From an uncultured Rhodospirillales bacterium (GTDB taxonomy: Bacteria; Pseudomonadota; Alphaproteobacteria; Acetobacterales; Acetobacteraceae), in the NCBI GenBank assembly GCA_903844135.1, contig CAIMSN010000096.1, positions 1 to 64,000 on the forward strand: a stretch of DNA of 64,000 bases, read 5' to 3'. Below the pieces are notes generated by a model. That model was not told where the DNA came from and did not search any database. It saw only the letters and a list, made by a program, of their open reading frames with translations. Each line of letters starts with the position of its first letter. The stretch's first letter is position 1. Positions 1 to 64,000 of this stretch are shown piece after piece. The position numbers and the translations under genes were made by a program.

Positions 1-713
1 ACCCGGACGTCGAGCGACAGGCGCAGCGGCGTGCGGTCGGTGCTGAGGCGCTTGTCGAAGAAGCGCTCGACGCCGCCGACGCCGTGATCGTCGACATCCA
101 CCGCGCCCATGATCTGCGCCGCGGTGCGGCCGAGCGGATAGTGCCGCTTCTCGCCCGGCTCGAAATAGATCCCGGGAATGCCGAGATCGTTGATCGCCAG
201 CTCCTTGTCCGGCGGGATGTCGCGGGCGAGATAGACGAACTGCTTCTTCGACGACAGGCGCTGCGTGATGTCGGCGACGTCGAGATTGGGCAGGATCTTC
301 TTGAGCTTGGCGGCGGCGTCCGCCGGGTCGATCAGCTCCATCGGGTTGGCGAACACCGCGGCCATCGGCAGCGAGATCGCCAGGATCTGGCCGTTGCGGT
401 CGGTGATGCTGGCGCGATGCACCGGCAGCCCGACATCGTCGGCGAACAGCCCGTGCGGGTCCGCCTTGACGGTCGGGATCTGCGGCACCAGCGGCGCGAT
501 CTGACGCTTCGCCGGCGCCATCGGCACCAGCACCGTGGCCATCGCCAGCTTGAGCGACACCGCGCCGAACAGCACCGCGAACCCGGCCGCGGAGGCCAGC
601 AGCCGGACGCGCATCTTCTCCAGCGCCGCACGCTGCGCCAGGTCGCGACCGGTCACGCTGACCACGGTCTCGCCGGTCATCAGGCGGTCCGGTCCTGGGC
701 GGTCGGCCTGCAT
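1..713 (-). CDS. ftsI: FtsI, septal peptidoglycan transpeptidase (partial)
   Basis: Class B penicillin-binding protein that cross-links septal peptidoglycan during division. About 237 N-terminal residues lie in the window; the gene runs off the left edge, so the catalytic SxxK, SxN and KTG motifs are not visible. I see one membrane segment near residues 39-62, then the class B pedestal signature HRASITDRNGQ around residues 99-109 and GVERFFDKRL further on. It is the last visible gene of mraZ-rsmH-ftsL-ftsI, starting 5 nt after the ftsL stop. An in-frame ATG at 680 is an alternative start; neither has a strong ribosome site. Confidence 0.88.
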   Translation of the reverse strand, partial: MQADRPGPDRLMTGETVVSVTGRDLAQRAALEKMRVRLLASAAGFAVLFGAVSLKLAMATVLVPMAPAKRQIAPLVPQIPTVKADPHGLFADDVGLPVHRASITDRNGQILAISLPMAAVFANPMELIDPADAAAKLKKILPNLDVADITQRLSSKKQFVYLARDIPPDKELAINDLGIPGIYFEPGEKRHYPLGRTAAQIMGAVDVDDHGVGGVERFFDKRLSTDRTPLRLSLDVR

Positions 714-718
714 CGCGC

Positions 719-1660
719 TCAGTTGCCGTCGGCGACGGGCACGGGGGCGGGCAGCGACGAGCGGCCGGAGCCGAGCGAGGAGCCGACCGGCATGCCGGCC
801 GGCGCCGACGGCACCGCGTAGCCGACCGCGCGCGGGGCCGGCCAGGCGGGCTGCGCCGCGGCACGGGCCGTACGCCAGGCGGCGGCGGCGATCACCGGCG
901 GGGCGCGGTAGGTGCTGGCGATCCTGGTCACCAGCGGCGCGCTGGCGCCTTGCGGGCGCGGCACGGCGGCGGCGGCGAGCCGGACCGGGGGAGCGGCATG
1001 CGCGGCGTGCGGTGCCGCATGCGCGACGACGCGGCGCATCGCCGCCTGCGGCACCACGTCCTGGGTTCCGTGCGCGCCAGGCGTGCCGCCAGCGTCTTCG
1101 CCGCCGTCGGTCGCATCGGCGATCTGCAGGTCGGCCGGGACGCGATGCGGCGCGCCGGCCTTGGCGGCATGCGCCGGTGCCGAGGACTGCGCCAGGACCG
1201 TGGCCTGGTTCGCGCCCGGCCGGCTACCCGGCCTGGCCGGAGGCGTCGCGTCGGCGATCGCCGCGTCGCCGGCGTCTGGCGAGCCGGTCGCGGCAGGCGC
1301 CGCCGGCCTGGCGCCGACCAGCGACGGCGCGGTCTCCGGGGTGACGATCGGATGCGGCGGCGTCTCCGGGCCCACCGCCGGCAGGCGGCTGTCCAGCGTC
1401 GCAAGCTGGACGAACTGGGTCGGCGCCATCGGGCCCAGTTGCGGCAGGAAGCGGGTGGCGAGACCCTGCAGACGGTCGGGCTGGTTCAGCAGCGCCCATT
1501 CGGCGCGCAGCATCGCGGTGCGTTCCCGGATCTGCTGCGTATCCGACACGATCTTCGAGATCTGCTGGTCGAGCAGCGTGGTGCGGTGCTTCTCGGAGTA
1601 GAGATAGAGCCCGGAGGCTCCGGCGAGCAGCGCGCAGACGCAGGTGAAGGAGCGGATCAT
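719..1660 (-). CDS. ftsL: FtsL-like division protein with long Ala/Pro tail
   Basis: Bitopic divisome protein placed, as expected for FtsL, between rsmH and ftsI. The 313 residues start with a membrane segment (about residues 5-22), then a short coiled-coil-like stretch ([36 protein letters not shown]) and the pattern [13 protein letters not shown] typical of FtsL. The remaining roughly 220 residues are low-complexity, rich in Ala, Pro and Gly; a usual FtsL is about 85-120 residues, so this is a large periplasmic extension of unknown role. Its ATG overlaps the rsmH stop by 4 nt (ATGA), implying translational coupling. Assignment rests on position and the N-terminal third. Confidence 0.8.
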
Positions 1661-2661
1661 CTGGCGTCTCCGGAAGACGTGGCGGCCGTGTCTGGCGACA
1701 GGCGTTCGAGCGTGCGCAGCTTGGCGCTGCGGGCGCGCGGATTGAGGCGGGTCTCGCTGTCGCCGGGACGCAGCGCGCGATTCGCCACCAGCCGGAACGC
1801 GGCGGGTGTGCGCGCCTGGTCGAGGCCGCGCGGGTCATGCCGCGACGGCGCCGGGGCGCGTCCGGCGGCATCGAGCATGAAGCGCTTGACGATGCGGTCC
1901 TCGAGCGAATGGAACGAGACCACGACCAGGCGTCCGGCCGGACGCAGCATGCCGGCCGCCTGGGCCAGGCCGGCCTCGATCTGGCCGAGCTCGTCATTGA
2001 CCCTGATGCGCAGCGCCTGGAACGAGCGGGTCGCCGGATCGATCCCGGATTTCTCCTTCGGCACCACGCGGCGGATGATCGAGGCGAGCTGCTGCGTGGT
2101 CTCGATCGGCGCCTCGGCGCGGGTGGCGACCACGGCGCGGGCGATCCGGCGCGACAGCCGCTCCTCGCCGAACCTGTAGAGCACGTCGGCAAGTTCCGCT
2201 TCCGGCAGGGTGTTGACCAGATCGGCCGCGCTCGGGCCCTCCTGGCTCATGCGCATGTCGAGCGGACCGTCCTGGCGGAAGCTGAAGCCGCGCTCCGCCT
2301 CGTCGATCTGGAACGAGGAGACGCCGAGATCGAGCACCACGCCGTCCAGTTCGGAAACGCCGTGTTCGGCCAGAAGCGACAGCATGTCGCCGAACCCGCC
2401 CTGCACCAGATGCAGCCGGTCGACGCCGTCCCGGGCGCGCAGCGTGTCCGCCATCGCGCGGCCGCGGGCGATGGCGTGCGGATCGCGGTCGATCGCATAG
2501 AGGGTGCAGCGTGCCGCGGCCAGGATCGCGCCGGCATAGCCGCCGCCGCCGAAGGTGCCGTCGAGATAGAGGCCGCCATCGGCCGGGCGCAACTGCGCGA
2601 GCACTTCCGCGAGCATCACCGGACGATGCCCGGCGCCGGGATCGGCGGCGAGCGCGTTCAT
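1657..2661 (-). CDS. rsmH: RsmH, 16S rRNA m4C1402 methyltransferase
   Basis: S-adenosylmethionine-dependent enzyme that N4-methylates C1402 of 16S rRNA (formerly MraW). At 334 residues it has normal length. The N-terminus carries HRPVML and the SAM-binding loop DGTFGGGGY (residues 34-42); further on are [22 protein letters not shown] and the C-terminal [15 protein letters not shown] block, all hallmarks of the family. It overlaps mraZ upstream and ftsL downstream by 4 nt each, so the four genes form one coupled operon. Confidence 0.96.
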
Positions 2662-3173
2662 GCCGCGCTCCCGCCGGCCTTGGCCGGCTGCGCAGCGAGT
2701 CCGGCATGCGCCGGAAGGGTGACGCCGCGGGCGCGGGCGCGAGCCTCGACGATGCGCTGCGCCGCGGCGACGGGCTCCCAGATCTGGAAATGGCGGCCAA
2801 GGCCCATGAAGGTTACCGAATCGGAGAGGGAGGCGTGCGCGGCGAGCGCTTCCGGTAGCGTGATTCTGCCTTCCTTGTCAGGGTCCAACGGCCAGGCATC
2901 GCCATAAAGCGACAGCGCCATGTCCTCCTGGTCGTCGCTGAACAGGTCGAGATTGTCGAGATTGGGCGCCAGTGCGCGGAAGGCCGGCGTCGGCCAGGCC
3001 TCGATGCAGGGATGCTTGGGCGACTGGCGCAGCACCAGCAGCGTGTCGCCGGCCAGCGGATCGATCTGCGTGTTCGCGGCCTGGGCGCGCAGGATGGTGC
3101 GGAATCCGGCGGGGATCGACACGCGGCCTTTCGCGTCCAACCGGTTCTGGTGGGTGCCGAGGAACACGCTCAT
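2658..3173 (-). CDS. mraZ: MraZ, transcriptional regulator of the division operon
   Basis: DNA-binding repressor made of two SpoVT/AbrB-like swapped-hairpin domains; in bacteria where it has been studied it represses its own operon. The first domain opens with [20 protein letters not shown] and the second contains [12 protein letters not shown]. The 171-residue start at 3173 is chosen because GGGAGGGA lies just upstream and the family signature begins at residue 2; the frame is open about 22 codons further up without a better start. First gene of the mraZ-rsmH-ftsL-ftsI operon, with its operator about 140 bp upstream. Confidence 0.96.
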
Positions 3174-3312
3174 TCGTCCCTCCCGCACCCGGTTCCGACC
3201 GCTGAGACGGCATTGCTGCGCAGTGCGGTTGCGCCGCACTGGCCCGGTTCAGCGTCGTCGTCGTGCTCTCCGGCCGGCGAGGCAGGGAGCAGGATCGGCG
3301 CCCGATGAACCT

Positions 3313-3354
3313 TGGGTAATCATGGGATACCATGGGATTTCATGGGCGGTCAAA
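3313..3354 (-). promoter_or_regulatory. MraZ operator with overlapping mraZ promoter
   Basis: Four TGGG boxes at 3313, 3323, 3333 and 3343, exactly 10 bp apart (TGGGTAATCA, TGGGATACCA, TGGGATTTCA, TGGGCGGTCA), match the known MraZ target of TGGGN repeats spaced by 5 nt. They read on the plus strand while mraZ is on the minus strand. On the minus strand a candidate -35 TTGACC (3354..3349), an 18-nt spacer and a weak -10 TATCCC run through the boxes, so MraZ bound here would block transcription. The repeats are seen directly; the promoter boxes are my inference. Confidence 0.8.
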
Positions 3355-3572
3355 CAAAAGAGAGCAGCATAATCAAGGAGAATCAGGCTTTTCGGTCTTG
3401 CCGCCCCGGTCGGGACGTGTTTCGGCCGGTTGGTAGGCCAGTCACGCGGGTGAAGACTTGTTCATTATCTGTTCTTATTTGACCAAATAATGGTCACGCG
3501 GCGGTCGTTTCGTGACGCGAGCGCGAAATTGCACGCCCCGTCCGAGGGCGCGGGAGGGGTTCGGGAGGAGGT

Positions 3573-3995
3573 GCCAGACGGCCTGTAAGCCGGGTTCTGT
3601 CCCTGGGCTCGCGCCCAGGCGACGATCATTCCTCTGGGACACGCATCGCTGCGTGCCTCGCGCGACCAACCCGGACGACGAGGCGGGAGAACCCCTAGGA
3701 GCGGCCCGAAAACCGATCCCTGCCGTCCCTATTCGGTCTTGCTCCCGGTGGGGTTTGCCCTGCCGCCGCCGTTGCCGGAAGCGCGGTGCGCTCTTGCCGC
3801 ACCGTTTCGCCCTTGCCCGCAACATGGTGCCGTCGCCGGCGCCGCGCCGTGCGGGCGGTTTGTTTTCTGTGGCACTGTCCCTGGGGTCGCCCCCGCCGGC
3901 CGTTAGCCGGCACCGTTCTCCCGTGGAGCCCGGACTTTCCTCCACCGACGCCCGGCTCGCGCCGGGCCCCGACAGCGACCGTCCAGCCGTCTGGC
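3573..3995 (-). ncRNA. rnpB: RNase P RNA (type A)
   Basis: Catalytic RNA of RNase P, which matures tRNA 5' ends. The conserved 5' core GAGGAAAGTCCGGGCTCC is the reverse complement of 3925..3942, and the 3' core ACAGAACCCGGCTTA is at 3600..3586. The ends are set by P1: GCCAGACGGC at the 5' end (3995..3986) pairs perfectly with GCCGTCTGGC (3582..3573), giving about 423 nt. It lies between petA and the mraZ operator, on the same strand as both. Exact ends may differ by a few nucleotides beyond P1. Confidence 0.95.
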
Positions 3996-4079
3996 GAGCG
4001 GGAACCTGATCGTGCTCGGTCGCCGCGTCAAGCGGCGCCAGCAAAGGTCCGCGTCAAGCGGCGCCGGAGCGGAGCCTGG

Positions 4080-4736
4080 TCAGAGCTGGCGGATCGAATC
4101 CAGCGCGAAACCCGGATCCTGCGGGTTGTCGCCGATCCTGAGCCGGGTCGGGGACAGCATCCGGTAGGGCGGTACCGGCAGGTTGTAGAGCGCCGGCGAG
4201 CCGGACAGCACCCGCCCGGCCAGGTCGAAGCGCGAGCCGTGGCAGGGGCAGACATAGCCGCCAACATCCCCGCCGTTACTTTTGCCCGGCGAGTCCCCCG
4301 CCGGCGACAGGCGCGGCACGCAGCCGAGATGGGTGCAGACGCCCAGCATCACGCCGTATTCCGGCGCGATCGAACGATGCCAGTTCGCCGCGTAGGCCGG
4401 CTGCTGGTGCTCGGTGGAGTCCGGGTCGCGCAGCCTGCGGTCCAGCGCCGGACTCTGCAGCGCCGCCAGCGCCTGCGCGTCGCGCCGCACCACGAACACC
4501 GGCTTGCCGCCCCACACCACCACGGTCTGCTGGCCTGGTGCGAGCGGCGACAGGTCCACCTCGACCGGCGCCGCCTGCGGGTCGGCGCCGCCGCGTCCCA
4601 GACTGTCGAGGAACGGCCACGCGAACGCGCCGGCGGCGACACCGGTCGCGGTCAGCGTCACCAGGCTCAGGAAGTCGCGGCGCACCGGGTCCTGGCCGGT
4701 CGCGTCGTCGTCGTCCGGCGTGCTGTCGGCGGTCAT
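4080..4736 (-). CDS. petA: Rieske 2Fe-2S protein (PetA-like)
   Basis: Membrane-anchored Rieske iron-sulfur protein, the quinol-oxidising electron acceptor of cytochrome bc1-type complexes. The N-terminus has a twin-arginine-like VRRDFL (residues 18-23) and an adjoining hydrophobic anchor to about residue 45. Box I CTHLGC (C134, H136, C139) and box II CPCHGS (C163, C165, H166) supply both cluster ligand pairs and the disulfide cysteines. The ATG at 4736 has GAGGAG upstream. No cytochrome b or c1 gene follows; rnpB is next. It lies 10 nt after the preceding membrane protein gene and is probably cotranscribed with it. Confidence 0.88.
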   Translation of the reverse strand: MTADSTPDDDDATGQDPVRRDFLSLVTLTATGVAAGAFAWPFLDSLGRGGADPQAAPVEVDLSPLAPGQQTVVVWGGKPVFVVRRDAQALAALQSPALDRRLRDPDSTEHQQPAYAANWHRSIAPEYGVMLGVCTHLGCVPRLSPAGDSPGKSNGGDVGGYVCPCHGSRFDLAGRVLSGSPALYNLPVPPYRMLSPTRLRIGDNPQDPGFALDSIRQL

Positions 4737-4746
4737 GAGCGGCTCC

Positions 4747-5217
4747 TCAGGGCAGCGGGTGGAACAGGCCCGGCGACCCGGCATCGGTCTGCACGGTCTG
4801 GCCGAGCCGGTCGACCCTGAGCGTGAACAGCAGCGGCAGCGTGCCCTTGTCCCCCGGGCAGGTGCCGGAATGCTTCTCCATCACCTTCATCCTGACCGCG
4901 TTCGGCGGGTCGTTGCCGTTGACGATGAACAGCAGGCATTCCTTCGCGTCCTTGGTCAGGCCGCGATCGACCACCTCGCCGCGCAGATGCTCGATCAGCG
5001 CGTAGTCGTTGGTCCAGTCGATCCTCGAGGGCAGCAAGCCCGGACGGCTGAGCGTGTCGAGCACGCCGGCGCGCTCGAGCACCACCAGACCGAGCCCGGC
5101 AAGCAGCGCGATCAGCACCCGCCGGATCAGCCTGGCCTTGGGCGATTGGCGCGGGCGGGGCGTCAGGCCTGGTTTGAGCGGCGATTTTACGACGGGACGC
5201 GGGCGGAATATCGGCAT
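4747..5217 (-). CDS. Membrane-anchored protein of unknown function
   Basis: I do not recognise this 156-residue protein. It has a basic, proline-rich cytoplasmic N-terminus (about 29 residues), one membrane segment around residues 32-48 (RVLIALLAGLGLVVLERAGV), and a soluble remainder with two cysteines (near residues 94 and 120), presumably periplasmic. It ends 10 nt before the Rieske gene and starts 12 nt after the Mo/Fe-S oxidoreductase stop, so it may be expressed with either. A role next to the Rieske protein is only a guess from position. Confidence 0.6.
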   Translation of the reverse strand: MPIFRPRPVVKSPLKPGLTPRPRQSPKARLIRRVLIALLAGLGLVVLERAGVLDTLSRPGLLPSRIDWTNDYALIEHLRGEVVDRGLTKDAKECLLFIVNGNDPPNAVRMKVMEKHSGTCPGDKGTLPLLFTLRVDRLGQTVQTDAGSPGLFHPLP

Positions 5218-5229
5218 GGCGGCGCATGT

Positions 5230-7938
5230 CTAGCAGGGGCCGTCTGCCGCGGCGAGCGCGCGCCAGATGCGGTCCGCGGTGAACGGGGTCTCGCGAAACC
5301 TGACGCCGGTGGCGTCGGCCAGCGCGTTGGCCAGCGCGGCCGGCACCGGATTGAACGGGCTCTCGCTCATCGGCTTGGCGCCGAGCGGGCCGAGACGGTC
5401 GTGGGTGTCGGCGAAGAACACCTCCGTGCGCGGCAGGTCGGCCAGGCGCGGCATATGGTAGCTGCGGAACGAGGCGTTGCTGACGGTGCCGGTCTCGTCG
5501 AGCCTGATCTGCTCGAACAGGGCGCTGCCGATCCCCTGGGCGACCCCGCCCTCGACCTGTCCGCGGCATTGCACCGGGTTGATCACATGGCCCGCATCGG
5601 CGGCGTGCACGCTCTGCAGGATGCGCAGCGCCCCGGTCGGCCGGTGTACCGCGACCCTGAACCCGTGCACGTTGAAACACACGCTGCGCGGCGTACCGGC
5701 GACCTCGCCGTCGGCGGACAGCGGCGCCAGCGCCGCCAGCGTCACCAGCCGGTCGCCGTCGCGAACGCCGTCCGGGGTCAGGCGCCAGTCGCCGGCCTGC
5801 CCGGTGCGGTCGGTCGCGGCCTGCCGGATCAGGCCCGCCAGCGCCTGGGCGGCGCGCTCCGTGGCCAGGCCGGCGATCGCCGTCCCGGTGCTGCCGAACG
5901 CGCCGGTATCGTGGCCGAGCAGGGCGGTGTCGGACTGCCGGATCGCGATGCGGTCCGGACTCGTGCCCAGCGCGGCGGCGGCGATCTGCAGATGGGTGGT
6001 GGTCGAGCCGTTGCCGAACTCGGCGGTGCCGATCGTCAGCACGTAGCCGGCATCCGTCAGCGCGATGCCGGCCTGGGCGCGATGGCCGAACGGCGGCGCG
6101 CTGTCGATCATCGCGCAGGCGATGCCGCTGCCGACGCACCAGTCCGGATCCCGCGCGATCTCGTCGGGCACCGCGTCATGGCGCAGCGCCGTGCGCAGGT
6201 GCGCCAGGCACTGGTCGAGCCCGTAGCTGCCATATTCGACGTCGTGCAGCGCGCCGCTGGTGGAGATCATCGGATCGCCTGGCCGGATCACGGTGCGCTC
6301 CCGCATCGCGATCGGATCGATGCCGAGCCGGCCTGCGATCTCGTCCAGCGACTGCTCGATCGCGAAGCAGGCCTGGCCGAGACCGAAGCCGCGGAACGCG
6401 CCGGCCGGCGGCGTGGTGGTGTAGACGACGCGCGCGTCGACCTTCTTGTTCGCGCACCGGTAGAGCGCGATCGATTCGTTGACGGCGTGGAACATCACCG
6501 CCGCGCCGAAATTGCCGTAGGCGCCGGTGTCGGACAGCAGGTCGATCGAAAGGGCGGTGAGGGTGCCGTCGCGCCTGGCGCCGATCCTGGTGCGGATTCG
6601 CATCGGATGGCGGCAGGTGGCGGCGGTGAACTGCTCCTCCCGGGTGAATTCGAGCTGCACCGCGCGGCCGGTCCGCAGCGCCGCGAAGGCGACGATGTCC
6701 TCGCACAGCATCTCCTGCTTGCCGCCGAACCCGCCGCCGACACGCTCGCAGAACACCCTGACGCTCTCCGGCGGCCGGTCGAACAGCCTGGCCAGCGCGT
6801 CCCGGGTCAGGAACGGCACCTGCGAGCTGGTGCGCACCGTCAGCACCCCGTCCTCGGCGATCCAGGCCAGCGCGCCATGCGTCTCCAGATGGCCGTGCTG
6901 CATGCGCTGGGTGCGGTATTCTGCCTCGTGCACCATGTCGGCCTCGGCGAAGCCGGCAGCCGTGTCGCCGACCTCGTCGTGCAGCGCCATCACCAGGTTG
7001 CGTCGCGGATCGGCGATCCTGGCGATCGCGCCGTCCTTGTCGTGGATCACCGGCGCGTCGGCGCGCAGCGCCGCGTCCGGGGTGGGCACCGGCGGGAGCG
7101 GCGCGTAACGCACCACCAGACGATCGCGGCCGCGTTCGGCCGCCGCCAGCGTGTCGGCGACCACCGCCGCGACCCGCTGGCCGGCATGGCGCACCACGTC
7201 GTCGAGCAGCCTGGTGTCGTCCGGGCTGTCGCGGAAATCCTGATGGCGTGCGGTCGAATAGAGCAGTGCCGGCACGTCCTCGTGGGTCAGCACCAGCCGG
7301 ACCCCCGGCACCGCGAGGGCGGCGTCGCGGTCGATCGAGACGATCCTGGCGTGCGGATGCGGCGACCGCAGCAGCACCATCTGCAGCGCGTCCGCGGTCG
7401 GGAGGTCGAAGGTGAAGCGGGCGGTGCCGCGGACGATCGCCTGCGCCGCCGGCGCCAGCGGACTGCGCGGATCGCGCTGGACCGGCGGCAGCATCGGCGC
7501 GTCGAGGCTCGCGATGGCGTCGCCGATCGGTCCGTAGCCGGTGCAGCGGCAGATATTGCCCTTCATCGACCGCGCCAGCTCCCGACGCTGCGCCTGGTCG
7601 AGCGATGAAGCGGTGACCAGCATGCCGGGGGTGCAGAAGCCGCACTGGAACGCGGTGTGTTCGAGGAAGGCGCGCTGCACCGGATGCAGCCCGTCCGGTC
7701 CGGCTCCCGGCGCGGCCAGGCCGCCGACGGTGGTGACCCGGCACCCCTCGGCGCGGAACGCCGGCGTCAGGCAGGAATGCACCGGCACCCCGTCGAGCAG
7801 CACCGTGCAGGCGCCGCAATCGCCGGAATCGCAGCCCTTCTTGACGCCGAAATTTCCGTCGGCGCGCAGCGCGGTGCGCAGGCACTGGCCCGGTGTCACC
7901 GCGAGCGCGCGCGGCGCGCCATCGATCACGAGCCTCAC
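5230..7938 (-). CDS. Xanthine dehydrogenase-family oxidoreductase, fused Fe-S and Mo subunits
   Basis: Molybdenum hydroxylase of the xanthine dehydrogenase/aldehyde oxidase family, 902 residues. Residues 1-145 carry both 2Fe-2S clusters: plant-ferredoxin type (C36, C41, C44, C56) and the helical type (C99, C102, C130, C132). The molybdopterin domain follows from about residue 155, with GGGFGGK (402-408), PPAGAFRGFG, and near the end KPMSE, where the Glu aligns with the catalytic base of the family. The Fe-S plus Mo layout without an internal FAD domain recalls Desulfovibrio aldehyde oxidoreductase and E. coli XdhD. The FAD subunit gene upstream overlaps by 4 nt. Substrate (purine, aldehyde or N-heterocycle) cannot be told. 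Confidence 0.9.
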   Translation of the reverse strand: MRLVIDGAPRALAVTPGQCLRTALRADGNFGVKKGCDSGDCGACTVLLDGVPVHSCLTPAFRAEGCRVTTVGGLAAPGAGPDGLHPVQRAFLEHTAFQCGFCTPGMLVTASSLDQAQRRELARSMKGNICRCTGYGPIGDAIASLDAPMLPPVQRDPRSPLAPAAQAIVRGTARFTFDLPTADALQMVLLRSPHPHARIVSIDRDAALAVPGVRLVLTHEDVPALLYSTARHQDFRDSPDDTRLLDDVVRHAGQRVAAVVADTLAAAERGRDRLVVRYAPLPPVPTPDAALRADAPVIHDKDGAIARIADPRRNLVMALHDEVGDTAAGFAEADMVHEAEYRTQRMQHGHLETHGALAWIAEDGVLTVRTSSQVPFLTRDALARLFDRPPESVRVFCERVGGGFGGKQEMLCEDIVAFAALRTGRAVQLEFTREEQFTAATCRHPMRIRTRIGARRDGTLTALSIDLLSDTGAYGNFGAAVMFHAVNESIALYRCANKKVDARVVYTTTPPAGAFRGFGLGQACFAIEQSLDEIAGRLGIDPIAMRERTVIRPGDPMISTSGALHDVEYGSYGLDQCLAHLRTALRHDAVPDEIARDPDWCVGSGIACAMIDSAPPFGHRAQAGIALTDAGYVLTIGTAEFGNGSTTTHLQIAAAALGTSPDRIAIRQSDTALLGHDTGAFGSTGTAIAGLATERAAQALAGLIRQAATDRTGQAGDWRLTPDGVRDGDRLVTLAALAPLSADGEVAGTPRSVCFNVHGFRVAVHRPTGALRILQSVHAADAGHVINPVQCRGQVEGGVAQGIGSALFEQIRLDETGTVSNASFRSYHMPRLADLPRTEVFFADTHDRLGPLGAKPMSESPFNPVPAALANALADATGVRFRETPFTADRIWRALAAADGPC

Positions 7939-8744
7939 GCGGCGAGCTCGGCGAGGATCTCGCCGGCCAGGCGCACCGTCATGTGGCGTCGCCAGTCCGG
8001 GGCGCCATGCATGTCGTCGTACCAGCCGTCGGCGGCCGACGCGGCCTCGATCGCGGCACGCAGCGCGGCCCCGTCGGGCAGGCGGTCGAACCGCAGGCTG
8101 AGCGGGCGCGGCACCGATGCGGTGATCGCCAGGGCGAACCCGTCACGGTCGAGCCGGCCGATCAGCAGCGCGGCGGAGCGGCCCTCCACGGTCAGCGAGG
8201 CCTGGCGCAGCGCGAACCGGGCCGACAGAAGCGCGGACGGCACCTCGATCTGGCGCAGCACCGCCCCCGGCGCCAGGCAGGTGCGCTGCGGTCCGAGAAT
8301 GAAGCGATCGGCCGGAATACGGTCGGTCTCCAGGCCCGACCAGACCACGCAGGTCGCCTCGAGCGCGATCGTCAGCGCCGCCATCGGCGCCGCCGGCAGC
8401 GCCAGGCAGAGATTGCCGCCGATGGTGGCGGCGTTGCAGATCTTGAACGACCCCCAGAGCGCGCGGCAGCAGCGCCGGACCATGTCGGCGGCGGCCCAGC
8501 CGGCATCGGCGGCCCAGGCATCGAGGCCGGCGAGCGTGCAGGTCGCCGCCAGCACCAGCCGGTCCGGCTCCTGGGCGATCGGGATCCATCCCAGCGACGG
8601 CAGGTCGATCAGCCGCACCAGGTCGCGTTGCGGTTCGGAGAACAGCCAGGTGCCGCCGGCCAGGAACGCATCGCCGCGCGCCGGCGCCGGCAGGTCGCGC
8701 CGCACCGCCGGCCGGACCAGCGTATCGATCGTGTTCAGGTCCAT
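7935..8744 (-). CDS. FAD-binding subunit of molybdenum hydroxylase (CoxM-like)
   Basis: FAD-binding PCMH-type subunit of 269 residues that would pass electrons from the Fe-S clusters of the overlapping downstream oxidoreductase. GGNLCLALPAAPM in the middle and GDAFLAGGTWLF near the N-terminus are the family's flavin-binding stretches; the C-terminal CoxM-C type domain has LSLRFDRLPDGAALRAAIEAA. The arrangement of a separate FAD protein beside a fused Fe-S/Mo protein is like E. coli ygfM-xdhD. Its stop overlaps the next start (ATGA), indicating coupling. First gene of this minus-strand unit, divergent from the thioredoxin-fold gene. Confidence 0.87.
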   Translation of the reverse strand: MDLNTIDTLVRPAVRRDLPAPARGDAFLAGGTWLFSEPQRDLVRLIDLPSLGWIPIAQEPDRLVLAATCTLAGLDAWAADAGWAAADMVRRCCRALWGSFKICNAATIGGNLCLALPAAPMAALTIALEATCVVWSGLETDRIPADRFILGPQRTCLAPGAVLRQIEVPSALLSARFALRQASLTVEGRSAALLIGRLDRDGFALAITASVPRPLSLRFDRLPDGAALRAAIEAASAADGWYDDMHGAPDWRRHMTVRLAGEILAELAA

Positions 8745-8899
8745 CCTGGTCCTTGTCCGGATGCGGTGTCCGATCCTGGGTCGCCGGCGCGACCGTATGC
8801 AAGCCCGACGCCAGGTCGCGCCGCCGGAGCCCGGCGGGGCTGGGACCTGGACAGGGACCGCCGCTCGATGCTGAAACCGGGGTTCCAGACCGGAGAGCC

Positions 8900-9439
8900 A
8901 TGATGCGTTCCACGTCCGCCCTGTCCGTCATCCCCGCTTTGGCCGGCTTCCTGCTCTGCGGCGCTGCCTTGCCGGCGCTGGCGGTCGGGCTGCCGACGCC
9001 GACCGGCCTGCCGGCGCAGCAGCCGGTGCCCGACGCGCATCCCTATGTGATCGGCGCCGATGCCAAGGCGCAGGTCGCGGCGGCGTTCGCCGCCGCCAAG
9101 CGCTCCGGCAAGGCGGTGCTGATCGATTTCGGCGCCAACTGGTGCCCGGATTGCCGCATGCTGAACGGCGTGCTGCAGATGCCGCAGGTGAAGCCCTGGA
9201 AGGACAGCCGGTTCGAGACGGTGATGGTCAATGTCGACCATTTCAACGTCAATATGGACATCGCCGCGCAGTACGGCGTGCACGTCAAGCAGATCCCGAC
9301 CGTGCTGGTGCTGACCCCGGACGGCAAGCTGCTCAATCCTGACGGCACGCTGACGCTCGGCAACGCGCGCACCATGAGCCCGCAGGCCGATATCGACCTG
9401 ATCGCCTCCTGGGACGCCCGCGCGCCCCAGGCGCAATAG
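8900..9439 (+). CDS. Exported thioredoxin-fold protein (WCPDC)
   Basis: Periplasmic thioredoxin-like protein of 179 residues. It starts with a signal peptide (roughly residues 1-28, ending ALPALA) and has the redox motif WCPDC (C82, C85) followed by the cis-proline loop KQIPTVLVLTPDGK, so both halves of a working active site are present. CPDC is the motif of thioredoxin_7/DUF255-like exported proteins rather than classical CGPC. GGAGAG precedes the ATG at 8900; a second ATG follows directly. It is followed after 26 nt by a small secreted protein, likely in the same transcript. Confidence 0.85.
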   Translation: MMRSTSALSVIPALAGFLLCGAALPALAVGLPTPTGLPAQQPVPDAHPYVIGADAKAQVAAAFAAAKRSGKAVLIDFGANWCPDCRMLNGVLQMPQVKPWKDSRFETVMVNVDHFNVNMDIAAQYGVHVKQIPTVLVLTPDGKLLNPDGTLTLGNARTMSPQADIDLIASWDARAPQAQ

Positions 9440-9465
9440 AGGCGGCCGGGACCACGGAGACCGCC

Positions 9466-9846
9466 ATGCACCTCAGGCTATGGATCGCGACCGCCGCGCT
9501 CTGCGTCGCCGGTGCGCAGGCCACGCGCGCGCAGGACGATAACGGCTCCGAGCGGCACAAGCTCGATATCGTTCTGGCGGTGCTGCGCGCGCATAGCAAT
9601 GCCGCCGGGAAGCCCTGTCTCGATGCGATGACCAGGGTGCACCAGACCGAGGACCAGGTCTCGGACCTGTCGAAGGAGGTGTCGAACAGCAACAAGTCCG
9701 ACAACGGTGCCGACATCGCCCGCGACGTGCTGGATTCCGACTACGAGACCGCGCAGGGCGTGTGCCGCCCGGACGCGCAGCGCGCCTGCGCCACCGATCC
9801 GAACGACAAGAGCTGCCTGGCGCTGAACCGGGCCTCAGCCCAGTAG
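9466..9846 (+). CDS. Small secreted protein of unknown function
   Basis: Unrecognised 126-residue protein with a clear signal peptide (hydrophobic to about residue 20, ending AQATRA). The mature part is polar and holds four cysteines (SGKPCLDAM-like region, GVCRPDAQRACAT, DKSCLAL), suggesting disulfides in the periplasm. Being just downstream of an exported CPDC thioredoxin-fold protein, it could be that protein's client; this is inference. Its last 12 bp overlap the convergent M3 peptidase gene. Confidence 0.65.
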   Translation: MHLRLWIATAALCVAGAQATRAQDDNGSERHKLDIVLAVLRAHSNAAGKPCLDAMTRVHQTEDQVSDLSKEVSNSNKSDNGADIARDVLDSDYETAQGVCRPDAQRACATDPNDKSCLALNRASAQ

Positions 9847-11511
9847 ATTTTCCGCCACCCGCACCACGCCTTCCAGCGCGCCGTCCTCGAACGGCGAGAC
9901 CAGGCCGGCCGATGCCACCAGGGCGGTGAACGGCGCCGAGCCGCCGAGCGCCGCCAGGTCGCGATAGCGCCACATCGCGTCGTCCGGCGCGTCGCGCGCC
10001 GCGATCCAGAACTGCATCGCGCAGCACAGCGCCAGCGTGTAGTCGATGTAGTAGAACGGCAGCCGGTAGATGTGCAGTTGCGCCTGCCAGCGCCCGCCGC
10101 CGGCCGGATGCGCCAGGTCGCCATAGTCGCGCCACGGCATATACAGCGTCTCCAGCCGGCGCCAGGTCGCGTTGCGCTCCGCCGGGCTCATCGCCGGGTT
10201 GGCGTAGATCTCGTGCTGGAAGTGATCGACGCAGACGCCGTAGGGCAGGAAGGCGAGCGAGCCGATCAGGTGCATGCGGCGGAACCGGTCCGCCGCCGCG
10301 TCGCCGACCATCAGCGCCATCTGCGGATAGGTCAGGAACTCGAGCGCCATCGAGTTGATCTCCGCCGCCTCCATGGTCGGCCACAGCACGTCGATCCCCG
10401 GCAGGTCGCGGCTCTTCCAGTTCTGGAAGGCGTGGCCCATCTCGTGGGTGAAGACGTTGATGTCGCCGTGGGTGCCGTTGAAGTTGGCGAAGATGAACGG
10501 CACCCCCTCGGTCGGGAACGAGGTGCAGAAGCCGCCGCCGGCCTTGCCCGGGCGGTTCTTCAGATCCATGAACCCGCCGTCGGACATCATGCGATAGAAC
10601 GCGCCCATCTCCGGATCGAGCCGGTCGAACATGGTGCGGGCCTGGGCGACTAGGAAATCATGGTCTCCGGCCGGTTTCGGATTGCCGGCCGGGTCGATCA
10701 GGTTCTCGTCCCACGACCGCAGCCGGTCCCAGCCCTGGGCGGCGCGACGCTGTTCCAGCAGCCGGCCGACCAGCGGAACCACATGCTGCACCACCTGCGC
10801 GCGGAACCGCGCCACCTGCTCCGGGCCGTAATCGACGCGCCGCATGCGCCGGTAGGCCAGCGTCGTGTAGCTCGGATCGCCGAGCTTGCGGGCCATGCCG
10901 TGACGCAGTGCGACCAGCTGGTCGTAGATCTCGTCGAGCGCGCCGGCATTTTCGGCGAAGAACGCCCAGCGCGCCTGCTCCGCCTCGTGCCGCAAGGCGC
11001 GATCCAGCGACTCGCCGAACGGCGCGAGGCCGGACAGGTTGGTGGTCTCGCCGCGCACGGTGATCCTGGCAGACGCCAGCAGCTCGGTGTAGCGGGCGCA
11101 GAGCTTCGCCTCGGCTTCGAGATCGGCGGCGATCGCCGGATCGAAGGTGGTGACGTCGTTTTCCCACAGGCGGATCACGTGCGCGCCGACCGCGCGCTCC
11201 AGCGCCTCGCGCTCCGGCAGTGCCAGCAGGCGTCGCTTGATCCGCGTGTCGTGGTCGGTAGCTTCGGGGCCGAGCGCGTCGGCGTAGTCGCGCTCGGCGC
11301 GCGCCGTCTCGCTGGTGGTGTCGCGGGAGAAGGCGAGCTGCACCAGCGCCGACCAGCTATCGTAGCGGCGCCGTTCCTGGTCCCAGGCGGACAGCGCCGC
11401 GTCGAGCGCACCCTGGTCCAGTAGCGCGGCGATCGCGGCATAGGAAGCAGCCAGGCTGTCGCGGGTCGGCCGGTCGGCACGGATCTCGGAAAATCTCGGC
11501 ATGTGGGTCAT
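9835..11511 (-). CDS. pepF: M3-family oligoendopeptidase
   Basis: Cytoplasmic zinc metallopeptidase of the M3 (PepF/oligopeptidase F) family, 558 residues. The zinc motif HEMGH is at residues 356-360 with the downstream glutamate region MEAAEINSMALEF about 30 residues later, as the family requires. The C-terminal YRLPFYYIDYTLALCCAMQFW segment is also typical. It would trim short peptides. The gene stands alone, divergent from the DeoR regulator and convergent, with a 12-bp overlap, to the small secreted protein. Confidence 0.92.
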   Translation of the reverse strand: MTHMPRFSEIRADRPTRDSLAASYAAIAALLDQGALDAALSAWDQERRRYDSWSALVQLAFSRDTTSETARAERDYADALGPEATDHDTRIKRRLLALPEREALERAVGAHVIRLWENDVTTFDPAIAADLEAEAKLCARYTELLASARITVRGETTNLSGLAPFGESLDRALRHEAEQARWAFFAENAGALDEIYDQLVALRHGMARKLGDPSYTTLAYRRMRRVDYGPEQVARFRAQVVQHVVPLVGRLLEQRRAAQGWDRLRSWDENLIDPAGNPKPAGDHDFLVAQARTMFDRLDPEMGAFYRMMSDGGFMDLKNRPGKAGGGFCTSFPTEGVPFIFANFNGTHGDINVFTHEMGHAFQNWKSRDLPGIDVLWPTMEAAEINSMALEFLTYPQMALMVGDAAADRFRRMHLIGSLAFLPYGVCVDHFQHEIYANPAMSPAERNATWRRLETLYMPWRDYGDLAHPAGGGRWQAQLHIYRLPFYYIDYTLALCCAMQFWIAARDAPDDAMWRYRDLAALGGSAPFTALVASAGLVSPFEDGALEGVVRVAENLLG

Positions 11512-11558
11512 GCGGCCATGTCACCACGAAGCGGTGCCGGCGCCAACCGGCCAGGGAT

Positions 11559-11574
11559 TGCACGTTTATGCACG
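11559..11574. promoter_or_regulatory. TGCACG direct repeat in divergent promoter region
   Basis: Two TGCACG boxes one helical turn apart (11559 and 11569) sit between pepF and the DeoR gene, separated by TTTA. They could be a regulator site, possibly for the adjacent DeoR protein itself, but the repeat is short and this is a weak call. Confidence 0.25.
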
Positions 11575-11612
11575 ATGGTGTCTGTTAATGCCGGTTTTAT
11601 CAGGTGGCGCGA

Positions 11613-12407
11613 ATGGAAGCGACGAGTCTGCGGATGCCGGACGAGCGGCAGGACCGGATCCTCGATCGCCTGCGTCGCGGCGGGCGGGTGCTGGCCTCGG
11701 AGCTCGCGATCCAGTTCGGCATTTCCGAGGACACCGCCAGGCGCGACCTGCGCGCCCTGGCCGCCGCCGGCCTGTGCCGGCGGGTCTATGGCGGCGCGCT
11801 GCCGCTCTCCCCCGCCGGCGGCCCGATCGCGCAGCGCGAGGGCGAGCAGATCGCGCGCAAGGCGGCGCTCGGCCGCGCCGCCGCCGCCCTGGTCGCTGAC
11901 GTGATGCCAGCGGACGGGCTGCTGTTCCTCGATGCCGGGTCGACCAACCTGGCAGTCGCAAGCGCCTTGCCGCAGACGCTTGCCATCACCGTGGCGACCA
12001 ATGCGCCGCAGGTGGCGGTGGCGCTGGCCGCGAACCGCGCGATCGACGTGATCATGATCGGCGGCAGCGTCAATCGTCGCTGTGGCGCAGCCCTCGGCAC
12101 GCGCGCGCTGCGCGATCTGGCCGGCATGCGGATCGATCTGGCGCTGCTCGGCGCCTGCGCCGCGGATGCCGGCGCGGGCATCGCCGCGTTCGATCCCGAC
12201 GACGCCGATTTCAAGCGCGCGGTGGCGCGGGCCGCATCGATGGTCGCGACCGTCGCGCTCACCGACAAGCTCGGCACCGCCGCGCCGTTCCGGGTGATCG
12301 ACGCCGCCCGGCTCGGCCATCTGGTGGTCGAGGCGGATGCGCCGGACGCGCTGGTGGCGCCGTTCCGCGCCTGCGGCGTCGCGACGCACCGGGCCGACGC
12401 GCCATGA
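11613..12407 (+). CDS. DeoR-family transcriptional regulator
   Basis: Sugar-responsive repressor. The N-terminus is a DeoR winged helix-turn-helix (RQDRILDRLRRGGRV, ISEDTARRDLRAL, CRRVYGGAL), followed by a DeoR C-terminal sensor domain with FLDAGSTNLAVA, which binds phosphorylated effectors in the family. I prefer the ATG at 11613, which has AGGTGG upstream, over the in-frame GTG at 11604. The gene overlaps the MFS transporter by 4 nt, so the regulator most likely controls or senses the substrate of that transporter. Confidence 0.88.
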   Translation: MEATSLRMPDERQDRILDRLRRGGRVLASELAIQFGISEDTARRDLRALAAAGLCRRVYGGALPLSPAGGPIAQREGEQIARKAALGRAAAALVADVMPADGLLFLDAGSTNLAVASALPQTLAITVATNAPQVAVALAANRAIDVIMIGGSVNRRCGAALGTRALRDLAGMRIDLALLGACAADAGAGIAAFDPDDADFKRAVARAASMVATVALTDKLGTAAPFRVIDAARLGHLVVEADAPDALVAPFRACGVATHRADAP

Positions 12408-13552
12408 GTGCCGTGAGCGCCGCGTCGCCGCGCGCGGCGCCTGGCCGTGCCGAGCAGCGCGCGACCCGGATCGTGTTCTTCATCACCGGGTTCGGCAGCG
12501 CCACCTGGGCGGCGCTGGTGCCGTTCGCCAAGCTGCGCGCCGGGATCGACGATGGCGCGCTCGGGCTGCTGCTGCTGTGTCTGGGCATCGGCTCGATCCT
12601 GACCATGCCGCTGGCCGGTGCGCTGGCCGCGCGCCATGGCTGTCGCGCGGTGATGGTGGTGGCCGCGCTGGTGGTCGCGGCGTCACTGCCCTGTCTCGCC
12701 ATCCTGTCGCGCCTGCCGCTGCTGGTGGCGGCGCTGATGCTGTTCGGCGCAGGGATCGGCGCGCTCGACGTGGCGATGAACATCCAGGCGATCATCGTCG
12801 AGCGGGCCAGCGGGCGGTCGATGATGTCGGGCTTCCACGGCCTGTTCAGCCTGGGCGGCATCGTCGGCGCCGCGGGAATGGCGGCGCTGCTGGCGACCGG
12901 CCTGTCGCCGGCGACCGCGAGTCTGTGCGTGTCGCTGGTGGTGCTGGTGGCGCTGGCCGCCGCCGCGGGACGCTGGCTGCCGTATGGCGCCCGCACCGAC
13001 GGGCCGGCCTTCGCGATCCCGCGCGGGATCGTGCTGTTCATCGGCGCGCTGTGCTTCGTGATGTTTCTTGCGGAAGGTGCGGTGCTGGATTGGAGCGCGG
13101 TGTTCCTGTCCGGAGCCAGGCGCATGCCGGCCAGCGCGGCCGGGCTGGGTTACGCGGCCTTCGCCACCACCATGACGATCGGCCGGCTTGCAGGCGACCG
13201 GATCGTCGATCGTCTCGGGCGCCACCGCGTGGTGCTGTTCGGAGGGTCGTGCGCGGCGGCGGGCTTCCTGGTCACGATCCTGGTGCCGTCCTGGGAGATC
13301 GACCTGCTCGGCTACGCGCTGGTCGGACTCGGCTGCGCCAACATCGTTCCGGTGCTGTTCAACGCCGCCGGCCGGCAGCGCGCCATGCCGGAAAACGTCG
13401 CGGTTCCGGCGATCACCACGCTCGGCTATGCCGGCATCCTGGCCGGGCCGGCCGGGATCGGCCTGATCGCCAACATGGCCGGGCTGCCTGCGGCGTTCCT
13501 GATCCTGGCGGCGATGCTGCTCGGCGTGTCGGCGAGCTTCCGGCTGCTCTGA
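12404..13552 (+). CDS. MFS transporter
   Basis: Twelve-helix major facilitator protein of 382 residues, YbjJ/fucose-permease-like in pattern: the loop GALAARHGCRAVM after helix 2, MSGFHGLFSLGGIVGA, and AGDRIVDRLGRHRVV at the 6-7 to 8-9 repeat. Substrate unknown; coupling (ATGA overlap) to the DeoR regulator suggests a sugar or sugar-derivative. It ends 21 nt before the stop of the convergent RlmM-like gene. Confidence 0.86.
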   Translation: MSAVSAASPRAAPGRAEQRATRIVFFITGFGSATWAALVPFAKLRAGIDDGALGLLLLCLGIGSILTMPLAGALAARHGCRAVMVVAALVVAASLPCLAILSRLPLLVAALMLFGAGIGALDVAMNIQAIIVERASGRSMMSGFHGLFSLGGIVGAAGMAALLATGLSPATASLCVSLVVLVALAAAAGRWLPYGARTDGPAFAIPRGIVLFIGALCFVMFLAEGAVLDWSAVFLSGARRMPASAAGLGYAAFATTMTIGRLAGDRIVDRLGRHRVVLFGGSCAAAGFLVTILVPSWEIDLLGYALVGLGCANIVPVLFNAAGRQRAMPENVAVPAITTLGYAGILAGPAGIGLIANMAGLPAAFLILAAMLLGVSASFRLL

Positions 13553-13573
13553 GCCGCGGAGCCCGTCGCGGGA

Positions 13574-14530
13574 TCAGGGCCGGCGCCAGACGAACGTCAG
13601 CTCGTGCTTGTTGTGCGCGAGATGCAGCACGGTCGCGCCAGGGATCGCGGCGAAGGCGTCGGCGGCGTCGTGGTCGGTGGGGTCCTGGAACTTGAGGGTG
13701 CAGACGATTCGTGCGGCTTGGCCGGACTCGATCCAGCGCCGGACCAGCGCCAGCAGGCGCGCCGGGTAGGCGATGATGTCGCTGAACAGCCAGTCCACCT
13801 TCGGTTCGAGGGTCGGGTCCAGCGCGAAGGCGCTCTCCTGGCGGAACCGCACGCAAGACATGGCGGCGACCTTCGGGTCAAGCGGCGCGCGGTCGATCGC
13901 CGTGACCTGCGCGCCCAGAGCGGCGATCGCCCAGCTCCAGCCGCCCGGGCTGGCGCCGAGATCGAGGCAGCGTTCGCCGGCGCGCGGCCAGGCGCCGAGA
14001 CGCGCGCAGGCCTCCCACAGCTTGAGATAGGCGCGGCTCGGCGGCCCGGTCCGATCCTCGACGAAGCGGGCCTGACCGTTCGGGAACGGGCTGGTCTTGG
14101 TGGTGCTGAGCAGCAGCCGGTCCGGCGCCAGCAGGGTCCAGGCGCCGAGCGGAGCGCCGGGCGCCGCGGCCGGAAACACCAGCGGCGCGGCCTTCACCGG
14201 CGGCAGCCGTTCGGCGATCAGCGCCGAGCGGCGATGATGCAGCAGCGGCAGGTGGCTCCAGTTGCGCTGCCGGTCGCGCAGCGCCTGCGCGGCGGCGGCG
14301 ATCGAGCCGATCTCCAGAATTTCCGGCGCGGTCCAGCGATCCAGCGCCCAATGCGCCGACACCGGTGGCTCCGGCGACAGCGCCAGGCGGCCATGCCAGG
14401 CGGCGATGGTCGCGCCGCGGCGCGCCAGCTCCTCGGCCAGCACCGTCTCGTTGCCCTCGGAGGCGAGATAGGCGGCGCCCACGGCATGGCCGGACCACCC
14501 CGGGTGGTCGCTGGTCGGGTTCGGCGTCAC
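13574..14530 (-). CDS. rlmM: RlmM-like FtsJ-type rRNA 2'-O-methyltransferase
   Basis: SAM-dependent RNA methyltransferase (COG2933 type), 318 residues. The C-terminal half is an FtsJ fold with the SAM loop CLDLGASPGGWSWA and the KDKE-type residues (K in RAYLKLWEA, D in DWLFSDII, K in VCTLKFQDP, E in HELTFVW). E. coli RlmM methylates C2498 of 23S rRNA; the same target here is inferred. The GTG start at 14530 overlaps the DUF423 gene stop (GTGA); the frame stays open much further upstream but only as a shadow of that gene. The ygdD-rlmM pairing is the same as in E. coli. Confidence 0.82.
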   Translation of the reverse strand: MTPNPTSDHPGWSGHAVGAAYLASEGNETVLAEELARRGATIAAWHGRLALSPEPPVSAHWALDRWTAPEILEIGSIAAAAQALRDRQRNWSHLPLLHHRRSALIAERLPPVKAAPLVFPAAAPGAPLGAWTLLAPDRLLLSTTKTSPFPNGQARFVEDRTGPPSRAYLKLWEACARLGAWPRAGERCLDLGASPGGWSWAIAALGAQVTAIDRAPLDPKVAAMSCVRFRQESAFALDPTLEPKVDWLFSDIIAYPARLLALVRRWIESGQAARIVCTLKFQDPTDHDAADAFAAIPGATVLHLAHNKHELTFVWRRP

Positions 14531-14949
14531 CTGGCGCGCGGCCGCGCGCAGCCGATCGCCAGCAGCAGCCAGCCCAGCATCAGGATCGAGCCGCCGGCGG
14601 GCGCCAGATGCAAAACCGGCGCCGGCAGGGCAGCCGGCCCGAGAAAGGCCAGCGCATAGAGCCCGGAGCAGAAGCAGCCGATACCCAGCAGGAAGGCCAG
14701 GCTCGACAGACGCAGCAGCGTCCCCGGCCGCCGCTCCAGCAGCAGGCCGCAGGCCAGCAGCGCCGGCACGTGCCATCCCTGCATCTGCACCGCGGTTCGC
14801 AGCAAGTCGCGTCCGTCCGGGGCGAGCAGGCGATCCGGCAGATGCGCCGCGAGCGCGCCCATCGCCACCGTCAGCAGGCCGAGCAGCGCGCCGCAGGCGA
14901 GGATCGCGCCGGGCCAGCGTTCCGGCCTTGTCCGGGTCGGGAGAGTCAT
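14527..14949 (-). CDS. DUF423 membrane protein (YgdD family)
   Basis: Small integral membrane protein of 140 residues with about four hydrophobic segments and the family signature MGALAAH near the N-terminus and LAPAGGSILMLGWLLL at the C-terminus. Function unknown in all bacteria. The ATG at 14949 starts at MTLPTRTRPERW; its stop overlaps the rlmM-like start by 4 nt. It is divergent from pip with about 100 bp between them. Confidence 0.85.
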   Translation of the reverse strand: MTLPTRTRPERWPGAILACGALLGLLTVAMGALAAHLPDRLLAPDGRDLLRTAVQMQGWHVPALLACGLLLERRPGTLLRLSSLAFLLGIGCFCSGLYALAFLGPAALPAPVLHLAPAGGSILMLGWLLLAIGCARPRAR

Positions 14950-15050
14950 GATGCGGCTCTGTAGCGCACCCGCCGCGCTTCGCGAAACCGCCGCTGTTCC
15001 GCCGCTCTTCCGCCCCTGGCAGCGCGGATCGCGGCTTGTCATAGTGCGGC

Positions 15051-16025
15051 ATGGCACGCGGCGACCTGTTTCCGGAAATCGAACCCTTCGCCGCCGGCTA
15101 CCTCCCGCTCGAGGAAGCGGTTCGTGCCGGGCCGGGGAGCGACGCCGCGCATCTGATGTATTGGGAGCAGGCCGGAAACAAGTCCGGACAGCCGATCCTG
15201 TTCCTGCATGGCGGGCCCGGTGCCGGCGCCGGCACGGTGCACCGGCGTTTCTTCGATCCCGAGCACTGGCGGATCGTGATCTTCGACCAGCGCGGTGCCG
15301 GACGCTCCAAGCCGCAGGGCAGCCTGCGCGCCAACGACACCCCGTCCCTGGTCGCCGACATCGAGCGTCTGCGGACCTCGCTCGACATCGAGAGCTGGGT
15401 GCTGTTCGGCGGCTCCTGGGGTTCGACCCTGGCGCTGTCCTATGCGCAGGCGCATCCGGAGCGGGTCGCCGGCATGGTGTTGCGGGGCATCTTCCTCGGC
15501 CGCACGCTGGAGCTCGACTGGTTCCTCTACGGGCTGCGGACGGTGTTTCCCGACGCCCATGCCGCTTTCGCCGGCCATGTGCCGGAATCGGAGCGCGGCG
15601 ACCTGCTGGGTGCCTACCTGGTCAGGCTGCTGGACCCCGACCCGGCGGTGCATGTGCCAGCCTCGCGCGCCTGGTCCTGCTACGAGGGCACCTGCTCGAC
15701 CCTGCTGCCGGTCGGCAACGCGGTGGCGAATTTCGCGCGCGACCGGGCGGCGCTCGGGCTGGCCAGGATCGAGGCGCATTACTTCCGCAACCGGCTGTTC
15801 CTGCCGCCGGAGGGGCTGCTGGCCGGCATGCACCGGATCGCCCATCTTCCCGGCGAGATCGTGCAGGGCCGCTACGACATGGTCTGCCCGACCCGCAGCG
15901 CGTTCGACCTGGCGGCCGCCTGGCCGGGCGCCACCCTGACCATCGTGCCCGATGCGGGTCATTCCGCGCTGGAGCCCGGCACCAGACGCGCGCTGATCGC
16001 GGCGGTCGAGCGGCAGCGAGCCTGA
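15051..16025 (+). CDS. pip: Proline iminopeptidase
   Basis: Alpha/beta-hydrolase (peptidase S33) that removes N-terminal proline from peptides; 324 residues, normal length. Seen: oxyanion loop HGGPGAG (53-59), nucleophile GGSWGS (Ser122), acid in GRYDMVCPT and His in DAGHSALEP. Cytoplasmic, no signal peptide. The last codons (VERQRA, stop) are the first copy of a 25-bp tandem repeat that continues past the gene, so the C-terminal six residues are written by the repeat. Confidence 0.94.
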   Translation: MARGDLFPEIEPFAAGYLPLEEAVRAGPGSDAAHLMYWEQAGNKSGQPILFLHGGPGAGAGTVHRRFFDPEHWRIVIFDQRGAGRSKPQGSLRANDTPSLVADIERLRTSLDIESWVLFGGSWGSTLALSYAQAHPERVAGMVLRGIFLGRTLELDWFLYGLRTVFPDAHAAFAGHVPESERGDLLGAYLVRLLDPDPAVHVPASRAWSCYEGTCSTLLPVGNAVANFARDRAALGLARIEAHYFRNRLFLPPEGLLAGMHRIAHLPGEIVQGRYDMVCPTRSAFDLAAAWPGATLTIVPDAGHSALEPGTRRALIAAVERQRA

Positions 16026-16111
16026 GGCGGTCGAGCGGCAGCGAGCCTGAGGCGGTCGAGCGGCAGCGAGCCTGAGGCGATCAGCGGCAGCGAGCCTGAG
16101 GCGATCAGCGG
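16002..16111. repeat. 25-bp tandem repeat at the end of pip
   Basis: Three copies of GCGGTCGAGCGGCAGCGAGC followed by CTGAG start at 16002, 16027 and 16052, then a 24-bp variant with GCGATCAGCGGCAGCGAGC at 16077 and a partial fifth copy. The pip stop codon falls inside the first copy, so copy number can change without altering the protein. The unit also contains a stop in phase. Confidence 0.9.
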
Positions 16112-16250
16112 GCGCGAGGGCCGGAACGGACAAAAAACACCGTCGGTGCAACGAACGAGTCCGTCGCGGGTGCGTTGCACGGCCGAACCAGACCAGACGG
16201 CCAGCCGGATGGTGTGTCCGCGCGGCCAGTCACCTCTGCAAGGAAACTCC

Positions 16251-16826
16251 ATGAACCGTTATGCAAACTGGGCCTTCGCCCTCGCCGTCCTCCCGGTCGC
16301 GGCCTGCGCCGACAACACCCCGGCGCCGGCCCCGATGGCCCCGCCGGCACCGCCGCCGATGGCCGCCGCCGACGCGAGCTTCGTGACCTCCGCCGCCCAG
16401 GGCGGCATGACCGAGATCCAGGAGGCGCAGCTCGCGCTGAGCATGGCGCACAGCCCGAAGGTCAAGGCCTACGCCAACCGCATGGTCAGCGACCACACCA
16501 TGGCCGACGACCAGCTCAAGCAGATCGTCAGCACCAAGGGCGTGACCCTTCCCGCCGGCGTGAGCGACGCGCAGACCCAGGAAATCGCCGCGCTGAAGGC
16601 CGACACCGGCCGCAAGTTCGATCGCGACTACATCGCCGACCAGATCAGCGGCCACCAGGCGATGCTGACCCTGTTCCAGACCGAGGCGAGCAGCGGCACC
16701 GACGCCGACGTGAAGAAGTTCGCCGCCGACACCCTGCCGACGGTGCAGAGCCATCTCGACCAGGCGCAGAAGATGGTCGCGCACGCGCAGAAGCACATGC
16801 GCATGCACCACAAGTCCGCGAGCTGA
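16251..16826 (+). CDS. DUF4142 lipoprotein
   Basis: Exported lipoprotein of 191 residues: lipobox VAAC with Cys19, a proline-rich linker (PAPAPMAPPAPPPMAA) and then the helical DUF4142 domain (ferritin-like predicted bundle) with SPKVKAYANRMVSDH and SHLDQAQKMVAHAQKH. The C-terminus is histidine- and methionine-rich. Function unknown; DUF4142 proteins are common stress-related envelope proteins in alphaproteobacteria. AAGGAA precedes the ATG. A strong terminator follows 22 nt after the stop. Confidence 0.85.
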   Translation: MNRYANWAFALAVLPVAACADNTPAPAPMAPPAPPPMAAADASFVTSAAQGGMTEIQEAQLALSMAHSPKVKAYANRMVSDHTMADDQLKQIVSTKGVTLPAGVSDAQTQEIAALKADTGRKFDRDYIADQISGHQAMLTLFQTEASSGTDADVKKFAADTLPTVQSHLDQAQKMVAHAQKHMRMHHKSAS

Positions 16827-16848
16827 CCTTCTCCTGACCGCCGCGGCG

Positions 16849-16885
16849 CACCGCCCATGCTCCGGCATGGGCGGTGTCGTCGTTT
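16849..16885 (+). terminator. Rho-independent terminator after the DUF4142 gene
   Basis: Perfect 12-bp stem CACCGCCCATGC / GCATGGGCGGTG with a TCCG loop, followed by TCGTCGTTTT. It separates the lipoprotein gene from the ABM monooxygenase gene. Confidence 0.9.
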
Positions 16886-16906
16886 TCAGCACAGGGAGGT
16901 GCGATC

Positions 16907-17227
16907 ATGTTCATCGCGATGAACCGGTTCCGCGTGGTGCCGGGTTCCGAGGAGGCGTTCGAGCGCATGTGGCTCGATCGCGACGTCTATCTGCGCAGCG
17001 TGCCTGGGTTCGAGGCGTTCCACATGCTGCGCGGGCCGGCGCACGAGGACCATGTGCTGTATTCGTCGCACACCGTCTGGTCGTCGAAGGCGGATTTCGA
17101 GGCCTGGACCAGGTCCGAGCAGTTCCGCGCCGCGCACAGCCGGGCCGGCGACACCAGCCGCCGGGCGATGTATCTCGGCGGCCCGCAGTTCGAGGGATTC
17201 GACGTCATCCAGACCATCGAGGCCTGA
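16907..17227 (+). CDS. ABM-domain monooxygenase (HmoA/IsdG-like)
   Basis: Small 106-residue antibiotic-biosynthesis-monooxygenase-fold protein. MNRFRVVPGSEEAFERMW, the GFEAFHMLRGP strand and the HTVWSSKADFEAWTRSEQF helix match heme-degrading monooxygenases of the HmoA/IsdG group, including the conserved Trp in the last helix. It may release iron from heme, though many ABM proteins do other oxidations. GGGAGG precedes the ATG. It lies 3 nt upstream of the cobalamin adenosyltransferase gene, so the two are cotranscribed, both dealing with tetrapyrroles. Confidence 0.8.
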   Translation: MFIAMNRFRVVPGSEEAFERMWLDRDVYLRSVPGFEAFHMLRGPAHEDHVLYSSHTVWSSKADFEAWTRSEQFRAAHSRAGDTSRRAMYLGGPQFEGFDVIQTIEA

Positions 17228-17230
17228 GCG

Positions 17231-17788
17231 ATGCCGATCAGGATCGACCAGGTCGTCACCCGCACCGGCGATGACGGCCGCACCAGCCTGGGCGACGGCA
17301 CCAGGCTGGCCAAGGACGCGCTCCGGGTCGAGGCCTACGGCACGGTCGACGAGGCGAACGCGGCGATCGGGCTGCTCAGGCTGCAGGTGGCCGGCGATCC
17401 GCACCTCGACGCCTCGCTGCGTCGTATCCAGAACGGGCTGTTCGATATCGGCGGCGATCTCTGCGTGCCTGGGGTCGGCGGCGGAAGCCTCCGGATCGGC
17501 GATTCGCTGCTCTCGTTCCTCGAGGCCGAGATCGTCGCGCTCGGCGCATCGCAACTGCCGCTGGACAGTTTCGTGCTGCCGGGCGGCAGCCCGGCCGCGG
17601 CGCATGCGCACATGGTCCGCACCATCGTGCGGCGCGCCGAACGCCGCGTTGTCACGCTGGCGGCGTCGGAGGCGGTCAATCCGCTGGTGATCCGCACCCT
17701 GAACCGGCTGTCCGACTACGCCTTCGTGCTGGCCCGGCACCTCAACGACGACGGCCGCGACGACCTGCTGTGGGAGCGCGGCGCCTAG
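17231..17788 (+). CDS. PduO-type cob(I)alamin adenosyltransferase
   Basis: Transfers the adenosyl group of ATP to cob(I)alamin, making coenzyme B12. 185 residues; N-terminal TRTGDDGRTSLGDGTR is the PduO ATP-binding motif, followed by VDEANAAIGLLR and C-terminal VRRAERRVV and NRLSDYAFVLAR, which form the trimer's active site. Convergent with cobA, which makes the precorrin-2 branch of the same pathway; the two are separated by inverted repeats, the first of which begins at the last base of this stop codon. Confidence 0.93.
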   Translation: MPIRIDQVVTRTGDDGRTSLGDGTRLAKDALRVEAYGTVDEANAAIGLLRLQVAGDPHLDASLRRIQNGLFDIGGDLCVPGVGGGSLRIGDSLLSFLEAEIVALGASQLPLDSFVLPGGSPAAAHAHMVRTIVRRAERRVVTLAASEAVNPLVIRTLNRLSDYAFVLARHLNDDGRDDLLWERGA

Positions 17789-17891
17789 AGCATCATCCGA
17801 TCGAACGGAATCGTTCGATCGGATAGAGATGCTCGCTGAAACAACAAGCTAGAGCACGGGGCGTGAGCCAAGGCGAACGGACCGTGCTCTA
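17788..17891. repeat. Two inverted repeats between convergent genes
   Basis: First element 17788..17834: GAGCATC, then ATCCGATCGAACG facing CGTTCGATCGGAT, then GATGCTC. Second element 17850..17891: TAGAGCACGG facing CCGTGCTCTA across about 22 nt. The second contains the cobA stop codon. They resemble dispersed palindromes I know from alphaproteobacterial intergenic regions, and could act as a bidirectional terminator, although neither ends in a T run. Confidence 0.75.
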
Positions 17892-18788
17892 GAACGTCTC
17901 CAGCACCGCCGACGCGTCGGCGGCGAGCCCGCCCAGCGCGTCGCGCATCGCGACGATGCCGCCGATCACGATCAAGGCTGGGGTCGGCAGCGGATTGGAA
18001 GCGATCAGGCCGGGCAGGGTGGACAGGGTGCCGACCAGCAGCGTCTGGTCCGCGGTCGCGGCACGCGAGATCGCCGCGGCCGGCATGTCCGGCGCCATCC
18101 CGCCCTCGATCAGGCGCGGCGCGATCAGCGCCAGGTTGCGGACCGACATGTAGAGCACGATCGGCTGACCGAGACGGGCGATCGCCGCCCAGTCCAGCGA
18201 CGAGACCGGATCCGCCTCGCCCTCGGCGCTGTGTCCGGTGGCGAGCACGATCGCCTGGTTGACCCCGCGCATGGTGGCGGGAATGCCGGCGGCGGCCAGC
18301 CCGGCCAGGCCCGCGGTCAGGCCCGGCACGATGCGGAACGGCACCTGGTGCCGGGCCAGCACCAGCGCCTCCTCGGCGCCGCGGCCGAACACGTACGGGT
18401 CGCCGCCCTTGAGACGCAGCACCCGCCGTCCGTCTCGCGCGAGCGACACCAGCCTGGCGGAGATGTCGCTCTGATGCACCGACGGTCGCCCGCCGCGCTT
18501 GCCGGCGAACTCCCGGACCGCGTCGGGACGCGCCAGCTCCAGCACGCCGGGATCGACCAGGGCGTCATAGACGATGATGTCGGCCTGGATCAGCCCGCAC
18601 AGCGCATACAGGGTCAGATGGCCGCGATCGCCCGGGCCCGCGCCCGCCAGCCAGACATGGCCGGGCTGCAGCGCCGGGCACTGCGCGCCCAGCAGGCGGC
18701 TGATGGCGAGACCAGGATCGAGACTGGTTTTAAGACTGGTATCAAGACCTGGTTCGGGGGTCTCCGACCGGGTTCCCGGCCTGCTCAC
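17889..18788 (-). CDS. cobA: Uroporphyrinogen-III C-methyltransferase
   Basis: Makes precorrin-2 from uroporphyrinogen III by two SAM-dependent methylations, the entry to cobalamin and siroheme. 299 residues with the family signatures VWLAGAGPGDRGHLTLYAL, LRLKGGDPYVFGRGAEE and the C-terminal GTLSTLP. About 35 N-terminal residues before the catalytic domain look unstructured, and the true start could be downstream. Single-domain CobA, not fused to a siroheme or uroporphyrinogen synthase module. Divergent from the ferredoxin-NADP reductase gene. Confidence 0.93.
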   Translation of the reverse strand: MSRPGTRSETPEPGLDTSLKTSLDPGLAISRLLGAQCPALQPGHVWLAGAGPGDRGHLTLYALCGLIQADIIVYDALVDPGVLELARPDAVREFAGKRGGRPSVHQSDISARLVSLARDGRRVLRLKGGDPYVFGRGAEEALVLARHQVPFRIVPGLTAGLAGLAAAGIPATMRGVNQAIVLATGHSAEGEADPVSSLDWAAIARLGQPIVLYMSVRNLALIAPRLIEGGMAPDMPAAAISRAATADQTLLVGTLSTLPGLIASNPLPTPALIVIGGIVAMRDALGGLAADASAVLETF

Positions 18789-18932
18789 GATGGACTTGGC
18801 GGCGCGGGGAGGCTATCGCGCTGCGACCCACTCGTGCGGTTGGGCTCTGCCATGAGCCGTTTATGCTGGCAAGCGGGACCCGCCGTCCATATGTGAGGCG
18901 GCGCTGAAGCAACCTGGGCAGCGAACTGGAGC

Positions 18933-19772
18933 ATGACCGGAATGTCGGACACGGTACTCGATCACGCAACGTCCGTGCTGGCGCCGCCGACCAAGAGCTA
19001 CGGCCATCTGAGCCCCGAGACGGTGCTGACGGTGACGCGCTGGACCGACCGGCTGTTCTCCTTCACCACCACGCGCGACCAGAGCCTGCGCTTCGAGAAC
19101 GGCCAGTTCGCGATGATCGGGCTGGAGCTCGACGGCAAGCCGCTGCTGCGCGCCTATTCCATCGCCAGCGCCAATTACGAGGATCAGCTCGAGTTCCTGA
19201 GCATCGCCGTGCCGGACGGGCCGTTGACCTCGCAGCTCTGCAAGATCGTCCCGGGCGACATCGTCCTGGTCGGCCGCAAGCCGACCGGCACGCTGCTGGT
19301 CGACAATCTGCGTCCCGGGCGCAACCTCTATCTGCTGGCCACCGGCACCGGCCTCGCCCCGTTCCTGGCGCTGATCAAGGATCCGGCGGTCTATGACCGG
19401 TTCGACCAGGTGATCCTGGCGCATGGCGTGCGCGTCTCCGGCGAGCTCGCCTACGCCAACCACATCCGGCACGAGCTGCCGCGCCACGAATTCCTCGGCG
19501 AGGAGGTGGCGAAAAAGCTGCGCTACTACCCGACCGTGACCCGCGAGACGTTCCAGACCACCGGCCGGCTGACCGACCTGATCGAGAGCGGCAAGATGTT
19601 CACCGATCTCGGCATCGATCCGATCGATCCGGAGCATGACCGGGTGATGATCTGCGGCAGCGAGGCGATGCTGGCCGACCTGGAGCGGATGCTGGAGGCG
19701 CGCGGCTTCGACGAGGGCAACAATGCCAAGCCGGGCGCCTATGTGGTGGAGAAGGCGTTCGCGCAGAAATAG
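18933..19772 (+). CDS. fpr: Ferredoxin-NADP(+) reductase
   Basis: FAD enzyme that exchanges electrons between NADPH and ferredoxin or flavodoxin. 279 residues; the FAD-binding RAYSIAS, the pyrophosphate loop VGRKPTGTLL, NADP-binding ATGTGLAPFLALI and C-terminal MICGSEAML and AYVVEKAFAQK are characteristic of the bacterial (Fpr, subclass I) type. The start at 18933 may be replaced by the ATG three codons on. Stands alone upstream of glutathione reductase; both supply reducing power under oxidative stress. Confidence 0.93.
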   Translation: MTGMSDTVLDHATSVLAPPTKSYGHLSPETVLTVTRWTDRLFSFTTTRDQSLRFENGQFAMIGLELDGKPLLRAYSIASANYEDQLEFLSIAVPDGPLTSQLCKIVPGDIVLVGRKPTGTLLVDNLRPGRNLYLLATGTGLAPFLALIKDPAVYDRFDQVILAHGVRVSGELAYANHIRHELPRHEFLGEEVAKKLRYYPTVTRETFQTTGRLTDLIESGKMFTDLGIDPIDPEHDRVMICGSEAMLADLERMLEARGFDEGNNAKPGAYVVEKAFAQK

Positions 19773-19848
19773 ATCGACTCCGCCGGCCGGGATCGATCCG
19801 CTCCGCGGCGCGATGCCCTTGGAAACCCAGATGCTTGGCGGTTTTGCG

Positions 19849-21234
19849 ATGTCCTACGATTTCGATCTGTTCGTGATTGGTGGCGGGTCGGGCGGCGTCA
19901 GGTGCGCGCGGATCGCCGGTGGCCATGGCGCCCGCGTCGCGGTGGCGGAAAGCCGCCACTGGGGCGGGACCTGCGTCAATCTCGGCTGCGTGCCGAAGAA
20001 GCTGCTGGTGCAGGCCAGCGAGTATGGCGATCTGGCGCGCGACGCGCGCGGGTTCGGCTGGAACGCCGAGCCGGGCACGCACGATTGGGGCCGGCTGATC
20101 GCCGCCAAGGATCGCGAGATCGCCAGGCTGAACGGCGCCTACGCCAGGACCCTCGGCAATGCCGGCGTCACGATGTTCGAGGGGCGGGCGCGTCTGGAGG
20201 ATGCTCATACGGTCGTGCTGGAACCCGGTCCGCTCGACCCGGATTTCGCGCCGAAGCGGCTCACCGCGGAGCGGATCGTCATCGCCACCGGCAGCAGTCC
20301 GGAACGGCAGGCCGACATAGAGGGCCACGAGCTGGCCATCGTCTCCGACGACGCCTTCCATCTGGCGGACCGTCCGCAGCGCGTGACCATCCTCGGCGGC
20401 GGCTATATCGGCATCGAGTTCGCCGGCATCTTCGCCGGCCTCGGCTCCGACGTTCAGCTCGTCTATCGCCAGGACCTGCCGCTGCGCGGCTTCGACGAGG
20501 ATCTGCGCACCGCGCTGGCCGAGGCGGTCGCGGCGCGCGGCATCACGGTCCATGCCGGCCGAACCATCAGCCGAATCCGGCGCCAGGACGGCGGCTACTC
20601 GGTGACCCTGGACGACGGACGCAGTTGGGCGACGGACCTGGTGTTCTTCGCGGTCGGGCGCAGTCCGAACGTGGCCGGCCTCGGGCTGGAGCGGGCCGGG
20701 GTCGAGACGACGGCGCATGGGCGGATCGTGGTGGACGGCCACGGCGAGACGTCGTGCCCCGGCATCTTCGCGATCGGCGACGTGACCAACCGGATGAATC
20801 TGACCCCGGTGGCGATCGCCGAGGGTCATCGTCTGGCGGACCGGCTCTACGGCCCGGGGCCGCGCGACTGGTCGTTCGACACCACGCCCAAGGCGGTGTT
20901 CTTCTCTCCGCCGCTCGCCAGCGTCGGCCTGACCGAGGCCGAGGCGGCCGCGCGCGGGCCGGCCGACATCTATCTCACCCGGTTCACGCCGATGCGCCAC
21001 ACGCTGAGCGGCCGCGACCGCCGCACGGTGATGAAGCTGGTGGTCGACCATGCGAGCCAGGTGGTGGTCGGCGCGCACATGCTCGGCGACGACACGCCGG
21101 AGATGATGCAGGCTCTTGCCATCGCCGTCACCGCCGGCCTGACCAAGCAGGATTTCGATCGCACCATCGGTCTGCATCCCACCTCGGCCGAGGAATTCGT
21201 GACCCTTCGCACGCTCACCCGGACCACCGCGTAA
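19849..21234 (+). CDS. gor: Glutathione-disulfide reductase
   Basis: NADPH-dependent flavoenzyme reducing GSSG. 461 residues with the FAD loop FVIGGGSGG at the N-terminus, redox-active GGTCVNLGCVPKK, NADPH-binding ILGGGYIGIEFAGI, FAD-binding FAIGDVTNR and the C-terminal dimer motif HPTSAEEFVTLR with the catalytic His. I start at MSYDFDLF because homology begins there; the open frame continues about 40 codons upstream over the end of fpr. Convergent with the SMR pump gene. Confidence 0.95.
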   Translation: MSYDFDLFVIGGGSGGVRCARIAGGHGARVAVAESRHWGGTCVNLGCVPKKLLVQASEYGDLARDARGFGWNAEPGTHDWGRLIAAKDREIARLNGAYARTLGNAGVTMFEGRARLEDAHTVVLEPGPLDPDFAPKRLTAERIVIATGSSPERQADIEGHELAIVSDDAFHLADRPQRVTILGGGYIGIEFAGIFAGLGSDVQLVYRQDLPLRGFDEDLRTALAEAVAARGITVHAGRTISRIRRQDGGYSVTLDDGRSWATDLVFFAVGRSPNVAGLGLERAGVETTAHGRIVVDGHGETSCPGIFAIGDVTNRMNLTPVAIAEGHRLADRLYGPGPRDWSFDTTPKAVFFSPPLASVGLTEAEAAARGPADIYLTRFTPMRHTLSGRDRRTVMKLVVDHASQVVVGAHMLGDDTPEMMQALAIAVTAGLTKQDFDRTIGLHPTSAEEFVTLRTLTRTTA

Positions 21235-21269
21235 CGTCGGGGCGGCTCGCGTCGTCGGCGGCGCGGCTC

Positions 21270-21602
21270 TCAGGGCCGCGTGCCGGTGTGCGAAAACAGT
21301 TGCAGCACCAGCACGCCGGCCAGGATCAGGCCGATGCCGATGAATCCCGCTGCGTCCGGCCGCTGCCCGAACAGCGCCCAGCCGATCAGGCCGATCAGCA
21401 CGATCCCGACCCCCGACCAGATCGCGTAGGCGATCCCGACCGGAATGGTGCGCAGCGTCAGCGACAGCAGATAGAAGGCGAGCCCGTAGCCGGCCACAGA
21501 CAGGGCCGACGGCCACAGGCGGGTGAAGCCGGCGGACGCCTTGAGCGACGCGGTGGCGATGGTCTCGGCGAGGATCGCGGCCAGGAGCGTGACGAAGGGC
21601 AT
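21270..21602 (-). CDS. SMR-family small multidrug efflux protein
   Basis: Four-helix drug/proton antiporter subunit of 110 residues. The key glutamate in LAAILAETIATASLKAS (TM1), the AYAIWSGVGIVLIGLIGW stretch of TM3 and the C-terminal VLVLQLF fit the EmrE/QacE/SugE family. It works as an antiparallel dimer in the inner membrane. It stands alone between gor and the sugar locus. Confidence 0.9.
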   Translation of the reverse strand: MPFVTLLAAILAETIATASLKASAGFTRLWPSALSVAGYGLAFYLLSLTLRTIPVGIAYAIWSGVGIVLIGLIGWALFGQRPDAAGFIGIGLILAGVLVLQLFSHTGTRP

Positions 21603-21740
21603 GCGCGACCATAGACCGCGATCTCCGGCTTCCGTCAGATGCGGCCGCGATCAATACACTTGAAACTCCGAAAATGCTCTTGTATGGCTTTGTCGGTGAA
21701 GGCCCGTGAGAGGCCGCGCGAGGGAGGCGTTTCGACCGCT

Positions 21741-22316
21741 ATGTCCGATCATCGCAGCGTGGCGTCCCTGTTCGCGGCGGCCGCCGACGAGATCCGCGCG
21801 GTCTCGTCCAGCCTCGACGAGACCGCGTTCCAAGCCGCCGTCGCGGAGATCGCCGAGGCCGGGCGGATCGCGCTCCACGGCGTCGGACGCGAGGGGCTGC
21901 AGATCCGCGGTCTCGCCATGCGCCTGTTCCATCTCGGATTGTCGGCGACCCCGGTCGGCGACATGACGACGCCGCATATCGGCGCGGGCGATCTGCTGAT
22001 CGTCTCGGCCGGCCCGGGCTATTTCGAGACCGTGTCTGCGGTGATGCGGGTCGCGCGGGCGGCCGGCGCACGCATCCTGCTGGTGACCAGCCAGCCGGAC
22101 GGCGCCTGCGCCGGTCAGGCAGATCTCGTCCTGGTGGCGCGGGCGCGCACCATGGCGGATCTGGACGGCGCCGAAGCCGAGGACGGCGTCCTGCCGATGG
22201 GCTCGGTGTTCGAGGGCGCGCAATTCGTGCTGTTCGAGTGCCTGGTGATGGCGGTCCGCGCGCGCCTGGGGATCGCCCTCGACGCGATGCGGGCGCGTCA
22301 TACCAATCTCGAATAG
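21741..22316 (+). CDS. SIS-domain isomerase (6-phospho-3-hexuloisomerase-like)
   Basis: Sugar isomerase fold protein of 191 residues. IALHGVGREGLQIRGLAMRL, TTPHIGAGDLLIVSAGPGY and AARILLVTSQ-type strands match the HxlB group, which converts 3-hexulose-6-phosphate to fructose-6-phosphate. In HxlB the first loop is usually GxGRS; here it is GVGREG, so the natural substrate may differ. GGGAGG lies 13 nt before the ATG at 21741. First gene of the carbohydrate locus, 4 nt before the SorC-type regulator. Confidence 0.78.
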   Translation: MSDHRSVASLFAAAADEIRAVSSSLDETAFQAAVAEIAEAGRIALHGVGREGLQIRGLAMRLFHLGLSATPVGDMTTPHIGAGDLLIVSAGPGYFETVSAVMRVARAAGARILLVTSQPDGACAGQADLVLVARARTMADLDGAEAEDGVLPMGSVFEGAQFVLFECLVMAVRARLGIALDAMRARHTNLE

Positions 22317-22320
22317 TCCA

Positions 22321-23391
22321 GTGCGGATGGCGAACAGAGTGGGCGACGCCGCGACCGCGATCGAGACCGGGCAGCCGCACGCGGCACCGGGCGGCCAGGA
22401 CCTCGCCGCGCAGCATCTCAACACCCGCGTCGTCTGGTATTATTATGTCGGCAACAGGACCCAGCAGGAGATCGCCGACGAGCTCGGCATCACCAGGCTG
22501 CGCGTCAACAAGATCATCGGCCAGGCACGGCTCGCCGGCGCGGTGAACATCGAGATCCGCATGCCGCTGGCCGAATGCGTCGCCCTCGAGCAACGGCTCA
22601 AGGCGCGCTACGGCCTGCGCGACGTGACGATCGTGCCCTCGCTGTCCGACATCGATCAGCAGAAGCGGGTGATCGGCGAAGCCACCGGCACCATGCTCGA
22701 CGGGCTGCTGCGTCCTGGACAGACCATCGGCGTCGGCTGGGGTCAGACGCTGCTCTCCGTCGCGCGCAAGCTGACGCGCACCGCGCCGGGCGGCCGGGTG
22801 ATCGCGATGATGGGCCGCCCGGACGCACGCCTGCGGGCGGACAGTTTCGAGGCCGCCAGCGAACTCGCGCGGGTGCTCGGCGCCGAGTGCCAGCATATTC
22901 CGTCCCTGCTGTATTATCCCGACCAGAGCAGCTTCGCCGCCCTGCAGGACTACCAGCCGCTCGCCGCGGTGCTGGAAGCGGCGCGTGGCGCGGATATCGG
23001 CCTGGTGACCTGCGGCGACCTGTCCGACCAGCAGCAGATCTTCGCCGTCACCTCGATCACGCGACAGGAAATCGAGTCGCTCCGGTCGCTCGGCGCGGTC
23101 GGCGAGATCCTGGGCATGTTCCTCGACGCGGACGGCGCGCCGGTCGATCACCCGCTCAATCGCAGGATCATGGCGCTGGCGCCGTCCGAACTGCGGATGC
23201 TGCCCGATACGATCCTGGCCGCCGGCGGGCTCTACAAGCTGACCATCGTCAGGAGCGTGATCCGCGGCGGCTACGTCAAGCGTCTGGTCACCGACGAAGC
23301 CGTGGCCAAGGGGCTGCTGGCGGCCGGAGACACGCCGCCGGTCGCGCGAGAGAATCAAGAAACCAGAAAACAGAGGAAACCATCGTCATGA
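22321..23391 (+). CDS. SorC-family sugar-responsive regulator
   Basis: Transcription factor with N-terminal helix-turn-helix (TQQEIADELGITRLRVNKII) and a SorC/DeoR-type sugar-phosphate-binding domain (GVGWGQTLLSVARKL, VTCGDLSDQQQIF, GEILGMFLDADG). 356 residues from a GTG at 22321; an ATG two codons later is equally possible. The C-terminal about 15 residues are charged and unstructured. It overlaps the substrate-binding protein gene by 4 nt, so it sits inside the operon it probably regulates. Confidence 0.86.
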   Translation: MRMANRVGDAATAIETGQPHAAPGGQDLAAQHLNTRVVWYYYVGNRTQQEIADELGITRLRVNKIIGQARLAGAVNIEIRMPLAECVALEQRLKARYGLRDVTIVPSLSDIDQQKRVIGEATGTMLDGLLRPGQTIGVGWGQTLLSVARKLTRTAPGGRVIAMMGRPDARLRADSFEAASELARVLGAECQHIPSLLYYPDQSSFAALQDYQPLAAVLEAARGADIGLVTCGDLSDQQQIFAVTSITRQEIESLRSLGAVGEILGMFLDADGAPVDHPLNRRIMALAPSELRMLPDTILAAGGLYKLTIVRSVIRGGYVKRLVTDEAVAKGLLAAGDTPPVARENQETRKQRKPSS

Positions 23392-24347
23392 AACTCCGCA
23401 CCCTGCTCGGCGCCGTGGCGCTGATCGCGCCGATCGCCGGTTACGGCCTGTCCGCCAGGGCGGACGACGCCAAGCCGCTGCGCTTCGTGCTGATCCCCAA
23501 GGCGGTGCATCCGTGGTTCGACAAGGTCAATAACGGCGCGCATGCCGCCGCCGACGATCTGTCGAAGCTGACCGGGCGAAAGATCACGATCGAATACCGC
23601 GCGCCGCAGCATGCCGACGTGGTGGAGCAGAACGACATCGTCGAGCGCTCGATCTCGACCAGGCCGGACGGGATCATCGTCGACCTGCTCGACGAGAAGG
23701 GCAATCGCGCGGTGCTGGAGGAGGCGCTCGGCCAGAAGATCCCGGTCATCGTGTTCGACTCCGTCGCGCCCGCCGGCATGGATCTGACCAGTATCGGCAA
23801 CGATTTCTGCGAACAGGCCAACATCGCGTCCGAGCGGCTGGTGAAGCTGCTCGACGGCAAGGGCGAGGTCGCCATCATGATGGGCGTGCCGACCGCGCCG
23901 AACCATGCGATCCGGGCGCGCTGCCATCAATCGACCTTCGCCAAGTATCCGGGCATCAAGGTGGTGGCGACCGGGATCGACAACGACAGCATCGAGACCG
24001 CGCAGAAGCAGGCCGCCGCGATCATGCTGGCGCATCCCAACCTGGCGGGCTGGGTCGCGTGCGACGCGTCCGGTCCGGTCGGCATCGGCCAGGCGATCCG
24101 CGAGGCCGGCAAGACCGGCAAGGTCAAGGAGGTCGGGCTCGACAACCTCACCGACATGATCCAACTGATCAAGGACGGCGTCGCCGATTCCTCGTCCTCG
24201 ACCAAGCCGGAGATGCAGGGCTACTGGTCGGTGATGGCCGCCTGGCAGACGGCGCTCGGCAACAAGACGCCGAAGCTGATCGATACCGGCATCGCCATCA
24301 TCAACAAGGAGAATGTCGACCAGTATCTCGCCGCCAAGACCCACTGA
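23388..24347 (+). CDS. Periplasmic sugar-binding protein (RbsB-like)
   Basis: Substrate-binding component of a ribose/galactose-class ABC importer, 319 residues. A signal peptide (to about residue 25, ending GLSARA) is followed by the type I periplasmic-binding fold: LIPKAVHPWFDKVNNGAH, PDGIIVDLLDEKG, VIVFDSVAPAG, EVAIMMGVPTAPNHA, LAGWVACDASGPVGIGQA. It delivers a monosaccharide or related polyol to the permease encoded two genes on. The ligand cannot be read from sequence. Confidence 0.9.
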   Translation: MKLRTLLGAVALIAPIAGYGLSARADDAKPLRFVLIPKAVHPWFDKVNNGAHAAADDLSKLTGRKITIEYRAPQHADVVEQNDIVERSISTRPDGIIVDLLDEKGNRAVLEEALGQKIPVIVFDSVAPAGMDLTSIGNDFCEQANIASERLVKLLDGKGEVAIMMGVPTAPNHAIRARCHQSTFAKYPGIKVVATGIDNDSIETAQKQAAAIMLAHPNLAGWVACDASGPVGIGQAIREAGKTGKVKEVGLDNLTDMIQLIKDGVADSSSSTKPEMQGYWSVMAAWQTALGNKTPKLIDTGIAIINKENVDQYLAAKTH

Positions 24348-24369
24348 CGCGGCGAGGGGACGTGCCGCC

Positions 24370-25872
24370 ATGGCCTTTCTCGACGTCAAGCAGGTCCGCA
24401 AGACCTTCCCGGGCGTGGTAGCGCTGGACGACATCCATCTCGCCGTCGACCTTGGCACCGTGCACGTGCTGGCCGGGGAGAACGGCGCCGGCAAGTCGAC
24501 GCTGATCCGTATCCTGACCGGGGTGATGCCGCCAGACAGCGGCAGCATCCTGGTCGAGGGGCGTAACGCGCTTGCCGATCGCGGCGCGTTCGACGCGATC
24601 GCCTACGTGCCGCAGGAGCTCAACCTGTTCCGGCACATGAGCGTCGCCGAGAACCTGTTCATGCCGTTCGGCCGATCGGGTTTCCCGGGCATGGCCCTGT
24701 CCCGCGCGGCGCTCGACCGCGCGGCGCAGCCCTATCTCGACCGGTTCGCGATCCGGGCCAGGCCGGGACAGGCTGCGGGGTCGATCGCGGTGTCGGACCA
24801 GCAATTGCTGCAGATCGCGCGCGCCGCCACCAACAAGGACTTCAAGGTGCTGATCCTCGACGAGCCGACCTCGTCGCTGACCCACGCAGAGACCGACCGG
24901 CTGTTCGCGCAGTTGCGCCAGCTCCGCGAGACCGGCCATGCGATCATTTTCGTCTCGCACAAGATGGAGGAGATGTTCGCCCTGGGCGACCGGGTGACGG
25001 TGCTGCGCAACGGCCGCAGCGTCGGCCATAGCAGCATGGCCGGGATCGACGAGCGCGGCCTGATCCGGATGATGTCGGGAGACGAGGTCGCGCTCGACCA
25101 GACCTTCCGGCCCGACGTCGCGCCGTCCGGTGCGCCGATCCTGGAGGTGACAGCGCTGAGCGGCGCAGGGTTCACCGACGTCTCGTTTTCCTTGCAAAAG
25201 GGCGAAATCCTCGGCTTCGCCGGCCTGGTCGGCGCCGGACGGACCGAGCTGATGCAGACCCTGTTCGGCACGCGAAAGGCGTCTGGCGGATCGGTGTCGT
25301 TCGAGGGCAAGCCCTGGCGGCTCGGCCGGCCCGACCTGAGCGTGGCCAACGGCATGCTGTATCTCTCCGAGGAGCGCAAGCAGGACGGCATCCTGCCGAT
25401 GCTGAGCGTTCGCGAGAATATCGGCATCTCCCTGGTCGATCGCACCAGCCGCGCCGGTCTGATCTCGCGTCGCGCCGAGACCAGGATCGTCGACAAGGTG
25501 ATCCGCGACTACGACATCAGGACCTCGAGCCGCGAGAAGAAGATCCGGTTCCTGTCCGGCGGCAACCAGCAGAAGGCGATAATCGGCCGCGCGATGGAGC
25601 GCAGGCCGCGTCTGCTGATCTTCGACGAGCCGACCAAGGGGATCGACATCCGCACCAAGGTCGAGATCTACAAGATCATCAGGCGGCTCGCCGAGGACGG
25701 GATCGGCGTGATCCTGGTGTCCTCCGAGATGGCGGAGCTGCGCCGCTGCGCCACCCGGATCGTCACCCTCTATCATGGCCGTCTGACCGGAAGTTTCGAC
25801 ACCGACCGGACCGATGCCGACACGCTGGTCGCCGCCATCATCGGCGCAGGAGAACTGTCCCATGCCGTCTGA
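24370..25872 (+). CDS. Sugar ABC transporter ATPase, duplicated domains (RbsA-like)
   Basis: Energises the importer; 500 residues with two ABC domains as in RbsA/MglA. Domain 1 has Walker A GENGAGKST, a degenerate signature (VSDQQLLQIARA) and Walker B LILDEPTSS. Domain 2 has a non-canonical Walker A region (GLVGAGRTELMQ), good signature LSGGNQQK and Walker B LLIFDEPTKGID; such asymmetry is normal in this family. I start at 24370 where the domain begins. The stop overlaps the permease gene by 11 nt. Confidence 0.92.
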   Translation: MAFLDVKQVRKTFPGVVALDDIHLAVDLGTVHVLAGENGAGKSTLIRILTGVMPPDSGSILVEGRNALADRGAFDAIAYVPQELNLFRHMSVAENLFMPFGRSGFPGMALSRAALDRAAQPYLDRFAIRARPGQAAGSIAVSDQQLLQIARAATNKDFKVLILDEPTSSLTHAETDRLFAQLRQLRETGHAIIFVSHKMEEMFALGDRVTVLRNGRSVGHSSMAGIDERGLIRMMSGDEVALDQTFRPDVAPSGAPILEVTALSGAGFTDVSFSLQKGEILGFAGLVGAGRTELMQTLFGTRKASGGSVSFEGKPWRLGRPDLSVANGMLYLSEERKQDGILPMLSVRENIGISLVDRTSRAGLISRRAETRIVDKVIRDYDIRTSSREKKIRFLSGGNQQKAIIGRAMERRPRLLIFDEPTKGIDIRTKVEIYKIIRRLAEDGIGVILVSSEMAELRRCATRIVTLYHGRLTGSFDTDRTDADTLVAAIIGAGELSHAV

Positions 25873-26860
25873 CGTCGTCCTGTCCGACCGGTCGCCCTCG
25901 ATCCCGCAGCGGCTGAAGCGGCTGGCCGCGGTCCAGACACTCGGCGTGCTGGCCGCCCTGGTCATCATCTTCGCGATCTCGGCGGTTCTGTCGCCCGAGT
26001 TCCTGACCAGCTTCAACATGATCATCATCGTCCGCACGCTGGCCTTCATCGGCCTGGTCACGATCGGCCAGGCGATGCTGCTGATCCTCGGCGAGCTCGA
26101 TCTGTCGGTCGGCGCGATCGGCGGCCTGTCCGCGGTCGCCGGCGGCATCCTGATGGTGCAGATCGGGCTCGATCCATGGCTGTCGCTGGCGCTGTGCCTG
26201 CTGCTCGGCACGCTGTGCGGCTTCCTCAACGGCCTGCTGGTCACCAAGCTGCGGCTGCATTCGCTGGTGCTGACGATCGGGATGGCCGGCGTCTATGGCG
26301 GCGTGAACCTGGTCGCGACCAAGGGCGTGGCCATCACCGCGATCCCGACCGATATCGGCTTTCTCGGACGCGGCCTGATTCTCGGGCTTCCGGTGCCGTT
26401 CCTGGTGATGCTGGCGATGCTGGCGATCGCCGCGCTGGTGATGTTCCGGACGCCGTTCGGCCGCTACGTCTATGCGATCGGCAACAACGCCGCCGCCGCC
26501 CGCATGCTCGGCATCCGCGTCGATGCGGTCCGGATCGCGGTGTTCGCCGCCGCAGGATTCCTGTCCGCCACCGCCGGCATCCTGATGGTCGCCCGTCTCG
26601 GCACCGCGCAGCCCTCGATCGGCGAGGAATGGGTGCTGCCGCCGATCGCCGCCGCCGTCATCGGCGGGGTCGCCACCACCGGCGGCGTCGGCAGCCCGGT
26701 CGGCGCCATCCTGGGTGCCGCGATCATCGGCATCATCGAGAACATCATCGTGCTCTACGGCGTGTCGCCGTACTGGCAGTCGATCGTCAGCGGCGGCATC
26801 GTCGTCGTCGCGATCTCGTTCGATTCCGTCTCCCGACGCTATTTCCGACGCGAGGAATAG
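25862..26860 (+). CDS. Sugar ABC transporter permease (RbsC-like)
   Basis: Membrane channel subunit of 332 residues with about ten hydrophobic segments. The family pattern GELDLSVGAIGGLSAVAGG, NGLLVTKLRLHSLVLTIGM, YAIGNNAAAARMLGI and PPIAAAVIGGVATTGGVGS identifies the BPD_transp_2 group. The ATG at 25862 overlaps the ATPase gene end by 11 nt. It is followed after 6 nt by the TIM-barrel isomerase gene. Confidence 0.92.
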   Translation: MPSDVVLSDRSPSIPQRLKRLAAVQTLGVLAALVIIFAISAVLSPEFLTSFNMIIIVRTLAFIGLVTIGQAMLLILGELDLSVGAIGGLSAVAGGILMVQIGLDPWLSLALCLLLGTLCGFLNGLLVTKLRLHSLVLTIGMAGVYGGVNLVATKGVAITAIPTDIGFLGRGLILGLPVPFLVMLAMLAIAALVMFRTPFGRYVYAIGNNAAAARMLGIRVDAVRIAVFAAAGFLSATAGILMVARLGTAQPSIGEEWVLPPIAAAVIGGVATTGGVGSPVGAILGAAIIGIIENIIVLYGVSPYWQSIVSGGIVVVAISFDSVSRRYFRREE

Positions 26861-26866
26861 AGTGCC

Positions 26867-27760
26867 ATGCAACCGACCGATATGAAGCTTGGCGTCAATC
26901 TGTGCTTCGGGGTGAAGCGGTGGCTCGAGCCGGACCGTCTCGCCGCCATCGTGCGCGAGGAGCTCGGTCTGCGGTATGTCCAGTATAGCTGGGACCTGAC
27001 CGACCCCTGGTGGCCGCATGCGCCGCGCGACCGGCGTGCCGTGGAGTATGCGCGCGCGTTCCGCGATGCCGGGCTGACGATCGAGAGCAGCTTCGGCGGC
27101 ATCGCCTCCTACAGCTACAATCATTTTCTGGCGCCGACCGCCGAGCTCCGGGCCCTGGGCAAGGAGCATCTCCGGCGGGCGATCGACATGACCGCCGCGA
27201 TGGGCGTGACCGCGACCGGGATGCCGTTCGGCTCCTACAGCGCCGCCGACGCCGCCGATCCTGCACGGCGCGAAACGCTCTACCAGGAGGCGCTCGAGGC
27301 CTGGGTTGAGCTGGCGGCGCACGCCAGGCGATCCGGCCTGGAGCGCCTGCTGGTCGAGCCGGTGCCGCTCGCCACCGAGTTCCCGGCCAGCGCGCAGGAT
27401 GCGCTCCGCCTGATGCGCGATCTCGACGGGCGCACCGACGTGCCGGTGCGGCTGATGGTCGATTGGGGCCACGCCCTGTTCCGGCCGCTGTTCGGCGACG
27501 ATGCCAGCATGGAGCATTGGATGGCGACCTGCGGATCGTTCATCGACGGATTCCATATCCAGCAGACCGACGGGCTGGGCGACCGGCATTGGAACTTTAC
27601 CACGGACGGGCTGGTCTCCGCCGAGGTGCTGCGCGATTTCTGGGCGCGGCACGCGCTCACCACCCAGACCCTGTTCCTGGAAATCATCTATCCGTTCGAG
27701 GCGACCGACGATTTCGTGCTGTCCGACATGAAGGCGGGGGTCAGGATCCTGACCGGCTGA
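26867..27760 (+). CDS. Sugar phosphate isomerase/epimerase-like TIM-barrel protein
   Basis: AP-endonuclease-2-like (xylose isomerase-like) TIM barrel, 297 residues. LGLRYVQYSWDL, LTIESSFGGIASYSYNHFL, RLLVEPVPLATEFP, LMVDWGHALF, GFHIQQTDG and FLEIIYPFE carry the acidic and histidine residues that bind a divalent metal in this fold. Likely role: isomerising or epimerising the imported sugar, before or after the SIS enzyme. Exact reaction unknown. The last codons L-T-G-stop are encoded by an 8-bp tandem repeat. Confidence 0.75.
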   Translation: MQPTDMKLGVNLCFGVKRWLEPDRLAAIVREELGLRYVQYSWDLTDPWWPHAPRDRRAVEYARAFRDAGLTIESSFGGIASYSYNHFLAPTAELRALGKEHLRRAIDMTAAMGVTATGMPFGSYSAADAADPARRETLYQEALEAWVELAAHARRSGLERLLVEPVPLATEFPASAQDALRLMRDLDGRTDVPVRLMVDWGHALFRPLFGDDASMEHWMATCGSFIDGFHIQQTDGLGDRHWNFTTDGLVSAEVLRDFWARHALTTQTLFLEIIYPFEATDDFVLSDMKAGVRILTG

Positions 27761-27812
27761 CCGGCTGACCGGCTGACCGGCTGACCGGCTGACCGGCTGA
27801 CCGGCTGACCGG
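27749..27812. repeat. (CTGACCGG) x 8 tandem repeat
   Basis: Eight exact copies of CTGACCGG. The first one and a half encode the last three residues and stop of the isomerase gene; the rest fills the spacer before alkB, ending 13 nt before its ATG. Copy-number change would alter only the spacer length, not either protein. Confidence 0.95.
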
Positions 27813-27825
27813 CGGGGGGAGGCGG

Positions 27826-28491
27826 ATGGAGCTGTTCGACGATCTCGACCGGGATGCGACGCCGATCCGGCTCGGCGATGGCGCCGTCGTGCTGCCCGGG
27901 TTCGCCGGCGGCGAGGCGGCGTCGCTGGTGACGGCGCTGCTGGCGGTGGCGGACGGCGCGCCGTTCCGGCACCTGGTCACCCCGGGCGGCGCCACCATGT
28001 CGGTGGCGATGACCAATTGCGGGCGGCTCGGCTGGGTCAGCGACCGGCGCGGCTACCGCTACGAAAGCCTCGATCCGCTGACCGGCCGGCCATGGCCGGC
28101 GATCCCGGCGCCGTTCCTGTCGCTGGCCGCGCGCGCCGCGGCGGCGGCGGGCTACGCGGATGCGTGCCCCGACGCCTGCCCCGACGCCTGTCTGGTCAAC
28201 CGTTACGCGCCGGGCGCGCGTCTCGCGCTGCACCAGGATCGGGACGAGGGCGATCTCGCCGCGCCGATCGTCTCGGTCTCGCTCGGCCTGCCGGCGACCT
28301 TCCTGTTCGGCGGACAGGAGCGGAGCGGGCCGGTCCGTCGCCTCAGGCTGGAGAACGGCGACGTCGCGGTGTGGGGAGGGGCGTCCCGGCTGGCGTTCCA
28401 CGGCATCGCGCCGCTGCGTCCCGGCAACCACCGCCTGACCGGCCCGGTGCGCTACAACCTGACCTTCCGGCACGTCACGGGTCTGCCTTGA
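27826..28491 (+). CDS. alkB: AlkB, alpha-ketoglutarate-dependent DNA repair dioxygenase
   Basis: Fe(II)/2-oxoglutarate dioxygenase that repairs 1-methyladenine and 3-methylcytosine by oxidative demethylation. 221 residues with CLVNRYAPGARLALHQDRDE (iron-binding HxD), later AFHGIAPL (second His) and RYNLTFR (2-oxoglutarate-binding arginines). Just before the CLVNRY strand the protein reads CPDACPDAC owing to an exact 12-bp duplication (28167..28178 and 28179..28190), adding four residues. GGGGGAGG precedes the ATG. Confidence 0.94.
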   Translation: MELFDDLDRDATPIRLGDGAVVLPGFAGGEAASLVTALLAVADGAPFRHLVTPGGATMSVAMTNCGRLGWVSDRRGYRYESLDPLTGRPWPAIPAPFLSLAARAAAAAGYADACPDACPDACLVNRYAPGARLALHQDRDEGDLAAPIVSVSLGLPATFLFGGQERSGPVRRLRLENGDVAVWGGASRLAFHGIAPLRPGNHRLTGPVRYNLTFRHVTGLP

Positions 28492-28572
28492 ACGCGGCAT
28501 GCTTTCGCTGCTGACGGTTTGAGGGGATAACGGCCGGGCAACACCGAGAGCCTCGGACCCGAAAGTGAGACC

Positions 28573-29964
28573 ATGAGCGCCGTCCTTTCCGCGACCGGAC
28601 CGACCGCACCGGCCTGGACCCCGTCGAGCTGGCGCGCCTGCCCGATCAGGCAGATGCCGTCCTATCCCGACCAGGCGGCGCTGGAGACGGTCGAGGCGCG
28701 GCTGCGCGCCTATCCGCCGCTGGTGTTCGCCGGCGAGGCGCGCCGCCTGAAACAGCAGCTCGCGCTGGCGGCGGACGGCAAGGCGTTCGTGCTGCAGGGC
28801 GGCGCCTGCGCCGAGAGCTTCGGCGAGTTCACCGCCGACGTGATCCGCGACACCTTCCGGGTGCTGCTGCAGATGGCGGTGGTGCTGACCTTCGGCGCCA
28901 AGGTGCCGGTGGTGAAGCTCGGCAGGATGGCCGGCCAGTATGCCAAGCCGCGCTCCTCCGACCTGGAGCGGATCGACGGCGTGGAGCTGCCCTCCTATCG
29001 CGGCGACATCATCAACGGCTCCGCCTTCACCGAGGCCTCGCGGCTTCCCGACCCCGCCAGGATGGAGACCGGCTATTTCCAGTCCGCCGGCACCCTGAAC
29101 CTGCTGCGCGCCTTCGCCGGCGGCGGCTACGCCAACCTGCATCAGGTGCATCGCTGGAATCTGGGCTTCGTCGAGCGCAGCCCGTTGGCCGCCCGCTACC
29201 AGGACCTGGCGCAGCGCATCGACGAGACCCTCGCTTTCATGGGTGCCTGCGGCATGGGCCAGAACGCGCCGCAGGTGAACGAGACCGAGTTCTACACCAG
29301 CCACGAGGCGCTGCTGCTGCCGTACGAACAGGCCTTGACCCGGGTCGATTCCACCACCGGCGACTGGTACGACTGCTCGGCGCACTTCCTGTGGATCGGC
29401 GACCGCACCCGTCAGCCCGACGGCGCGCATGTCGAGTTCCTGCGCGGCGTGCGCAATCCGATCGGGCTGAAGGTCGGGCCGACCACCCAGGCGGACGAGC
29501 TGCTGCGTCTGCTCGACCTGCTCAACCCGTGGGACGAGCCGGGCCGTCTGACCCTGATCAGCCGCATGGGCGCCGAGGGCGTACGCCGTCATCTGCCGCC
29601 GCTGCTGCGTGCGGTGCAGAAGGCCGGACGGCGGGTGGTCTGGCTGTGCGATCCGATGCACGGCAACACCATCAGCACCGCATCGAAGATCAAGACGCGC
29701 TCGTTCGACGCGATCCTGGCCGAGCTGCGCGGCTTCTTCGACGTGTTCGCCGCCGAGGGCGCGCTGCCGGGCGGGGTGCATGTCGAGATGACCGGCCAGG
29801 ACGTGACCGAATGCGTCGGCGGCGCGCATCGCCTCACCGAGGCGGATCTGGGCGATCGCTACGAGACCTTCTGCGACCCGAGGCTGAATGCCGAGCAGTC
29901 GCTGGAGATGGCGTTCCTGGTCGCGGAGGAACTGACCGCGCGCCGGCGCATTGCCGCATCGTGA
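28573..29964 (+). CDS. Class II 3-deoxy-7-phosphoheptulonate synthase
   Basis: First step of the shikimate pathway, joining PEP and erythrose-4-phosphate. 463 residues, the length of plant-like class II enzymes. [16 protein letters not shown] at the start, [55 protein letters not shown] and [15 protein letters not shown] are all diagnostic and include metal and substrate ligands. It opens a four-gene operon; its stop overlaps the pncB start (GTGA). Confidence 0.96.
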
Positions 29965-31088
29965 GCGAGCACGACATCACCGCGCGCACCGACGCGTATT
30001 TCAATCGCACCAAGGCGATCGTCGCCCGCTTCGGCGATGCGCGCGTCACTTATGCGCTGTTCCTGCGCCGGCCGGTGATCGCCGCCCACCGGCTGATGAC
30101 CGAGTGGCTGGAGGCCGTCGCCGCGCGGCGCGGCCTCGAGATCGCCTGCGAGTCGCGGTTCGCCGAGGGCGACTGGGTCGGCGCCGGCGAACCGCTGGTC
30201 ACCGTGACCGGCAGCTTCGAGGGGCTGGTCGATCTGGAGACGCTGCTGCTGCAGAAACTGGGGCCCGCCTGCGTGGCGGCGCACAACGCCTACCAGATGT
30301 GCCTCGGCCTGCCGAAGGCGCGGTTCCTGGCGATGGAGGCGCGGCACTGCGCCGGCTTCGACATGCAGGAGATGATGGCCTATGCCGCCTCGGTCGGCAG
30401 CCGCGCCGCCCAGAAGGAGGGCGCGCTCGGCTTCGTCGGCTGCGCCAACGACGCGACGGCGCATTTCTACGGCGCGTCGGCCGGCGCCGGCACGATGCCG
30501 CATGCGCTGATCGGCTATGCCGGGTCGACCCTGCGTGCCGCCGAGATGTTCCACGAGACCTTCCCCGACCAGGACCTCACGGTGCTGACCGACTATTTCG
30601 GCCGCGAGATCACCGACGGGCTCGCGGTCTGCCGGCGGTTTCCCGAGCTGGCGGCGGCAGGGCGGGTCAGTGTCCGTCTCGACACCCATGGCGGGCGGTT
30701 CCTGGAGGGGCTCGATCCGCAGAGCAGCTACGCCGTCATCGAGCGCCGCGCGCCCGGCGCGATCCGGCGCTATCGCAGCGAGACCGAGCTGCGCCATCTG
30801 GTCGGCACCGGCGTGTCGGCGGCGGCAATCTGGGCGATGCGCGACGCGCTCGACGAGGCCGGCTTCGGGAAGGTGCGGATCATCGTCTCGTCCGGGTTCG
30901 GGGTGGACAAATGCCGGGTGATGGCCGATGCCCACGCGCCGATCGACGTGGTCGGGACCGGCAGCTTCATCCCCGACACCTGGTCGGAGACGTATGCCAC
31001 CGCGGACATCGTCGCCTATGACGGCGAACCGAGGGTCAAGATCGGACGGGAGTTCCTGTTGCACTCATTGAAAAACCAGGCCGGATGA
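29961..31088 (+). CDS. pncB: Nicotinate phosphoribosyltransferase
   Basis: Salvages nicotinate into nicotinate mononucleotide for NAD. 375 residues starting with GTG at 29961 (overlap of 4 nt with the DAHP synthase gene). [15 protein letters not shown], the N-terminal barrel domain, then [41 protein letters not shown] and [10 protein letters not shown] in the phosphate-binding region match the family. It overlaps the next gene by 4 nt as well. Cytoplasmic. Confidence 0.9.
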
Positions 31089-31474
31089 CCGACGAGCTGT
31101 TCGCCCCCGAGGGCGGCTGGCAGGTACGGATTCTCGACCTGTCCGGCGCATCCGAGGACAACATCGTCGAGGAGATCAAAGGCTTTGCGACCCTGCCGCT
31201 GGCCAACGCGTTCTGCCGCGCCTATGTGCGCGACAGCGTCGAGCGCTGCCGGGTCCCGGGACAGGGCGCGCGCGACGTGCTGGCCGCCTGGTTCGCCTAT
31301 GGCGAGGATGCCGAGGTGATCGATGCCGGCGAGCAGGGCTGGCGTTCGGCCAACGAGCTTGACGAGTTCGCCAGCCATCCAGGCTCCGAGATCGAGTGCG
31401 ACTGGCGCTCGATCGACCCGAGGCGGGACGATCCCGATGCCGGCGCGGATCTCGACCTGGACGACGAGCCGTGA
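31085..31474 (+). CDS. Conserved-looking acidic protein of unknown function
   Basis: 129 residues, strongly acidic at the C-terminus (DPDAGADLDLDDEP). I do not recognise a domain. The N-terminal half has two predicted alternating strands and a helix (GWQVRILDLSGASEDN, PLANAFCRAYVRDSVERCR), two cysteines about ten residues apart and a third near residue 103. Its start and stop each overlap a neighbour by 4 nt (ATGA with pncB, GTGA with gltX), so it is translated in step with both and is a genuine gene. Confidence 0.7.
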   Translation: MTDELFAPEGGWQVRILDLSGASEDNIVEEIKGFATLPLANAFCRAYVRDSVERCRVPGQGARDVLAAWFAYGEDAEVIDAGEQGWRSANELDEFASHPGSEIECDWRSIDPRRDDPDAGADLDLDDEP

Positions 31475-32814
31475 AGCTGCGCTTCGCCCCGAGTCCGACC
31501 GGGCTGCTGCATGTCGGCAATGCCCGCCAGGCGGTGGCCAACGCACTGCATGCCAGGCGCCACGGCGCCGGTTTCCTGCTGCGGATCGACGACACCGATG
31601 CCGGCCGCTCCCGCGAGGAATACGCCGCCGGCATCGAGCACGATCTCGCCTGGCTCGGGCTGCGCTGGGACGAGAAGGTCCGCCAGTCCGATCGTCTCGA
31701 CCGCTATGCAGAGGCGGCGGAGACGCTGAAGCGCAGCGGCCGCCTCTACCCCTGCTTCGAGAGCGAGGACGAGCTCCGGGTCAAGCGCGAGATGCGGCTG
31801 CGGCAGAACCGGCCGCCGGTCTATGACCGCGCCATGCTCAGGCTCACGTCCGAACAGCGTGCCCAGGCGGAGGCGAACGGCAAGGTGCCGTACTGGCGTT
31901 TCCGCCTCTCGGACGGTCATGCGGCGTGGGACGATCTGGTGCTGGGCCGGATGCAGGTGAAGCTGCCGTCGATTTCCGATCCGGTGCTGATCCGTGCCGA
32001 CGGCACCGTGCTCTACACGCTGGCTTCGGTGGTCGACGATCTCGAGCTCGGCATCACCCATGTGCTGCGCGGCGAGGACCACGTCACCAATACCGGCGTC
32101 CAGCTCGACATCGTCGCCGCACTCGGCGGCCGCCCGGATCGCTTCACCTTCGCGCATCTGCCGTTGCTGCTCGACGAGGCGGGCGGCAAGCTGTCCAAGC
32201 GGTTCGACGGGCTGTCGCTCCGGGCGCTGCGTCATGACGGGATCGAGCCGACCGCCCTGGTCGCCTACCTGGCACGGCTCGGCACCTCCGAGGACCCGCA
32301 TCCGCTGTCGTTCGACGAGCTGGCGCAGACCTACGACGTGCGCCGGGTGTCGAAATCGGCGGCGCGGTTCGACATGCGCCAGTTGCTGGCGCTGAACCGC
32401 CGCACCACCCACACCATGCCCTACGCGGCGGTGCGCGACCGGCTGCCGGACGGCGCCACCGAGCCGTTCTGGAATGCGGTCAGGGGCAATGTCGACATGC
32501 TGTCCGAGCTGCGGCACTGGTGGGACGTGGTCGGCGGCGGCATCGTGCCGCCGGTGCAGGAGGGCGAATCCGGCTTCCTGCTGCAGGCGCTCGAGATGCT
32601 GCCGGAGGATCGTCCGGACCGGCCCTGGAGCGACCAGACCTGGTCGGAATGGACCCGGGCGCTGCGCGAGGCGAGCGGCCGGACCGGCAAATCCCTGTTC
32701 ATGCCGCTGCGGCTGGCTCTGACGGGCGAGGAAAAAGGCCCTGAATTGAGGGAGTTGCTGCCCCTGATGGGTCATGAGCGGGTGGCGGGGCGGCTGCGTC
32801 TGGCCGCGAGCTGA
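31471..32814 (+). CDS. gltX: Glutamyl-tRNA synthetase
   Basis: Charges tRNA-Glu; class I synthetase of 447 residues. RFAPSPTGLLHVGNARQ is the HIGH region (here HVGN), VLRGEDHVTNT the binding loop and KLSKR the KMSKS motif. Alphaproteobacteria often have two GluRS copies, one of which mischarges tRNA-Gln for the amidotransferase route; which one this is cannot be said from the window. GTG start at 31471 overlaps the preceding gene stop. Last gene of the operon; cyoA follows after 178 bp. Confidence 0.94.
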   Translation: MKLRFAPSPTGLLHVGNARQAVANALHARRHGAGFLLRIDDTDAGRSREEYAAGIEHDLAWLGLRWDEKVRQSDRLDRYAEAAETLKRSGRLYPCFESEDELRVKREMRLRQNRPPVYDRAMLRLTSEQRAQAEANGKVPYWRFRLSDGHAAWDDLVLGRMQVKLPSISDPVLIRADGTVLYTLASVVDDLELGITHVLRGEDHVTNTGVQLDIVAALGGRPDRFTFAHLPLLLDEAGGKLSKRFDGLSLRALRHDGIEPTALVAYLARLGTSEDPHPLSFDELAQTYDVRRVSKSAARFDMRQLLALNRRTTHTMPYAAVRDRLPDGATEPFWNAVRGNVDMLSELRHWWDVVGGGIVPPVQEGESGFLLQALEMLPEDRPDRPWSDQTWSEWTRALREASGRTGKSLFMPLRLALTGEEKGPELRELLPLMGHERVAGRLRLAAS

Positions 32815-32992
32815 CAGGGCACGTTTTCCTGATCGGATCACAACTGGCCGTCGGGGGCCGGTTTGTTTATTGTGCGACGCAACCGCCGCCCCGGATCGCG
32901 GCCCGAGTTCGCGTTGACCGTCTCCGTTCCCCCAACCGGTCTTGACCGGCGGGCGGCGCGCGGGACGCGCGACGTATGGCAAGAGGCGCTGA

Positions 32993-33868
32993 ATGATGAC
33001 GAAAAGACTGCCGCCCCTCTCCGGTGCCCTCGCCCTGGGGGCCCTTTTGACGGCGGGGGGGTGTCAAAACTCCATCCTCGACCCGAAAGGCGCGATCGGA
33101 GCGGCCGAAAAATCGCTCATCCTCACCTCCACCTACGCCATGCTGGTCATCGTGATCCCGGTGATCGCGCTGACACTCTGGTTCGCCTGGCGCTACCGCG
33201 AGGGCTCAGGGGCGCGCTACGAGCCGGATTGGGGGCATTCGGTCAGGATCGAGATCTTCTGCTGGGGTATCCCGTCGATCATCATCGCGTTCCTCGGCTA
33301 TCTCACCTGGACCAGCACCCACGCGCTCGATCCCTACCGGCCGCTCGACAGCGCCAAGAAGCCGCTGGTGATCGAGGCGGTGGCGCTGAACTGGAAGTGG
33401 CTGTTCATCTATCCGGAGCAGGGCATCGCCACCATCAACGAGGTCGCGTTCCCGGTCGGCACGCCGGTCGATTTCCGCATCACGTCCGATTCGGTGATGA
33501 ACTCCTTCTTCATCCCGCAGCTCGGCAGCCAGATCTACGCCATGGCGGGAATGCGCACCCAGCTCCATCTGATCGCCGGCGAGGCCGGCACGTTCCCAGG
33601 CCTGTCGGCGAACTATAGCGGCCGCGGCTTCTCGGACATGCGGTTCAACGCCATCGCCACCAGCGACGCCAAATTCGCCGACTGGGTGGCCGCCGCCCGG
33701 CACTCTCCGGCGACGATCGACACGGCGGATTATTCCAAGGTGGCCGCGCCCGAGGAAAAAGCGCCGGTGCAGTACTTCTCGGCGGTTGAGCCGAACCTAT
33801 TTAACGAAATCATCGCCAAGTACATGGGCAAGGCCGAGAGCTTCCACTCCGGCTTGAAGGAGGATTGA
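32993..33868 (+). CDS. cyoA: Cytochrome bo quinol oxidase subunit II
   Basis: Periplasm-facing subunit of the heme-copper quinol oxidase. 291 residues: lipobox TAGGC (Cys24), two membrane segments (about 42-65 and 85-107), then a cupredoxin domain. [20 protein letters not shown] shows that the CuA cysteines are missing, as expected for a quinol rather than cytochrome c oxidase. The 178-bp gap upstream should hold the promoter; I could not define boxes with confidence. AGAGGCG lies before the ATG. Confidence 0.95.
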
Positions 33869-33869
33869 C

Positions 33870-35870
33870 ATGAATCTTCTCGGCAGAATGGGCTGGTCGG
33901 ACCTGGCCATGCTCGAATCGCCGGTGATCATGGGGGCCGGCCTGTTCATGGGGCTGGTCGTGGTCGCCGTCCTCGGCGTCATCACCTACATGAAGGCGTG
34001 GAAATATCTCTGGACCGAGTGGCTCACCTCGGTGGACCACAAGAAGATCGGCGTGATGTATATCATCGTCGCGTTGATCATGCTGCTGCGCGGCTTCTCC
34101 GACGCGATCCTGATGCGCACTCAGCAGGCGATGGCCTATGGCGGCCATCCCGGGTATCTGCCGCCGCACCATTACGACCAGATCTTCACCGCCCACGGCA
34201 CCATCATGATCTTCTTCATGGCGATGCCTTTCATGATCGGGCTGATGAATATCGCCGTGCCGCTGCAGATCGGCGCCCGCGACGTGGCGTTCCCGTTCCT
34301 GAACTCCTTCTCGTTCTGGATGACCGCCGCCGGCGCGGTGCTGGTCAACCTGTCTCTGGTGCTGGGCGAGTTCGGCCAGACCGGCTGGCTGGCCTACCCG
34401 CCGCTCTCGGAGCTGAAGTTCAGCCCCGGCGTCGGCGTCGACTACTATATCTGGTCGCTGCAGCTCACCGGTCTCGGCACATTGCTCACCGGCGTGAACT
34501 TCTTCGTCACCATCGTGAAGATGCGCGCCCCGGGCATGACCTGGATGCGCATGCCGATCTTCACCTGGACGATCCTGTGCACCGCGATCCTGATCATGGC
34601 GGCGTTCCCGATCCTGACCGTCACCTTCGGCATGCTGTCGCTCGACCGCTATCTCGGTTTCCACTTCTTCACCAACGAACTTGGTGGAAACCAGATGATG
34701 TACGTCAACCTGATCTGGGCGTGGGGCCATCCGGAGGTCTACATCCTGATCCTGCCGGCGTTCGGCGTGTTTTCCGAGGTGGTGCCGACCTTCGCCCGCA
34801 AGCGGCTGTTCGGCTACAACGCGATGGTCTACGCGACCGTCTGCATCACCTTCCTGTCGTTCGTGGTCTGGCTGCACCATTTCTTCACCATGGGCTCCAG
34901 CGCCAACGTGAATGCCTTCTTCGGCATCACCACGATGATCATCTCGATCCCCACCGGCGTGAAGATCTTCAACTGGCTGTTCACCATGTATCGGGGGCGC
35001 ATCCAGTACACCTCGATGATGCTCTGGACGATGGGTTTCATGGTCACCTTCGTGATCGGCGGCATGACCGGCGTGATGCTGGCGCTGCCGGGCAACGACT
35101 GGGTGCTGCATAACAGCCTGTTCCTGATCGCCCACTTCCACAACGTCATCATCGGCGGCGTGTTCTTCGGCTACATGGCCGGCTACACCTACTGGTTCCC
35201 CAAGGCGACCGGCTTCAAGCTGCACGAGGGCTGGGCCAAGGCGTCGTTCTGGTTCTGGCTGACCGGGTTCTACGTCGCGTTCATGCCGCTCTATGCGCTC
35301 GGCTTCATGGGCATGACCCGCCGCATGAACCATTACGACAATCCGGCCTGGACTCCGTTCCTGGAAGTCGCCCTGGTCGGCGCGCTGCTGGTGCTGTGCG
35401 GCATAAGCTGCCAGGTCATCGGCCTGGTGGTCAGCATCCGCAACCGTCACGAGAACCAGGACGTCACCGGCGATCCGTGGAACGGCCGCACCATCGAGTG
35501 GTCGACCTCCTCGCCGCCGCCTTTCTACAACTTCGCCGTGCTGCCGCACATCGACAGCCTGGATGCGTTCAACGAGACCAAGCAGCGCGGCCACGAGGCG
35601 CGCGAGACCCCGGTCTATTCAGACATCCACATGCCGCGGAACACGCCCGCCGGCCTGTTCATGTCGGTCGCCGCCGGCATGCTCGGCTTCGCGCTGATCT
35701 GGCACATCTGGTGGCTGGCGGCGATCAGCCTGCTGGCGATCCCGGTGATCTTCATCGTTCGGTCCTGCAACGACGACATCGACTACTACGTGCCGGCCGC
35801 CGAGGTCGCGCGCATCGAGGCGCTGCACAACGCACGCGTCGCGAAGCTGGAGCTGACCCATGTCGCCTGA
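33870..35870 (+). CDS. cyoB: Cytochrome bo quinol oxidase subunit I
   Basis: Catalytic subunit with low-spin heme and the heme-CuB site; 666 residues, about 15 membrane segments. [19 protein letters not shown] carries the heme His, [12 protein letters not shown] the CuB His and cross-linked Tyr, [11 protein letters not shown] two more CuB His and [10 protein letters not shown] the remaining heme ligands. It reduces O2 to water while pumping protons. One base separates it from cyoA, and it overlaps cyoC by 11 nt. Confidence 0.97.
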
Positions 35871-36474
35871 CAGCCTCGTCGCCCATCACGGCGAGTTCGC
35901 TGAGGACCACTCCCACGAGCCGAACAACGTGTTCGGCTTCTGGCTCTATCTGATGACGGACTGCATCCTGTTCGCGACCCTGTTCGCGGGCTTCGCGGTG
36001 GCCCGTCATCAGTATGCCGGCGACGTCAGCGGCAAGGACATCTTCGACCTGAAATATGTCGGGGTGGAGACGGCCCTGCTGCTGATCAGCTCGTCCACCT
36101 ACGGCTTCGCCATGATCAACGCCTATCAGCACCGGCTCGGTGCGGTGGTGGCCTGGCTGGGGGTGACGTTCCTGCTCGGTCTCGGCTTCGTCGGCATGGA
36201 GATCAACGAGTTCCACCATCTGGTGGCGGAGGGCCACGGACCGGATCGCAGCGCGTTCCTGTCCGCCTTCTTCACCCTGGTCGCCACGCACGGGCTGCAC
36301 GTCACCTGCGGCCTGATCTGGATGGCGACCCTGATCGCGCAGATGACGATCCTGAAGAAGGGCCTCACCACGGTCTACATCAATCGTCTGATGTGCCTGA
36401 GCCTGTTCTGGCACTTCCTGGACATCGTCTGGATCTGCGTCTTCACCCTCGTCTATCTGCTGGGAGTGCAGTGA
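35860..36474 (+). CDS. cyoC: Cytochrome bo quinol oxidase subunit III
   Basis: 204-residue subunit with five membrane helices ([55 protein letters not shown] end), containing the conserved glutamate in [13 protein letters not shown]. Stabilises the bo oxidase. Its stop overlaps the cyoD start by 1 nt (TGATG). Confidence 0.95.
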
Positions 36475-36893
36475 TGGACCATCCCGCGCTGCACGGTCAT
36501 TCCCACGAGCACCATACCTCGGCGTCCGGCGAATCGCATGGCGGCTATGGCGCCTACGGGATCGGCTTCGCCCTCTCCGTCGTCCTCACCGTCGCCGCCT
36601 TCTATCCGGTCATGGTGCCCGGCACGCTGCCGCATGGCTGGCTGGAGCCGACCCTGGCGGTGCTGGCGATCGTGCAGATCGTCGTGCATCTGATGTTCTT
36701 CCTGCACATGAGCACCGCCTCGGAACAGCGCTGGAACGTCGTCGCCTTCGGTTTCGCCATCCTGGTGGTGTTCATCCTGATCGTCGGCTCGCTGTTCATC
36801 ATGCACAGCATGGCCGAGGGCATGGTCGATCCCGACGTCCCCGCCGTGCCGACCACCGGCCATTCCGACATGGGCAGCATGAAGGGCATGTGA
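36474..36893 (+). CDS. cyoD: Cytochrome bo quinol oxidase subunit IV
   Basis: 139 residues with three membrane helices; FALSVVLTVAAFYPVMV, IVQIVVHLMFFLHMS and LIVGSLFIMHSM match the CyoD family. Unusually histidine-rich N-terminus (HPALHGHSHEHHTS) and Met/His C-terminus, which could help copper handling at the membrane surface; that is speculation. The heme O synthase gene cyoE, often next, is not in the window. A strong terminator follows. Confidence 0.93.
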   Translation: MDHPALHGHSHEHHTSASGESHGGYGAYGIGFALSVVLTVAAFYPVMVPGTLPHGWLEPTLAVLAIVQIVVHLMFFLHMSTASEQRWNVVAFGFAILVVFILIVGSLFIMHSMAEGMVDPDVPAVPTTGHSDMGSMKGM

Positions 36894-36917
36894 TCCGATT
36901 GCCGATCGCGCCGTCGG

Positions 36918-36947
36918 AAACGCCCGCGGCTCCGGCCGCGGGCGTTT
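36918..36947 (+). terminator. Terminator of the cyo operon
   Basis: Perfect stem AAACGCCCGCGGC / GCCGCGGGCGTTT around a TCCG loop, ending in TTTT, 24 nt after the cyoD stop. Confidence 0.92.
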
Positions 36948-37054
36948 TGCGTTTGGTGAGCAGCCGCCCTCTGCACGCACATCGAACGTGACGGACCACG
37001 CATCATTCCGGGCCGCGTCGTTGAGAGAGGCGCCGGACCGTTCGGCGATCTCCG

Positions 37055-37864
37055 CTACTGGTTCTGGTGTGGTCCATCCTGGGGCCGGCCGTAGTCATCG
37101 GCCCGTGACCAAGCCAGGCAGGCCATGATCGCGAGCGGGAAGACGACGAACTGCGATCCGATGGAGAGAAGCGCGCAGACTTCGCCGTAGGCGAAGTCCA
37201 GGCCGTTATCGCCGAAATAGACGAAATAGAAGAAGCAGCTCATCACCGTCACCAACGTGTCGGCCGCCTGGCTTCGCGCGAAGAAGGTCCGGCGTGCGAG
37301 CGGCAGCAGCCGGAAGAAGAAGCTCCAGAGGATCAGCAGCGCGGGCGCGGTGACGATCGGCAGCAGCAGCCATGTCGAGATCCCAAGGCCGCGCGCCACC
37401 AGCGCCATGTCGGCATGCGTGGTGACCGTCCGCATCGGCGCGTAGCTCCAGACGTTTCCGGCGCCCATCAAGGCCAGCCAGAACAGGAACATCGCCAGCG
37501 TCGGTCGCGTCTGGATCGACGCGCGGCCCAGCATCGCGAAGCACAGGACGTAGATGAGACCGTTGCCAATGCCCGGCCCGTCGAAGGCAATCAACGCCGC
37601 TTGCAGCCCGTGTCCGCTGGCAAAGATCGGCGCGTAATCGACACCGTCGCCGACATCCTGCTGGAACAGGAGGTTCGCGAGGCTCGCCCTGCCGTAATCG
37701 ATGCCGATCGGGCTACGCATCCATCCGAGCAGCCAGGCCGTCGTGGCATGCGCATATTCGTGCGTGAGATACGCCGTCGCGTGCGCCAGGAAGATCAACC
37801 CGATCGTCAGCAGGAAGAAGCGGCGATCGCCCCGTGTGATTTGGAACCCGGTTTTCATGGTCAT
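37055..37864 (-). CDS. Multi-pass membrane protein with HExxH motif
   Basis: 269-residue integral membrane protein with about six or seven hydrophobic segments. HEYAH (35-39) sits in the first membrane segment, in TAYLTHEYAHATTAWLLGW, reminiscent of intramembrane zinc peptidases (M50/site-2 type), in which HExxH also lies in a membrane helix. I see no certain second zinc motif of the NxxPxxxxD kind, so peptidase activity is unproven. ATG at 37864 overlaps the MATE gene stop by 4 nt; an ATG two codons later is possible. No precise family recognised. Confidence 0.65.
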   Translation of the reverse strand: MTMKTGFQITRGDRRFFLLTIGLIFLAHATAYLTHEYAHATTAWLLGWMRSPIGIDYGRASLANLLFQQDVGDGVDYAPIFASGHGLQAALIAFDGPGIGNGLIYVLCFAMLGRASIQTRPTLAMFLFWLALMGAGNVWSYAPMRTVTTHADMALVARGLGISTWLLLPIVTAPALLILWSFFFRLLPLARRTFFARSQAADTLVTVMSCFFYFVYFGDNGLDFAYGEVCALLSIGSQFVVFPLAIMACLAWSRADDYGRPQDGPHQNQ

Positions 37865-39243
37865 CCGTTCCGCCGCCCCGCCTGCGTCACCCGCCAGAAC
37901 CGCGTCGCCATCATCGCTGCCACCGCGGTCAGCGCGCCGGCGAGGCCGAGCCAGATGCCGGTCACGCCGTATCCCAGCCGGAATGCCAGCAGCCAGCCCA
38001 GCGGCAGACCGATCAGCCAGTAGCCGACCTGCGCCAGCAGCATCGGCACCCGCGTGTCGCCCATGCCGCGCAGCGCGCCGATCGCGGTGACCTGGGTGCC
38101 ATCCACCACCTGGAACAACGCCAGGATGGCCAGCAGCTTGATCGCCAGGCCGATCGCGGCGCGGTTCGCGGCCACCGCCGGATCCAGGAACGCGCTCGCG
38201 ATCAGATGCGGCGTCAGCAGCAGCGCCACGCCGATCACCGCCATCGTCGCCACGCCGAGCCCGATCGCCACCAGCCCGGCGCGCCGCACGCCCACCGGGT
38301 CGCGCGCGCCGGTGGCCAGCCCGGTGCGGACGTTGGCGGCCTGGCCGAGCGCCATCGGCACCATGAAGGTGAAGGTGCCGATACTCAGCACGATCTGGTG
38401 CGCCGCCAGCGACGCCGCTCCCAGCAGGCCGGCCGCCAGGCTGGAGATCAGGAACATCATCGTCTCGGCGGCAATGGTCGCGGTGATCGGCAGGCCGATC
38501 CGCAGCATCGGGCCGACCTGGCTCCAGTCCGGGCGTGGCGGCGTGATCATCACCCGACGCCGGCGGCTGCCATGCAGCAGGCCGAACAGCAGCAGCACGG
38601 TGATCCACAGCGTCAGCGTGGTCGCCAGCGCCGAGCCGCGCAGGCCGAGGCCGGGCAGCCCGGCCACACCGTTGATCAGCGCGTAGTTCAGCAGCCCGTT
38701 GCCGATCGCCATCGCCGGGGTCACGCGGAGCAGCAGGGTGGCCTGGCCGATCGCCGGCAGCATCGCCCGCATCACGCCCAGCCCGGCCAGGAACGCCGGG
38801 GTCGCCCAGCGCAGGATGCCGAGATAGACCCCGACATCGTGGGCCAGCCGGGGCGGCTCGCCCAGCAGAAGCAGCAGGGGCCCGATCAGGCTGAACAGCG
38901 CGAAGGCCGGAACCGACAGCATCAGCCCGAACAGCAGGGCGGTGCCGTACAGGCTCGCCGCCCGGCGTTCCTCGCCGGCGCCGCGCGCCTGAGCCGCCAG
39001 CACCCCGCCCGCCATCAGCGCGCCCTGCAGCGACGCGCCGACGGTGAAGAACAGCGTGTTTGCCAGGCCGCCGGCCGCCACCGCGCGCTCGCCGATCCCG
39101 CCCAGCAGCACGGTGTCGGTCAGCCCCATCGCGATCTCCGAAAGGCTCACCACCGCCAGCGGGACCGCCAGCGCCAGCAGCGCGCCTGCATGCGCGACCA
39201 GGCCCGCCTCGCGGGAGACGCCGGTCCTCGTTTCGTTCTCCAT
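37861..39243 (-). CDS. MATE-family efflux transporter
   Basis: Twelve-helix Na+ or H+-coupled multidrug exporter, 460 residues. The start at 39243 (MENETRTGVSREAG) fits the family; MGLTDTVLLGGIGERAVAAGG in TM2, ALMAGGVLAAQARGAGE after it, and the repeat equivalents SLAAHQIVLSIGTF and AANVRTGLATGARDP are characteristic. It pairs by ATGA overlap with the HExxH membrane protein gene downstream, and is divergent from cysS with only 46 bp between the starts. Confidence 0.9.
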   Translation of the reverse strand: MENETRTGVSREAGLVAHAGALLALAVPLAVVSLSEIAMGLTDTVLLGGIGERAVAAGGLANTLFFTVGASLQGALMAGGVLAAQARGAGEERRAASLYGTALLFGLMLSVPAFALFSLIGPLLLLLGEPPRLAHDVGVYLGILRWATPAFLAGLGVMRAMLPAIGQATLLLRVTPAMAIGNGLLNYALINGVAGLPGLGLRGSALATTLTLWITVLLLFGLLHGSRRRRVMITPPRPDWSQVGPMLRIGLPITATIAAETMMFLISSLAAGLLGAASLAAHQIVLSIGTFTFMVPMALGQAANVRTGLATGARDPVGVRRAGLVAIGLGVATMAVIGVALLLTPHLIASAFLDPAVAANRAAIGLAIKLLAILALFQVVDGTQVTAIGALRGMGDTRVPMLLAQVGYWLIGLPLGWLLAFRLGYGVTGIWLGLAGALTAVAAMMATRFWRVTQAGRRNG

Positions 39244-39289
39244 GCGGCAAGTGCTTGCCCGGTTGCGGCCGAGGATGCAAAACCCGGCG

Positions 39290-40633
39290 ATGCCCCAGCT
39301 TGCCCTCCATGACAGCCTGACTCGGCGGACGGCACCGTTCGTGCCGCTCGATCCCGCCAACGTGCGGGTCTATTACTGCGGTCCGACGGTCTACGACCTG
39401 GCGCATATCGGCAATCTGCGGGCGATGCTGTCCGCCGACATCCTGGTCCGGCTGCTGCGGGCGCTGTATCCGACGGTGACGTTCGTTCGAAACATCACCG
39501 ACGTGGACGACAAGATCAATGCGCGCGCCGCGGAGCGCGGCATCCCGATCGCCGAGCTCACCAAAGGCACCATCGCCGACTTCCACGCCGACCTGAAAGC
39601 CCTCTCTGTGCTGCCGCCGGACAAAGAGCCGCGCGCCACCGATCATGTCGGCGAGATGATCGTCCTGATCGCGCGTCTGGTGCAGTCCGGCCATGCCTAT
39701 GCCGCGGACGGGCACGTGCTGTTCCAGGTGGCGCATTTCGCCGATTACGGCGCCCTGTCCGGCCGCGATCCGGACGAGCTGCGCGCCGGCGCCAGGGTCG
39801 AGGTGGCCGGCTACAAGCGCGATCCCGGCGATTTCGTGCTGTGGAAACCGTCCACCCCGGAGCTGCCCGGCTGGGAAAGCCCGTGGGGACGCGGCCGGCC
39901 GGGCTGGCACATCGAGTGCAGCGCGATGGCGCATCGCTATCTCGGCGAGAGCTTCGACATCCATGGCGGCGGCGACGACCTGCTGTTCCCGCACCACGAG
40001 AACGAGCGCGCGCAGAGCCTGTGCGGCTGGCCGGGCAGCGGTTTCGCCAGGATCTGGCTGCACAACGCCATGCTGCTGGTCGACGGCGAGAAGATGTCCA
40101 AGAGCCTCGGCAATTTCTACACCGTGCGGGAGATCCTGGAGGAGCATCCGGCCGAGGCGCTGCGCCTGCTGCTGCTCGGCACGCATTACCGCTCGGTGCT
40201 GAACTTCACCCGCGAGGGCCTGGCCGAGGCGCGGCGCACGCTGGACCGGTTCTATCGGGCGATCGAGCGCAGCGCGCCGGCGCCAGGCGCGCCCCTGCCG
40301 CCGGCGTTTCTGGATGCGCTCTGCCAGGATCTCAACACGCCCGGCGCCATCGCCGTGCTGCACCGCCTGGCCGAGGCGGCCCTTGCCGGCGACCGTGCGG
40401 CGGGCGCCGGACTGCGCGCCGCCGGCGGCCTGCTCGGACTCTTGCAGGCCGACCCGTCCGATTGGTTCCAGGCCGGTCTCGATGCGGTCGCGGTGGAGCA
40501 GGCGATCGCCGCTCGGCTGGCCGCCCGCAAGGCCCGCGATTTCGCGCGCGCCGACGCGATCCGCGCTGAACTGCTGGCCGACGGGGTCGTGCTGGAAGAC
40601 GGCCCCTCCGGCACGAGCTGGCGACGCGCATGA
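39290..40633 (+). CDS. cysS: Cysteinyl-tRNA synthetase
   Basis: Class I synthetase of 447 residues. [19 protein letters not shown] has the first zinc Cys and [13 protein letters not shown] the second zinc Cys; [17 protein letters not shown] the zinc His/Glu; KMSKSLGNF the KMSKS loop. I choose the ATG at 39290 ([10 protein letters not shown]); an in-frame ATG at 39275 is possible and neither has a clear ribosome site. Overlaps the RNA methyltransferase gene by 4 nt. Confidence 0.96.
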
Positions 40634-41424
40634 CCGGCCGCGACGGCGGCGCGCCGCTGGAGCCGATCGGCAACAGCCCGATCGTCGTGCTGGTCCGCCC
40701 CCAGCTTGCGGAGAATGTCGGCAGCGTGGCCCGCGCCATGGCCAATGGCGGCCTGTTCCATTTGCGTCTGGTCGCGCCGCGCGACGGCTGGCCGCAGGAG
40801 CGCGCCTGGCGGTCCGCCTCCGGCGCCGACCGCATCCTCGACTGCGCCACCGTCCATCCCGACATCGACGACGCCGTCGCCGACCTGCACCGCGTGTTCG
40901 CGACCTGTCCGCGTCCGCGTCACGTGGTCAAGCCGGTGCTGACCGCCCGGGGCGGCGCCGCGGAACTGCGCGGCCTCGCCGATCGCGGCTTGAAGGTCGG
41001 CATCCTGTTCGGCCCGGAGCGCGCCGGGCTCGACAGCGACGAGCTGGCGCGCGCCGACTCGCTGATCCGCTATCCGCTGAATCCCGGCTTCTCGTCGCTC
41101 AACCTGGCCCAGGCGGTGATGGTGATGGCCTACGAATGGTGGGTGTCCGCCGACGATACCGTCCCGCGCACCCTGATGACCAACGAGACCCATGTCGCCA
41201 CCAAGGGCGAGCTGGAGAACTTCATGGGCCATCTGATCCGCGAGCTCGATTCGTGCGGCTTCCTGCGCAACCTGCCCAAGCGTCCCGGCATGGTGCGCAA
41301 CCTGCGCCACTTCTTCGCGCGCGGCGAGGTGACCGAGCAGGAGCTGCGCACCCTGCACGGCGTGGTGACCGAACTCGCCCTCGGCCGCCGCCTGCGCGGC
41401 CGGGACGAGACGCCGGGTCAGTAA
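40630..41424 (+). CDS. TrmJ-like SPOUT RNA 2'-O-methyltransferase
   Basis: SPOUT (trefoil-knot) methyltransferase of 264 residues, TrmH family group 1, to which TrmJ (tRNA Cm32/Um32) belongs. IVVLVRPQLAENVGSVARAM, KVGILFGPERAGLDSDEL and YPLNPGFSSLNLAQAV are motifs 1-3 of the family. A C-terminal helical extension (LRNLRHFFARGEVTEQELRT) fits TrmJ. Coupled by ATGA overlap to cysS, putting a tRNA modifier with a tRNA charger. Its end overlaps a convergent lipoprotein gene by 7 bp. Confidence 0.85.
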   Translation: MTGRDGGAPLEPIGNSPIVVLVRPQLAENVGSVARAMANGGLFHLRLVAPRDGWPQERAWRSASGADRILDCATVHPDIDDAVADLHRVFATCPRPRHVVKPVLTARGGAAELRGLADRGLKVGILFGPERAGLDSDELARADSLIRYPLNPGFSSLNLAQAVMVMAYEWWVSADDTVPRTLMTNETHVATKGELENFMGHLIRELDSCGFLRNLPKRPGMVRNLRHFFARGEVTEQELRTLHGVVTELALGRRLRGRDETPGQ

Positions 41425-41561
41425 TAGCCGTAGTGATAATGGTAGGGGCGATAATAGCCGCCGTCCGGATAGACGATGCAGCCGCCGAGCGACGCTCCGG
41501 CCAGCAGCAGAGCGGCCATGGCGGCGAGGCGCCTGGCGGTCAGATGGGTGTTTCGGTTCAT
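41418..41561 (-). CDS. Tiny Tyr/His-rich lipoprotein
   Basis: 47-residue predicted lipoprotein: positively charged start, hydrophobic core and lipobox LGGC, leaving a mature peptide of about 20 residues ending GGYYRPYHYHYGYY. No family recognised by name, though short Tyr-rich lipoproteins are frequent in proteobacteria. The ATG at 41561 is chosen because it begins the signal peptide; the frame continues upstream by 15 codons. Confidence 0.6.
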   Translation of the reverse strand: MNRNTHLTARRLAAMAALLLAGASLGGCIVYPDGGYYRPYHYHYGYY

Positions 41562-41668
41562 GGTCCGGGTCTCCGATCCTGCGATCGTTCCAGCATCCGC
41601 CTGCATCGTGTCGGCGATGGGGCGGCGGCTGTATCGAACTGCAAGCCCCCCGCCGATCGGTGCACCGA

Positions 41669-41697
41669 TTGACTTGCGCCCGTCCGGCCCCTATAGG
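41669..41697 (+). promoter_or_regulatory. Sigma-70 type promoter of rpsD
   Basis: TTGACT (41669..41674), 17-nt spacer, TATAGG (41692..41697). It would give a leader of about 170 nt before the rpsD GTG. Confidence 0.7.
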
Positions 41698-41766
41698 CCG
41701 CCGCTACTGCCGGGAACGTGGACGGTCCGGCCGGCCTCGCACATGCGGGGACGGTAATGCGGAACG

Positions 41767-41830
41767 CGCCCGTCGCGACCATCGAGGGTCGGGGCCTACC
41801 GGTGCAACAAGCGGAACAGGGCGACGGGCG
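41767..41830 (+). promoter_or_regulatory. Structured leader upstream of rpsD
   Basis: In the rpsD leader, CGCCCGTCGC (41767..41776) is exactly complementary to GCGACGGGCG (41821..41830), closing a 44-nt region that itself contains GACC/GGTC (41777..41790). The structure ends about 30 nt before the ribosome site AAAGGAG. Because S4 controls its own synthesis in several bacteria through a leader RNA, this could be the S4-binding regulator; that step is inference. Confidence 0.45.
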
Positions 41831-41875
41831 ACAGCCTGAACGCGCGACCGCACCGAAGACGAAAGGAGCGCGCTC

Positions 41876-42493
41876 GTGACCAAGCGCCTCGAGAGCAAGT
41901 ACAAGATCAACCGCCGCCTCGGCGTCAATCTCTGGGGCCGGGCGAAGTCGCCGATCAACAAGCGCGAATACGGCCCCGGCCAGCACGGCCAGCGCCGCAA
42001 GCAGAAGCCGTCCGACTTCTCGGTCCAGTTGATGGCCAAGCAGAAGCTCAAGGGCTATTACGGCAACATCAGCGAGAAGCAGTTCCGCAAGTATTACGAC
42101 GAGGCGGTGCGCCGCAAGGGCGACACCTCGGAGAACCTGATCGACCTGCTCGAGCGTCGCCTGGATGCGGTGATCTACCGCCTGAAGTTCGCCATGACCC
42201 CGTTCGCGGCTCGCCAGTTCGTCAATCACGGCCACGTCACCGTGAACGGCAAGAAGGTCAACATCCCGTCCTTCCTGGTCCGCGACGGCGACGTCATCGA
42301 GGTGCGCGAGAAGTCCAAGCAGCTCGCCGTGGTGCTCGATGCCGCGCAGAGCGGCGAGCGCGACGTTCCGGAATATCTGGAAGTCGATCACCGCTCGATG
42401 AAGGGCAAGTTCGCCCGTAGCCCGAAGCTGTCGGACGTGCCGTATCCGGTGACCATGGAGCCGAACCTGGTCGTCGAGTTCTACTCGCGTTGA
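41876..42493 (+). CDS. rpsD: Ribosomal protein S4
   Basis: Primary-binding 30S protein of 205 residues, also a translational fidelity factor. [13 protein letters not shown]-type start ([20 protein letters not shown]), [15 protein letters not shown], and the S4 RNA-binding domain ([35 protein letters not shown]) are unmistakable. No zinc-binding cysteines. GTG start at 41876 is supported by AAAGGAG 8 nt upstream. Monocistronic with its own promoter, not in an S13-S11 operon. Confidence 0.98.
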
Positions 42494-42500
42494 TGAGGCC

Positions 42501-42618
42501 GCAGGGGGCGTTGCCCCCTGCACCCCCACCAGAGGGCAGTCGCCCTCTGGACACCCAATCTTAAACCCTGGGTTCTAAGGGCTTCGCCCTTAGCGGGGTC
42601 CAGGGGCGGAGCCCCTGG
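42501..42618. repeat. Cluster of four hairpins, dispersed repeat family
   Basis: Four perfect or near-perfect palindromes fill the rpsD-prfC gap: 42501..42521 (GCAGGGGGC/GCCCCCTGC), 42529..42550 (CCAGAGGGC/GCCCTCTGG), 42575..42593 (CTAAGGGC/GCCCTTAG) and 42600..42618 (CCAGGGGC/GCCCCTGG). The last two, joined by GGGGTC, form a composite unit found again at 54716..54758 and 56956..56991. The first two look like an inverted relative. They may terminate rpsD transcription. Confidence 0.85.
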
Positions 42619-42621
42619 CCT

Positions 42622-44154
42622 TTGTCCGACCTACAATCCGAAATCTCCCGCCGCCGCACCTTCGCGATCATCTCGCACCCGGACGCCGGCAAGACCACGC
42701 TCACCGAGCGTCTGCTGCGCGCCGGCGGCGCGATCCAGATGGCCGGCAACGTCCGCGCCAAGGGCGAGCGGCGTCGCACCCGCTCCGACTGGATGGGCAT
42801 CGAGCGCGACCGCGGCATCTCCGTCGTCACCTCGGTGATGACGTTCGAGTATGGCGGCTGCATCTTCAACCTGCTCGATACGCCGGGCCACGAGGATTTC
42901 TCCGAGGATACCTACCGCACCCTGACCGCGGTGGATTCCGCGGTGATGGTGATCGACGCCGCCAAGGGCATCGAGGCCCGCACCCTGAAGCTGTTCGAGA
43001 TCTGCCGCCTGCGCGACATCCCGATCATCACCTTCGTCAACAAGATGGACCGGGAAGCGCAGGACCCGTTCGCGCTGCTCGACGAGGTCAGCCAGGCGCT
43101 GGCGCTCGACACCGCGCCGGCGACCTGGCCGATCGGCCGCGCCTCGAACTTCGCCGGCACCTACGATCTGCGCGCCCGCGCAGTGCACCTGGACACGCCG
43201 CTCGAGCAGTCCGACCCGCGCATGGTCGCGCTCGGCGAGGAGCTCGAGCTGGTGCAGGCCGCGCTGCCGGAATGGGACAAGGACAGCTTCGATGCCGGGC
43301 ATCTGACGCCGGTGTATTTCGGCAGCGCGATGAAGGAGATCGGCGTCACCGACCTGCTGGATGCGCTGGTCGATTTCGGGCCGCCGCCGCGCGCGCAGGC
43401 CAGCGACGGCCGCACCGTGCAGGCCGACGAGCCGGGCATGACCGCGCTGATCTTCAAGATCCAGGCGAACATGGACCCGAACCACCGCGACCGCATGGCG
43501 TTCGCCAGGGTCTGTTCCGGCCGGCTGTCGCGCGGCATGCGGGTGCGCCACGTGCGTTCCGCCAAGCAGTTCGCGCTGCACACGCCGCAATTCTTCTTCG
43601 CCCGCGACAGGCAGCTCGCAGAGGAGGCGTTCGCCGGCGACGTGGTCGGCATCCCCAATCACGGCACGCTGCGGATCGGCGACACCCTCACCGAGGGCGA
43701 GGATATCCGTTTCACCGGGGTGCCGCATTTCGCGCCCGAGATCCTGCGCCGGGTCAGGCTCGACGATGCGATGAAGGCGAAGAAGCTGCGCCAGGCGCTG
43801 CAGGAGTTGGCGGAGGAGGGGGTGGTACAGTTGTTCCGGCCGCAGGACGGCGCGCCGCCGATCGTCGGCGTGGTCGGCACGCTGCAGCTCGACGTGCTGC
43901 AGGCGCGGCTGGCCGGGGAATACGGCGTCGGCATCGGCTTCGAGAGCACGCCCTTCTCGCTGGCGCGCTGGGTGGACGGCGAGAAGACCAAGCTCGCCGG
44001 CTTCGTCGCCTCCAACCGCACCGCCATGGCCGACGACCTCGATGGCGATCCGGTATTCCTGGCGAGTTCCGACTTCATGATGCGCCGTACGTCGGAGATG
44101 AACCCCGACCTCCGCTTCGTCGACATCAAGCAGATCGGCATTGTCGCCGGCTAG
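42622..44154 (+). CDS. prfC: Peptide chain release factor 3
   Basis: GTPase that recycles RF1/RF2 after termination; 510 residues. G1 HPDAGKTT (19-26), G2 area DRGISVVTSVM, G3 DTPGHEDF and G4 NKMD are intact, and RRRTFAIISHPD at the start is the usual RF3 opening. The only start that keeps the N-terminus is TTG at 42622 (reads Ser-Asp-Leu-Gln next); no ATG or GTG is suitably placed. The repeat hairpin ends 3 nt before this codon and supplies the only purine-rich stretch (GGCGGAG), which is odd. Confidence 0.93.
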   Translation: MSDLQSEISRRRTFAIISHPDAGKTTLTERLLRAGGAIQMAGNVRAKGERRRTRSDWMGIERDRGISVVTSVMTFEYGGCIFNLLDTPGHEDFSEDTYRTLTAVDSAVMVIDAAKGIEARTLKLFEICRLRDIPIITFVNKMDREAQDPFALLDEVSQALALDTAPATWPIGRASNFAGTYDLRARAVHLDTPLEQSDPRMVALGEELELVQAALPEWDKDSFDAGHLTPVYFGSAMKEIGVTDLLDALVDFGPPPRAQASDGRTVQADEPGMTALIFKIQANMDPNHRDRMAFARVCSGRLSRGMRVRHVRSAKQFALHTPQFFFARDRQLAEEAFAGDVVGIPNHGTLRIGDTLTEGEDIRFTGVPHFAPEILRRVRLDDAMKAKKLRQALQELAEEGVVQLFRPQDGAPPIVGVVGTLQLDVLQARLAGEYGVGIGFESTPFSLARWVDGEKTKLAGFVASNRTAMADDLDGDPVFLASSDFMMRRTSEMNPDLRFVDIKQIGIVAG

Positions 44155-44169
44155 GCTGGCTGGCGGACT

Positions 44170-44478
44170 TCAGGCCGCGCGCAGCGTCTCGATGCCGGAC
44201 ACGTCCGTGTCCCGCTCGGCTTTCCACAGATCGTGCGCCGCCTGCATGCGGACCCAGACGCCGGCGCCGTTGCCGAACAGCTTGCCCAGACGGACGGCGA
44301 CCTGCGGTGTGACCGGCTGTCGCCGACCGAGAATGTCGTACAAGGTCTGGCGCGAAATCCCCAGAAGGCGTGCGATCTCCGCCTTGCTTTTGCCGGTCGC
44401 CGGAATGACGTCCTCTGCCAGCAGCGCGCCGGGATGCACCGGTTCGATGCGGGGATGGCGGGTCAGAGTCTCAACCAT
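44170..44478 (-). CDS. higA: HigA-family antitoxin
   Basis: 102-residue XRE-type antitoxin. IEPVHPGALLAEDVIPATG is the HigA signature and KSKAEIARLLGISRQTLYDI the helix-turn-helix. It neutralises the toxin and represses the pair. The ATG at 44478 overlaps the toxin gene end by 8 nt; toxin-first order is normal for higBA. Convergent with prfC, 15 nt apart. Confidence 0.93.
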   Translation of the reverse strand: MVETLTRHPRIEPVHPGALLAEDVIPATGKSKAEIARLLGISRQTLYDILGRRQPVTPQVAVRLGKLFGNGAGVWVRMQAAHDLWKAERDTDVSGIETLRAA

Positions 44479-44752
44479 GATAATCCTCCAGATCGACGTC
44501 GATGGCATCGTCGCCCGACCAGCCGAAGGTCAGTCGCCAGTTGCGGGAGATCGAGACTGCAAACCGCCCTTGCATGTCGCCGGTCAGCGCGTGAAAGCCG
44601 TAGCCCGGTAAATCCATGTCGGTCGGGGCGGTCGCTTCGTTCAGGACGCCCATCGCGCGCTTGATCTTGCCGCGCCAGTCGGCACGTAATCCGCTGTCGT
44701 CTCCCCTGGCCCAATAGCGCTTGAGCACCTTGCTGCGGATGCTCGCGATCAT
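44471..44752 (-). CDS. higB: HigB-family toxin (RelE superfamily)
   Basis: 93-residue ribosome-dependent mRNA endonuclease of the RelE/HigB fold. IRSKVLKRYWARGD, then DLPGYGFHALTGDMQGRFAVSI-type core and NWRLTFGWSGDDAIDVDLEDYH match HigB, with the conserved basic and aromatic catalytic residues in place (R and W in SRNWRLTFGW). Length normal, no frameshift, so the pair looks functional. A palindrome 8 nt upstream is the probable HigA operator. Confidence 0.92.
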   Translation of the reverse strand: MIASIRSKVLKRYWARGDDSGLRADWRGKIKRAMGVLNEATAPTDMDLPGYGFHALTGDMQGRFAVSISRNWRLTFGWSGDDAIDVDLEDYHG

Positions 44753-44760
44753 CGCAAAAC

Positions 44761-44779
44761 CGTAAGGTAACGCCTTACG
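44761..44779. promoter_or_regulatory. Probable HigA operator
   Basis: Perfect inverted repeat CGTAAGG-TAACG-CCTTACG, 8 nt before the higB start; size and position fit the autoregulatory operator of an XRE antitoxin. Confidence 0.65.
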
Positions 44780-44802
44780 ATTGGCAAGGATTTTCTCACG
44801 CG

Positions 44803-45085
44803 CGATATCGGCGGTGGCGGTCGCACGTCACCCCGGTCTCGCTCAAGCGCGGCGACATCCAGGCGATGGAGCACGACGTGAACGAGGCCGGCACCTGCAA
44901 GGTCGCCAAAAACCCGGACAGGCTGCGTCAGGACGAGGAAGCGGTCGGTTTCGTCAGGATCTTCGTCGCCTCTGGAAAGCCGATCGGCGCAATGCCGGTA
45001 CCATTTGGGTCGACGAGACGGTGGCCAGGGACGGCACTCTGGTAACGTCGCGCTATTCGGCGAAGCGGCCTGACCCGTTCAGCGC
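44803..45085 (+). pseudogene. PfpI/DJ-1 family remnant
   Basis: Broken gene of the PfpI/DJ-1 (deglycase/general stress protein 18) family. One frame reads TPVSLKRGDIQAMEHDV and then NPDRLRQDEEAVGFVRIFVA plus SGKPIG, both typical of the middle of the family; the sequence then jumps frame to RNAGTIWVDETVARDGTLV and TSR, the family's C-terminal part. About 30-35 residues between the two, which include the catalytic cysteine (normally CHGP), are missing. The N-terminus is also gone. The end overlaps the convergent NUDIX gene. Certainly inactive. Confidence 0.75.
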
Positions 45086-45805
45086 CGACCAGCGTTCGAT
45101 GAGGATGCGGGCCGAGACCAGCAGGTCCGGTTCCGCGTCCCGCAGCAGCCCGGGAACGGCGCCGGCCGGGACCAGACGCAGGGCGTCGTATTCGCCATTG
45201 CCGTGTGTGGACCAGCGTCTTTCGATGGACTGGAAAGAAAGCCTGGTCGAGATCAGGCAACCGAGATCGACCACCTTGCTCCGCGGATGCTCGATCGCCA
45301 CCACCGGCACGACCTCGCAGACCGCCTCGCCGTCGAGTCCCAGCTCCTCGGCGAGTTCCGCCAGGAGCTGGCGCTTCGGATCGACCGCCTGTTCGCCGTC
45401 GCGCGACTCCACCGCTCCGGCCGGGGCGGCCTGCCAGCGTCCCGGCATGTAGAGCGCGCTCGCCTGCCGCCGCCCCAGCACCAGCCCGTCGGCGCAGGCG
45501 ATCAGCCCGTTCACCGACAGGGAGCGGGTGTGCTGCGCGGCGAACAGGCCCGGACGCCGCATCTGCGCCAGCACGCGCCGGTATTCCGTCCAATGGCCCT
45601 GGATCCGGTCGGACGCGATCCGATCGGCGGTGAACACGCGGCCGTTGAACAAGGACGGACGGTCGCCGCGCGCTTCCGCCCAGATCCGGTCGATCTCGAT
45701 CTCGACCGACGCCGGCAGCGCCGGCATTCGTCCGGTGGCGGACACCGTGACCGACGCATCGAGCGTCAGGCTGCGCCACCCCGCCTCATGCAGGTCCGGC
45801 AGCAC
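45053..45805 (-). CDS. NUDIX hydrolase
   Basis: 250-residue protein with a C-terminal NUDIX domain: QAAPAGAVESRDGE and LLAELAEELGLDGE give a recognisable but slightly loose Nudix box. The N-terminal about 100 residues form a strand-rich domain of unknown function. Eukaryote-like Nudix proteins of this two-domain layout (such as Nudt22-like sugar-nucleotide hydrolases) come to mind, but the substrate is not determined. The gene starts 6 nt after the zwf stop and is probably cotranscribed with it. Its last bases cover the PfpI remnant. Confidence 0.78.
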   Translation of the reverse strand: MLPDLHEAGWRSLTLDASVTVSATGRMPALPASVEIEIDRIWAEARGDRPSLFNGRVFTADRIASDRIQGHWTEYRRVLAQMRRPGLFAAQHTRSLSVNGLIACADGLVLGRRQASALYMPGRWQAAPAGAVESRDGEQAVDPKRQLLAELAEELGLDGEAVCEVVPVVAIEHPRSKVVDLGCLISTRLSFQSIERRWSTHGNGEYDALRLVPAGAVPGLLRDAEPDLLVSARILIERWSALNGSGRFAE

Positions 45806-45811
45806 GCGCGT

Positions 45812-47299
45812 TCAGGCTTTCTCCTCGTGCCAGCCATGCCCGGTCGACTGGATCAGCGCGTTCGCCGCCTCCGGTCCCCAGCTTCCCGCGGCATAGTGAT
45901 GCAGCGAGCCGGTCTTGCTTTCCCAGGCCTTCAGGATCGGCTCGACCCAGCTCCAGGCCGCCTCGACTTCGTCGCGCCGCATGAACAGCACCGGATCGCC
46001 CCGCACCGTGTCCATCAGCAGGCGCTCGTAGGCGTCGGGATAGCGGGTGGAGAACGCCTTCTCGAACGAGACGTCGATGTTGGCGGGACGCAGCGCCATG
46101 CCGTCGCCGCCCGGCACCTTGTTCATCAGCGAGAGCTGGATACCCTCTTCCGGCTGCAGGCGGATGATCAGCCGGTTCGGCTCCAGGCTGGTCGGGAAGA
46201 TCGACCACGGCGTCTCGCGGAACTGCACCACGATCTCGCTGACCTTGCTCGGCAGCCGCTTGCCGGAGCGCAGATAGAACGGCACCTTGCCCCAGCGCCA
46301 GCTATGCACCTCGGCCTTGAGGGCGACGAAGGTCTCGGTGTCGCTCTGCTTGCCCTCGCCGAGCTCCTCCAGATAGGCCGGCACGATCTCGCCGCCATCC
46401 TTGCTGCCGATCCTGCCGCGGCCGTACTGGCCGCGCACCGCCACATGCGGAACGTCGTGCGCGGTGATCGGCTTGAGCGCGCGCAGCACCTTCAACTTCT
46501 CGTTGCGCAGGTTGTCGGCATCGAGCGAGCCGGGCGGCTCCATCGCCACCAGGCACAGCACCTGCAGCAGATGGTTCTGGATCATGTCGCGGAGCGCGCC
46601 GGACTTGTCGTAGTAGTCGCCGCGCCCCTCGACCCCGACCGTCTCGGCCGCGGTGATCTGCACGTGGTCGATCGCGTCGGAATCCCACAGCCGCTCGAAC
46701 ACCGGATTGGCGAAGCGCAGCGCGATCAGGTTCTGCACGGTCTCCTTGCCGAGATAATGGTCGATGCGGAAGATCTTCTTCTCGTCGAAGAAGGCGCCGA
46801 CCTCGTCGTTGATGCGGCGCGCGCTGTCGAGATCGTGGCCGATCGGCTTTTCCAGCACCACGCGCGCCTGTTCGGTGATCAGGCTCTGTTGCTTCAGGTT
46901 GCCGCAGATCGCGCCGTACAGCTCCGGCGAGGTGGCGAGATAGAACACCCTGATCTTCCCGGCGCTCGCGTCGTCGAACAGGCCGGTGAGGTTGTCCCAG
47001 GTGCTGTCGGCCTCGGCGCCGTTGACGCTGGCGAAGAAGATCATCGGCAGGAAGCTGGCGATCAGCCCCTCCTCGAGCGCGTCGGGCTTGACGAAGCGGC
47101 GCAGCGCCTTGTGGGCGCGCTCGCGGAATTCCTCGTGGCTGAGCTGGGACCGCGCGGCGCCGATGATCCGGCAGCGCTCTGAGATCTGCTTGTCGCGGAA
47201 GCGGTGATACAGCGCCGGCAGCAGCTTGCGCATGGTGAGGTCTCCGGTCGCGCCGAAGACGACGTAATCGAAATCCTCGACCGCACTCATGGTGGCCAT
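45812..47299 (-). CDS. zwf: Glucose-6-phosphate 1-dehydrogenase
   Basis: First enzyme of the oxidative pentose-phosphate and Entner-Doudoroff routes, making NADPH. 495 residues. Coenzyme loop VVFGATGDLTMRKLLPAL (14-31) and the active-site RIDHYLGKETVQN are exact. Start at 47299 has AGGAG 8 nt upstream; a Met three codons on is possible. Divergent from gapR. No pgl or gnd follows in the window. Confidence 0.97.
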   Translation of the reverse strand: MATMSAVEDFDYVVFGATGDLTMRKLLPALYHRFRDKQISERCRIIGAARSQLSHEEFRERAHKALRRFVKPDALEEGLIASFLPMIFFASVNGAEADSTWDNLTGLFDDASAGKIRVFYLATSPELYGAICGNLKQQSLITEQARVVLEKPIGHDLDSARRINDEVGAFFDEKKIFRIDHYLGKETVQNLIALRFANPVFERLWDSDAIDHVQITAAETVGVEGRGDYYDKSGALRDMIQNHLLQVLCLVAMEPPGSLDADNLRNEKLKVLRALKPITAHDVPHVAVRGQYGRGRIGSKDGGEIVPAYLEELGEGKQSDTETFVALKAEVHSWRWGKVPFYLRSGKRLPSKVSEIVVQFRETPWSIFPTSLEPNRLIIRLQPEEGIQLSLMNKVPGGDGMALRPANIDVSFEKAFSTRYPDAYERLLMDTVRGDPVLFMRRDEVEAAWSWVEPILKAWESKTGSLHHYAAGSWGPEAANALIQSTGHGWHEEKA

Positions 47300-47414
47300 G
47301 GGGAGAGCTCCTGGTGGTCAGGGGGAGGGCGCATCATCATTGACCGGCCGCGTTCTGCCAAGGTAAGCCCCCCGGCCTGCAGGGCGATCGGGCCCCTTGG
47401 TAGCGGAGACGACC

Positions 47415-47717
47415 ATGATGCTGGACGCTGCGGACCGGACATCCGGACAGGACGACAGGCAGAAGGACGTCACCGACAGTGCCGTGGGCGGGATCGCCGC
47501 CGACCGGCTGCGCAGCATCATCGAGCGGGTCGAGCGGCTCGAGGAGGAGCGCAAGGCGCTCGGCTCCGACATCAAGGACATCTTCGCCGAGGCGAAATCC
47601 GCCGGCTTCGACGTCAAGGTGATCCGGCAGATCATCCGCATCCGCAAGCAGGAGCCGGCCGACGTCGAGGAGCAGGAGACGCTGCTCGACATCTACCGCC
47701 GCGCCCTCGGCATGTGA
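47415..47717 (+). CDS. gapR: GapR (DUF2312), nucleoid-associated protein
   Basis: Alphaproteobacterial DNA-structuring protein that binds overtwisted AT-rich DNA ahead of replication in Caulobacter. 100 residues from ATG at 47415 (GGAG upstream). The core IAADRLRSIIERVERLEEER, SDIKDIFAEAKSAGFDVKVI and RQIIRIRKQEPAD is the DUF2312 signature. The N-terminal about 30 residues are longer than in Caulobacter. Divergent from zwf. Confidence 0.92.
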   Translation: MMLDAADRTSGQDDRQKDVTDSAVGGIAADRLRSIIERVERLEEERKALGSDIKDIFAEAKSAGFDVKVIRQIIRIRKQEPADVEEQETLLDIYRRALGM

Positions 47718-47831
47718 GAGAGAGACCGGGCGTAAACGCGGCCTGGCGGTCATCCGCGGCCCATGGCCTGCGCGTCGATGCTCACGACCTGGAGGTCGCT
47801 CCGCTTCGATGCTCGGCCATGACCCGCGGCC

Positions 47832-47896
47832 GGCGCCGCTGAGCGGCGCCTCTGACTCGCCAGGACGCGTTTCCGACCGGTCTCTTCGAGACTGGT
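47832..47896 (+). other. Intergenic hairpins after gapR
   Basis: GGCGCCGC-TGA-GCGGCGCC (47832..47850) is a perfect stem, and ACCGGTCTC-TTC-GAGACTGGT (47876..47896) a one-mismatch stem followed 14 nt on by a T6 run. Either could help end gapR transcription, but neither is a clean terminator. Confidence 0.35.
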
Positions 47897-47958
47897 GGGG
47901 TTCGGGCGGGTTTTTTCTTCGTCTGGCCTGTTTGGGGGGGTCACGGTATGTTCCGGGG

Positions 47959-48474
47959 ATGCCGCTGAACCTGCCTTTGCCGGACTGGGTGCCCTGGTGG
48001 GGGCAGTTGGTCGTTCTCGTGGTCGCGATCCTGTTCGGCTTCGCGCTGCTGATGATGCCGTTCTCGGTGTTCGGGCTGAAGGGCAGGCTCGATTTCCTCG
48101 AGGCGCAGCTCGACGACATCCATGCCGAGCTGCGGATGCTGGCGATGCGCCTGCCCGATCCGGCAAGGGTCGCGGTCCGCGAGCCGGTGTTCGAGGAGCT
48201 CTCGACCCGGCCCGGCCACGAGCGCGCGCCCTCGCCGACGCAGCGGCCGCGTGCCGATCTGGAACCGCGCGCCGATCCGCTGCCGCGCCGCCCGGCCCAG
48301 GCCGACGACTGGACGCCCCGGCTTCCGGACCGCGACGAGGAGGACGCGCCGAGCCGGCGCCCGCTGCGCGCCACCACGCTCCGTGATCCCGGGCGCGAGG
48401 CGGGGCGCGAGGCGGGACGCGAGGCGGGGCAGGGGCGCTCCGAGCCGACGCTGCGCTGGCCGCCGCCGCGCTAG
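47959..48474 (+). CDS. Single-pass membrane protein with charged repeat tail
   Basis: 171 residues, no family recognised. One membrane segment near residues 13-36 (WGQLVVLVVAILFGFALLMM), a coiled-coil-like stretch (LKGRLDFLEAQLDDIHAEL), then a long disordered Arg/Pro/Asp-rich tail ending in three GREA repeats made by 12-bp near-repeats at about 48396..48430. ATG at 47959 has GGGG only. It precedes the GT61 gene by 9 nt and may be cotranscribed. Confidence 0.65.
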   Translation: MPLNLPLPDWVPWWGQLVVLVVAILFGFALLMMPFSVFGLKGRLDFLEAQLDDIHAELRMLAMRLPDPARVAVREPVFEELSTRPGHERAPSPTQRPRADLEPRADPLPRRPAQADDWTPRLPDRDEEDAPSRRPLRATTLRDPGREAGREAGREAGQGRSEPTLRWPPPR

Positions 48475-48483
48475 GCGGCTTTG

Positions 48484-49716
48484 ATGCCGGCCGCCGGGCT
48501 GCGTGACGGACCCTATCCGGTCAAGGCCGCGCGCGACGGCATGCCGGTCCTGGATGCCGGCCGGTTCGGCGCCGGTTCGCACCCTGGCACGCTGATGGTG
48601 ATCGAGAGCGGCACGATGACGCTGTCGCCGGTGCGCTGCCATTCCATTTCCCCCGACCAGGCCGGCGTGGCGCGGCTGCAGCGCGTCGACGCCGAGGCGA
48701 TGCCGATCCAGCGGCCGATCGGCATGCCGGATCGGGGGCCTGGCTTCCGGCCCGCGGTGACTTATCCCGACCTTTCCATCACCCGTCTGCACGACGCGAT
48801 CTGCCTGCCGGGCGGCCTGGTGATCCATGACGACGCGCTGCTGCTGGAGAGTTTCAGCGCACGCTGGGAGGCGGTCCGGCATCGCCATCTGCGGGAGGGG
48901 CCGGAGCTCTGGCACCTCTGCGATCCGGCGCCGGTCGGCGGCAGGATCGAAGGCCCGGTGCTGTATCTCGACCACCAGCACATCGACTGGTTCGGCCACG
49001 TGCTGCTCGATCTGCTGACTCCCGGCTGGGCCTACGAGTACGGCCTCGCCTATCTCGGATTGCAGCGGCTGCGCGTGCTGTGCTCCGCGCCGCGCCATGG
49101 CTTCGTGCGTCGGCTGGTCGCGGCGCTCGGGGTGCCGGAGGGCGACATCGTCTGGATCGACCGGCCGGTGCGCTGCGACATGCTGCTGGTCGCGACCAAG
49201 GCGCTGCAGATCCAGGATTATGTGACGCCGGCGGCGGTCCGGCTCTGGCACGGAATGCGCAACCGCATCGTGCCGCCGCGCGACCAGGTGCCGTCGCGGC
49301 TGTTCGTCTCCCGGCGGGCGAACCCGACACGGGTCCTGGTCGAGCAAGAGGCGATCGAGGCGCTGTTCGCTGAAGCCGGCTTCACCATCGTGATCCCCGA
49401 ACGGCTCGACATCGACACCCAGATCCGCCTGTTCGCCGGCGCACGGCTGATCGCCGGCTGCAGCGGCAGCAACATGTTCAACATCGCCTTCCAGGCCCGC
49501 GCGGGGGCGATCCTGGTGCTGGTGTCACCCCTTCTGGTGCACTACTCGGAGCAGTTCCTGACCAGCTTCCGGCCCGGCACCCAGCTCGACATGGTCATGG
49601 GCTTCGTCGACGACGCGGAACTCCAGGCGCGGCCGGGCTACGTTCATGCCGACTGGCATCTGGATGTGGCCCTGATGCGCGAGGTGTTGTCGGCGTGGCT
49701 GGCTGGACGGGCTTGA
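48484..49716 (+). CDS. GT61-family glycosyltransferase (DUF563)
   Basis: 410-residue glycosyltransferase of family 61. The C-terminal half carries SRLFVSRRANPTRVLVEQEA, FTIVIPERLDIDTQIRLFA and the GCSGSNMFNIAF motif near residue 326, the family's conserved part; YLDHQHIDWFGHVLLDLL is the usual middle His block. Bacterial members add sugars to capsule or exopolysaccharide. It is the last native gene before the proB island on the left. Confidence 0.85.
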   Translation: MPAAGLRDGPYPVKAARDGMPVLDAGRFGAGSHPGTLMVIESGTMTLSPVRCHSISPDQAGVARLQRVDAEAMPIQRPIGMPDRGPGFRPAVTYPDLSITRLHDAICLPGGLVIHDDALLLESFSARWEAVRHRHLREGPELWHLCDPAPVGGRIEGPVLYLDHQHIDWFGHVLLDLLTPGWAYEYGLAYLGLQRLRVLCSAPRHGFVRRLVAALGVPEGDIVWIDRPVRCDMLLVATKALQIQDYVTPAAVRLWHGMRNRIVPPRDQVPSRLFVSRRANPTRVLVEQEAIEALFAEAGFTIVIPERLDIDTQIRLFAGARLIAGCSGSNMFNIAFQARAGAILVLVSPLLVHYSEQFLTSFRPGTQLDMVMGFVDDAELQARPGYVHADWHLDVALMREVLSAWLAGRA

Positions 49717-49762
49717 CCAACAGCGACCGTCCAGAACCGTAGGACGCCGCCGCGGCGCGACC

Positions 49763-49988
49763 TCAACCCGCCCCCAGCACCAGATCATCCCGATGGATCA
49801 TCTCGTCGCGGCCGCGCCAGCCGAGCAGGGCCTCGATCGCGTCGGAGCGGCGGCCGGCGATCTTCGCGGCGTCGCTGCTGCCGTAGGCCACCAGGCCGCG
49901 CGCTAGCGTCTCGCCGGTTTCGGGCAGCACGCGCACCAGGTCGCCGCGCTCGAACTGCCCGTCGATGCGGCGCACGCCGGTCGGCAGC
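49763..49988 (-). pseudogene. Severed 3' end of proB (PUA domain)
   Basis: Encodes about the last 75 residues of glutamate 5-kinase: VRRIDGQFERGDLVRVLPET, ARGLVAYGSSDAAKIAGRRS and the C-terminal RDEMIHRDDLVLGAG, nearly identical to the complete proB at 54779..55906. No start or kinase domain; homology stops abruptly at 49988. By position next to the unchanged left flank it is probably the original proB tail, displaced by the insertion. Confidence 0.92.
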
Positions 49989-50178
49989 GTTCCAGCGCTT
50001 GTTGCTCGCTATCAAGTAAGACTCTGCAGCCACCCCACTCGTATCGTAGTCGCTTGCGAAGCCACCCTCAGGCGCTGCAGCTTTGCTACATCCGAATCGG
50101 CCCTGGACATCGGTTGAAATCTGGATCTGGCGCACAAAGCCGAGGCGAGGATAGATCACGGCCCGAGATCAGGGTGGT

Positions 50179-50218
50179 TGTATCACTCTAGCAAACGGTC
50201 GTTTGACAGAGTGATACA
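50179..50218. repeat. 40-bp near-perfect palindrome upstream of the endonuclease gene
   Basis: TGTATCACTCT (50179..50189) faces AGAGTGATACA (50208..50218) exactly, and inside them CAAACG faces CGTTTG around GT; only two bases per arm fail to pair. It lies 100 bp before the endonuclease start and close to the left island edge. Candidates: regulator operator, recombination site, or an RNA hairpin. Confidence 0.85.
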
Positions 50219-50317
50219 CCAAAAGCAGAGGACCCTTCCAATTCCCTGCACCCAGGAGCGTCGTTACGCAGCCCATGCTACGCATGTCTCACGCCGATTC
50301 GGAGATAGGGGGAATGC

Positions 50318-51319
50318 TTGGCCAAAGTAGACGACGTGGCAGCGGAGCTGCGTAAGCAGCGTATCAATGAGACCGGCACTCCCATCCCAAACACGCTTCA
50401 GGGTGTCTCAAAACAGAAGGTGCAAGAAGTCCTCGCTCGAATTTCGCTGACCAATCCTGACCTAGTGGATGCCGTCTACTCGTTACTTGATAACGAGACT
50501 GATAGCTGGATGTCCAACGCGCCCAAAAACGCAAAGTTTGCTGACGGTGCAACTACCAGTCAGATCGCTTGTCACATTGGCATTCTCCAACGCGGCAAGA
50601 CCAAGCTGGACCGCGAGGGTCGCGACTACTGGATCAAGCCCCTACGCGATCTCGGCGGCTTCGAAGCTATCTATCTCCACGACGAACAGTTCATCGCCGG
50701 TCATCCCAAGCCTAAGTCGCCATCGTCCGCATACAAGCTAGAAGACGCCTTCCGCATGATTCTGGCGGCACCAGACGGACAGTGGCAGAAAATGTTGGCG
50801 CAGTGGGCCAGCAAAGATGTGGCGCGCCAGCGGCTTGATTTTCAAGCCGAGATTGCCGAGGCTTCGAAAGGTATAGTCGTGAACAATCACGGCGAGCTAA
50901 TTAAAGCTAGCGTCGAGCATTATGCCGCCAAGTTCTTGCCGGGCTTCAAGGTGCTATACGTTGATGACAGTGACGGCGACCGGGTGAGCGGCGCGGAAGC
51001 GCAAGCGATGAAGGAAGCCGGCGTCGGTATTACACTCGGGGACGCTTGGCCCGACGTACTATTATGGAATCCTAAGACCAACTGGCTGTGGGTGATCGAG
51101 GCCGTCACTAGCGACGGCGAGGTTGATATTAACAAAGTCACGAAAATGACAGAGTTTGCCAAGCGCCATGGCAAAGCAGGCGTAAGCTTCACAACCACCT
51201 ATCTTACCTGGAAGGACGCTGCCGCACGGCAGGGCACCCATCGCAACATCGCCGTCGGTACCTATATCTGGATACAAGCCGACCCTTCCAAGCAACTACT
51301 CGTCGAATCATTTGATTAA
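50318..51319 (+). CDS. BsuBI/PstI-family type II restriction endonuclease
   Basis: 333-residue endonuclease. The C-terminal catalytic domain shows the PD...EAV arrangement of the BsuBI/PstI family: WPDVLLWNPKTNWLWVIEAV (244-263, D246 and E261), then TSDGEVDINKV and FTTTYLTWKDA. The N-terminal about 180 residues are helical and would form the recognition part. By family the target is likely CTGCAG. Start is TTG at 50318 with GGGGGA 5 nt upstream; the next Met is residue 65. Convergent with the methylase gene, overlapping 4 nt at the stops. Confidence 0.88.
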   Translation: MAKVDDVAAELRKQRINETGTPIPNTLQGVSKQKVQEVLARISLTNPDLVDAVYSLLDNETDSWMSNAPKNAKFADGATTSQIACHIGILQRGKTKLDREGRDYWIKPLRDLGGFEAIYLHDEQFIAGHPKPKSPSSAYKLEDAFRMILAAPDGQWQKMLAQWASKDVARQRLDFQAEIAEASKGIVVNNHGELIKASVEHYAAKFLPGFKVLYVDDSDGDRVSGAEAQAMKEAGVGITLGDAWPDVLLWNPKTNWLWVIEAVTSDGEVDINKVTKMTEFAKRHGKAGVSFTTTYLTWKDAAARQGTHRNIAVGTYIWIQADPSKQLLVESFD

Positions 51320-52827
51320 AGCAACTTCATAATCGCGATATCGATTGCATCTAGACAGGCGGGTGCCAGCCGGCCGAGCTTTTCGAGTTGGTCCTGCGTC
51401 GGATAATGTAAGTTACGCAGGTCGGTCGCGTTGACCTGCGTGTGGCCAGAGAACAAACGGAAATAGTCATCGACGGCGGTTGAGTTTAGATAGGCTGCAA
51501 GCCCAAGCGCGATCTCCGCTGGCAAACCCGCGCCGTCTTTATGGAAATAGTTGAGGTGATTTTCGAGCCCTGCTGGTTCCGGCGCCTCATAGACGGACGC
51601 GACGATACGACGCCGCTCCTCCTTGGCGGAAAAGCGCTTGGTCAGCACGTATCGCCCGGCTGGAACTAGCTGCGGTCGCGTGTAGTCGTCGACCGCGATC
51701 GCGTTGTGTTTGCGAAAGCCCGCAATAGGCCAGACAACACCGCCGTGTTTCATGTGCGCGGGATAAATCAGCGGTGCAGTGCCCTCGCCGCTATCTTTGC
51801 GTAGCTGGTTCTTGGCGCGAAAATCCACCACACGCCCAGTCGATACCTGGATACCCAGGTCTGCTAGAGTGCACGGTAACGCCTGCACCCGGACGGTGAG
51901 ATCAGCGTCGTGGTCGGAAATCGCGAGCCGAATAAAAGCGTGTGAATCTCCTGGCCGCACCACCTCATCCATTGGGACCTCACGCGATTCGCCAACGTCT
52001 GTCTTAAGACGCACAGTGGCAGATCGCGCCTTACCCTTACGAGAGTGGAATATAACGTTTTCTTGTAGTACGTCGTCGTCAGCAAATGCCTTTTTTCTCG
52101 ATTGGAATACAAGTAGTTCTAGCAGGGCAGTTTTTGAAAGAAGGTGATGGCGGAAAGGTTCGTAGTAAGGCCCATTGCAGAACGAGCGTGGAGTGATAGC
52201 CACAAGCTCTCCGCCGTCCTCAAGCTGATTTACCGTGAGCGCTACAAAGGCCGAGTAGAGGTTTACCGTCTCAATGCCTGATTTGCGTAGTGCAGAGCGC
52301 CACCGCGAGGCCGTGTTGATTTTACCATAAGGTGGATTGAGGATTGCACGGTTGAACGAAAGTAAACTCGCTAGGAGCGGTTCCGACGACGCTAGGATGT
52401 AGTCATCAAGAACGATCTTGGACGTGAACCCAACACCATGCTCAGCGCAGGCTCTGGCGCAATTTTCTAGTGTACCGGCAAGATGCGTCGCCATGTCCTC
52501 GTCAATCTCGAAGCATGTCGCAGAGATGGATGCCGGCTGAACTGGCCTTGATAGGGCCTCGGCGACAAACGCGGCGGTAAGTGCCCCAATGCCGGCTCCA
52601 GGGTCTATCAGCCTGACCTCACGTGGCATTTGGCCGAACGTGGACGCCATGCGCTGGGCAATCGGAGCTGGTGTCATGAACTGACCAAGCTTGCTGCGAC
52701 GGATGACATCCAAACCAGGCGATATTTCAAGTCGGATTTCATCTGCACGGGCAGTAGCGGAGCGAGCGAGCGTCGATTTTTTAAGTGGCTTAGGTGCGGG
52801 AGGCCAAGCACGGGTAGCTTCGCTCAT
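51316..52827 (-). CDS. N6-adenine DNA methyltransferase (M.BsuBI type)
   Basis: Protects host DNA from the adjacent endonuclease. 503 residues: KLGQFMTPAPIAQRMA (46-61) is the gamma-class start, DPGAGIGAL (75-83) the SAM loop, ILNPPYGK (162-169) the catalytic NPPY of adenine methylases. The C-terminal half (target recognition) has GHTQVNATDLRNLHYPT, typical of BsuBI/Eco57I-like enzymes. Divergent from the RHH gene with an operator-like region between. Confidence 0.9.
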   Translation of the reverse strand: MSEATRAWPPAPKPLKKSTLARSATARADEIRLEISPGLDVIRRSKLGQFMTPAPIAQRMASTFGQMPREVRLIDPGAGIGALTAAFVAEALSRPVQPASISATCFEIDEDMATHLAGTLENCARACAEHGVGFTSKIVLDDYILASSEPLLASLLSFNRAILNPPYGKINTASRWRSALRKSGIETVNLYSAFVALTVNQLEDGGELVAITPRSFCNGPYYEPFRHHLLSKTALLELLVFQSRKKAFADDDVLQENVIFHSRKGKARSATVRLKTDVGESREVPMDEVVRPGDSHAFIRLAISDHDADLTVRVQALPCTLADLGIQVSTGRVVDFRAKNQLRKDSGEGTAPLIYPAHMKHGGVVWPIAGFRKHNAIAVDDYTRPQLVPAGRYVLTKRFSAKEERRRIVASVYEAPEPAGLENHLNYFHKDGAGLPAEIALGLAAYLNSTAVDDYFRLFSGHTQVNATDLRNLHYPTQDQLEKLGRLAPACLDAIDIAIMKLL

Positions 52828-52880
52828 TTAGTGATCTCCGTTCTCCGCCACAGCGATTGCTTTACCACGGCAGCGTGTTA

Positions 52881-52933
52881 GATATCCAGATATCATGGTC
52901 AGTCAAGCTTTGCAATCTGGATATCTGGATATC
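52881..52933. promoter_or_regulatory. Paired GATATC boxes between methylase and RHH genes
   Basis: GATATCCAGATATC (52881..52894) and its exact reverse complement GATATCTGGATATC (52920..52933) are separated by 25 nt, in the 110-bp divergent promoter region. Each box is itself nearly symmetric. This is the kind of site a ribbon-helix-helix dimer binds, so the gene starting 5 nt later is the obvious candidate. Confidence 0.7.
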
Positions 52934-52937
52934 GAGA

Positions 52938-53450
52938 ATGGGTGATCGACCTATGAACGATGGCTTGTCTCCTGCCGTTGAAGAGGCGCTATTCCAGCGC
53001 TTGCTCCAACGGATGATAAAGGCTGGTCAAGGCCTAACCTCTGAAATTGTGCCAGAATCGATAGATACCGCAGCTTCCCGCAGCCTCGTCACGGCAGAAG
53101 CAGTTGAAGTGGCTAGCGACCTGATCGCTGCATCGAATGCTGCAGATTTTATCCAGAAGTATGGGATCGAGGCGCTTAGTGCGCTCCGCCTAATAGATCA
53201 TCCAGATGTTTCCGGACCGGTAACGGTCGCTGCCGCACAAAAAATAGTCGGAAATCGACGGAACAAGGAGGACCCAATCGCACAACTCCTGTTTCGCGTG
53301 CCCGAACACTTACGAGACGATGTCAAGCGGCTCGCCTTGGATGAAAAGCGGCAGATGGACGAGCTTCTCACCGAAGCTGTTTTAGATTTGCTCCTTAAGC
53401 ATGGTCGAATGCCAAAGGCGTTTCAGAAAGGATTACCTGCCCAGCCCTAG
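52938..53450 (+). CDS. Ribbon-helix-helix-type protein
   Basis: 170 residues, no named family. The C-terminal LLFRVPEHLRDDVKRLALDE followed by KRQMDELLTEAVLDLLLKHG reads as a ribbon-helix-helix DNA-binding domain of the Arc/ParG kind; the N-terminal part is helical (VEEALFQRLLQRMIKAGQGL). ATG at 52938; another at 52953 is possible. Codon use is less GC-biased than in core genes. It probably controls the restriction-modification genes, in place of a classical C protein. Its end overlaps the relaxase remnant by 18 bp. Confidence 0.7.
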   Translation: MGDRPMNDGLSPAVEEALFQRLLQRMIKAGQGLTSEIVPESIDTAASRSLVTAEAVEVASDLIAASNAADFIQKYGIEALSALRLIDHPDVSGPVTVAAAQKIVGNRRNKEDPIAQLLFRVPEHLRDDVKRLALDEKRQMDELLTEAVLDLLLKHGRMPKAFQKGLPAQP

Positions 53451-54700
53451 CTCGCGCTCCTGCCTTTGCCGGTCGAGGTCCTGCTCCGGCTCTCGCCGCA
53501 GTCCCCGCTGTTCCCGCTCTCCGGCCCGCGCTCGCTGCCGCTCGGCCTCGTTCACTTCCCGCTCAACCCGCTGATCCCAACCCGCGCTGAGCGCCATTCC
53601 ATCACGCCCCTGCACGAAGCTGCGGGCCAACTCATCCAGCCCGGCCTGGTGCTCGCGCCCGACACCGGGCACGGTCATGTTTCTGCCGCTACTGACGGCG
53701 CGAGACGCATTCCGTATGCCCTCTTCGCCAAGCCGTTCGCTGGCTGCGGCCATGAACCCGTCCAGCTTGTTGGCGACGCGCGGACCGGCCCGGTCCTCGC
53801 GCCAGGCGGCGGATACCAATTTCTCCTTCCGCCGCTGCCGGGTGTCATAGCGTTCGCCCTCGCGCGGTATCTCCGCCGTCAGCCCGGCCATCTGCACGGC
53901 CTTGAGCGTGTCTAGGGCCGCATTCGATAGCCCCCCGCACCTCGACGGCATCGCGCGCTCGCTGCTGCTCCACCTCGCCGGTATGGTGGCGCACGGCAGC
54001 ATCCCGTGCCGCCGCCTCGCGCTCCAGGCTGCCGCCGATCGCGGCGGCGGCCAACTTGGCGCGCGCGATCGTCCTGAGCGACACGGCCGGCAAGCCATTC
54101 CTCCCGGCCGCGCAAGGTGCCCAACACCTCCGACCCGTCCTCCCGCAAGGTCCGTGCGGCGGCGCGAGGATGGCGGCCGGATTTCTCTATCAGCTTGTCC
54201 AGCCCATCGGCCGCCTGGCCGGGGTCGCGGTAGGCACCCCGCAGATAGTCCTTCTGCGCCTCCACCTCCCGCATGGCGGCGGGTGCCCGGTCGGCAATCC
54301 GCGCCAGCTCCTCGGATGAGGTGCTTCGGCCCAAGCTGTCCCGGTTATGGCCGGTTGGATCACGCCACGCCGGCAGCAGCGGCGACCGCGCGCGTTCAGC
54401 CTCCTGGGCGTTTGCCGCCCGTGCTGCGGCCGGGCGTTCCACCGCTTCCGGAGACACCGGACCCTCGCGCCGCGTGTTGTATGTCAGCGCGTCCCGCAGC
54501 TTGCGGCCCGGTCCTCGCGCTTCTGCTCCTGTGTCAGCTCGTCGCACGTCGGCCACGCGATCGATGCGGCCCGCACATCGCCGCGCGCCATCTGCCGGGC
54601 AAGCTGGCTGGCGTCGCGCGCCGTCTCCCGCACGACCTTCCCCATCTCCAAGGCTCCCTTCCGGAACCCTTGAATCAGCGACGCCGCCGCGCCGCTAGAG
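53433..54700 (-). pseudogene. Frameshifted relaxase-like C-terminal remnant
   Basis: Several frames carry pieces of one protein in order: GFRKGALEMGKVVRETARDA, LRDALTYNTRREGPVSPEAV, AQKDYLRGAYRDPGQAADGL, then in another frame ARAKLAAAAIGGSLEREAAA, then in a third LDTLKAVQMAGLTAEIPREG and a charged tail ending RELGLGR. At least three frame changes are needed. The helical, Arg/Glu/Ala-rich composition resembles the C-terminal region of TraA/MobA-type conjugative relaxases. No relaxase catalytic motifs are present. Assignment is tentative; decay is clear. Confidence 0.5.
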
Positions 54701-54715
54701 CTTATTGAGTACGGA

Positions 54716-54758
54716 CCCTAGGGCCTCAGGCCCCAGCGGGTCCAGGGCAGAGCCCTGG
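54716..54758 (+). repeat. Composite double-hairpin repeat, copy 2
   Basis: CCTAGGGCCTCAGGCCCCAG, then CGGGTC, then CCAGGGC-AGA-GCCCTGG: same layout as 42575..42618. It lies inside the island, 20 bp before the proB stop. Confidence 0.75.
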
Positions 54759-54778
54759 CGTGCCGTTCATTCACGACC

Positions 54779-55906
54779 TCAACCCGCGCCCAGCACCAGA
54801 TCGTCCCGATGGATCATCTCGTCGCGGCCGCGCCAGCCGAGCAGGGCCTCGATCGCGTCGGAGCGGCGGCCGGCGATCTTCGTGGCGTCGCTGCTGCCGT
54901 AGGCGACCAGGCCGCGCGCCAGCGTCTCGCCGGTTTCGGACAGCACGCGCACCAGGTCGCCACGTTCGAACTGCCCGTCGATGCGTCGCACCCCGGCCGG
55001 CAGCAGCGAGCCGCCGCCGGTCAGCGCCTTCGCCGCCCCGGGATCGATCGTCAGGCTGCCGGCCGGCGGCAGGCCGGCGGCGATCCAGCGCTTGCGGGCG
55101 GAGCGGCCGCCGGGCTCGGCCAGGAACCAGGTGCAGCGCGCGCCGTCCTGCAGCGCGCGCAGCGGATGCGGGATGGCGCCCAGCCCGATGGCCATCGCGC
55201 AGCCGGCGCGCGTGGCGATGCCGGCCGCCAGCAGCTTGGTGCGCATGCCGCCGGAGGAATAGCCCGGCGGGGGCGCGCCGCCCATCGCCTCGATCTGCGG
55301 CGTCAGTGCGGCGATCACCGGCACATGCGTCGCACCCGGGTTCTGGCGCGGGTCGGCGGTGTAGAGCCCGTCTATGTCGGACAGCAGCAAGAGCTGGTCG
55401 GCCTGGATCATCTCGGCGACCCGCGCGGCCAGCCGATCGTTGTCGCCGAAGCGGATCTCGGCGGTGGCGATGGTGTCGTTCTCGTTGATCACCGGCACGC
55501 AACCGAGCCCGAGCAGGGTGGAGAGGGTGGCGCGGGCATTGAGGTAGCGCCGGCGATCCTCGGTATCGTCCGGCGTGAGCAGCAGTTGCGCGGCGACCAG
55601 CCCGTGCGCGGACAGGGCGGCGCTCCAGGCCTGCGCCAGGCGGATCTGCCCGACCGCGGCGGCGGCCTGCTTCTCCTCCAGGCGCAGCGTGCGCCGCTTC
55701 AGCCCGAGCGTATGCCGGGCCAGCGCGATCGCGCCCGACGAGACCACGATCACCTCGACGCCGCGCGCCCTGAGCGCGGCGATGTCGGCCGCCACCCCGT
55801 CCAGCCATTCGGTGCGCGGCCGGGCCTCCTCGGCATCCACCACCAGGGCGCTGCCGATCTTGACCACCAGGCGACGCGCCTTGCCGAGGCGGGGCAGGTC
55901 GGCCAT
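54779..55906 (-). CDS. proB: Glutamate 5-kinase
   Basis: First step of proline synthesis. 375 residues: kinase domain with RLVVKIGSALVV, EVIVVSSGAIALARH, INENDTIATAEIRFGDND and SSGGMRTKLLAAGIA, then a C-terminal PUA domain (from about 285) with RIDGQFERGDLVRVL. ATG at 55906 lies 5 nt after the obgE stop, giving an obgE-proB operon. Its last 231 bp are duplicated at 49758; the tail now in use is probably the one brought by the island, and the protein is intact. Confidence 0.96.
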   Translation of the reverse strand: MADLPRLGKARRLVVKIGSALVVDAEEARPRTEWLDGVAADIAALRARGVEVIVVSSGAIALARHTLGLKRRTLRLEEKQAAAAVGQIRLAQAWSAALSAHGLVAAQLLLTPDDTEDRRRYLNARATLSTLLGLGCVPVINENDTIATAEIRFGDNDRLAARVAEMIQADQLLLLSDIDGLYTADPRQNPGATHVPVIAALTPQIEAMGGAPPPGYSSGGMRTKLLAAGIATRAGCAMAIGLGAIPHPLRALQDGARCTWFLAEPGGRSARKRWIAAGLPPAGSLTIDPGAAKALTGGGSLLPAGVRRIDGQFERGDLVRVLSETGETLARGLVAYGSSDATKIAGRRSDAIEALLGWRGRDEMIHRDDLVLGAG

Positions 55907-55911
55907 GCGGG

Positions 55912-56991
<1,080 letters not shown>

Positions 56992-57013
56992 TGGATCCAG
57001 GGAGAATAAGACG

Positions 57014-57042
57014 AAAAAGGGGTCGGCCCGAAGGCCGACCCC
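57014..57042 (-). terminator. Terminator of rplU-rpmA
   Basis: Minus strand GGGGTCGGCC-TTCG-GGCCGACCCC followed by TTTTT, 28 nt after the rpmA stop. Perfect 10-bp stem. Confidence 0.93.
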
Positions 57043-57069
57043 TGGTCCGCGACCCGATGGTCGGGCGAT

Positions 57070-57339
57070 TTATTCCGCGGCGAGCGGGCCGGCGTCGACC
57101 GAGACCTGCACGCGGCCTTCGGCGCGGGTCTCGAACTTCACCGCGCCGTCGATCAGCGCGAAGATGGTGTGGTCGCGGCCGACGCCGACATTGCGGCCGG
57201 CCTTCACCTTGGTGCCGCGCTGGCGGATGATGATGTTGCCGGCGATCACGGCCTCGCCGCCGAACTTCTTGACGCCGAGACGACGGCCCGCGGTATCGCG
57301 GCCGTTGCGGGACGAGCCGCCTGCTTTCTTATGTGCCAT
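57070..57339 (-). CDS. rpmA: Ribosomal protein L27
   Basis: 89-residue 50S protein near the peptidyl-transferase centre. [20 protein letters not shown] and LGVKKFGGE at the start and [23 protein letters not shown] later are the invariant L27 sequence; the short N-terminus needs no protease cleavage. Follows rplU by 70 bp, same operon. Confidence 0.98.
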
Positions 57340-57409
57340 TGCCTGAACTCCTCATGAGGCTTTGCTGCCGCTTCTCGTGCCGGGACCGCGCTCGGGCCCC
57401 GGGACGGGT

Positions 57410-57727
57410 TCAGGCGGCGCTGATCTCGCCGATGCGCAGCACCGTGACGGGCTGGCGGTGGCCGTTGCGGCGGCGGCTGTTCTGCCGGCGACGCTTCTTG
57501 AAGATGATCACGGTGTCGAGCCGGTCCTGGGCGATCACCGTGGCGGTCACGGTGGCGCCGGGCACCAGCGGGGCGCCGATCACGGTGCTGCCCTCTCCGC
57601 CACCGACCGCGAGCACGTCGGTGAAGGTGTAGGTGGCGCCGGCCTCGACATCGAGCTTCTCGACCTTGAGCACCTGCTCGGGGGTCACGCGATACTGTTT
57701 TCCGCCAGTGCGGATGACTGCAAACAT
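57410..57727 (-). CDS. rplU: Ribosomal protein L21
   Basis: 105-residue 23S rRNA-binding protein. [20 protein letters not shown], then [14 protein letters not shown], and the basic loop [17 protein letters not shown] followed by TVLRIGEI are diagnostic. First gene of rplU-rpmA, with a promoter about 145 bp upstream. Confidence 0.97.
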
Positions 57728-57869
57728 CTGTCTCTGCTTTCCGATCTCTCAGGCCCGGCGACGCCGGTTTCCGGCTGTCCTCGACCCCAGTCGCTTTTTA
57801 TGATGGGTCCCGCGCGAACGCGGAACAACGTGCCCCCGGGCCTTCACGGTCCGGTCGCGACGAGCGGTG

Positions 57870-57899
57870 CGCATACAGGATCCGGCTTTCTTCTGTCAA
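57870..57899 (-). promoter_or_regulatory. Promoter of rplU-rpmA
   Basis: Minus strand TTGACA (57899..57894), 18-nt spacer, TATGCG (57875..57870). The -35 is a perfect consensus, the -10 partial. It is back-to-back with the tRNA-Ser promoter. Confidence 0.6.
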
Positions 57900-57903
57900 G
57901 CTG

Positions 57904-57933
57904 TTGCCAACCGGACCGGCCAGACCCTATAAG
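57904..57933 (+). promoter_or_regulatory. Promoter of tRNA-Ser
   Basis: TTGCCA (57904..57909), 18-nt spacer, TATAAG (57928..57933), about 20 bp before the tRNA. Confidence 0.6.
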
Positions 57934-57952
57934 CCGCCCCGCTGCTGCCTCG

Positions 57953-58043
<91 letters not shown>

Positions 58044-58166
58044 GCGGTAGCGCGACCCCCGTCAGCCCGTGTCAGGTATCTTGTCCCGTCGGCTTTTCGG
58101 CCGATTTCGGTCGCTCCGGGATGGCGATGGAGCGGACGCGCTTGCGGGCCAAGAGAGGTTTGCGGC

Positions 58167-58373
58167 GTGACGATCGCGCAGAGGCTGGATACGGCTGGAC
58201 AGCCGGACATGCCCGCGAGCGCGATCGCGAGCGGGTGCGCCGACTTCATCCTTGCACCTGGACTGATACCCGGAATGATCCGTGAGATCACATCGGCTGC
58301 GGGCAAACGTGTCCACGGTGCCGAAATCGATGAGGACCGCTGCCGAGCACCCTTCGCGCTCGCGGTCCGCTGA
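58167..58373 (+). pseudogene. CheB methylesterase fragment
   Basis: A 68-codon open stretch reads DTAGQPDMPASAIASGCADF followed by ILAPGLIPGMI, which matches the end of the CheB methylesterase domain (the MPxSAI..G..D..L.P pattern). The response-regulator half and the catalytic Ser/His region are absent, and no chemotaxis genes are nearby. The gap 58043..58659 holds nothing else I can identify. Confidence 0.55.
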
Positions 58374-58659
58374 GCGTGACAGGCGAGGCAACGGCATGGC
58401 GGGTCGGCCAACCGGTCTCATCGCAAAGTCATGAGGCGGGGGGACGTCGCGTGAGGCCCCCCGGATCCTGATGCGGCCGTTCTGGCTTGCTGGTCCGCCG
58501 TGGGCTGCGCCGTCACCTGACGCCCTGCGGGCGCTTCGTCGCATTCGCATAGTCGCTTCGCGTTTTCCAGCCGGTTCACCCCGCGCCGTCGCGGCTACAG
58601 TCTGGCGGCGAGGGCAAGCGACGCCTCTGACGCGCCTGGATCCGACCAGAGGGGCCTTC

Positions 58660-59310
58660 ATGTCGACCGACAGCCAACTGCAGCACGCCGTCCTGGAAGA
58701 ACTCGGATGGGAGCCGAGCGTGGTCGCCGCGCATATCGGCGTCAGCGCCAAGGCCGGAATCGTCACCCTGACCGGACACGTTCTGACCTTCGCCCAGAAG
58801 CACGCGGCGGAGACGGCGGCCCGGCGGGTGAAGGGCGTGACCGGTGTCGCGGAGGAGATCGACGTGGTGCTGCCGGTCGAGCCGAGACGGACCGACGAGG
58901 CGATCGCCGCCGCGGCCCTGTCGCAGCTCGGCTGGGACGTGCTGATCCCGAAAGACGCTCTCCAGGTCGTGGTCGATGACGGCTGGGTCACGCTGATCGG
59001 CGCCGTCGAGTGGAACTACCAGAGGGAAGCGGCCGTCACGACCATTCGTCATCTGGCTGGCGTCACCGGTCTCTCCAACGAGGTCACGCTCCGGCCGCAT
59101 CTCGATGCGGAAAGCATCAGGGACGAGATCATCCACGCCATGCACCGCTCCTGGTTCTTTGATACGAACACGATCGCGGTCAGCACCGACGGCGGCATGG
59201 TGACTCTCAGCGGCAGCGTGCATCGCCCGCATGACAGGCAAGTCGCCGCGATGACGGCCTGGTCGGCGCCCGGGGTCACGGCCGTCCGCAACGGGATCGC
59301 AGTGAACTGA
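58660..59310 (+). CDS. Three-BON-domain protein
   Basis: 216 residues with three successive BON domains (about 5-70, 78-145, 152-214), each with the V.LTG.V pattern: GIVTLTGHVLTFAQKHAAE, GWVTLIGAVEWNYQREAA, GMVTLSGSVHRPHDRQVA. No signal peptide, so cytoplasmic, unlike OsmY. Such proteins are often stress-induced in proteobacteria; exact function unknown. AGAGGGG precedes the ATG at 58660. Confidence 0.88.
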   Translation: MSTDSQLQHAVLEELGWEPSVVAAHIGVSAKAGIVTLTGHVLTFAQKHAAETAARRVKGVTGVAEEIDVVLPVEPRRTDEAIAAAALSQLGWDVLIPKDALQVVVDDGWVTLIGAVEWNYQREAAVTTIRHLAGVTGLSNEVTLRPHLDAESIRDEIIHAMHRSWFFDTNTIAVSTDGGMVTLSGSVHRPHDRQVAAMTAWSAPGVTAVRNGIAVN

Positions 59311-59344
59311 AGCATCGCCGGCCATGTTGCCGTTCCAGGCGTCG

Positions 59345-59545
59345 CGGCCGGCACCATCCAGACGACCGGCGATCGCGTCAACTCGATTATGATAGCGGGA
59401 TGCTCCCGATGCAGCCCGGCGAGCGCCGTCGCCAGGATATGCGTCGTGACAGTCTCCGCCCTGGTGACGCAGACCCGGCCGGCGTTGCTGACGTTGCTGG
59501 CGACCACGAGCAAGAACCGCAGATCGTCCCAGTCCGTCACCGCCC
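59345..59545 (-). pseudogene. LysR regulator remnant
   Basis: TDWDDLRFLLVVA is the usual beginning of a LysR protein, but it runs straight into GRVCVTRAETVTTHILATAL and LAGLHREHPAIIIELT, which normally lie about 75-80 residues further on. Most of the helix-turn-helix and the whole effector domain are missing. It is divergent from the intact osmC-like gene, which it may once have regulated. Confidence 0.65.
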
Positions 59546-59690
59546 GTCTCCATGCGAATTCGCATTTCCGCTCGTCTGGCTTCGATGTTTCGTCATGGCA
59601 CGATCGGCCTATGGTCAACCAGCCGCTGGCGGAGCGCGCGAGCCGTCACGACAGGATCCGGCATAGGTTTGAAAACGTGAGGGACATCGC

Positions 59691-60197
59691 ATGAAACAGC
59701 CCATCAGGGTGGTTGGGCCGAGGCAGGAGACGGCCGGCCCGGAGAGCGCTTCGATGCGCACGTTCCGATGCCGCACCGTCGCCCAGGGCCGGTTCAGCCA
59801 GCTCAACTATATCCGTGACCTGCCGGCCCAGCCCGTGGCCGAAGCGGAGCCGACGGCGCTGTCGGGCGAGGCGCTGGCGCCGAACGCATCGGAGGCGCTG
59901 CTCGCGGCGTTCGGGTCGTGCCTGGCGGTGGGACTGCATGCCAACGCGATCGTCCGGGGAATACCGATCCGATCGCTGGAACTGGAATTGACCGGAGCGG
60001 TCGATACGGCCGCGGCATGGGGAGTCGGGAGGCTCAACCCCGGTGCGGTCGGGTTCGAGACCGTGCATGTCCGCGTCAGACTGGATGCCGACAGCCCGCG
60101 ATCGGTTCTGGAAGACCTGATCAGGCATACCGTGCTTTGGTCACCGGTCGCCAACACACTGCACAATCCGGTCGAGCTGGATATCGCGCTCGCCTAA
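59691..60197 (+). CDS. OsmC/Ohr-family protein
   Basis: 168-residue OsmC-fold protein. APNASEALLAAFGSCLAVGL is the conserved helix with the peroxidatic-type cysteine, and DTAAAWGVGRLNPGAVGFET the following strand region. Only one cysteine is seen, so a full Ohr-type peroxidase (two cysteines) is unlikely. GTGAGGGA precedes the ATG at 59691. Confidence 0.85.
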   Translation: MKQPIRVVGPRQETAGPESASMRTFRCRTVAQGRFSQLNYIRDLPAQPVAEAEPTALSGEALAPNASEALLAAFGSCLAVGLHANAIVRGIPIRSLELELTGAVDTAAAWGVGRLNPGAVGFETVHVRVRLDADSPRSVLEDLIRHTVLWSPVANTLHNPVELDIALA

Positions 60198-60406
60198 CAA
60201 CGGCCACTCCGGCACATCGCGGTTCCACCATACCCGCAGCGGCTGGCCCGAGATTGGACCGGCAGGGTGCGCATTCGAAACCGAATAGCCGATCACCACG
60301 GCATGGCCGGCGCTACGCCGTCCAGACAGCTACATTGATCCGCCGGGGATTCCTCGCCTCGAGCAACCAGGCCGCCGATCGTCCGGCCGCAGACGCCGGA
60401 TCCGCC

Positions 60407-61792
60407 ATGCACCTAGACCCGGTCTTCCTCTCGCGCGTACAATTCGTCTGGGTCATCGCCCTGCATATCCTGCTGCCGGCCTTCACGGTCGGGCTCGCCT
60501 CCTTCATCGCTTGTGTCGAAGGAATGAGCTTCTTCACCGGCCGGACGGTCTATGCGCGAATCTCGCAATTCTGGATCCGCATCTTCTCCGTCGCCTTCGG
60601 TATGGGTGTGGTGTCGGGTATCGTGATGCCGTTCCAGTTCGGCACCAACTGGAGCCGGTTCTCCGATGCGACCGCGAACGTGATTGCGCCCTTGCTGGCC
60701 TACGAGGGTCTCACCGCTTTCTTCCTGGAGGCGACCTTCCTCGGAGTCCTGCTGTTCGGGCGCAGGCTGGTGCCGCGCTGGGTGCATTTCATGGCGGCGG
60801 TGGCCGTGGCGCTTGGCACATTGTCGTCCTCGTTCTGGATCCTGGCGGCCAATAGCTGGATGCAGACGCCGGCAGGATACGCCCTGATCGGCGGACGATT
60901 CTTTCCGACCAACTGGTGGGCGGTGATCTTCAATCCGTCCTTCCCGTATCGCCTCGCGCATACGGTGACGGCGTTCTACATCTCCACCGGCTTCGTGGTG
61001 CTGGGGATCGGCGCATGGATGGTTCGCGCGCGGCGCTTTCCGGAGGAGGGCAGGATCATCATGTCCGCGACCCTTTGGCTGCTCCTGGTGCTGGTGCCGC
61101 TGCAGATCGGTCTCGGCGATCTTCATGGTTTGAACACGCTGCGCTATCAGCCCACCAAGCTCGCGGCGCTGGAAGGGCGATACGACAGCGCTGCCCCGGC
61201 GCCGCTGACCCTGTTCGGTATCCCCGACGACGCACGTGGCGTCATGCGCGACGAGATCGCCATTCCCCGGCTCGGCAGCCTGCTGCTGACCCACTCCTGG
61301 AACGGGCGGATCCGCGGCCTGAACGACTGGCCCGTCGACCGTCGGCCTCCGGTCGGGCCACCTTTCTACGCCTTCCGCATTATGGTCGGTGCCGGTCTGC
61401 TGATGCTGGCGCTGGTGGTGGTCGGTAACCTCATGCGCCGGCGGGACGCGTTCGTGACCTCGGAAGCGTTCCTGCGCGCCTGCGAGTGCGCCGGACCGCT
61501 CGGGTTCGTCGCCGTGCTGGCCGGCTGGACCACCACAGAGGTCGGACGCCAGCCCTGGACCGTGTTCGGATTGCTCCGAACCTCGGAGTCGGTGACGCCG
61601 TCTCTCACCGGACCGGATGTCCTGCTGTCGCTGCTCGGATATGTCGCCGTGTATGCGGTGATCTTTCCCGGAGGCTTCCTGGTGATGCGGCGCATCGTCC
61701 GCGCCGGGCCGCAAAGTCAGGCAATCGACGAGCCGGGTCAGGGCAGGCGTGCGATGCTGCCGATCGCGCGCGCTCCGGAGCTGACGCCATGA
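60407..61792 (+). CDS. cioA: Cyanide-insensitive bd-type quinol oxidase subunit I
   Basis: 461-residue catalytic subunit of cytochrome bd. SRVQFVWVIALHILLPAFTV has the heme b595-region His, IVMPFQFGTNWSRFS and LEATFLGVLLFG the N-terminal helices, and GWTTTEVGRQPWTVFGLLRT the C-terminal motif in the CioA form. The short Q-loop (MRDEIAIPRLGSLLL region) also fits the CIO subgroup. A 500-codon frame opens upstream but the protein begins at MHLDPVFLSR (60407). Overlaps cioB by 4 nt. Confidence 0.93.
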   Translation: MHLDPVFLSRVQFVWVIALHILLPAFTVGLASFIACVEGMSFFTGRTVYARISQFWIRIFSVAFGMGVVSGIVMPFQFGTNWSRFSDATANVIAPLLAYEGLTAFFLEATFLGVLLFGRRLVPRWVHFMAAVAVALGTLSSSFWILAANSWMQTPAGYALIGGRFFPTNWWAVIFNPSFPYRLAHTVTAFYISTGFVVLGIGAWMVRARRFPEEGRIIMSATLWLLLVLVPLQIGLGDLHGLNTLRYQPTKLAALEGRYDSAAPAPLTLFGIPDDARGVMRDEIAIPRLGSLLLTHSWNGRIRGLNDWPVDRRPPVGPPFYAFRIMVGAGLLMLALVVVGNLMRRRDAFVTSEAFLRACECAGPLGFVAVLAGWTTTEVGRQPWTVFGLLRTSESVTPSLTGPDVLLSLLGYVAVYAVIFPGGFLVMRRIVRAGPQSQAIDEPGQGRRAMLPIARAPELTP

Positions 61793-62805
61793 TCTCCGCC
61801 CTGCTGCCGGATTTCGTGCCGATCTGGACAGCGATCCTCGCCGTCGGCATTTTCCTGTACGTCGTGCTCGACGGATTCGATCTCGGCGTCGGGATCCTGT
61901 TTCGCTTCGCGCCCGACCTCCAGTCGCGCAACCTGCTGATGAACAGCATCGCGCCGGTCTGGGATGGCAACGAGACGTGGTTGATCCTGGGTGGCGTGGG
62001 TCTGCTGGTCGCATTTCCGCTGGCTTTCGCGATCATCATCCCGGCGGTGTATTTCCCGATCCTGGTCATGCTTCTGGCGCTGTGCTTCCGCGGGGTCGCG
62101 TTCGAGTTCCGCTCTCGCGACGTCGCGCACCGCGGATTCTGGGACCACGGGTTCTTCCTGGGATCGGTGATCGCGACCTTCGTCCAGGGCATCGTGCTCG
62201 GCGCCTTCATCCAGGGTTTCAAGGTTGAGGGCAGGGTATTTGCTGGCGGCAGCTTCGACTGCTTCACGCCGTTCTCGCTCATGACCGGGATCGCGCTGGT
62301 GTTCGGCTACGGATTGCTCGGTGCCGGCTGGCTGGTGATGAAGACATCCGGCGCGCTTCAGAAAAGCATAAGGGTGCAGGGTGTCTGGTGCCTGTGTGGA
62401 GTCTGCGCCTGCATCGCGGCGGTCAGTCTCTGGTCACCATTGCTGGATCTCGATATCGCGCTGCGGTGGCTGAGCTGGCCGAACAGCCTCGTCCTCGCGC
62501 CGATCCCGGTTCTCACCCTCTGCGTCGCGCTGCTGACGGGACGTGCGCTGCGGAACGGCTCGGAGGCCGGGCCGTTCGTCGGTGCAATCTTCCTGTTCCT
62601 GCTGTCCTACGGCGGAATCGCCGTCAGCCTGTGGCCGATGATCGTTCCGCATCACTATACGGTCTGGGAGGCGGCGTCGTCGCCGAAGACGCAGGCCTTC
62701 CTGCTCGTCGGCACCGCCTTCCTGCTTCCGACCGTTCTGCTCTACACGGCGTGGTCGTACTGGGTGTTCCGCGGCAAGGTGAGGGGCGATATCGGCTATC
62801 ACTAA
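61789..62805 (+). CDS. cioB: Cyanide-insensitive bd-type quinol oxidase subunit II
   Basis: 338-residue partner of CioA with eight or nine membrane helices. FLYVVLDGFDLGVGILFRF, NSIAPVWDGNETWLILGG and LCFRGVAFEFR are the CydB/CioB signature. Together with CioA it oxidises quinol and reduces O2 without pumping, a low-proton-yield outlet beside the proton-pumping Cyo. ATGA overlap with cioA. No cydX-like ORF seen after it. Confidence 0.94.
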   Translation: MISALLPDFVPIWTAILAVGIFLYVVLDGFDLGVGILFRFAPDLQSRNLLMNSIAPVWDGNETWLILGGVGLLVAFPLAFAIIIPAVYFPILVMLLALCFRGVAFEFRSRDVAHRGFWDHGFFLGSVIATFVQGIVLGAFIQGFKVEGRVFAGGSFDCFTPFSLMTGIALVFGYGLLGAGWLVMKTSGALQKSIRVQGVWCLCGVCACIAAVSLWSPLLDLDIALRWLSWPNSLVLAPIPVLTLCVALLTGRALRNGSEAGPFVGAIFLFLLSYGGIAVSLWPMIVPHHYTVWEAASSPKTQAFLLVGTAFLLPTVLLYTAWSYWVFRGKVRGDIGYH

Positions 62806-63105
62806 CCAGGGCAAATCCTGACCGGATCAAGCCGTTCGCACCGCCGCCGCCGCGGCGGTCAGGCCGTCTGCTTTTGATCGTCCCGCCTGGCCCAGGGTTT
62901 CTGGAAACCCATCAGTGGGTTCAGGCGAACACGCAGTATTCCTCAGCGCGCAGTATGGCGCCGTCGCCGGTCGTCCGCAGATGCCCTGACACACCCAAGG
63001 TCGCTACCCCGGACGGGGCCGTGAGCGCGGAATAGGTCGCGGTCGCATGGACCAGCGCCTGCCGGCGCCACACCGGCCGCCTGCTGCGATGCAGAATAAT
63101 GAATA

Positions 63106-63131
63106 TTGTCAGCCATTGTTGACAAATGTCA
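63106..63131. promoter_or_regulatory. Overlapping palindromes, probable operator
   Basis: TTGTCA-N8-TGACAA (63106..63125) overlaps TGACA-AA-TGTCA (63120..63131) in an AT-richer patch. The pattern resembles operators of GntR-family regulators. The rest of 62806..63193 holds no gene I can support. Confidence 0.4.
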
Positions 63132-63193
63132 TAACCCGTCGGTAGCCTGCTTTCTCAGGGACGTCCCCTCCTGGTCCAGCGATGCGGAGACCC

Positions 63194-63364
63194 ATGAAAA
63201 CGCTCTGGTCGGATCAGGATGCATCGGTGTCCGCGCTGCAGCAGTTGCAGGCCACGCTTGGCCAGCCGGTCGCGCCCGACGCGAATCACGACGTCCCTGC
63301 TTTCGCACCGCTCGCTCGAACGCCCGCGAAACCCTCGCACGAGGAGGCGGCGATCTTGCGCTAG
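63194..63364 (+). CDS. Short ORF, unknown or remnant
   Basis: 56 codons from ATG at 63194 (MKTLWSDQDASVSALQQLQA), ending 80 bp before the solute-binding protein gene. The opening words resemble the N-terminus of RhaD-type aldolase/dehydrogenases, but nothing else does, so it may be a truncated gene or a chance frame. Low confidence. Confidence 0.25.
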   Translation: MKTLWSDQDASVSALQQLQATLGQPVAPDANHDVPAFAPLARTPAKPSHEEAAILR

Positions 63365-63444
63365 AGGATTTTATCGTCCGGCGCCGCGAGGCCGACGGGA
63401 ATCACGGATAGACCTGCGCCAGGCAGGCAACCAGGGGGGATTCG

Positions 63445-64000
63445 ATGCAGAGGAACACGACAGCAGATGTGCGCGACGCTGGGCGAACGGCGCGGGGATA
63501 CGCGGCGCTGACACGGCGCAGCTTGCTGGGTGGCGCCGGTGCGGCGTCTGTCCTTGGCGCCTCGCGCCTCGCCCGCGCGGCCGATCATCCGCTGAAGGGC
63601 CAGTCCATCCATATGGCCATCCTCGGCATCGCCGGCTGGACGCCCTCGAAGCTCGGCGTCGACCTCGCCCCGGATTTCAAGCGCTTCGCCAAGGCGACCT
63701 ACGGTTACGATGTGGATTTCTCCTACACCGAGGCCCCGTTCAGTCAGCTCTTCCAGAAGGCGGCAACGTCGCTCGCCACGCGCAGCGCCGAGTACAACAT
63801 CATTATCTCCGACAGCCAGTGGCTCGGTGCACTGGCGCAACCGAAATGGATCCTTCCGCTCGACAAATATATCGCGCAGCGGCCGGGCCTGAACGTCGAA
63901 TGGTTCTCGCCTGTCGTAAGGTCAGCCTACCAGGCCTATCCCGACGGCTCGCCGCAGCGCTGGGGGCTGCCGCAGGAAGGCGACTGCATGGGGCTCTATA
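63445..64000 (+). CDS. Tat-exported solute-binding protein of an ABC importer (partial)
   Basis: About 185 residues visible, running off the right edge. Twin-arginine signal LTRRSLLGGAGAASVLGASR near residues 23-42, cleavage probably after ARA, then a family 1 extracellular solute-binding fold: IHMAILGIAGWTPSKLGVDL, DFSYTEAPFSQLFQKAATSL, NIIISDSQWLGALAQ and GLPQEGDCMGLY, typical of sugar-binding proteins. GGGGGGA precedes the ATG at 63445. The transporter genes are presumably beyond the window. Confidence 0.85.
   Translation, partial: MQRNTTADVRDAGRTARGYAALTRRSLLGGAGAASVLGASRLARAADHPLKGQSIHMAILGIAGWTPSKLGVDLAPDFKRFAKATYGYDVDFSYTEAPFSQLFQKAATSLATRSAEYNIIISDSQWLGALAQPKWILPLDKYIAQRPGLNVEWFSPVVRSAYQAYPDGSPQRWGLPQEGDCMGLY

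Follow-up and report, generated by a model that had tools for sequence, protein, structure and literature searches.

The DNA enclosed by two copies of the proB 3' end in this window (the whole 64,000-nucleotide stretch analysed, from a bacterium of the genus Lichenicola, Acetobacteraceae) is probably the arc that carried the defence cargo of an Acetobacteraceae plasmid, its restriction-modification (R-M) genes having been stranded in the chromosome after loss of the plasmid. The 3' end of a relaxase gene, the R-M cargo and a palindrome remain in the window, the rest of the plasmid backbone is absent, and the ends of the insert fall within plasmid genes and not at the termini of a complete element. 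No replication, partition or transfer genes were found among the insert ORFs and, judged by this content, we read the insert as a plasmid remnant rather than a plasmid.

The last 231 bp of the proB region are present twice, with 11 mismatches and no gap, and the two tails enclose 4,785 bp (Table 1); the duplication announced by the original prediction is confirmed exactly in place and size. The right copy completes proB itself, so that the target gene was kept whole, the left orphan tail retains its reading frame and its stop codon, and the homology between the copies stops 5 bp past the stop codon. Since their longest identical stretch is 79 nt, an assembly using k-mers above 79 nt would be able to separate the two tails; the other direct-repeat families of the 9.5-kb region reach at most 34 nt (20 largest of at least 60 families). 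Of the 11 differences, eight affect third codon positions (P = 0.009) and none a second position. When the differences were polarised with outgroups, four derived changes were assigned to the left copy and three to the right, with four unresolved.

Table 1. Features of the proB region and its insert (positions in the window)
Feature	Position	Strand	Evidence or remark
Orphan left proB 3' end	49758..49988	-	last 226 nt of gene plus 5 nt; 95% identical to 54774-55004
Probable remnant of a plasmid serine-resolvase gene (decayed 5' end), truncated before the proB tail	50021..50158	-	local DNA alignment to G053 and G344 resolvase genes
Imperfect 42-bp palindrome	50178..50219	.	two 20-bp arms, 2-bp centre; 17/20 arm positions self-complementary
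BsuBI/PstI-type restriction endonuclease, open frame	50318..51319	+	333 aa; PF06616 E 1.3e-23; PADLOC REase_II 3.7e-20
DNA methyltransferase (Eco57I-like, probably adenine-specific), open frame	51316..52827	-	503 aa; PF07669 Eco57I E 3.2e-9; PADLOC MTase_II 4.6e-164
Possible ribbon-helix-helix protein	52857..53450	+	start 52857 or, likelier, ATG at 52953; sub-threshold Pfam matches alone
Inverted repeat GATATCCAGATATC / GATATCTGGATATC	52881..52933	.	between divergent methyltransferase and RHH-like genes
MobA/L-type (TraA-like) relaxase-helicase, frameshifted 3' part	53436..54636	-	aa 728-1196 of 1196; tblastn with intact G010 relaxase
Terminator-like repeat, dispersed in genus, adjoining right tail	54718..54759	.	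also found elsewhere in each of the five genus genomes, with many copies in G002 and G003
Right proB 3' end, in frame with proB	54774..55004	-	
proB (glutamate 5-kinase), intact	54779..55906	-	375 aa; TIGR01027, 1.8e-115

The R-M system and the wrecked relaxase gene called earlier both hold, the former through its PF06616, PF07669 and PADLOC matches and the latter through tblastn with the relaxase of genome G010. The methyltransferase and endonuclease genes are convergent with a 4-bp overlap, and the presence of a PF06616 endonuclease adjoining an Eco57I-like methyltransferase places the pair among BsuBI/PstI-type type II R-M systems; the recognition sequence of this type is CTGCAG, and the pair may share it. 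Both genes are open, whereas the relaxase piece is frameshifted. Relatives of the endonuclease occur in 15 of 397 family genomes, own genome counted; the closest other one (G382, 55%) has no palindrome. The relaxase remnant shares 83-85% DNA identity with genome G002. The ribbon-helix-helix (RHH) call is weak and only possible, as the matches to Antitox_RHH (E 0.003; 18.1 bits for a curated cut-off of 27.2) and Arc (E 0.011; 16 for 20.4) both fall below the cut-off; besides its own genome, this protein found a single weak match in the 100 genomes searched (G010, E 5.6e-4), and neither it nor the 221-aa relaxase fragment had a tblastn match in plasmids. The inverted repeat in front of its gene could possibly be an operator. 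The AT-richness predicted for the insert applies to 49989-53450 (54.7% GC) but not to the relaxase part at 53451-54773 (70.8%; flanks about 69%). No integrase, as had been noted, and no other recombinase was recognised between the tails, and the three PF00589 genes of the genome are all on other contigs.

The view that the block is foreign and plasmid-derived is supported by its relatives. In the parent plasmid type, a serine-resolvase gene, with the 42-bp palindrome upstream of it, is accompanied by ParA, RepA, mobilization genes and a MobA/L-type relaxase; cargo is carried in a slot bounded by the 3' end of the relaxase gene and by the palindrome. In G344:C2, a circular plasmid with the 127-bp terminal overlap expected for a circle, the order is relaxase, cargo (radical-SAM/MFS), palindrome and resolvase. 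The order relaxase 3' end, R-M and palindrome is common to the window, G002, G010 and G047; in G010 the relaxase is intact (1196 aa) and is followed by type I hsdM/S/R. The relaxase edge varies among chromosomal copies (aa 589, 728 and 819), and only 5 of 13 relaxase loci have R-M genes at a distance of about 2 kb or less from the relaxase end. A parent plasmid with the R-M pair of the window was not found, and our literature search returned no matching report of Acetobacteraceae plasmids combining resolvase, res site, relaxase and R-M. The related modules of G002, G047 and G200 are on contigs other than that of proB, and no comparable gene-tail duplication was seen around them: the flanks of the first hold only pairs of 23-29 nt at 74-79% and those of the second pairs of 30-43 nt at 65-74% with a short GCTG-rich repeat, all counted as chance, and those of the third hold no repeat pairs.

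Sites related to the palindrome were found in 7 further family genomes, with 0/397 for a reversed-pattern control, and its arm in 8/397, own genome counted. A degenerate form is also present in G002 and in one MAG; the palindromes of G002 and G010 are both degenerate, with arm mismatches of 4/7 and 1/8, and the second arm of the G021 palindrome fits only with a one-base shift. The palindrome-adjacent cargo is R-M or another defence system at 7 of the 8 readable sites (11 sites in total). Three IMG/VR matches of one palindrome half were located inside large unrelated ORFs and were discarded as coincidence. In G053:C46, G344:C2 and the L. cladoniae plasmid, the gap between the palindrome and the resolvase start is 18-19 bp, and in the window the alignment sets the resolvase start at 50159, an 18-bp gap. 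The DNA beyond it is probably what remains of the 5' end of a decayed serine-resolvase gene, its alignment to G053 scoring 34 against a shuffled mean of 10.3 (sd 1.7, maximum 17, n=200); at the protein level, the match (34% over 82 aa) is not significant (E 0.07) and extends into the proB tail. The palindrome does not always adjoin a resolvase gene, the two being about 0.77 kb apart in G021 and the MAG and about 15 kb apart in G010. We propose that the palindrome is a resolvase binding/crossover site and the edge of the cargo slot.

The suggestion that the proB 3' end is a recurrent integration target was not supported. The tail was searched by its protein and by a scan for a 26-nt C-terminal motif in a sample of 397 family genomes, itself part of a larger group; it was present in 363, the motif being visible in 254 only. 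Among the 363, the genome of the window is the only one with two tails on one contig, and no tail duplication flanking other cargo was found in the other tail-bearing genomes. Two tail matches were recorded in G000, G055, G149 and G293: the second tail of G149 was rejected as a 127-bp contig overlap, and G055 and G293 have theirs on different contigs (frames of 438 and 554 aa, and of 240 and 769 aa). A 23-nt match in G000:C15 lies inside unrelated open frames and was rejected as chance. Short tail frames were seen in G310, G286, G260, G180 and G317, all of them, except that of G180, no more than about 650 bp from a contig end. The relative G003 lacks the insert and has a single tail, which a gap of about 50 bp separates from the next conserved gene. 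The four congeners have one tail each, but they are only 77-79% identical with differing neighbouring genes, and none has GT61 beside proB; an insert-free strain of the same Lichenicola species was not found. A search of viral contigs, with a query reaching close relatives only, gave no relative of the tail, four phage records matched it at 41% identity or less, and 14 plasmid records matched the proB 3' half-kilobase, all from other genera and with matches running beyond the tail. Narrower literature searches gave no report of proB as an integration site. Integration at proB is not recurrent among the Acetobacteraceae sampled.

How the plasmid arc entered the chromosome can be proposed with less assurance than its origin. 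Once the plasmid was lost, restriction killing would have favoured cells whose R-M genes had been transferred to the chromosome. Entry might have occurred by one-sided homologous recombination in proB with DNA of a sister lineage, which would have been joined illegitimately at 49988/49989; the incoming tail would now complete proB and a proB-specific integrase would be unnecessary. That the proB duplication is the scar of such an event is a tentative reading, to which we give somewhat less than even credence. The concentration of differences at third codon positions fits recombination with a sister allele better than it fits local copying. These mostly synonymous differences agree with the original prediction that the incoming element came with its own tail; however, derived changes occur in both copies, so that the prediction is unproven, and the polarised changes fail to separate import from local duplication.

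A purely local duplication, in which 231 bp of the resident proB were copied through a staggered break or template switch when the plasmid fragment was captured, the copies diverging afterwards, would account for derived changes in both tails and has precedents in R-M insertions with long and variable target duplications, as described in PMC3031569 and PMC3154945. An orphan copy should nevertheless drift at all codon positions, which the observed bias does not match, and the left tail still has its frame and stop intact; we hold this explanation to be somewhat unlikely. Campbell-type integration of a plasmid bearing the proB tail of a close relative, by a single homologous crossover and with later deletion of the backbone, is very unlikely: it yields tails at both ends and explains their 5% divergence, but it needs deletions on both sides ending at or near the tails, or a proB tail that replaced the whole backbone, and the plasmid records matching proB come from other genera with matches exceeding the tail. 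An integrative element of the icd/e14 type, carrying its own proB 3' end in its attachment site, entering site-specifically, restoring proB and later losing its integrase, fits the geometry (whole gene, orphan tail ending just past the stop, slightly diverged copies) and could recall the tyrosine recombinase located 300 bp beyond the palindrome on the 39-kb contig of G010, but it is weakened to the point of being highly improbable by the lack of a recognised integrase between the tails, of a same-contig second tail in the rest of the 363 genomes (for shorter tails, the 254 motif-bearing ones) and of a relative in viral contigs at the reach of a close-relative query, by insert ends that look like internal fragments of plasmid genes, and by three sister modules without such a duplication.

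Our confidence in a stranded plasmid arc is slightly lowered by the variable resolvase distances and by laboratory work on R-M movement, in which, as described in PMC3031569, most products were IS-mediated and a host without IS gave essentially none. The source plasmids seem to keep their defence genes in one slot. It is conceivable, though we consider it rather doubtful, that this Acetobacteraceae plasmid group has a dedicated exchangeable defence slot, from the relaxase end to the resolvase-linked palindrome, with recombination at the centre of the palindrome exchanging R-M, TIR and further defence modules between plasmids and dropping them into chromosomes; if so, stranded cassettes like that of the window would be by-products of this recombination. 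The region serves as a worked example of a chromosomal R-M system whose origin on a plasmid is still readable, gives a short palindrome as a pointer to defence cargo on Acetobacteraceae plasmids, and, for the sampled family genomes at least, speaks against an integration hotspot at proB.

Phages e14 and 21 in icd are the familiar example of an element-borne gene tail that restores its target gene; the window differs from them by having no recognised integrase, no complete element and no recurrence at proB. The proB duplication resembles the long target duplication reported for R-M insertions (Nobusato 2000 and Furuta 2010, as cited in PMC3031569 and PMC3154945). As in those accounts, an R-M pair lies between long direct copies of resident sequence with no recognised integrase, and R-M genes are reported there on plasmids and moving to the chromosome; the window differs by its recognisable plasmid scraps and by target copies that are 5% apart with a synonymous bias. 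Homology-facilitated illegitimate recombination, in which one end is joined by homology and the other illegitimately, has been proposed to leave displaced resident genes in T6SS arrays (PMC3240628, PMC5361080); the accounts in these sources come from transformation and conjugation experiments, whereas for the window it is proposed from sequence. In SGI1, In104 adjoins the resolvase res site, and R-M replaces toxin-antitoxin genes in some SGI1 relatives, according to PMC12217951. SGI1 and the window-type plasmids both carry accessory genes upstream of a serine-resolvase gene; In104 is described there as an integron cluster with Tn402-type ends and 5-bp repeats, whereas the cargo of the window-type plasmids consists mostly of defence genes.

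The two copies of the proB 3' end (its last 226 nt plus 5 nt) enclose 4,785 bp in which an arc of a plasmid sits in the chromosome, with its relaxase piece broken and its R-M genes open. This block is a mosaic, since its GC content is 54.7% at 49989-53450 versus 70.8% in the relaxase part, the flanks being at 69%. An operator-like GATATCCAGATATC-type inverted repeat (52881-52933) separates the divergent methyltransferase and RHH-like genes; the RHH-like protein may therefore be a putative regulator of the R-M pair. On contig C71 of the window genome, a 481-aa open frame encodes a phage-type integrase (locus L066; surroundings, L103).

Features of the window and cargo beside the palindrome in Acetobacteraceae genomes (window coordinates unless a locus is named)
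Feature	Position	Strand	Description
GT61 glycosyltransferase gene	48481-49716		between conserved small gene and proB
proB tail, left copy	49758-49988		frame and stop kept, no gene in front
BsuBI/PstI-type endonuclease	50318-51319		PF06616
Eco57I-like methyltransferase	51316-52827		
Possible RHH protein	52857-53450		sub-threshold matches
Relaxase 3' end	53436-54636		frameshifted
proB tail, right copy	54774-55004		used by intact proB
proB	54779-55906	minus	intact
Cargo, G000 (window genome)			type II R-M
Cargo, G001			TIR, ThsB-like TIR, MmeI-type R-M
Cargo, G002			N6-methylase and specificity-like protein
Cargo, G010			type I R-M
Cargo, G047			type II R-M
Cargo, G053:C46			two type II methyltransferases and NgoFVII-like protein
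Cargo, G200	L154 3772-8196		PDC-S26 nuclease, WYL protein, IetA-like AAA ATPase, adjoining palindrome
Cargo, G344	L150 3402-6716 (12.7-kb plasmid)		methyltransferase, MFS exporter, radical-SAM/SPASM protein

The relaxase remnant shares 83-85% DNA identity with that of the congener G002, and it covers residues 728-1196 of a protein that is intact in G010 (1196 aa, MobA_MobL and helicase). Residues 589-1193 are left in G002 and 819-1196 in G047, so that the edge of the module is ragged. With a 400-aa G002 fragment as query, relaxase ends were found at 13 loci in 11 of the 100 genomes searched, window genome included. R-M genes lie at most about 2 kb from the relaxase end at five of these (G000, G002, G010, G047 and contig C15 of G053), some with another gene in between; the remaining loci were judged by eye from ORF lists. 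Contig C46 of G053 may be a sixth such locus; it stops at the relaxase, and a search for a terminal overlap found none.

Just past the R-M genes lies a palindrome (50178-50219) whose core matches G001:C4 2160-2200, a congener's contig that agrees with the Lichenicola cladoniae plasmid NZ_CP053711.1. A scan of fetched loci showed it in the same place in G002 (degenerate), G010 (one good arm) and G047. A one-arm scan of 397 family genomes, allowing up to 2 mismatches, gave 9 sites in 8 genomes and none with the reversed control; G002 and a MAG bring the total to 11 sites, five of which (G000, G001, G002, G010, G047) had been identified earlier. A serine-resolvase gene (PF00239 match in G053) starts 18-19 bp after the palindrome in G053:C46, G344:C2 and the L. 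cladoniae plasmid. This distance is about 0.77 kb in the MAG (L149 1262-2072) and in G021 (L153 2516-3287), and in G010 the palindrome and the resolvase gene are some 15 kb apart; these unequal distances count against strict adjacency. Within the MAG stretch a small antitoxin-like ORF was seen. A tyrosine recombinase is encoded 300 bp beyond the palindrome in G010 (L125 16239-17228), on a 39-kb contig with a terminal overlap of 44 bp.

Window DNA past the palindrome, its first 20 nt left out, aligned with the G053 resolvase region at a score of 34, against a mean of 10.3 (sd 1.7) and a maximum of 17 for shuffled sequences. The aligned start codon is at 50159, with 18 bp between it and the palindrome, matching the spacing in G053 and G344; at the protein level the match was not significant (E 0.07). 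The order relaxase, cargo, palindrome, resolvase is found in G344:C2, which has the 127-bp terminal overlap expected for a 12.7-kb circle; its ParA and RepA were named by similarity to their G053 counterparts, themselves supported by Pfam. In the L. cladoniae plasmid, mobC follows the cargo instead of the window-type relaxase.

The cargo side was taken as that away from the resolvase or, where there is none, beside the R-M genes. Cargo was readable at 8 of the 11 sites and comprised R-M or other defence at 7. This tally cannot be treated as independent sampling, since five sites had been located via R-M or relaxase neighbours or by way of the window itself; G021, G053:C33 and the MAG, unreadable or without annotation, stand outside it. 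The G200 cargo is probably defensive, and the G344 slot perhaps holds peptide-modification cargo. In G053:C33 the palindrome is at L151 329-370, with no cargo annotated.

As a whole explanation, stranding of a plasmid R-M arc in the chromosome is what we consider fairly probable. Loss of some plasmid-borne type II R-M systems would kill the cell, and cells with the R-M genes moved to the chromosome would survive. According to PMC3031569, movement of R-M genes from the PaeR7I plasmid to the chromosome depended on restriction, put down mainly to selection; most products were IS-mediated, with essentially none in an IS-less host. This IS dependence does not seem to match the locus in the window. 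A plasmid slot that would exchange defence modules by recombination at the palindrome centre, dropping them into chromosomes, seems rather doubtful; the palindrome is a candidate crossover site, or an operator only. The uneven distances to the resolvase gene and the IS dependence slightly lower both estimates.

For the proB tails, recombination joining two alleles, each under selection, fits better than local duplication, a leaning that rests on 11 sites. The 11 mismatches of the ungapped alignment fall at 8 third, 3 first and 0 second codon positions (probability of at least 8 third-position differences, 0.009 if positions are equal), and a drifting orphan should show more changes at positions 1 and 2. 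Polarised against the four congeners, 4 of the changes read as derived in the left copy and 3 in the right copy, while the remaining 4 could not be assigned. Events in which one end recombines by homology and the other is joined illegitimately are documented (PMC3240628, seen in part), and it has been suggested that they strand displaced genes (PMC5361080, likewise). The original prediction had the incoming element bring the tail that now completes proB; next to the right tail, at 54718-54759, is a terminator-like repeat dispersed in Lichenicola genomes, numerous in G002 and G003 and less so in G000, which fits the arrival of a chromosomal neighbourhood together with that tail. Within the sequence examined, this repeat is not just after proB in any congener. 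Misassembly is unlikely, given that the copies are identical over at most 79 nt in a row.

Relatives had been predicted to carry one tail directly next to GT61. Each of the four congeners has one tail match (at least 187 nt) and one tail protein match, and GT61 was not found in any of the 12-13 kb stretches examined around their proB genes; its best relative among them (59%) is on contig C68 of G003, away from proB. In G003, about 50 bp separate the tail from the conserved small gene that precedes GT61 in the window; in G004 a different gene takes that place. The region downstream of proB is therefore variable within the genus, GT61 being among its variable parts.

Judging from a sample of 397 family genomes, the family does not use proB as a recurrent target. 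The tail protein was present in 363 of them, with two matches in four. The double tail of G149 is explained by a 127-bp contig overlap; in G055 and G293 the matches lie on separate contigs. Both G055 matches (L062, L063) sit in long frames, possibly two proB genes. A 26-nt C-terminus motif, designed to catch shorter tails, was found in 254 genomes, twice only in the four that also have two tail matches; short duplications would escape it in the 143 genomes without a match. A single-protein search of viral contigs, reaching close relatives only, found no proB tail.

R-M systems insert with long, variable target duplications (PMC3031569 and PMC3154945, citing Nobusato 2000 and Furuta 2010; both sources seen in part), a known kind to which the window locus belongs. 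New here are the readable plasmid source and a candidate slot for defence genes next to a palindrome linked to a resolvase, of which our literature search, judged without full texts, found no description. For cargo beside a resolvase site, the portion of PMC12217951 that we consulted offers a precedent in SGI1.
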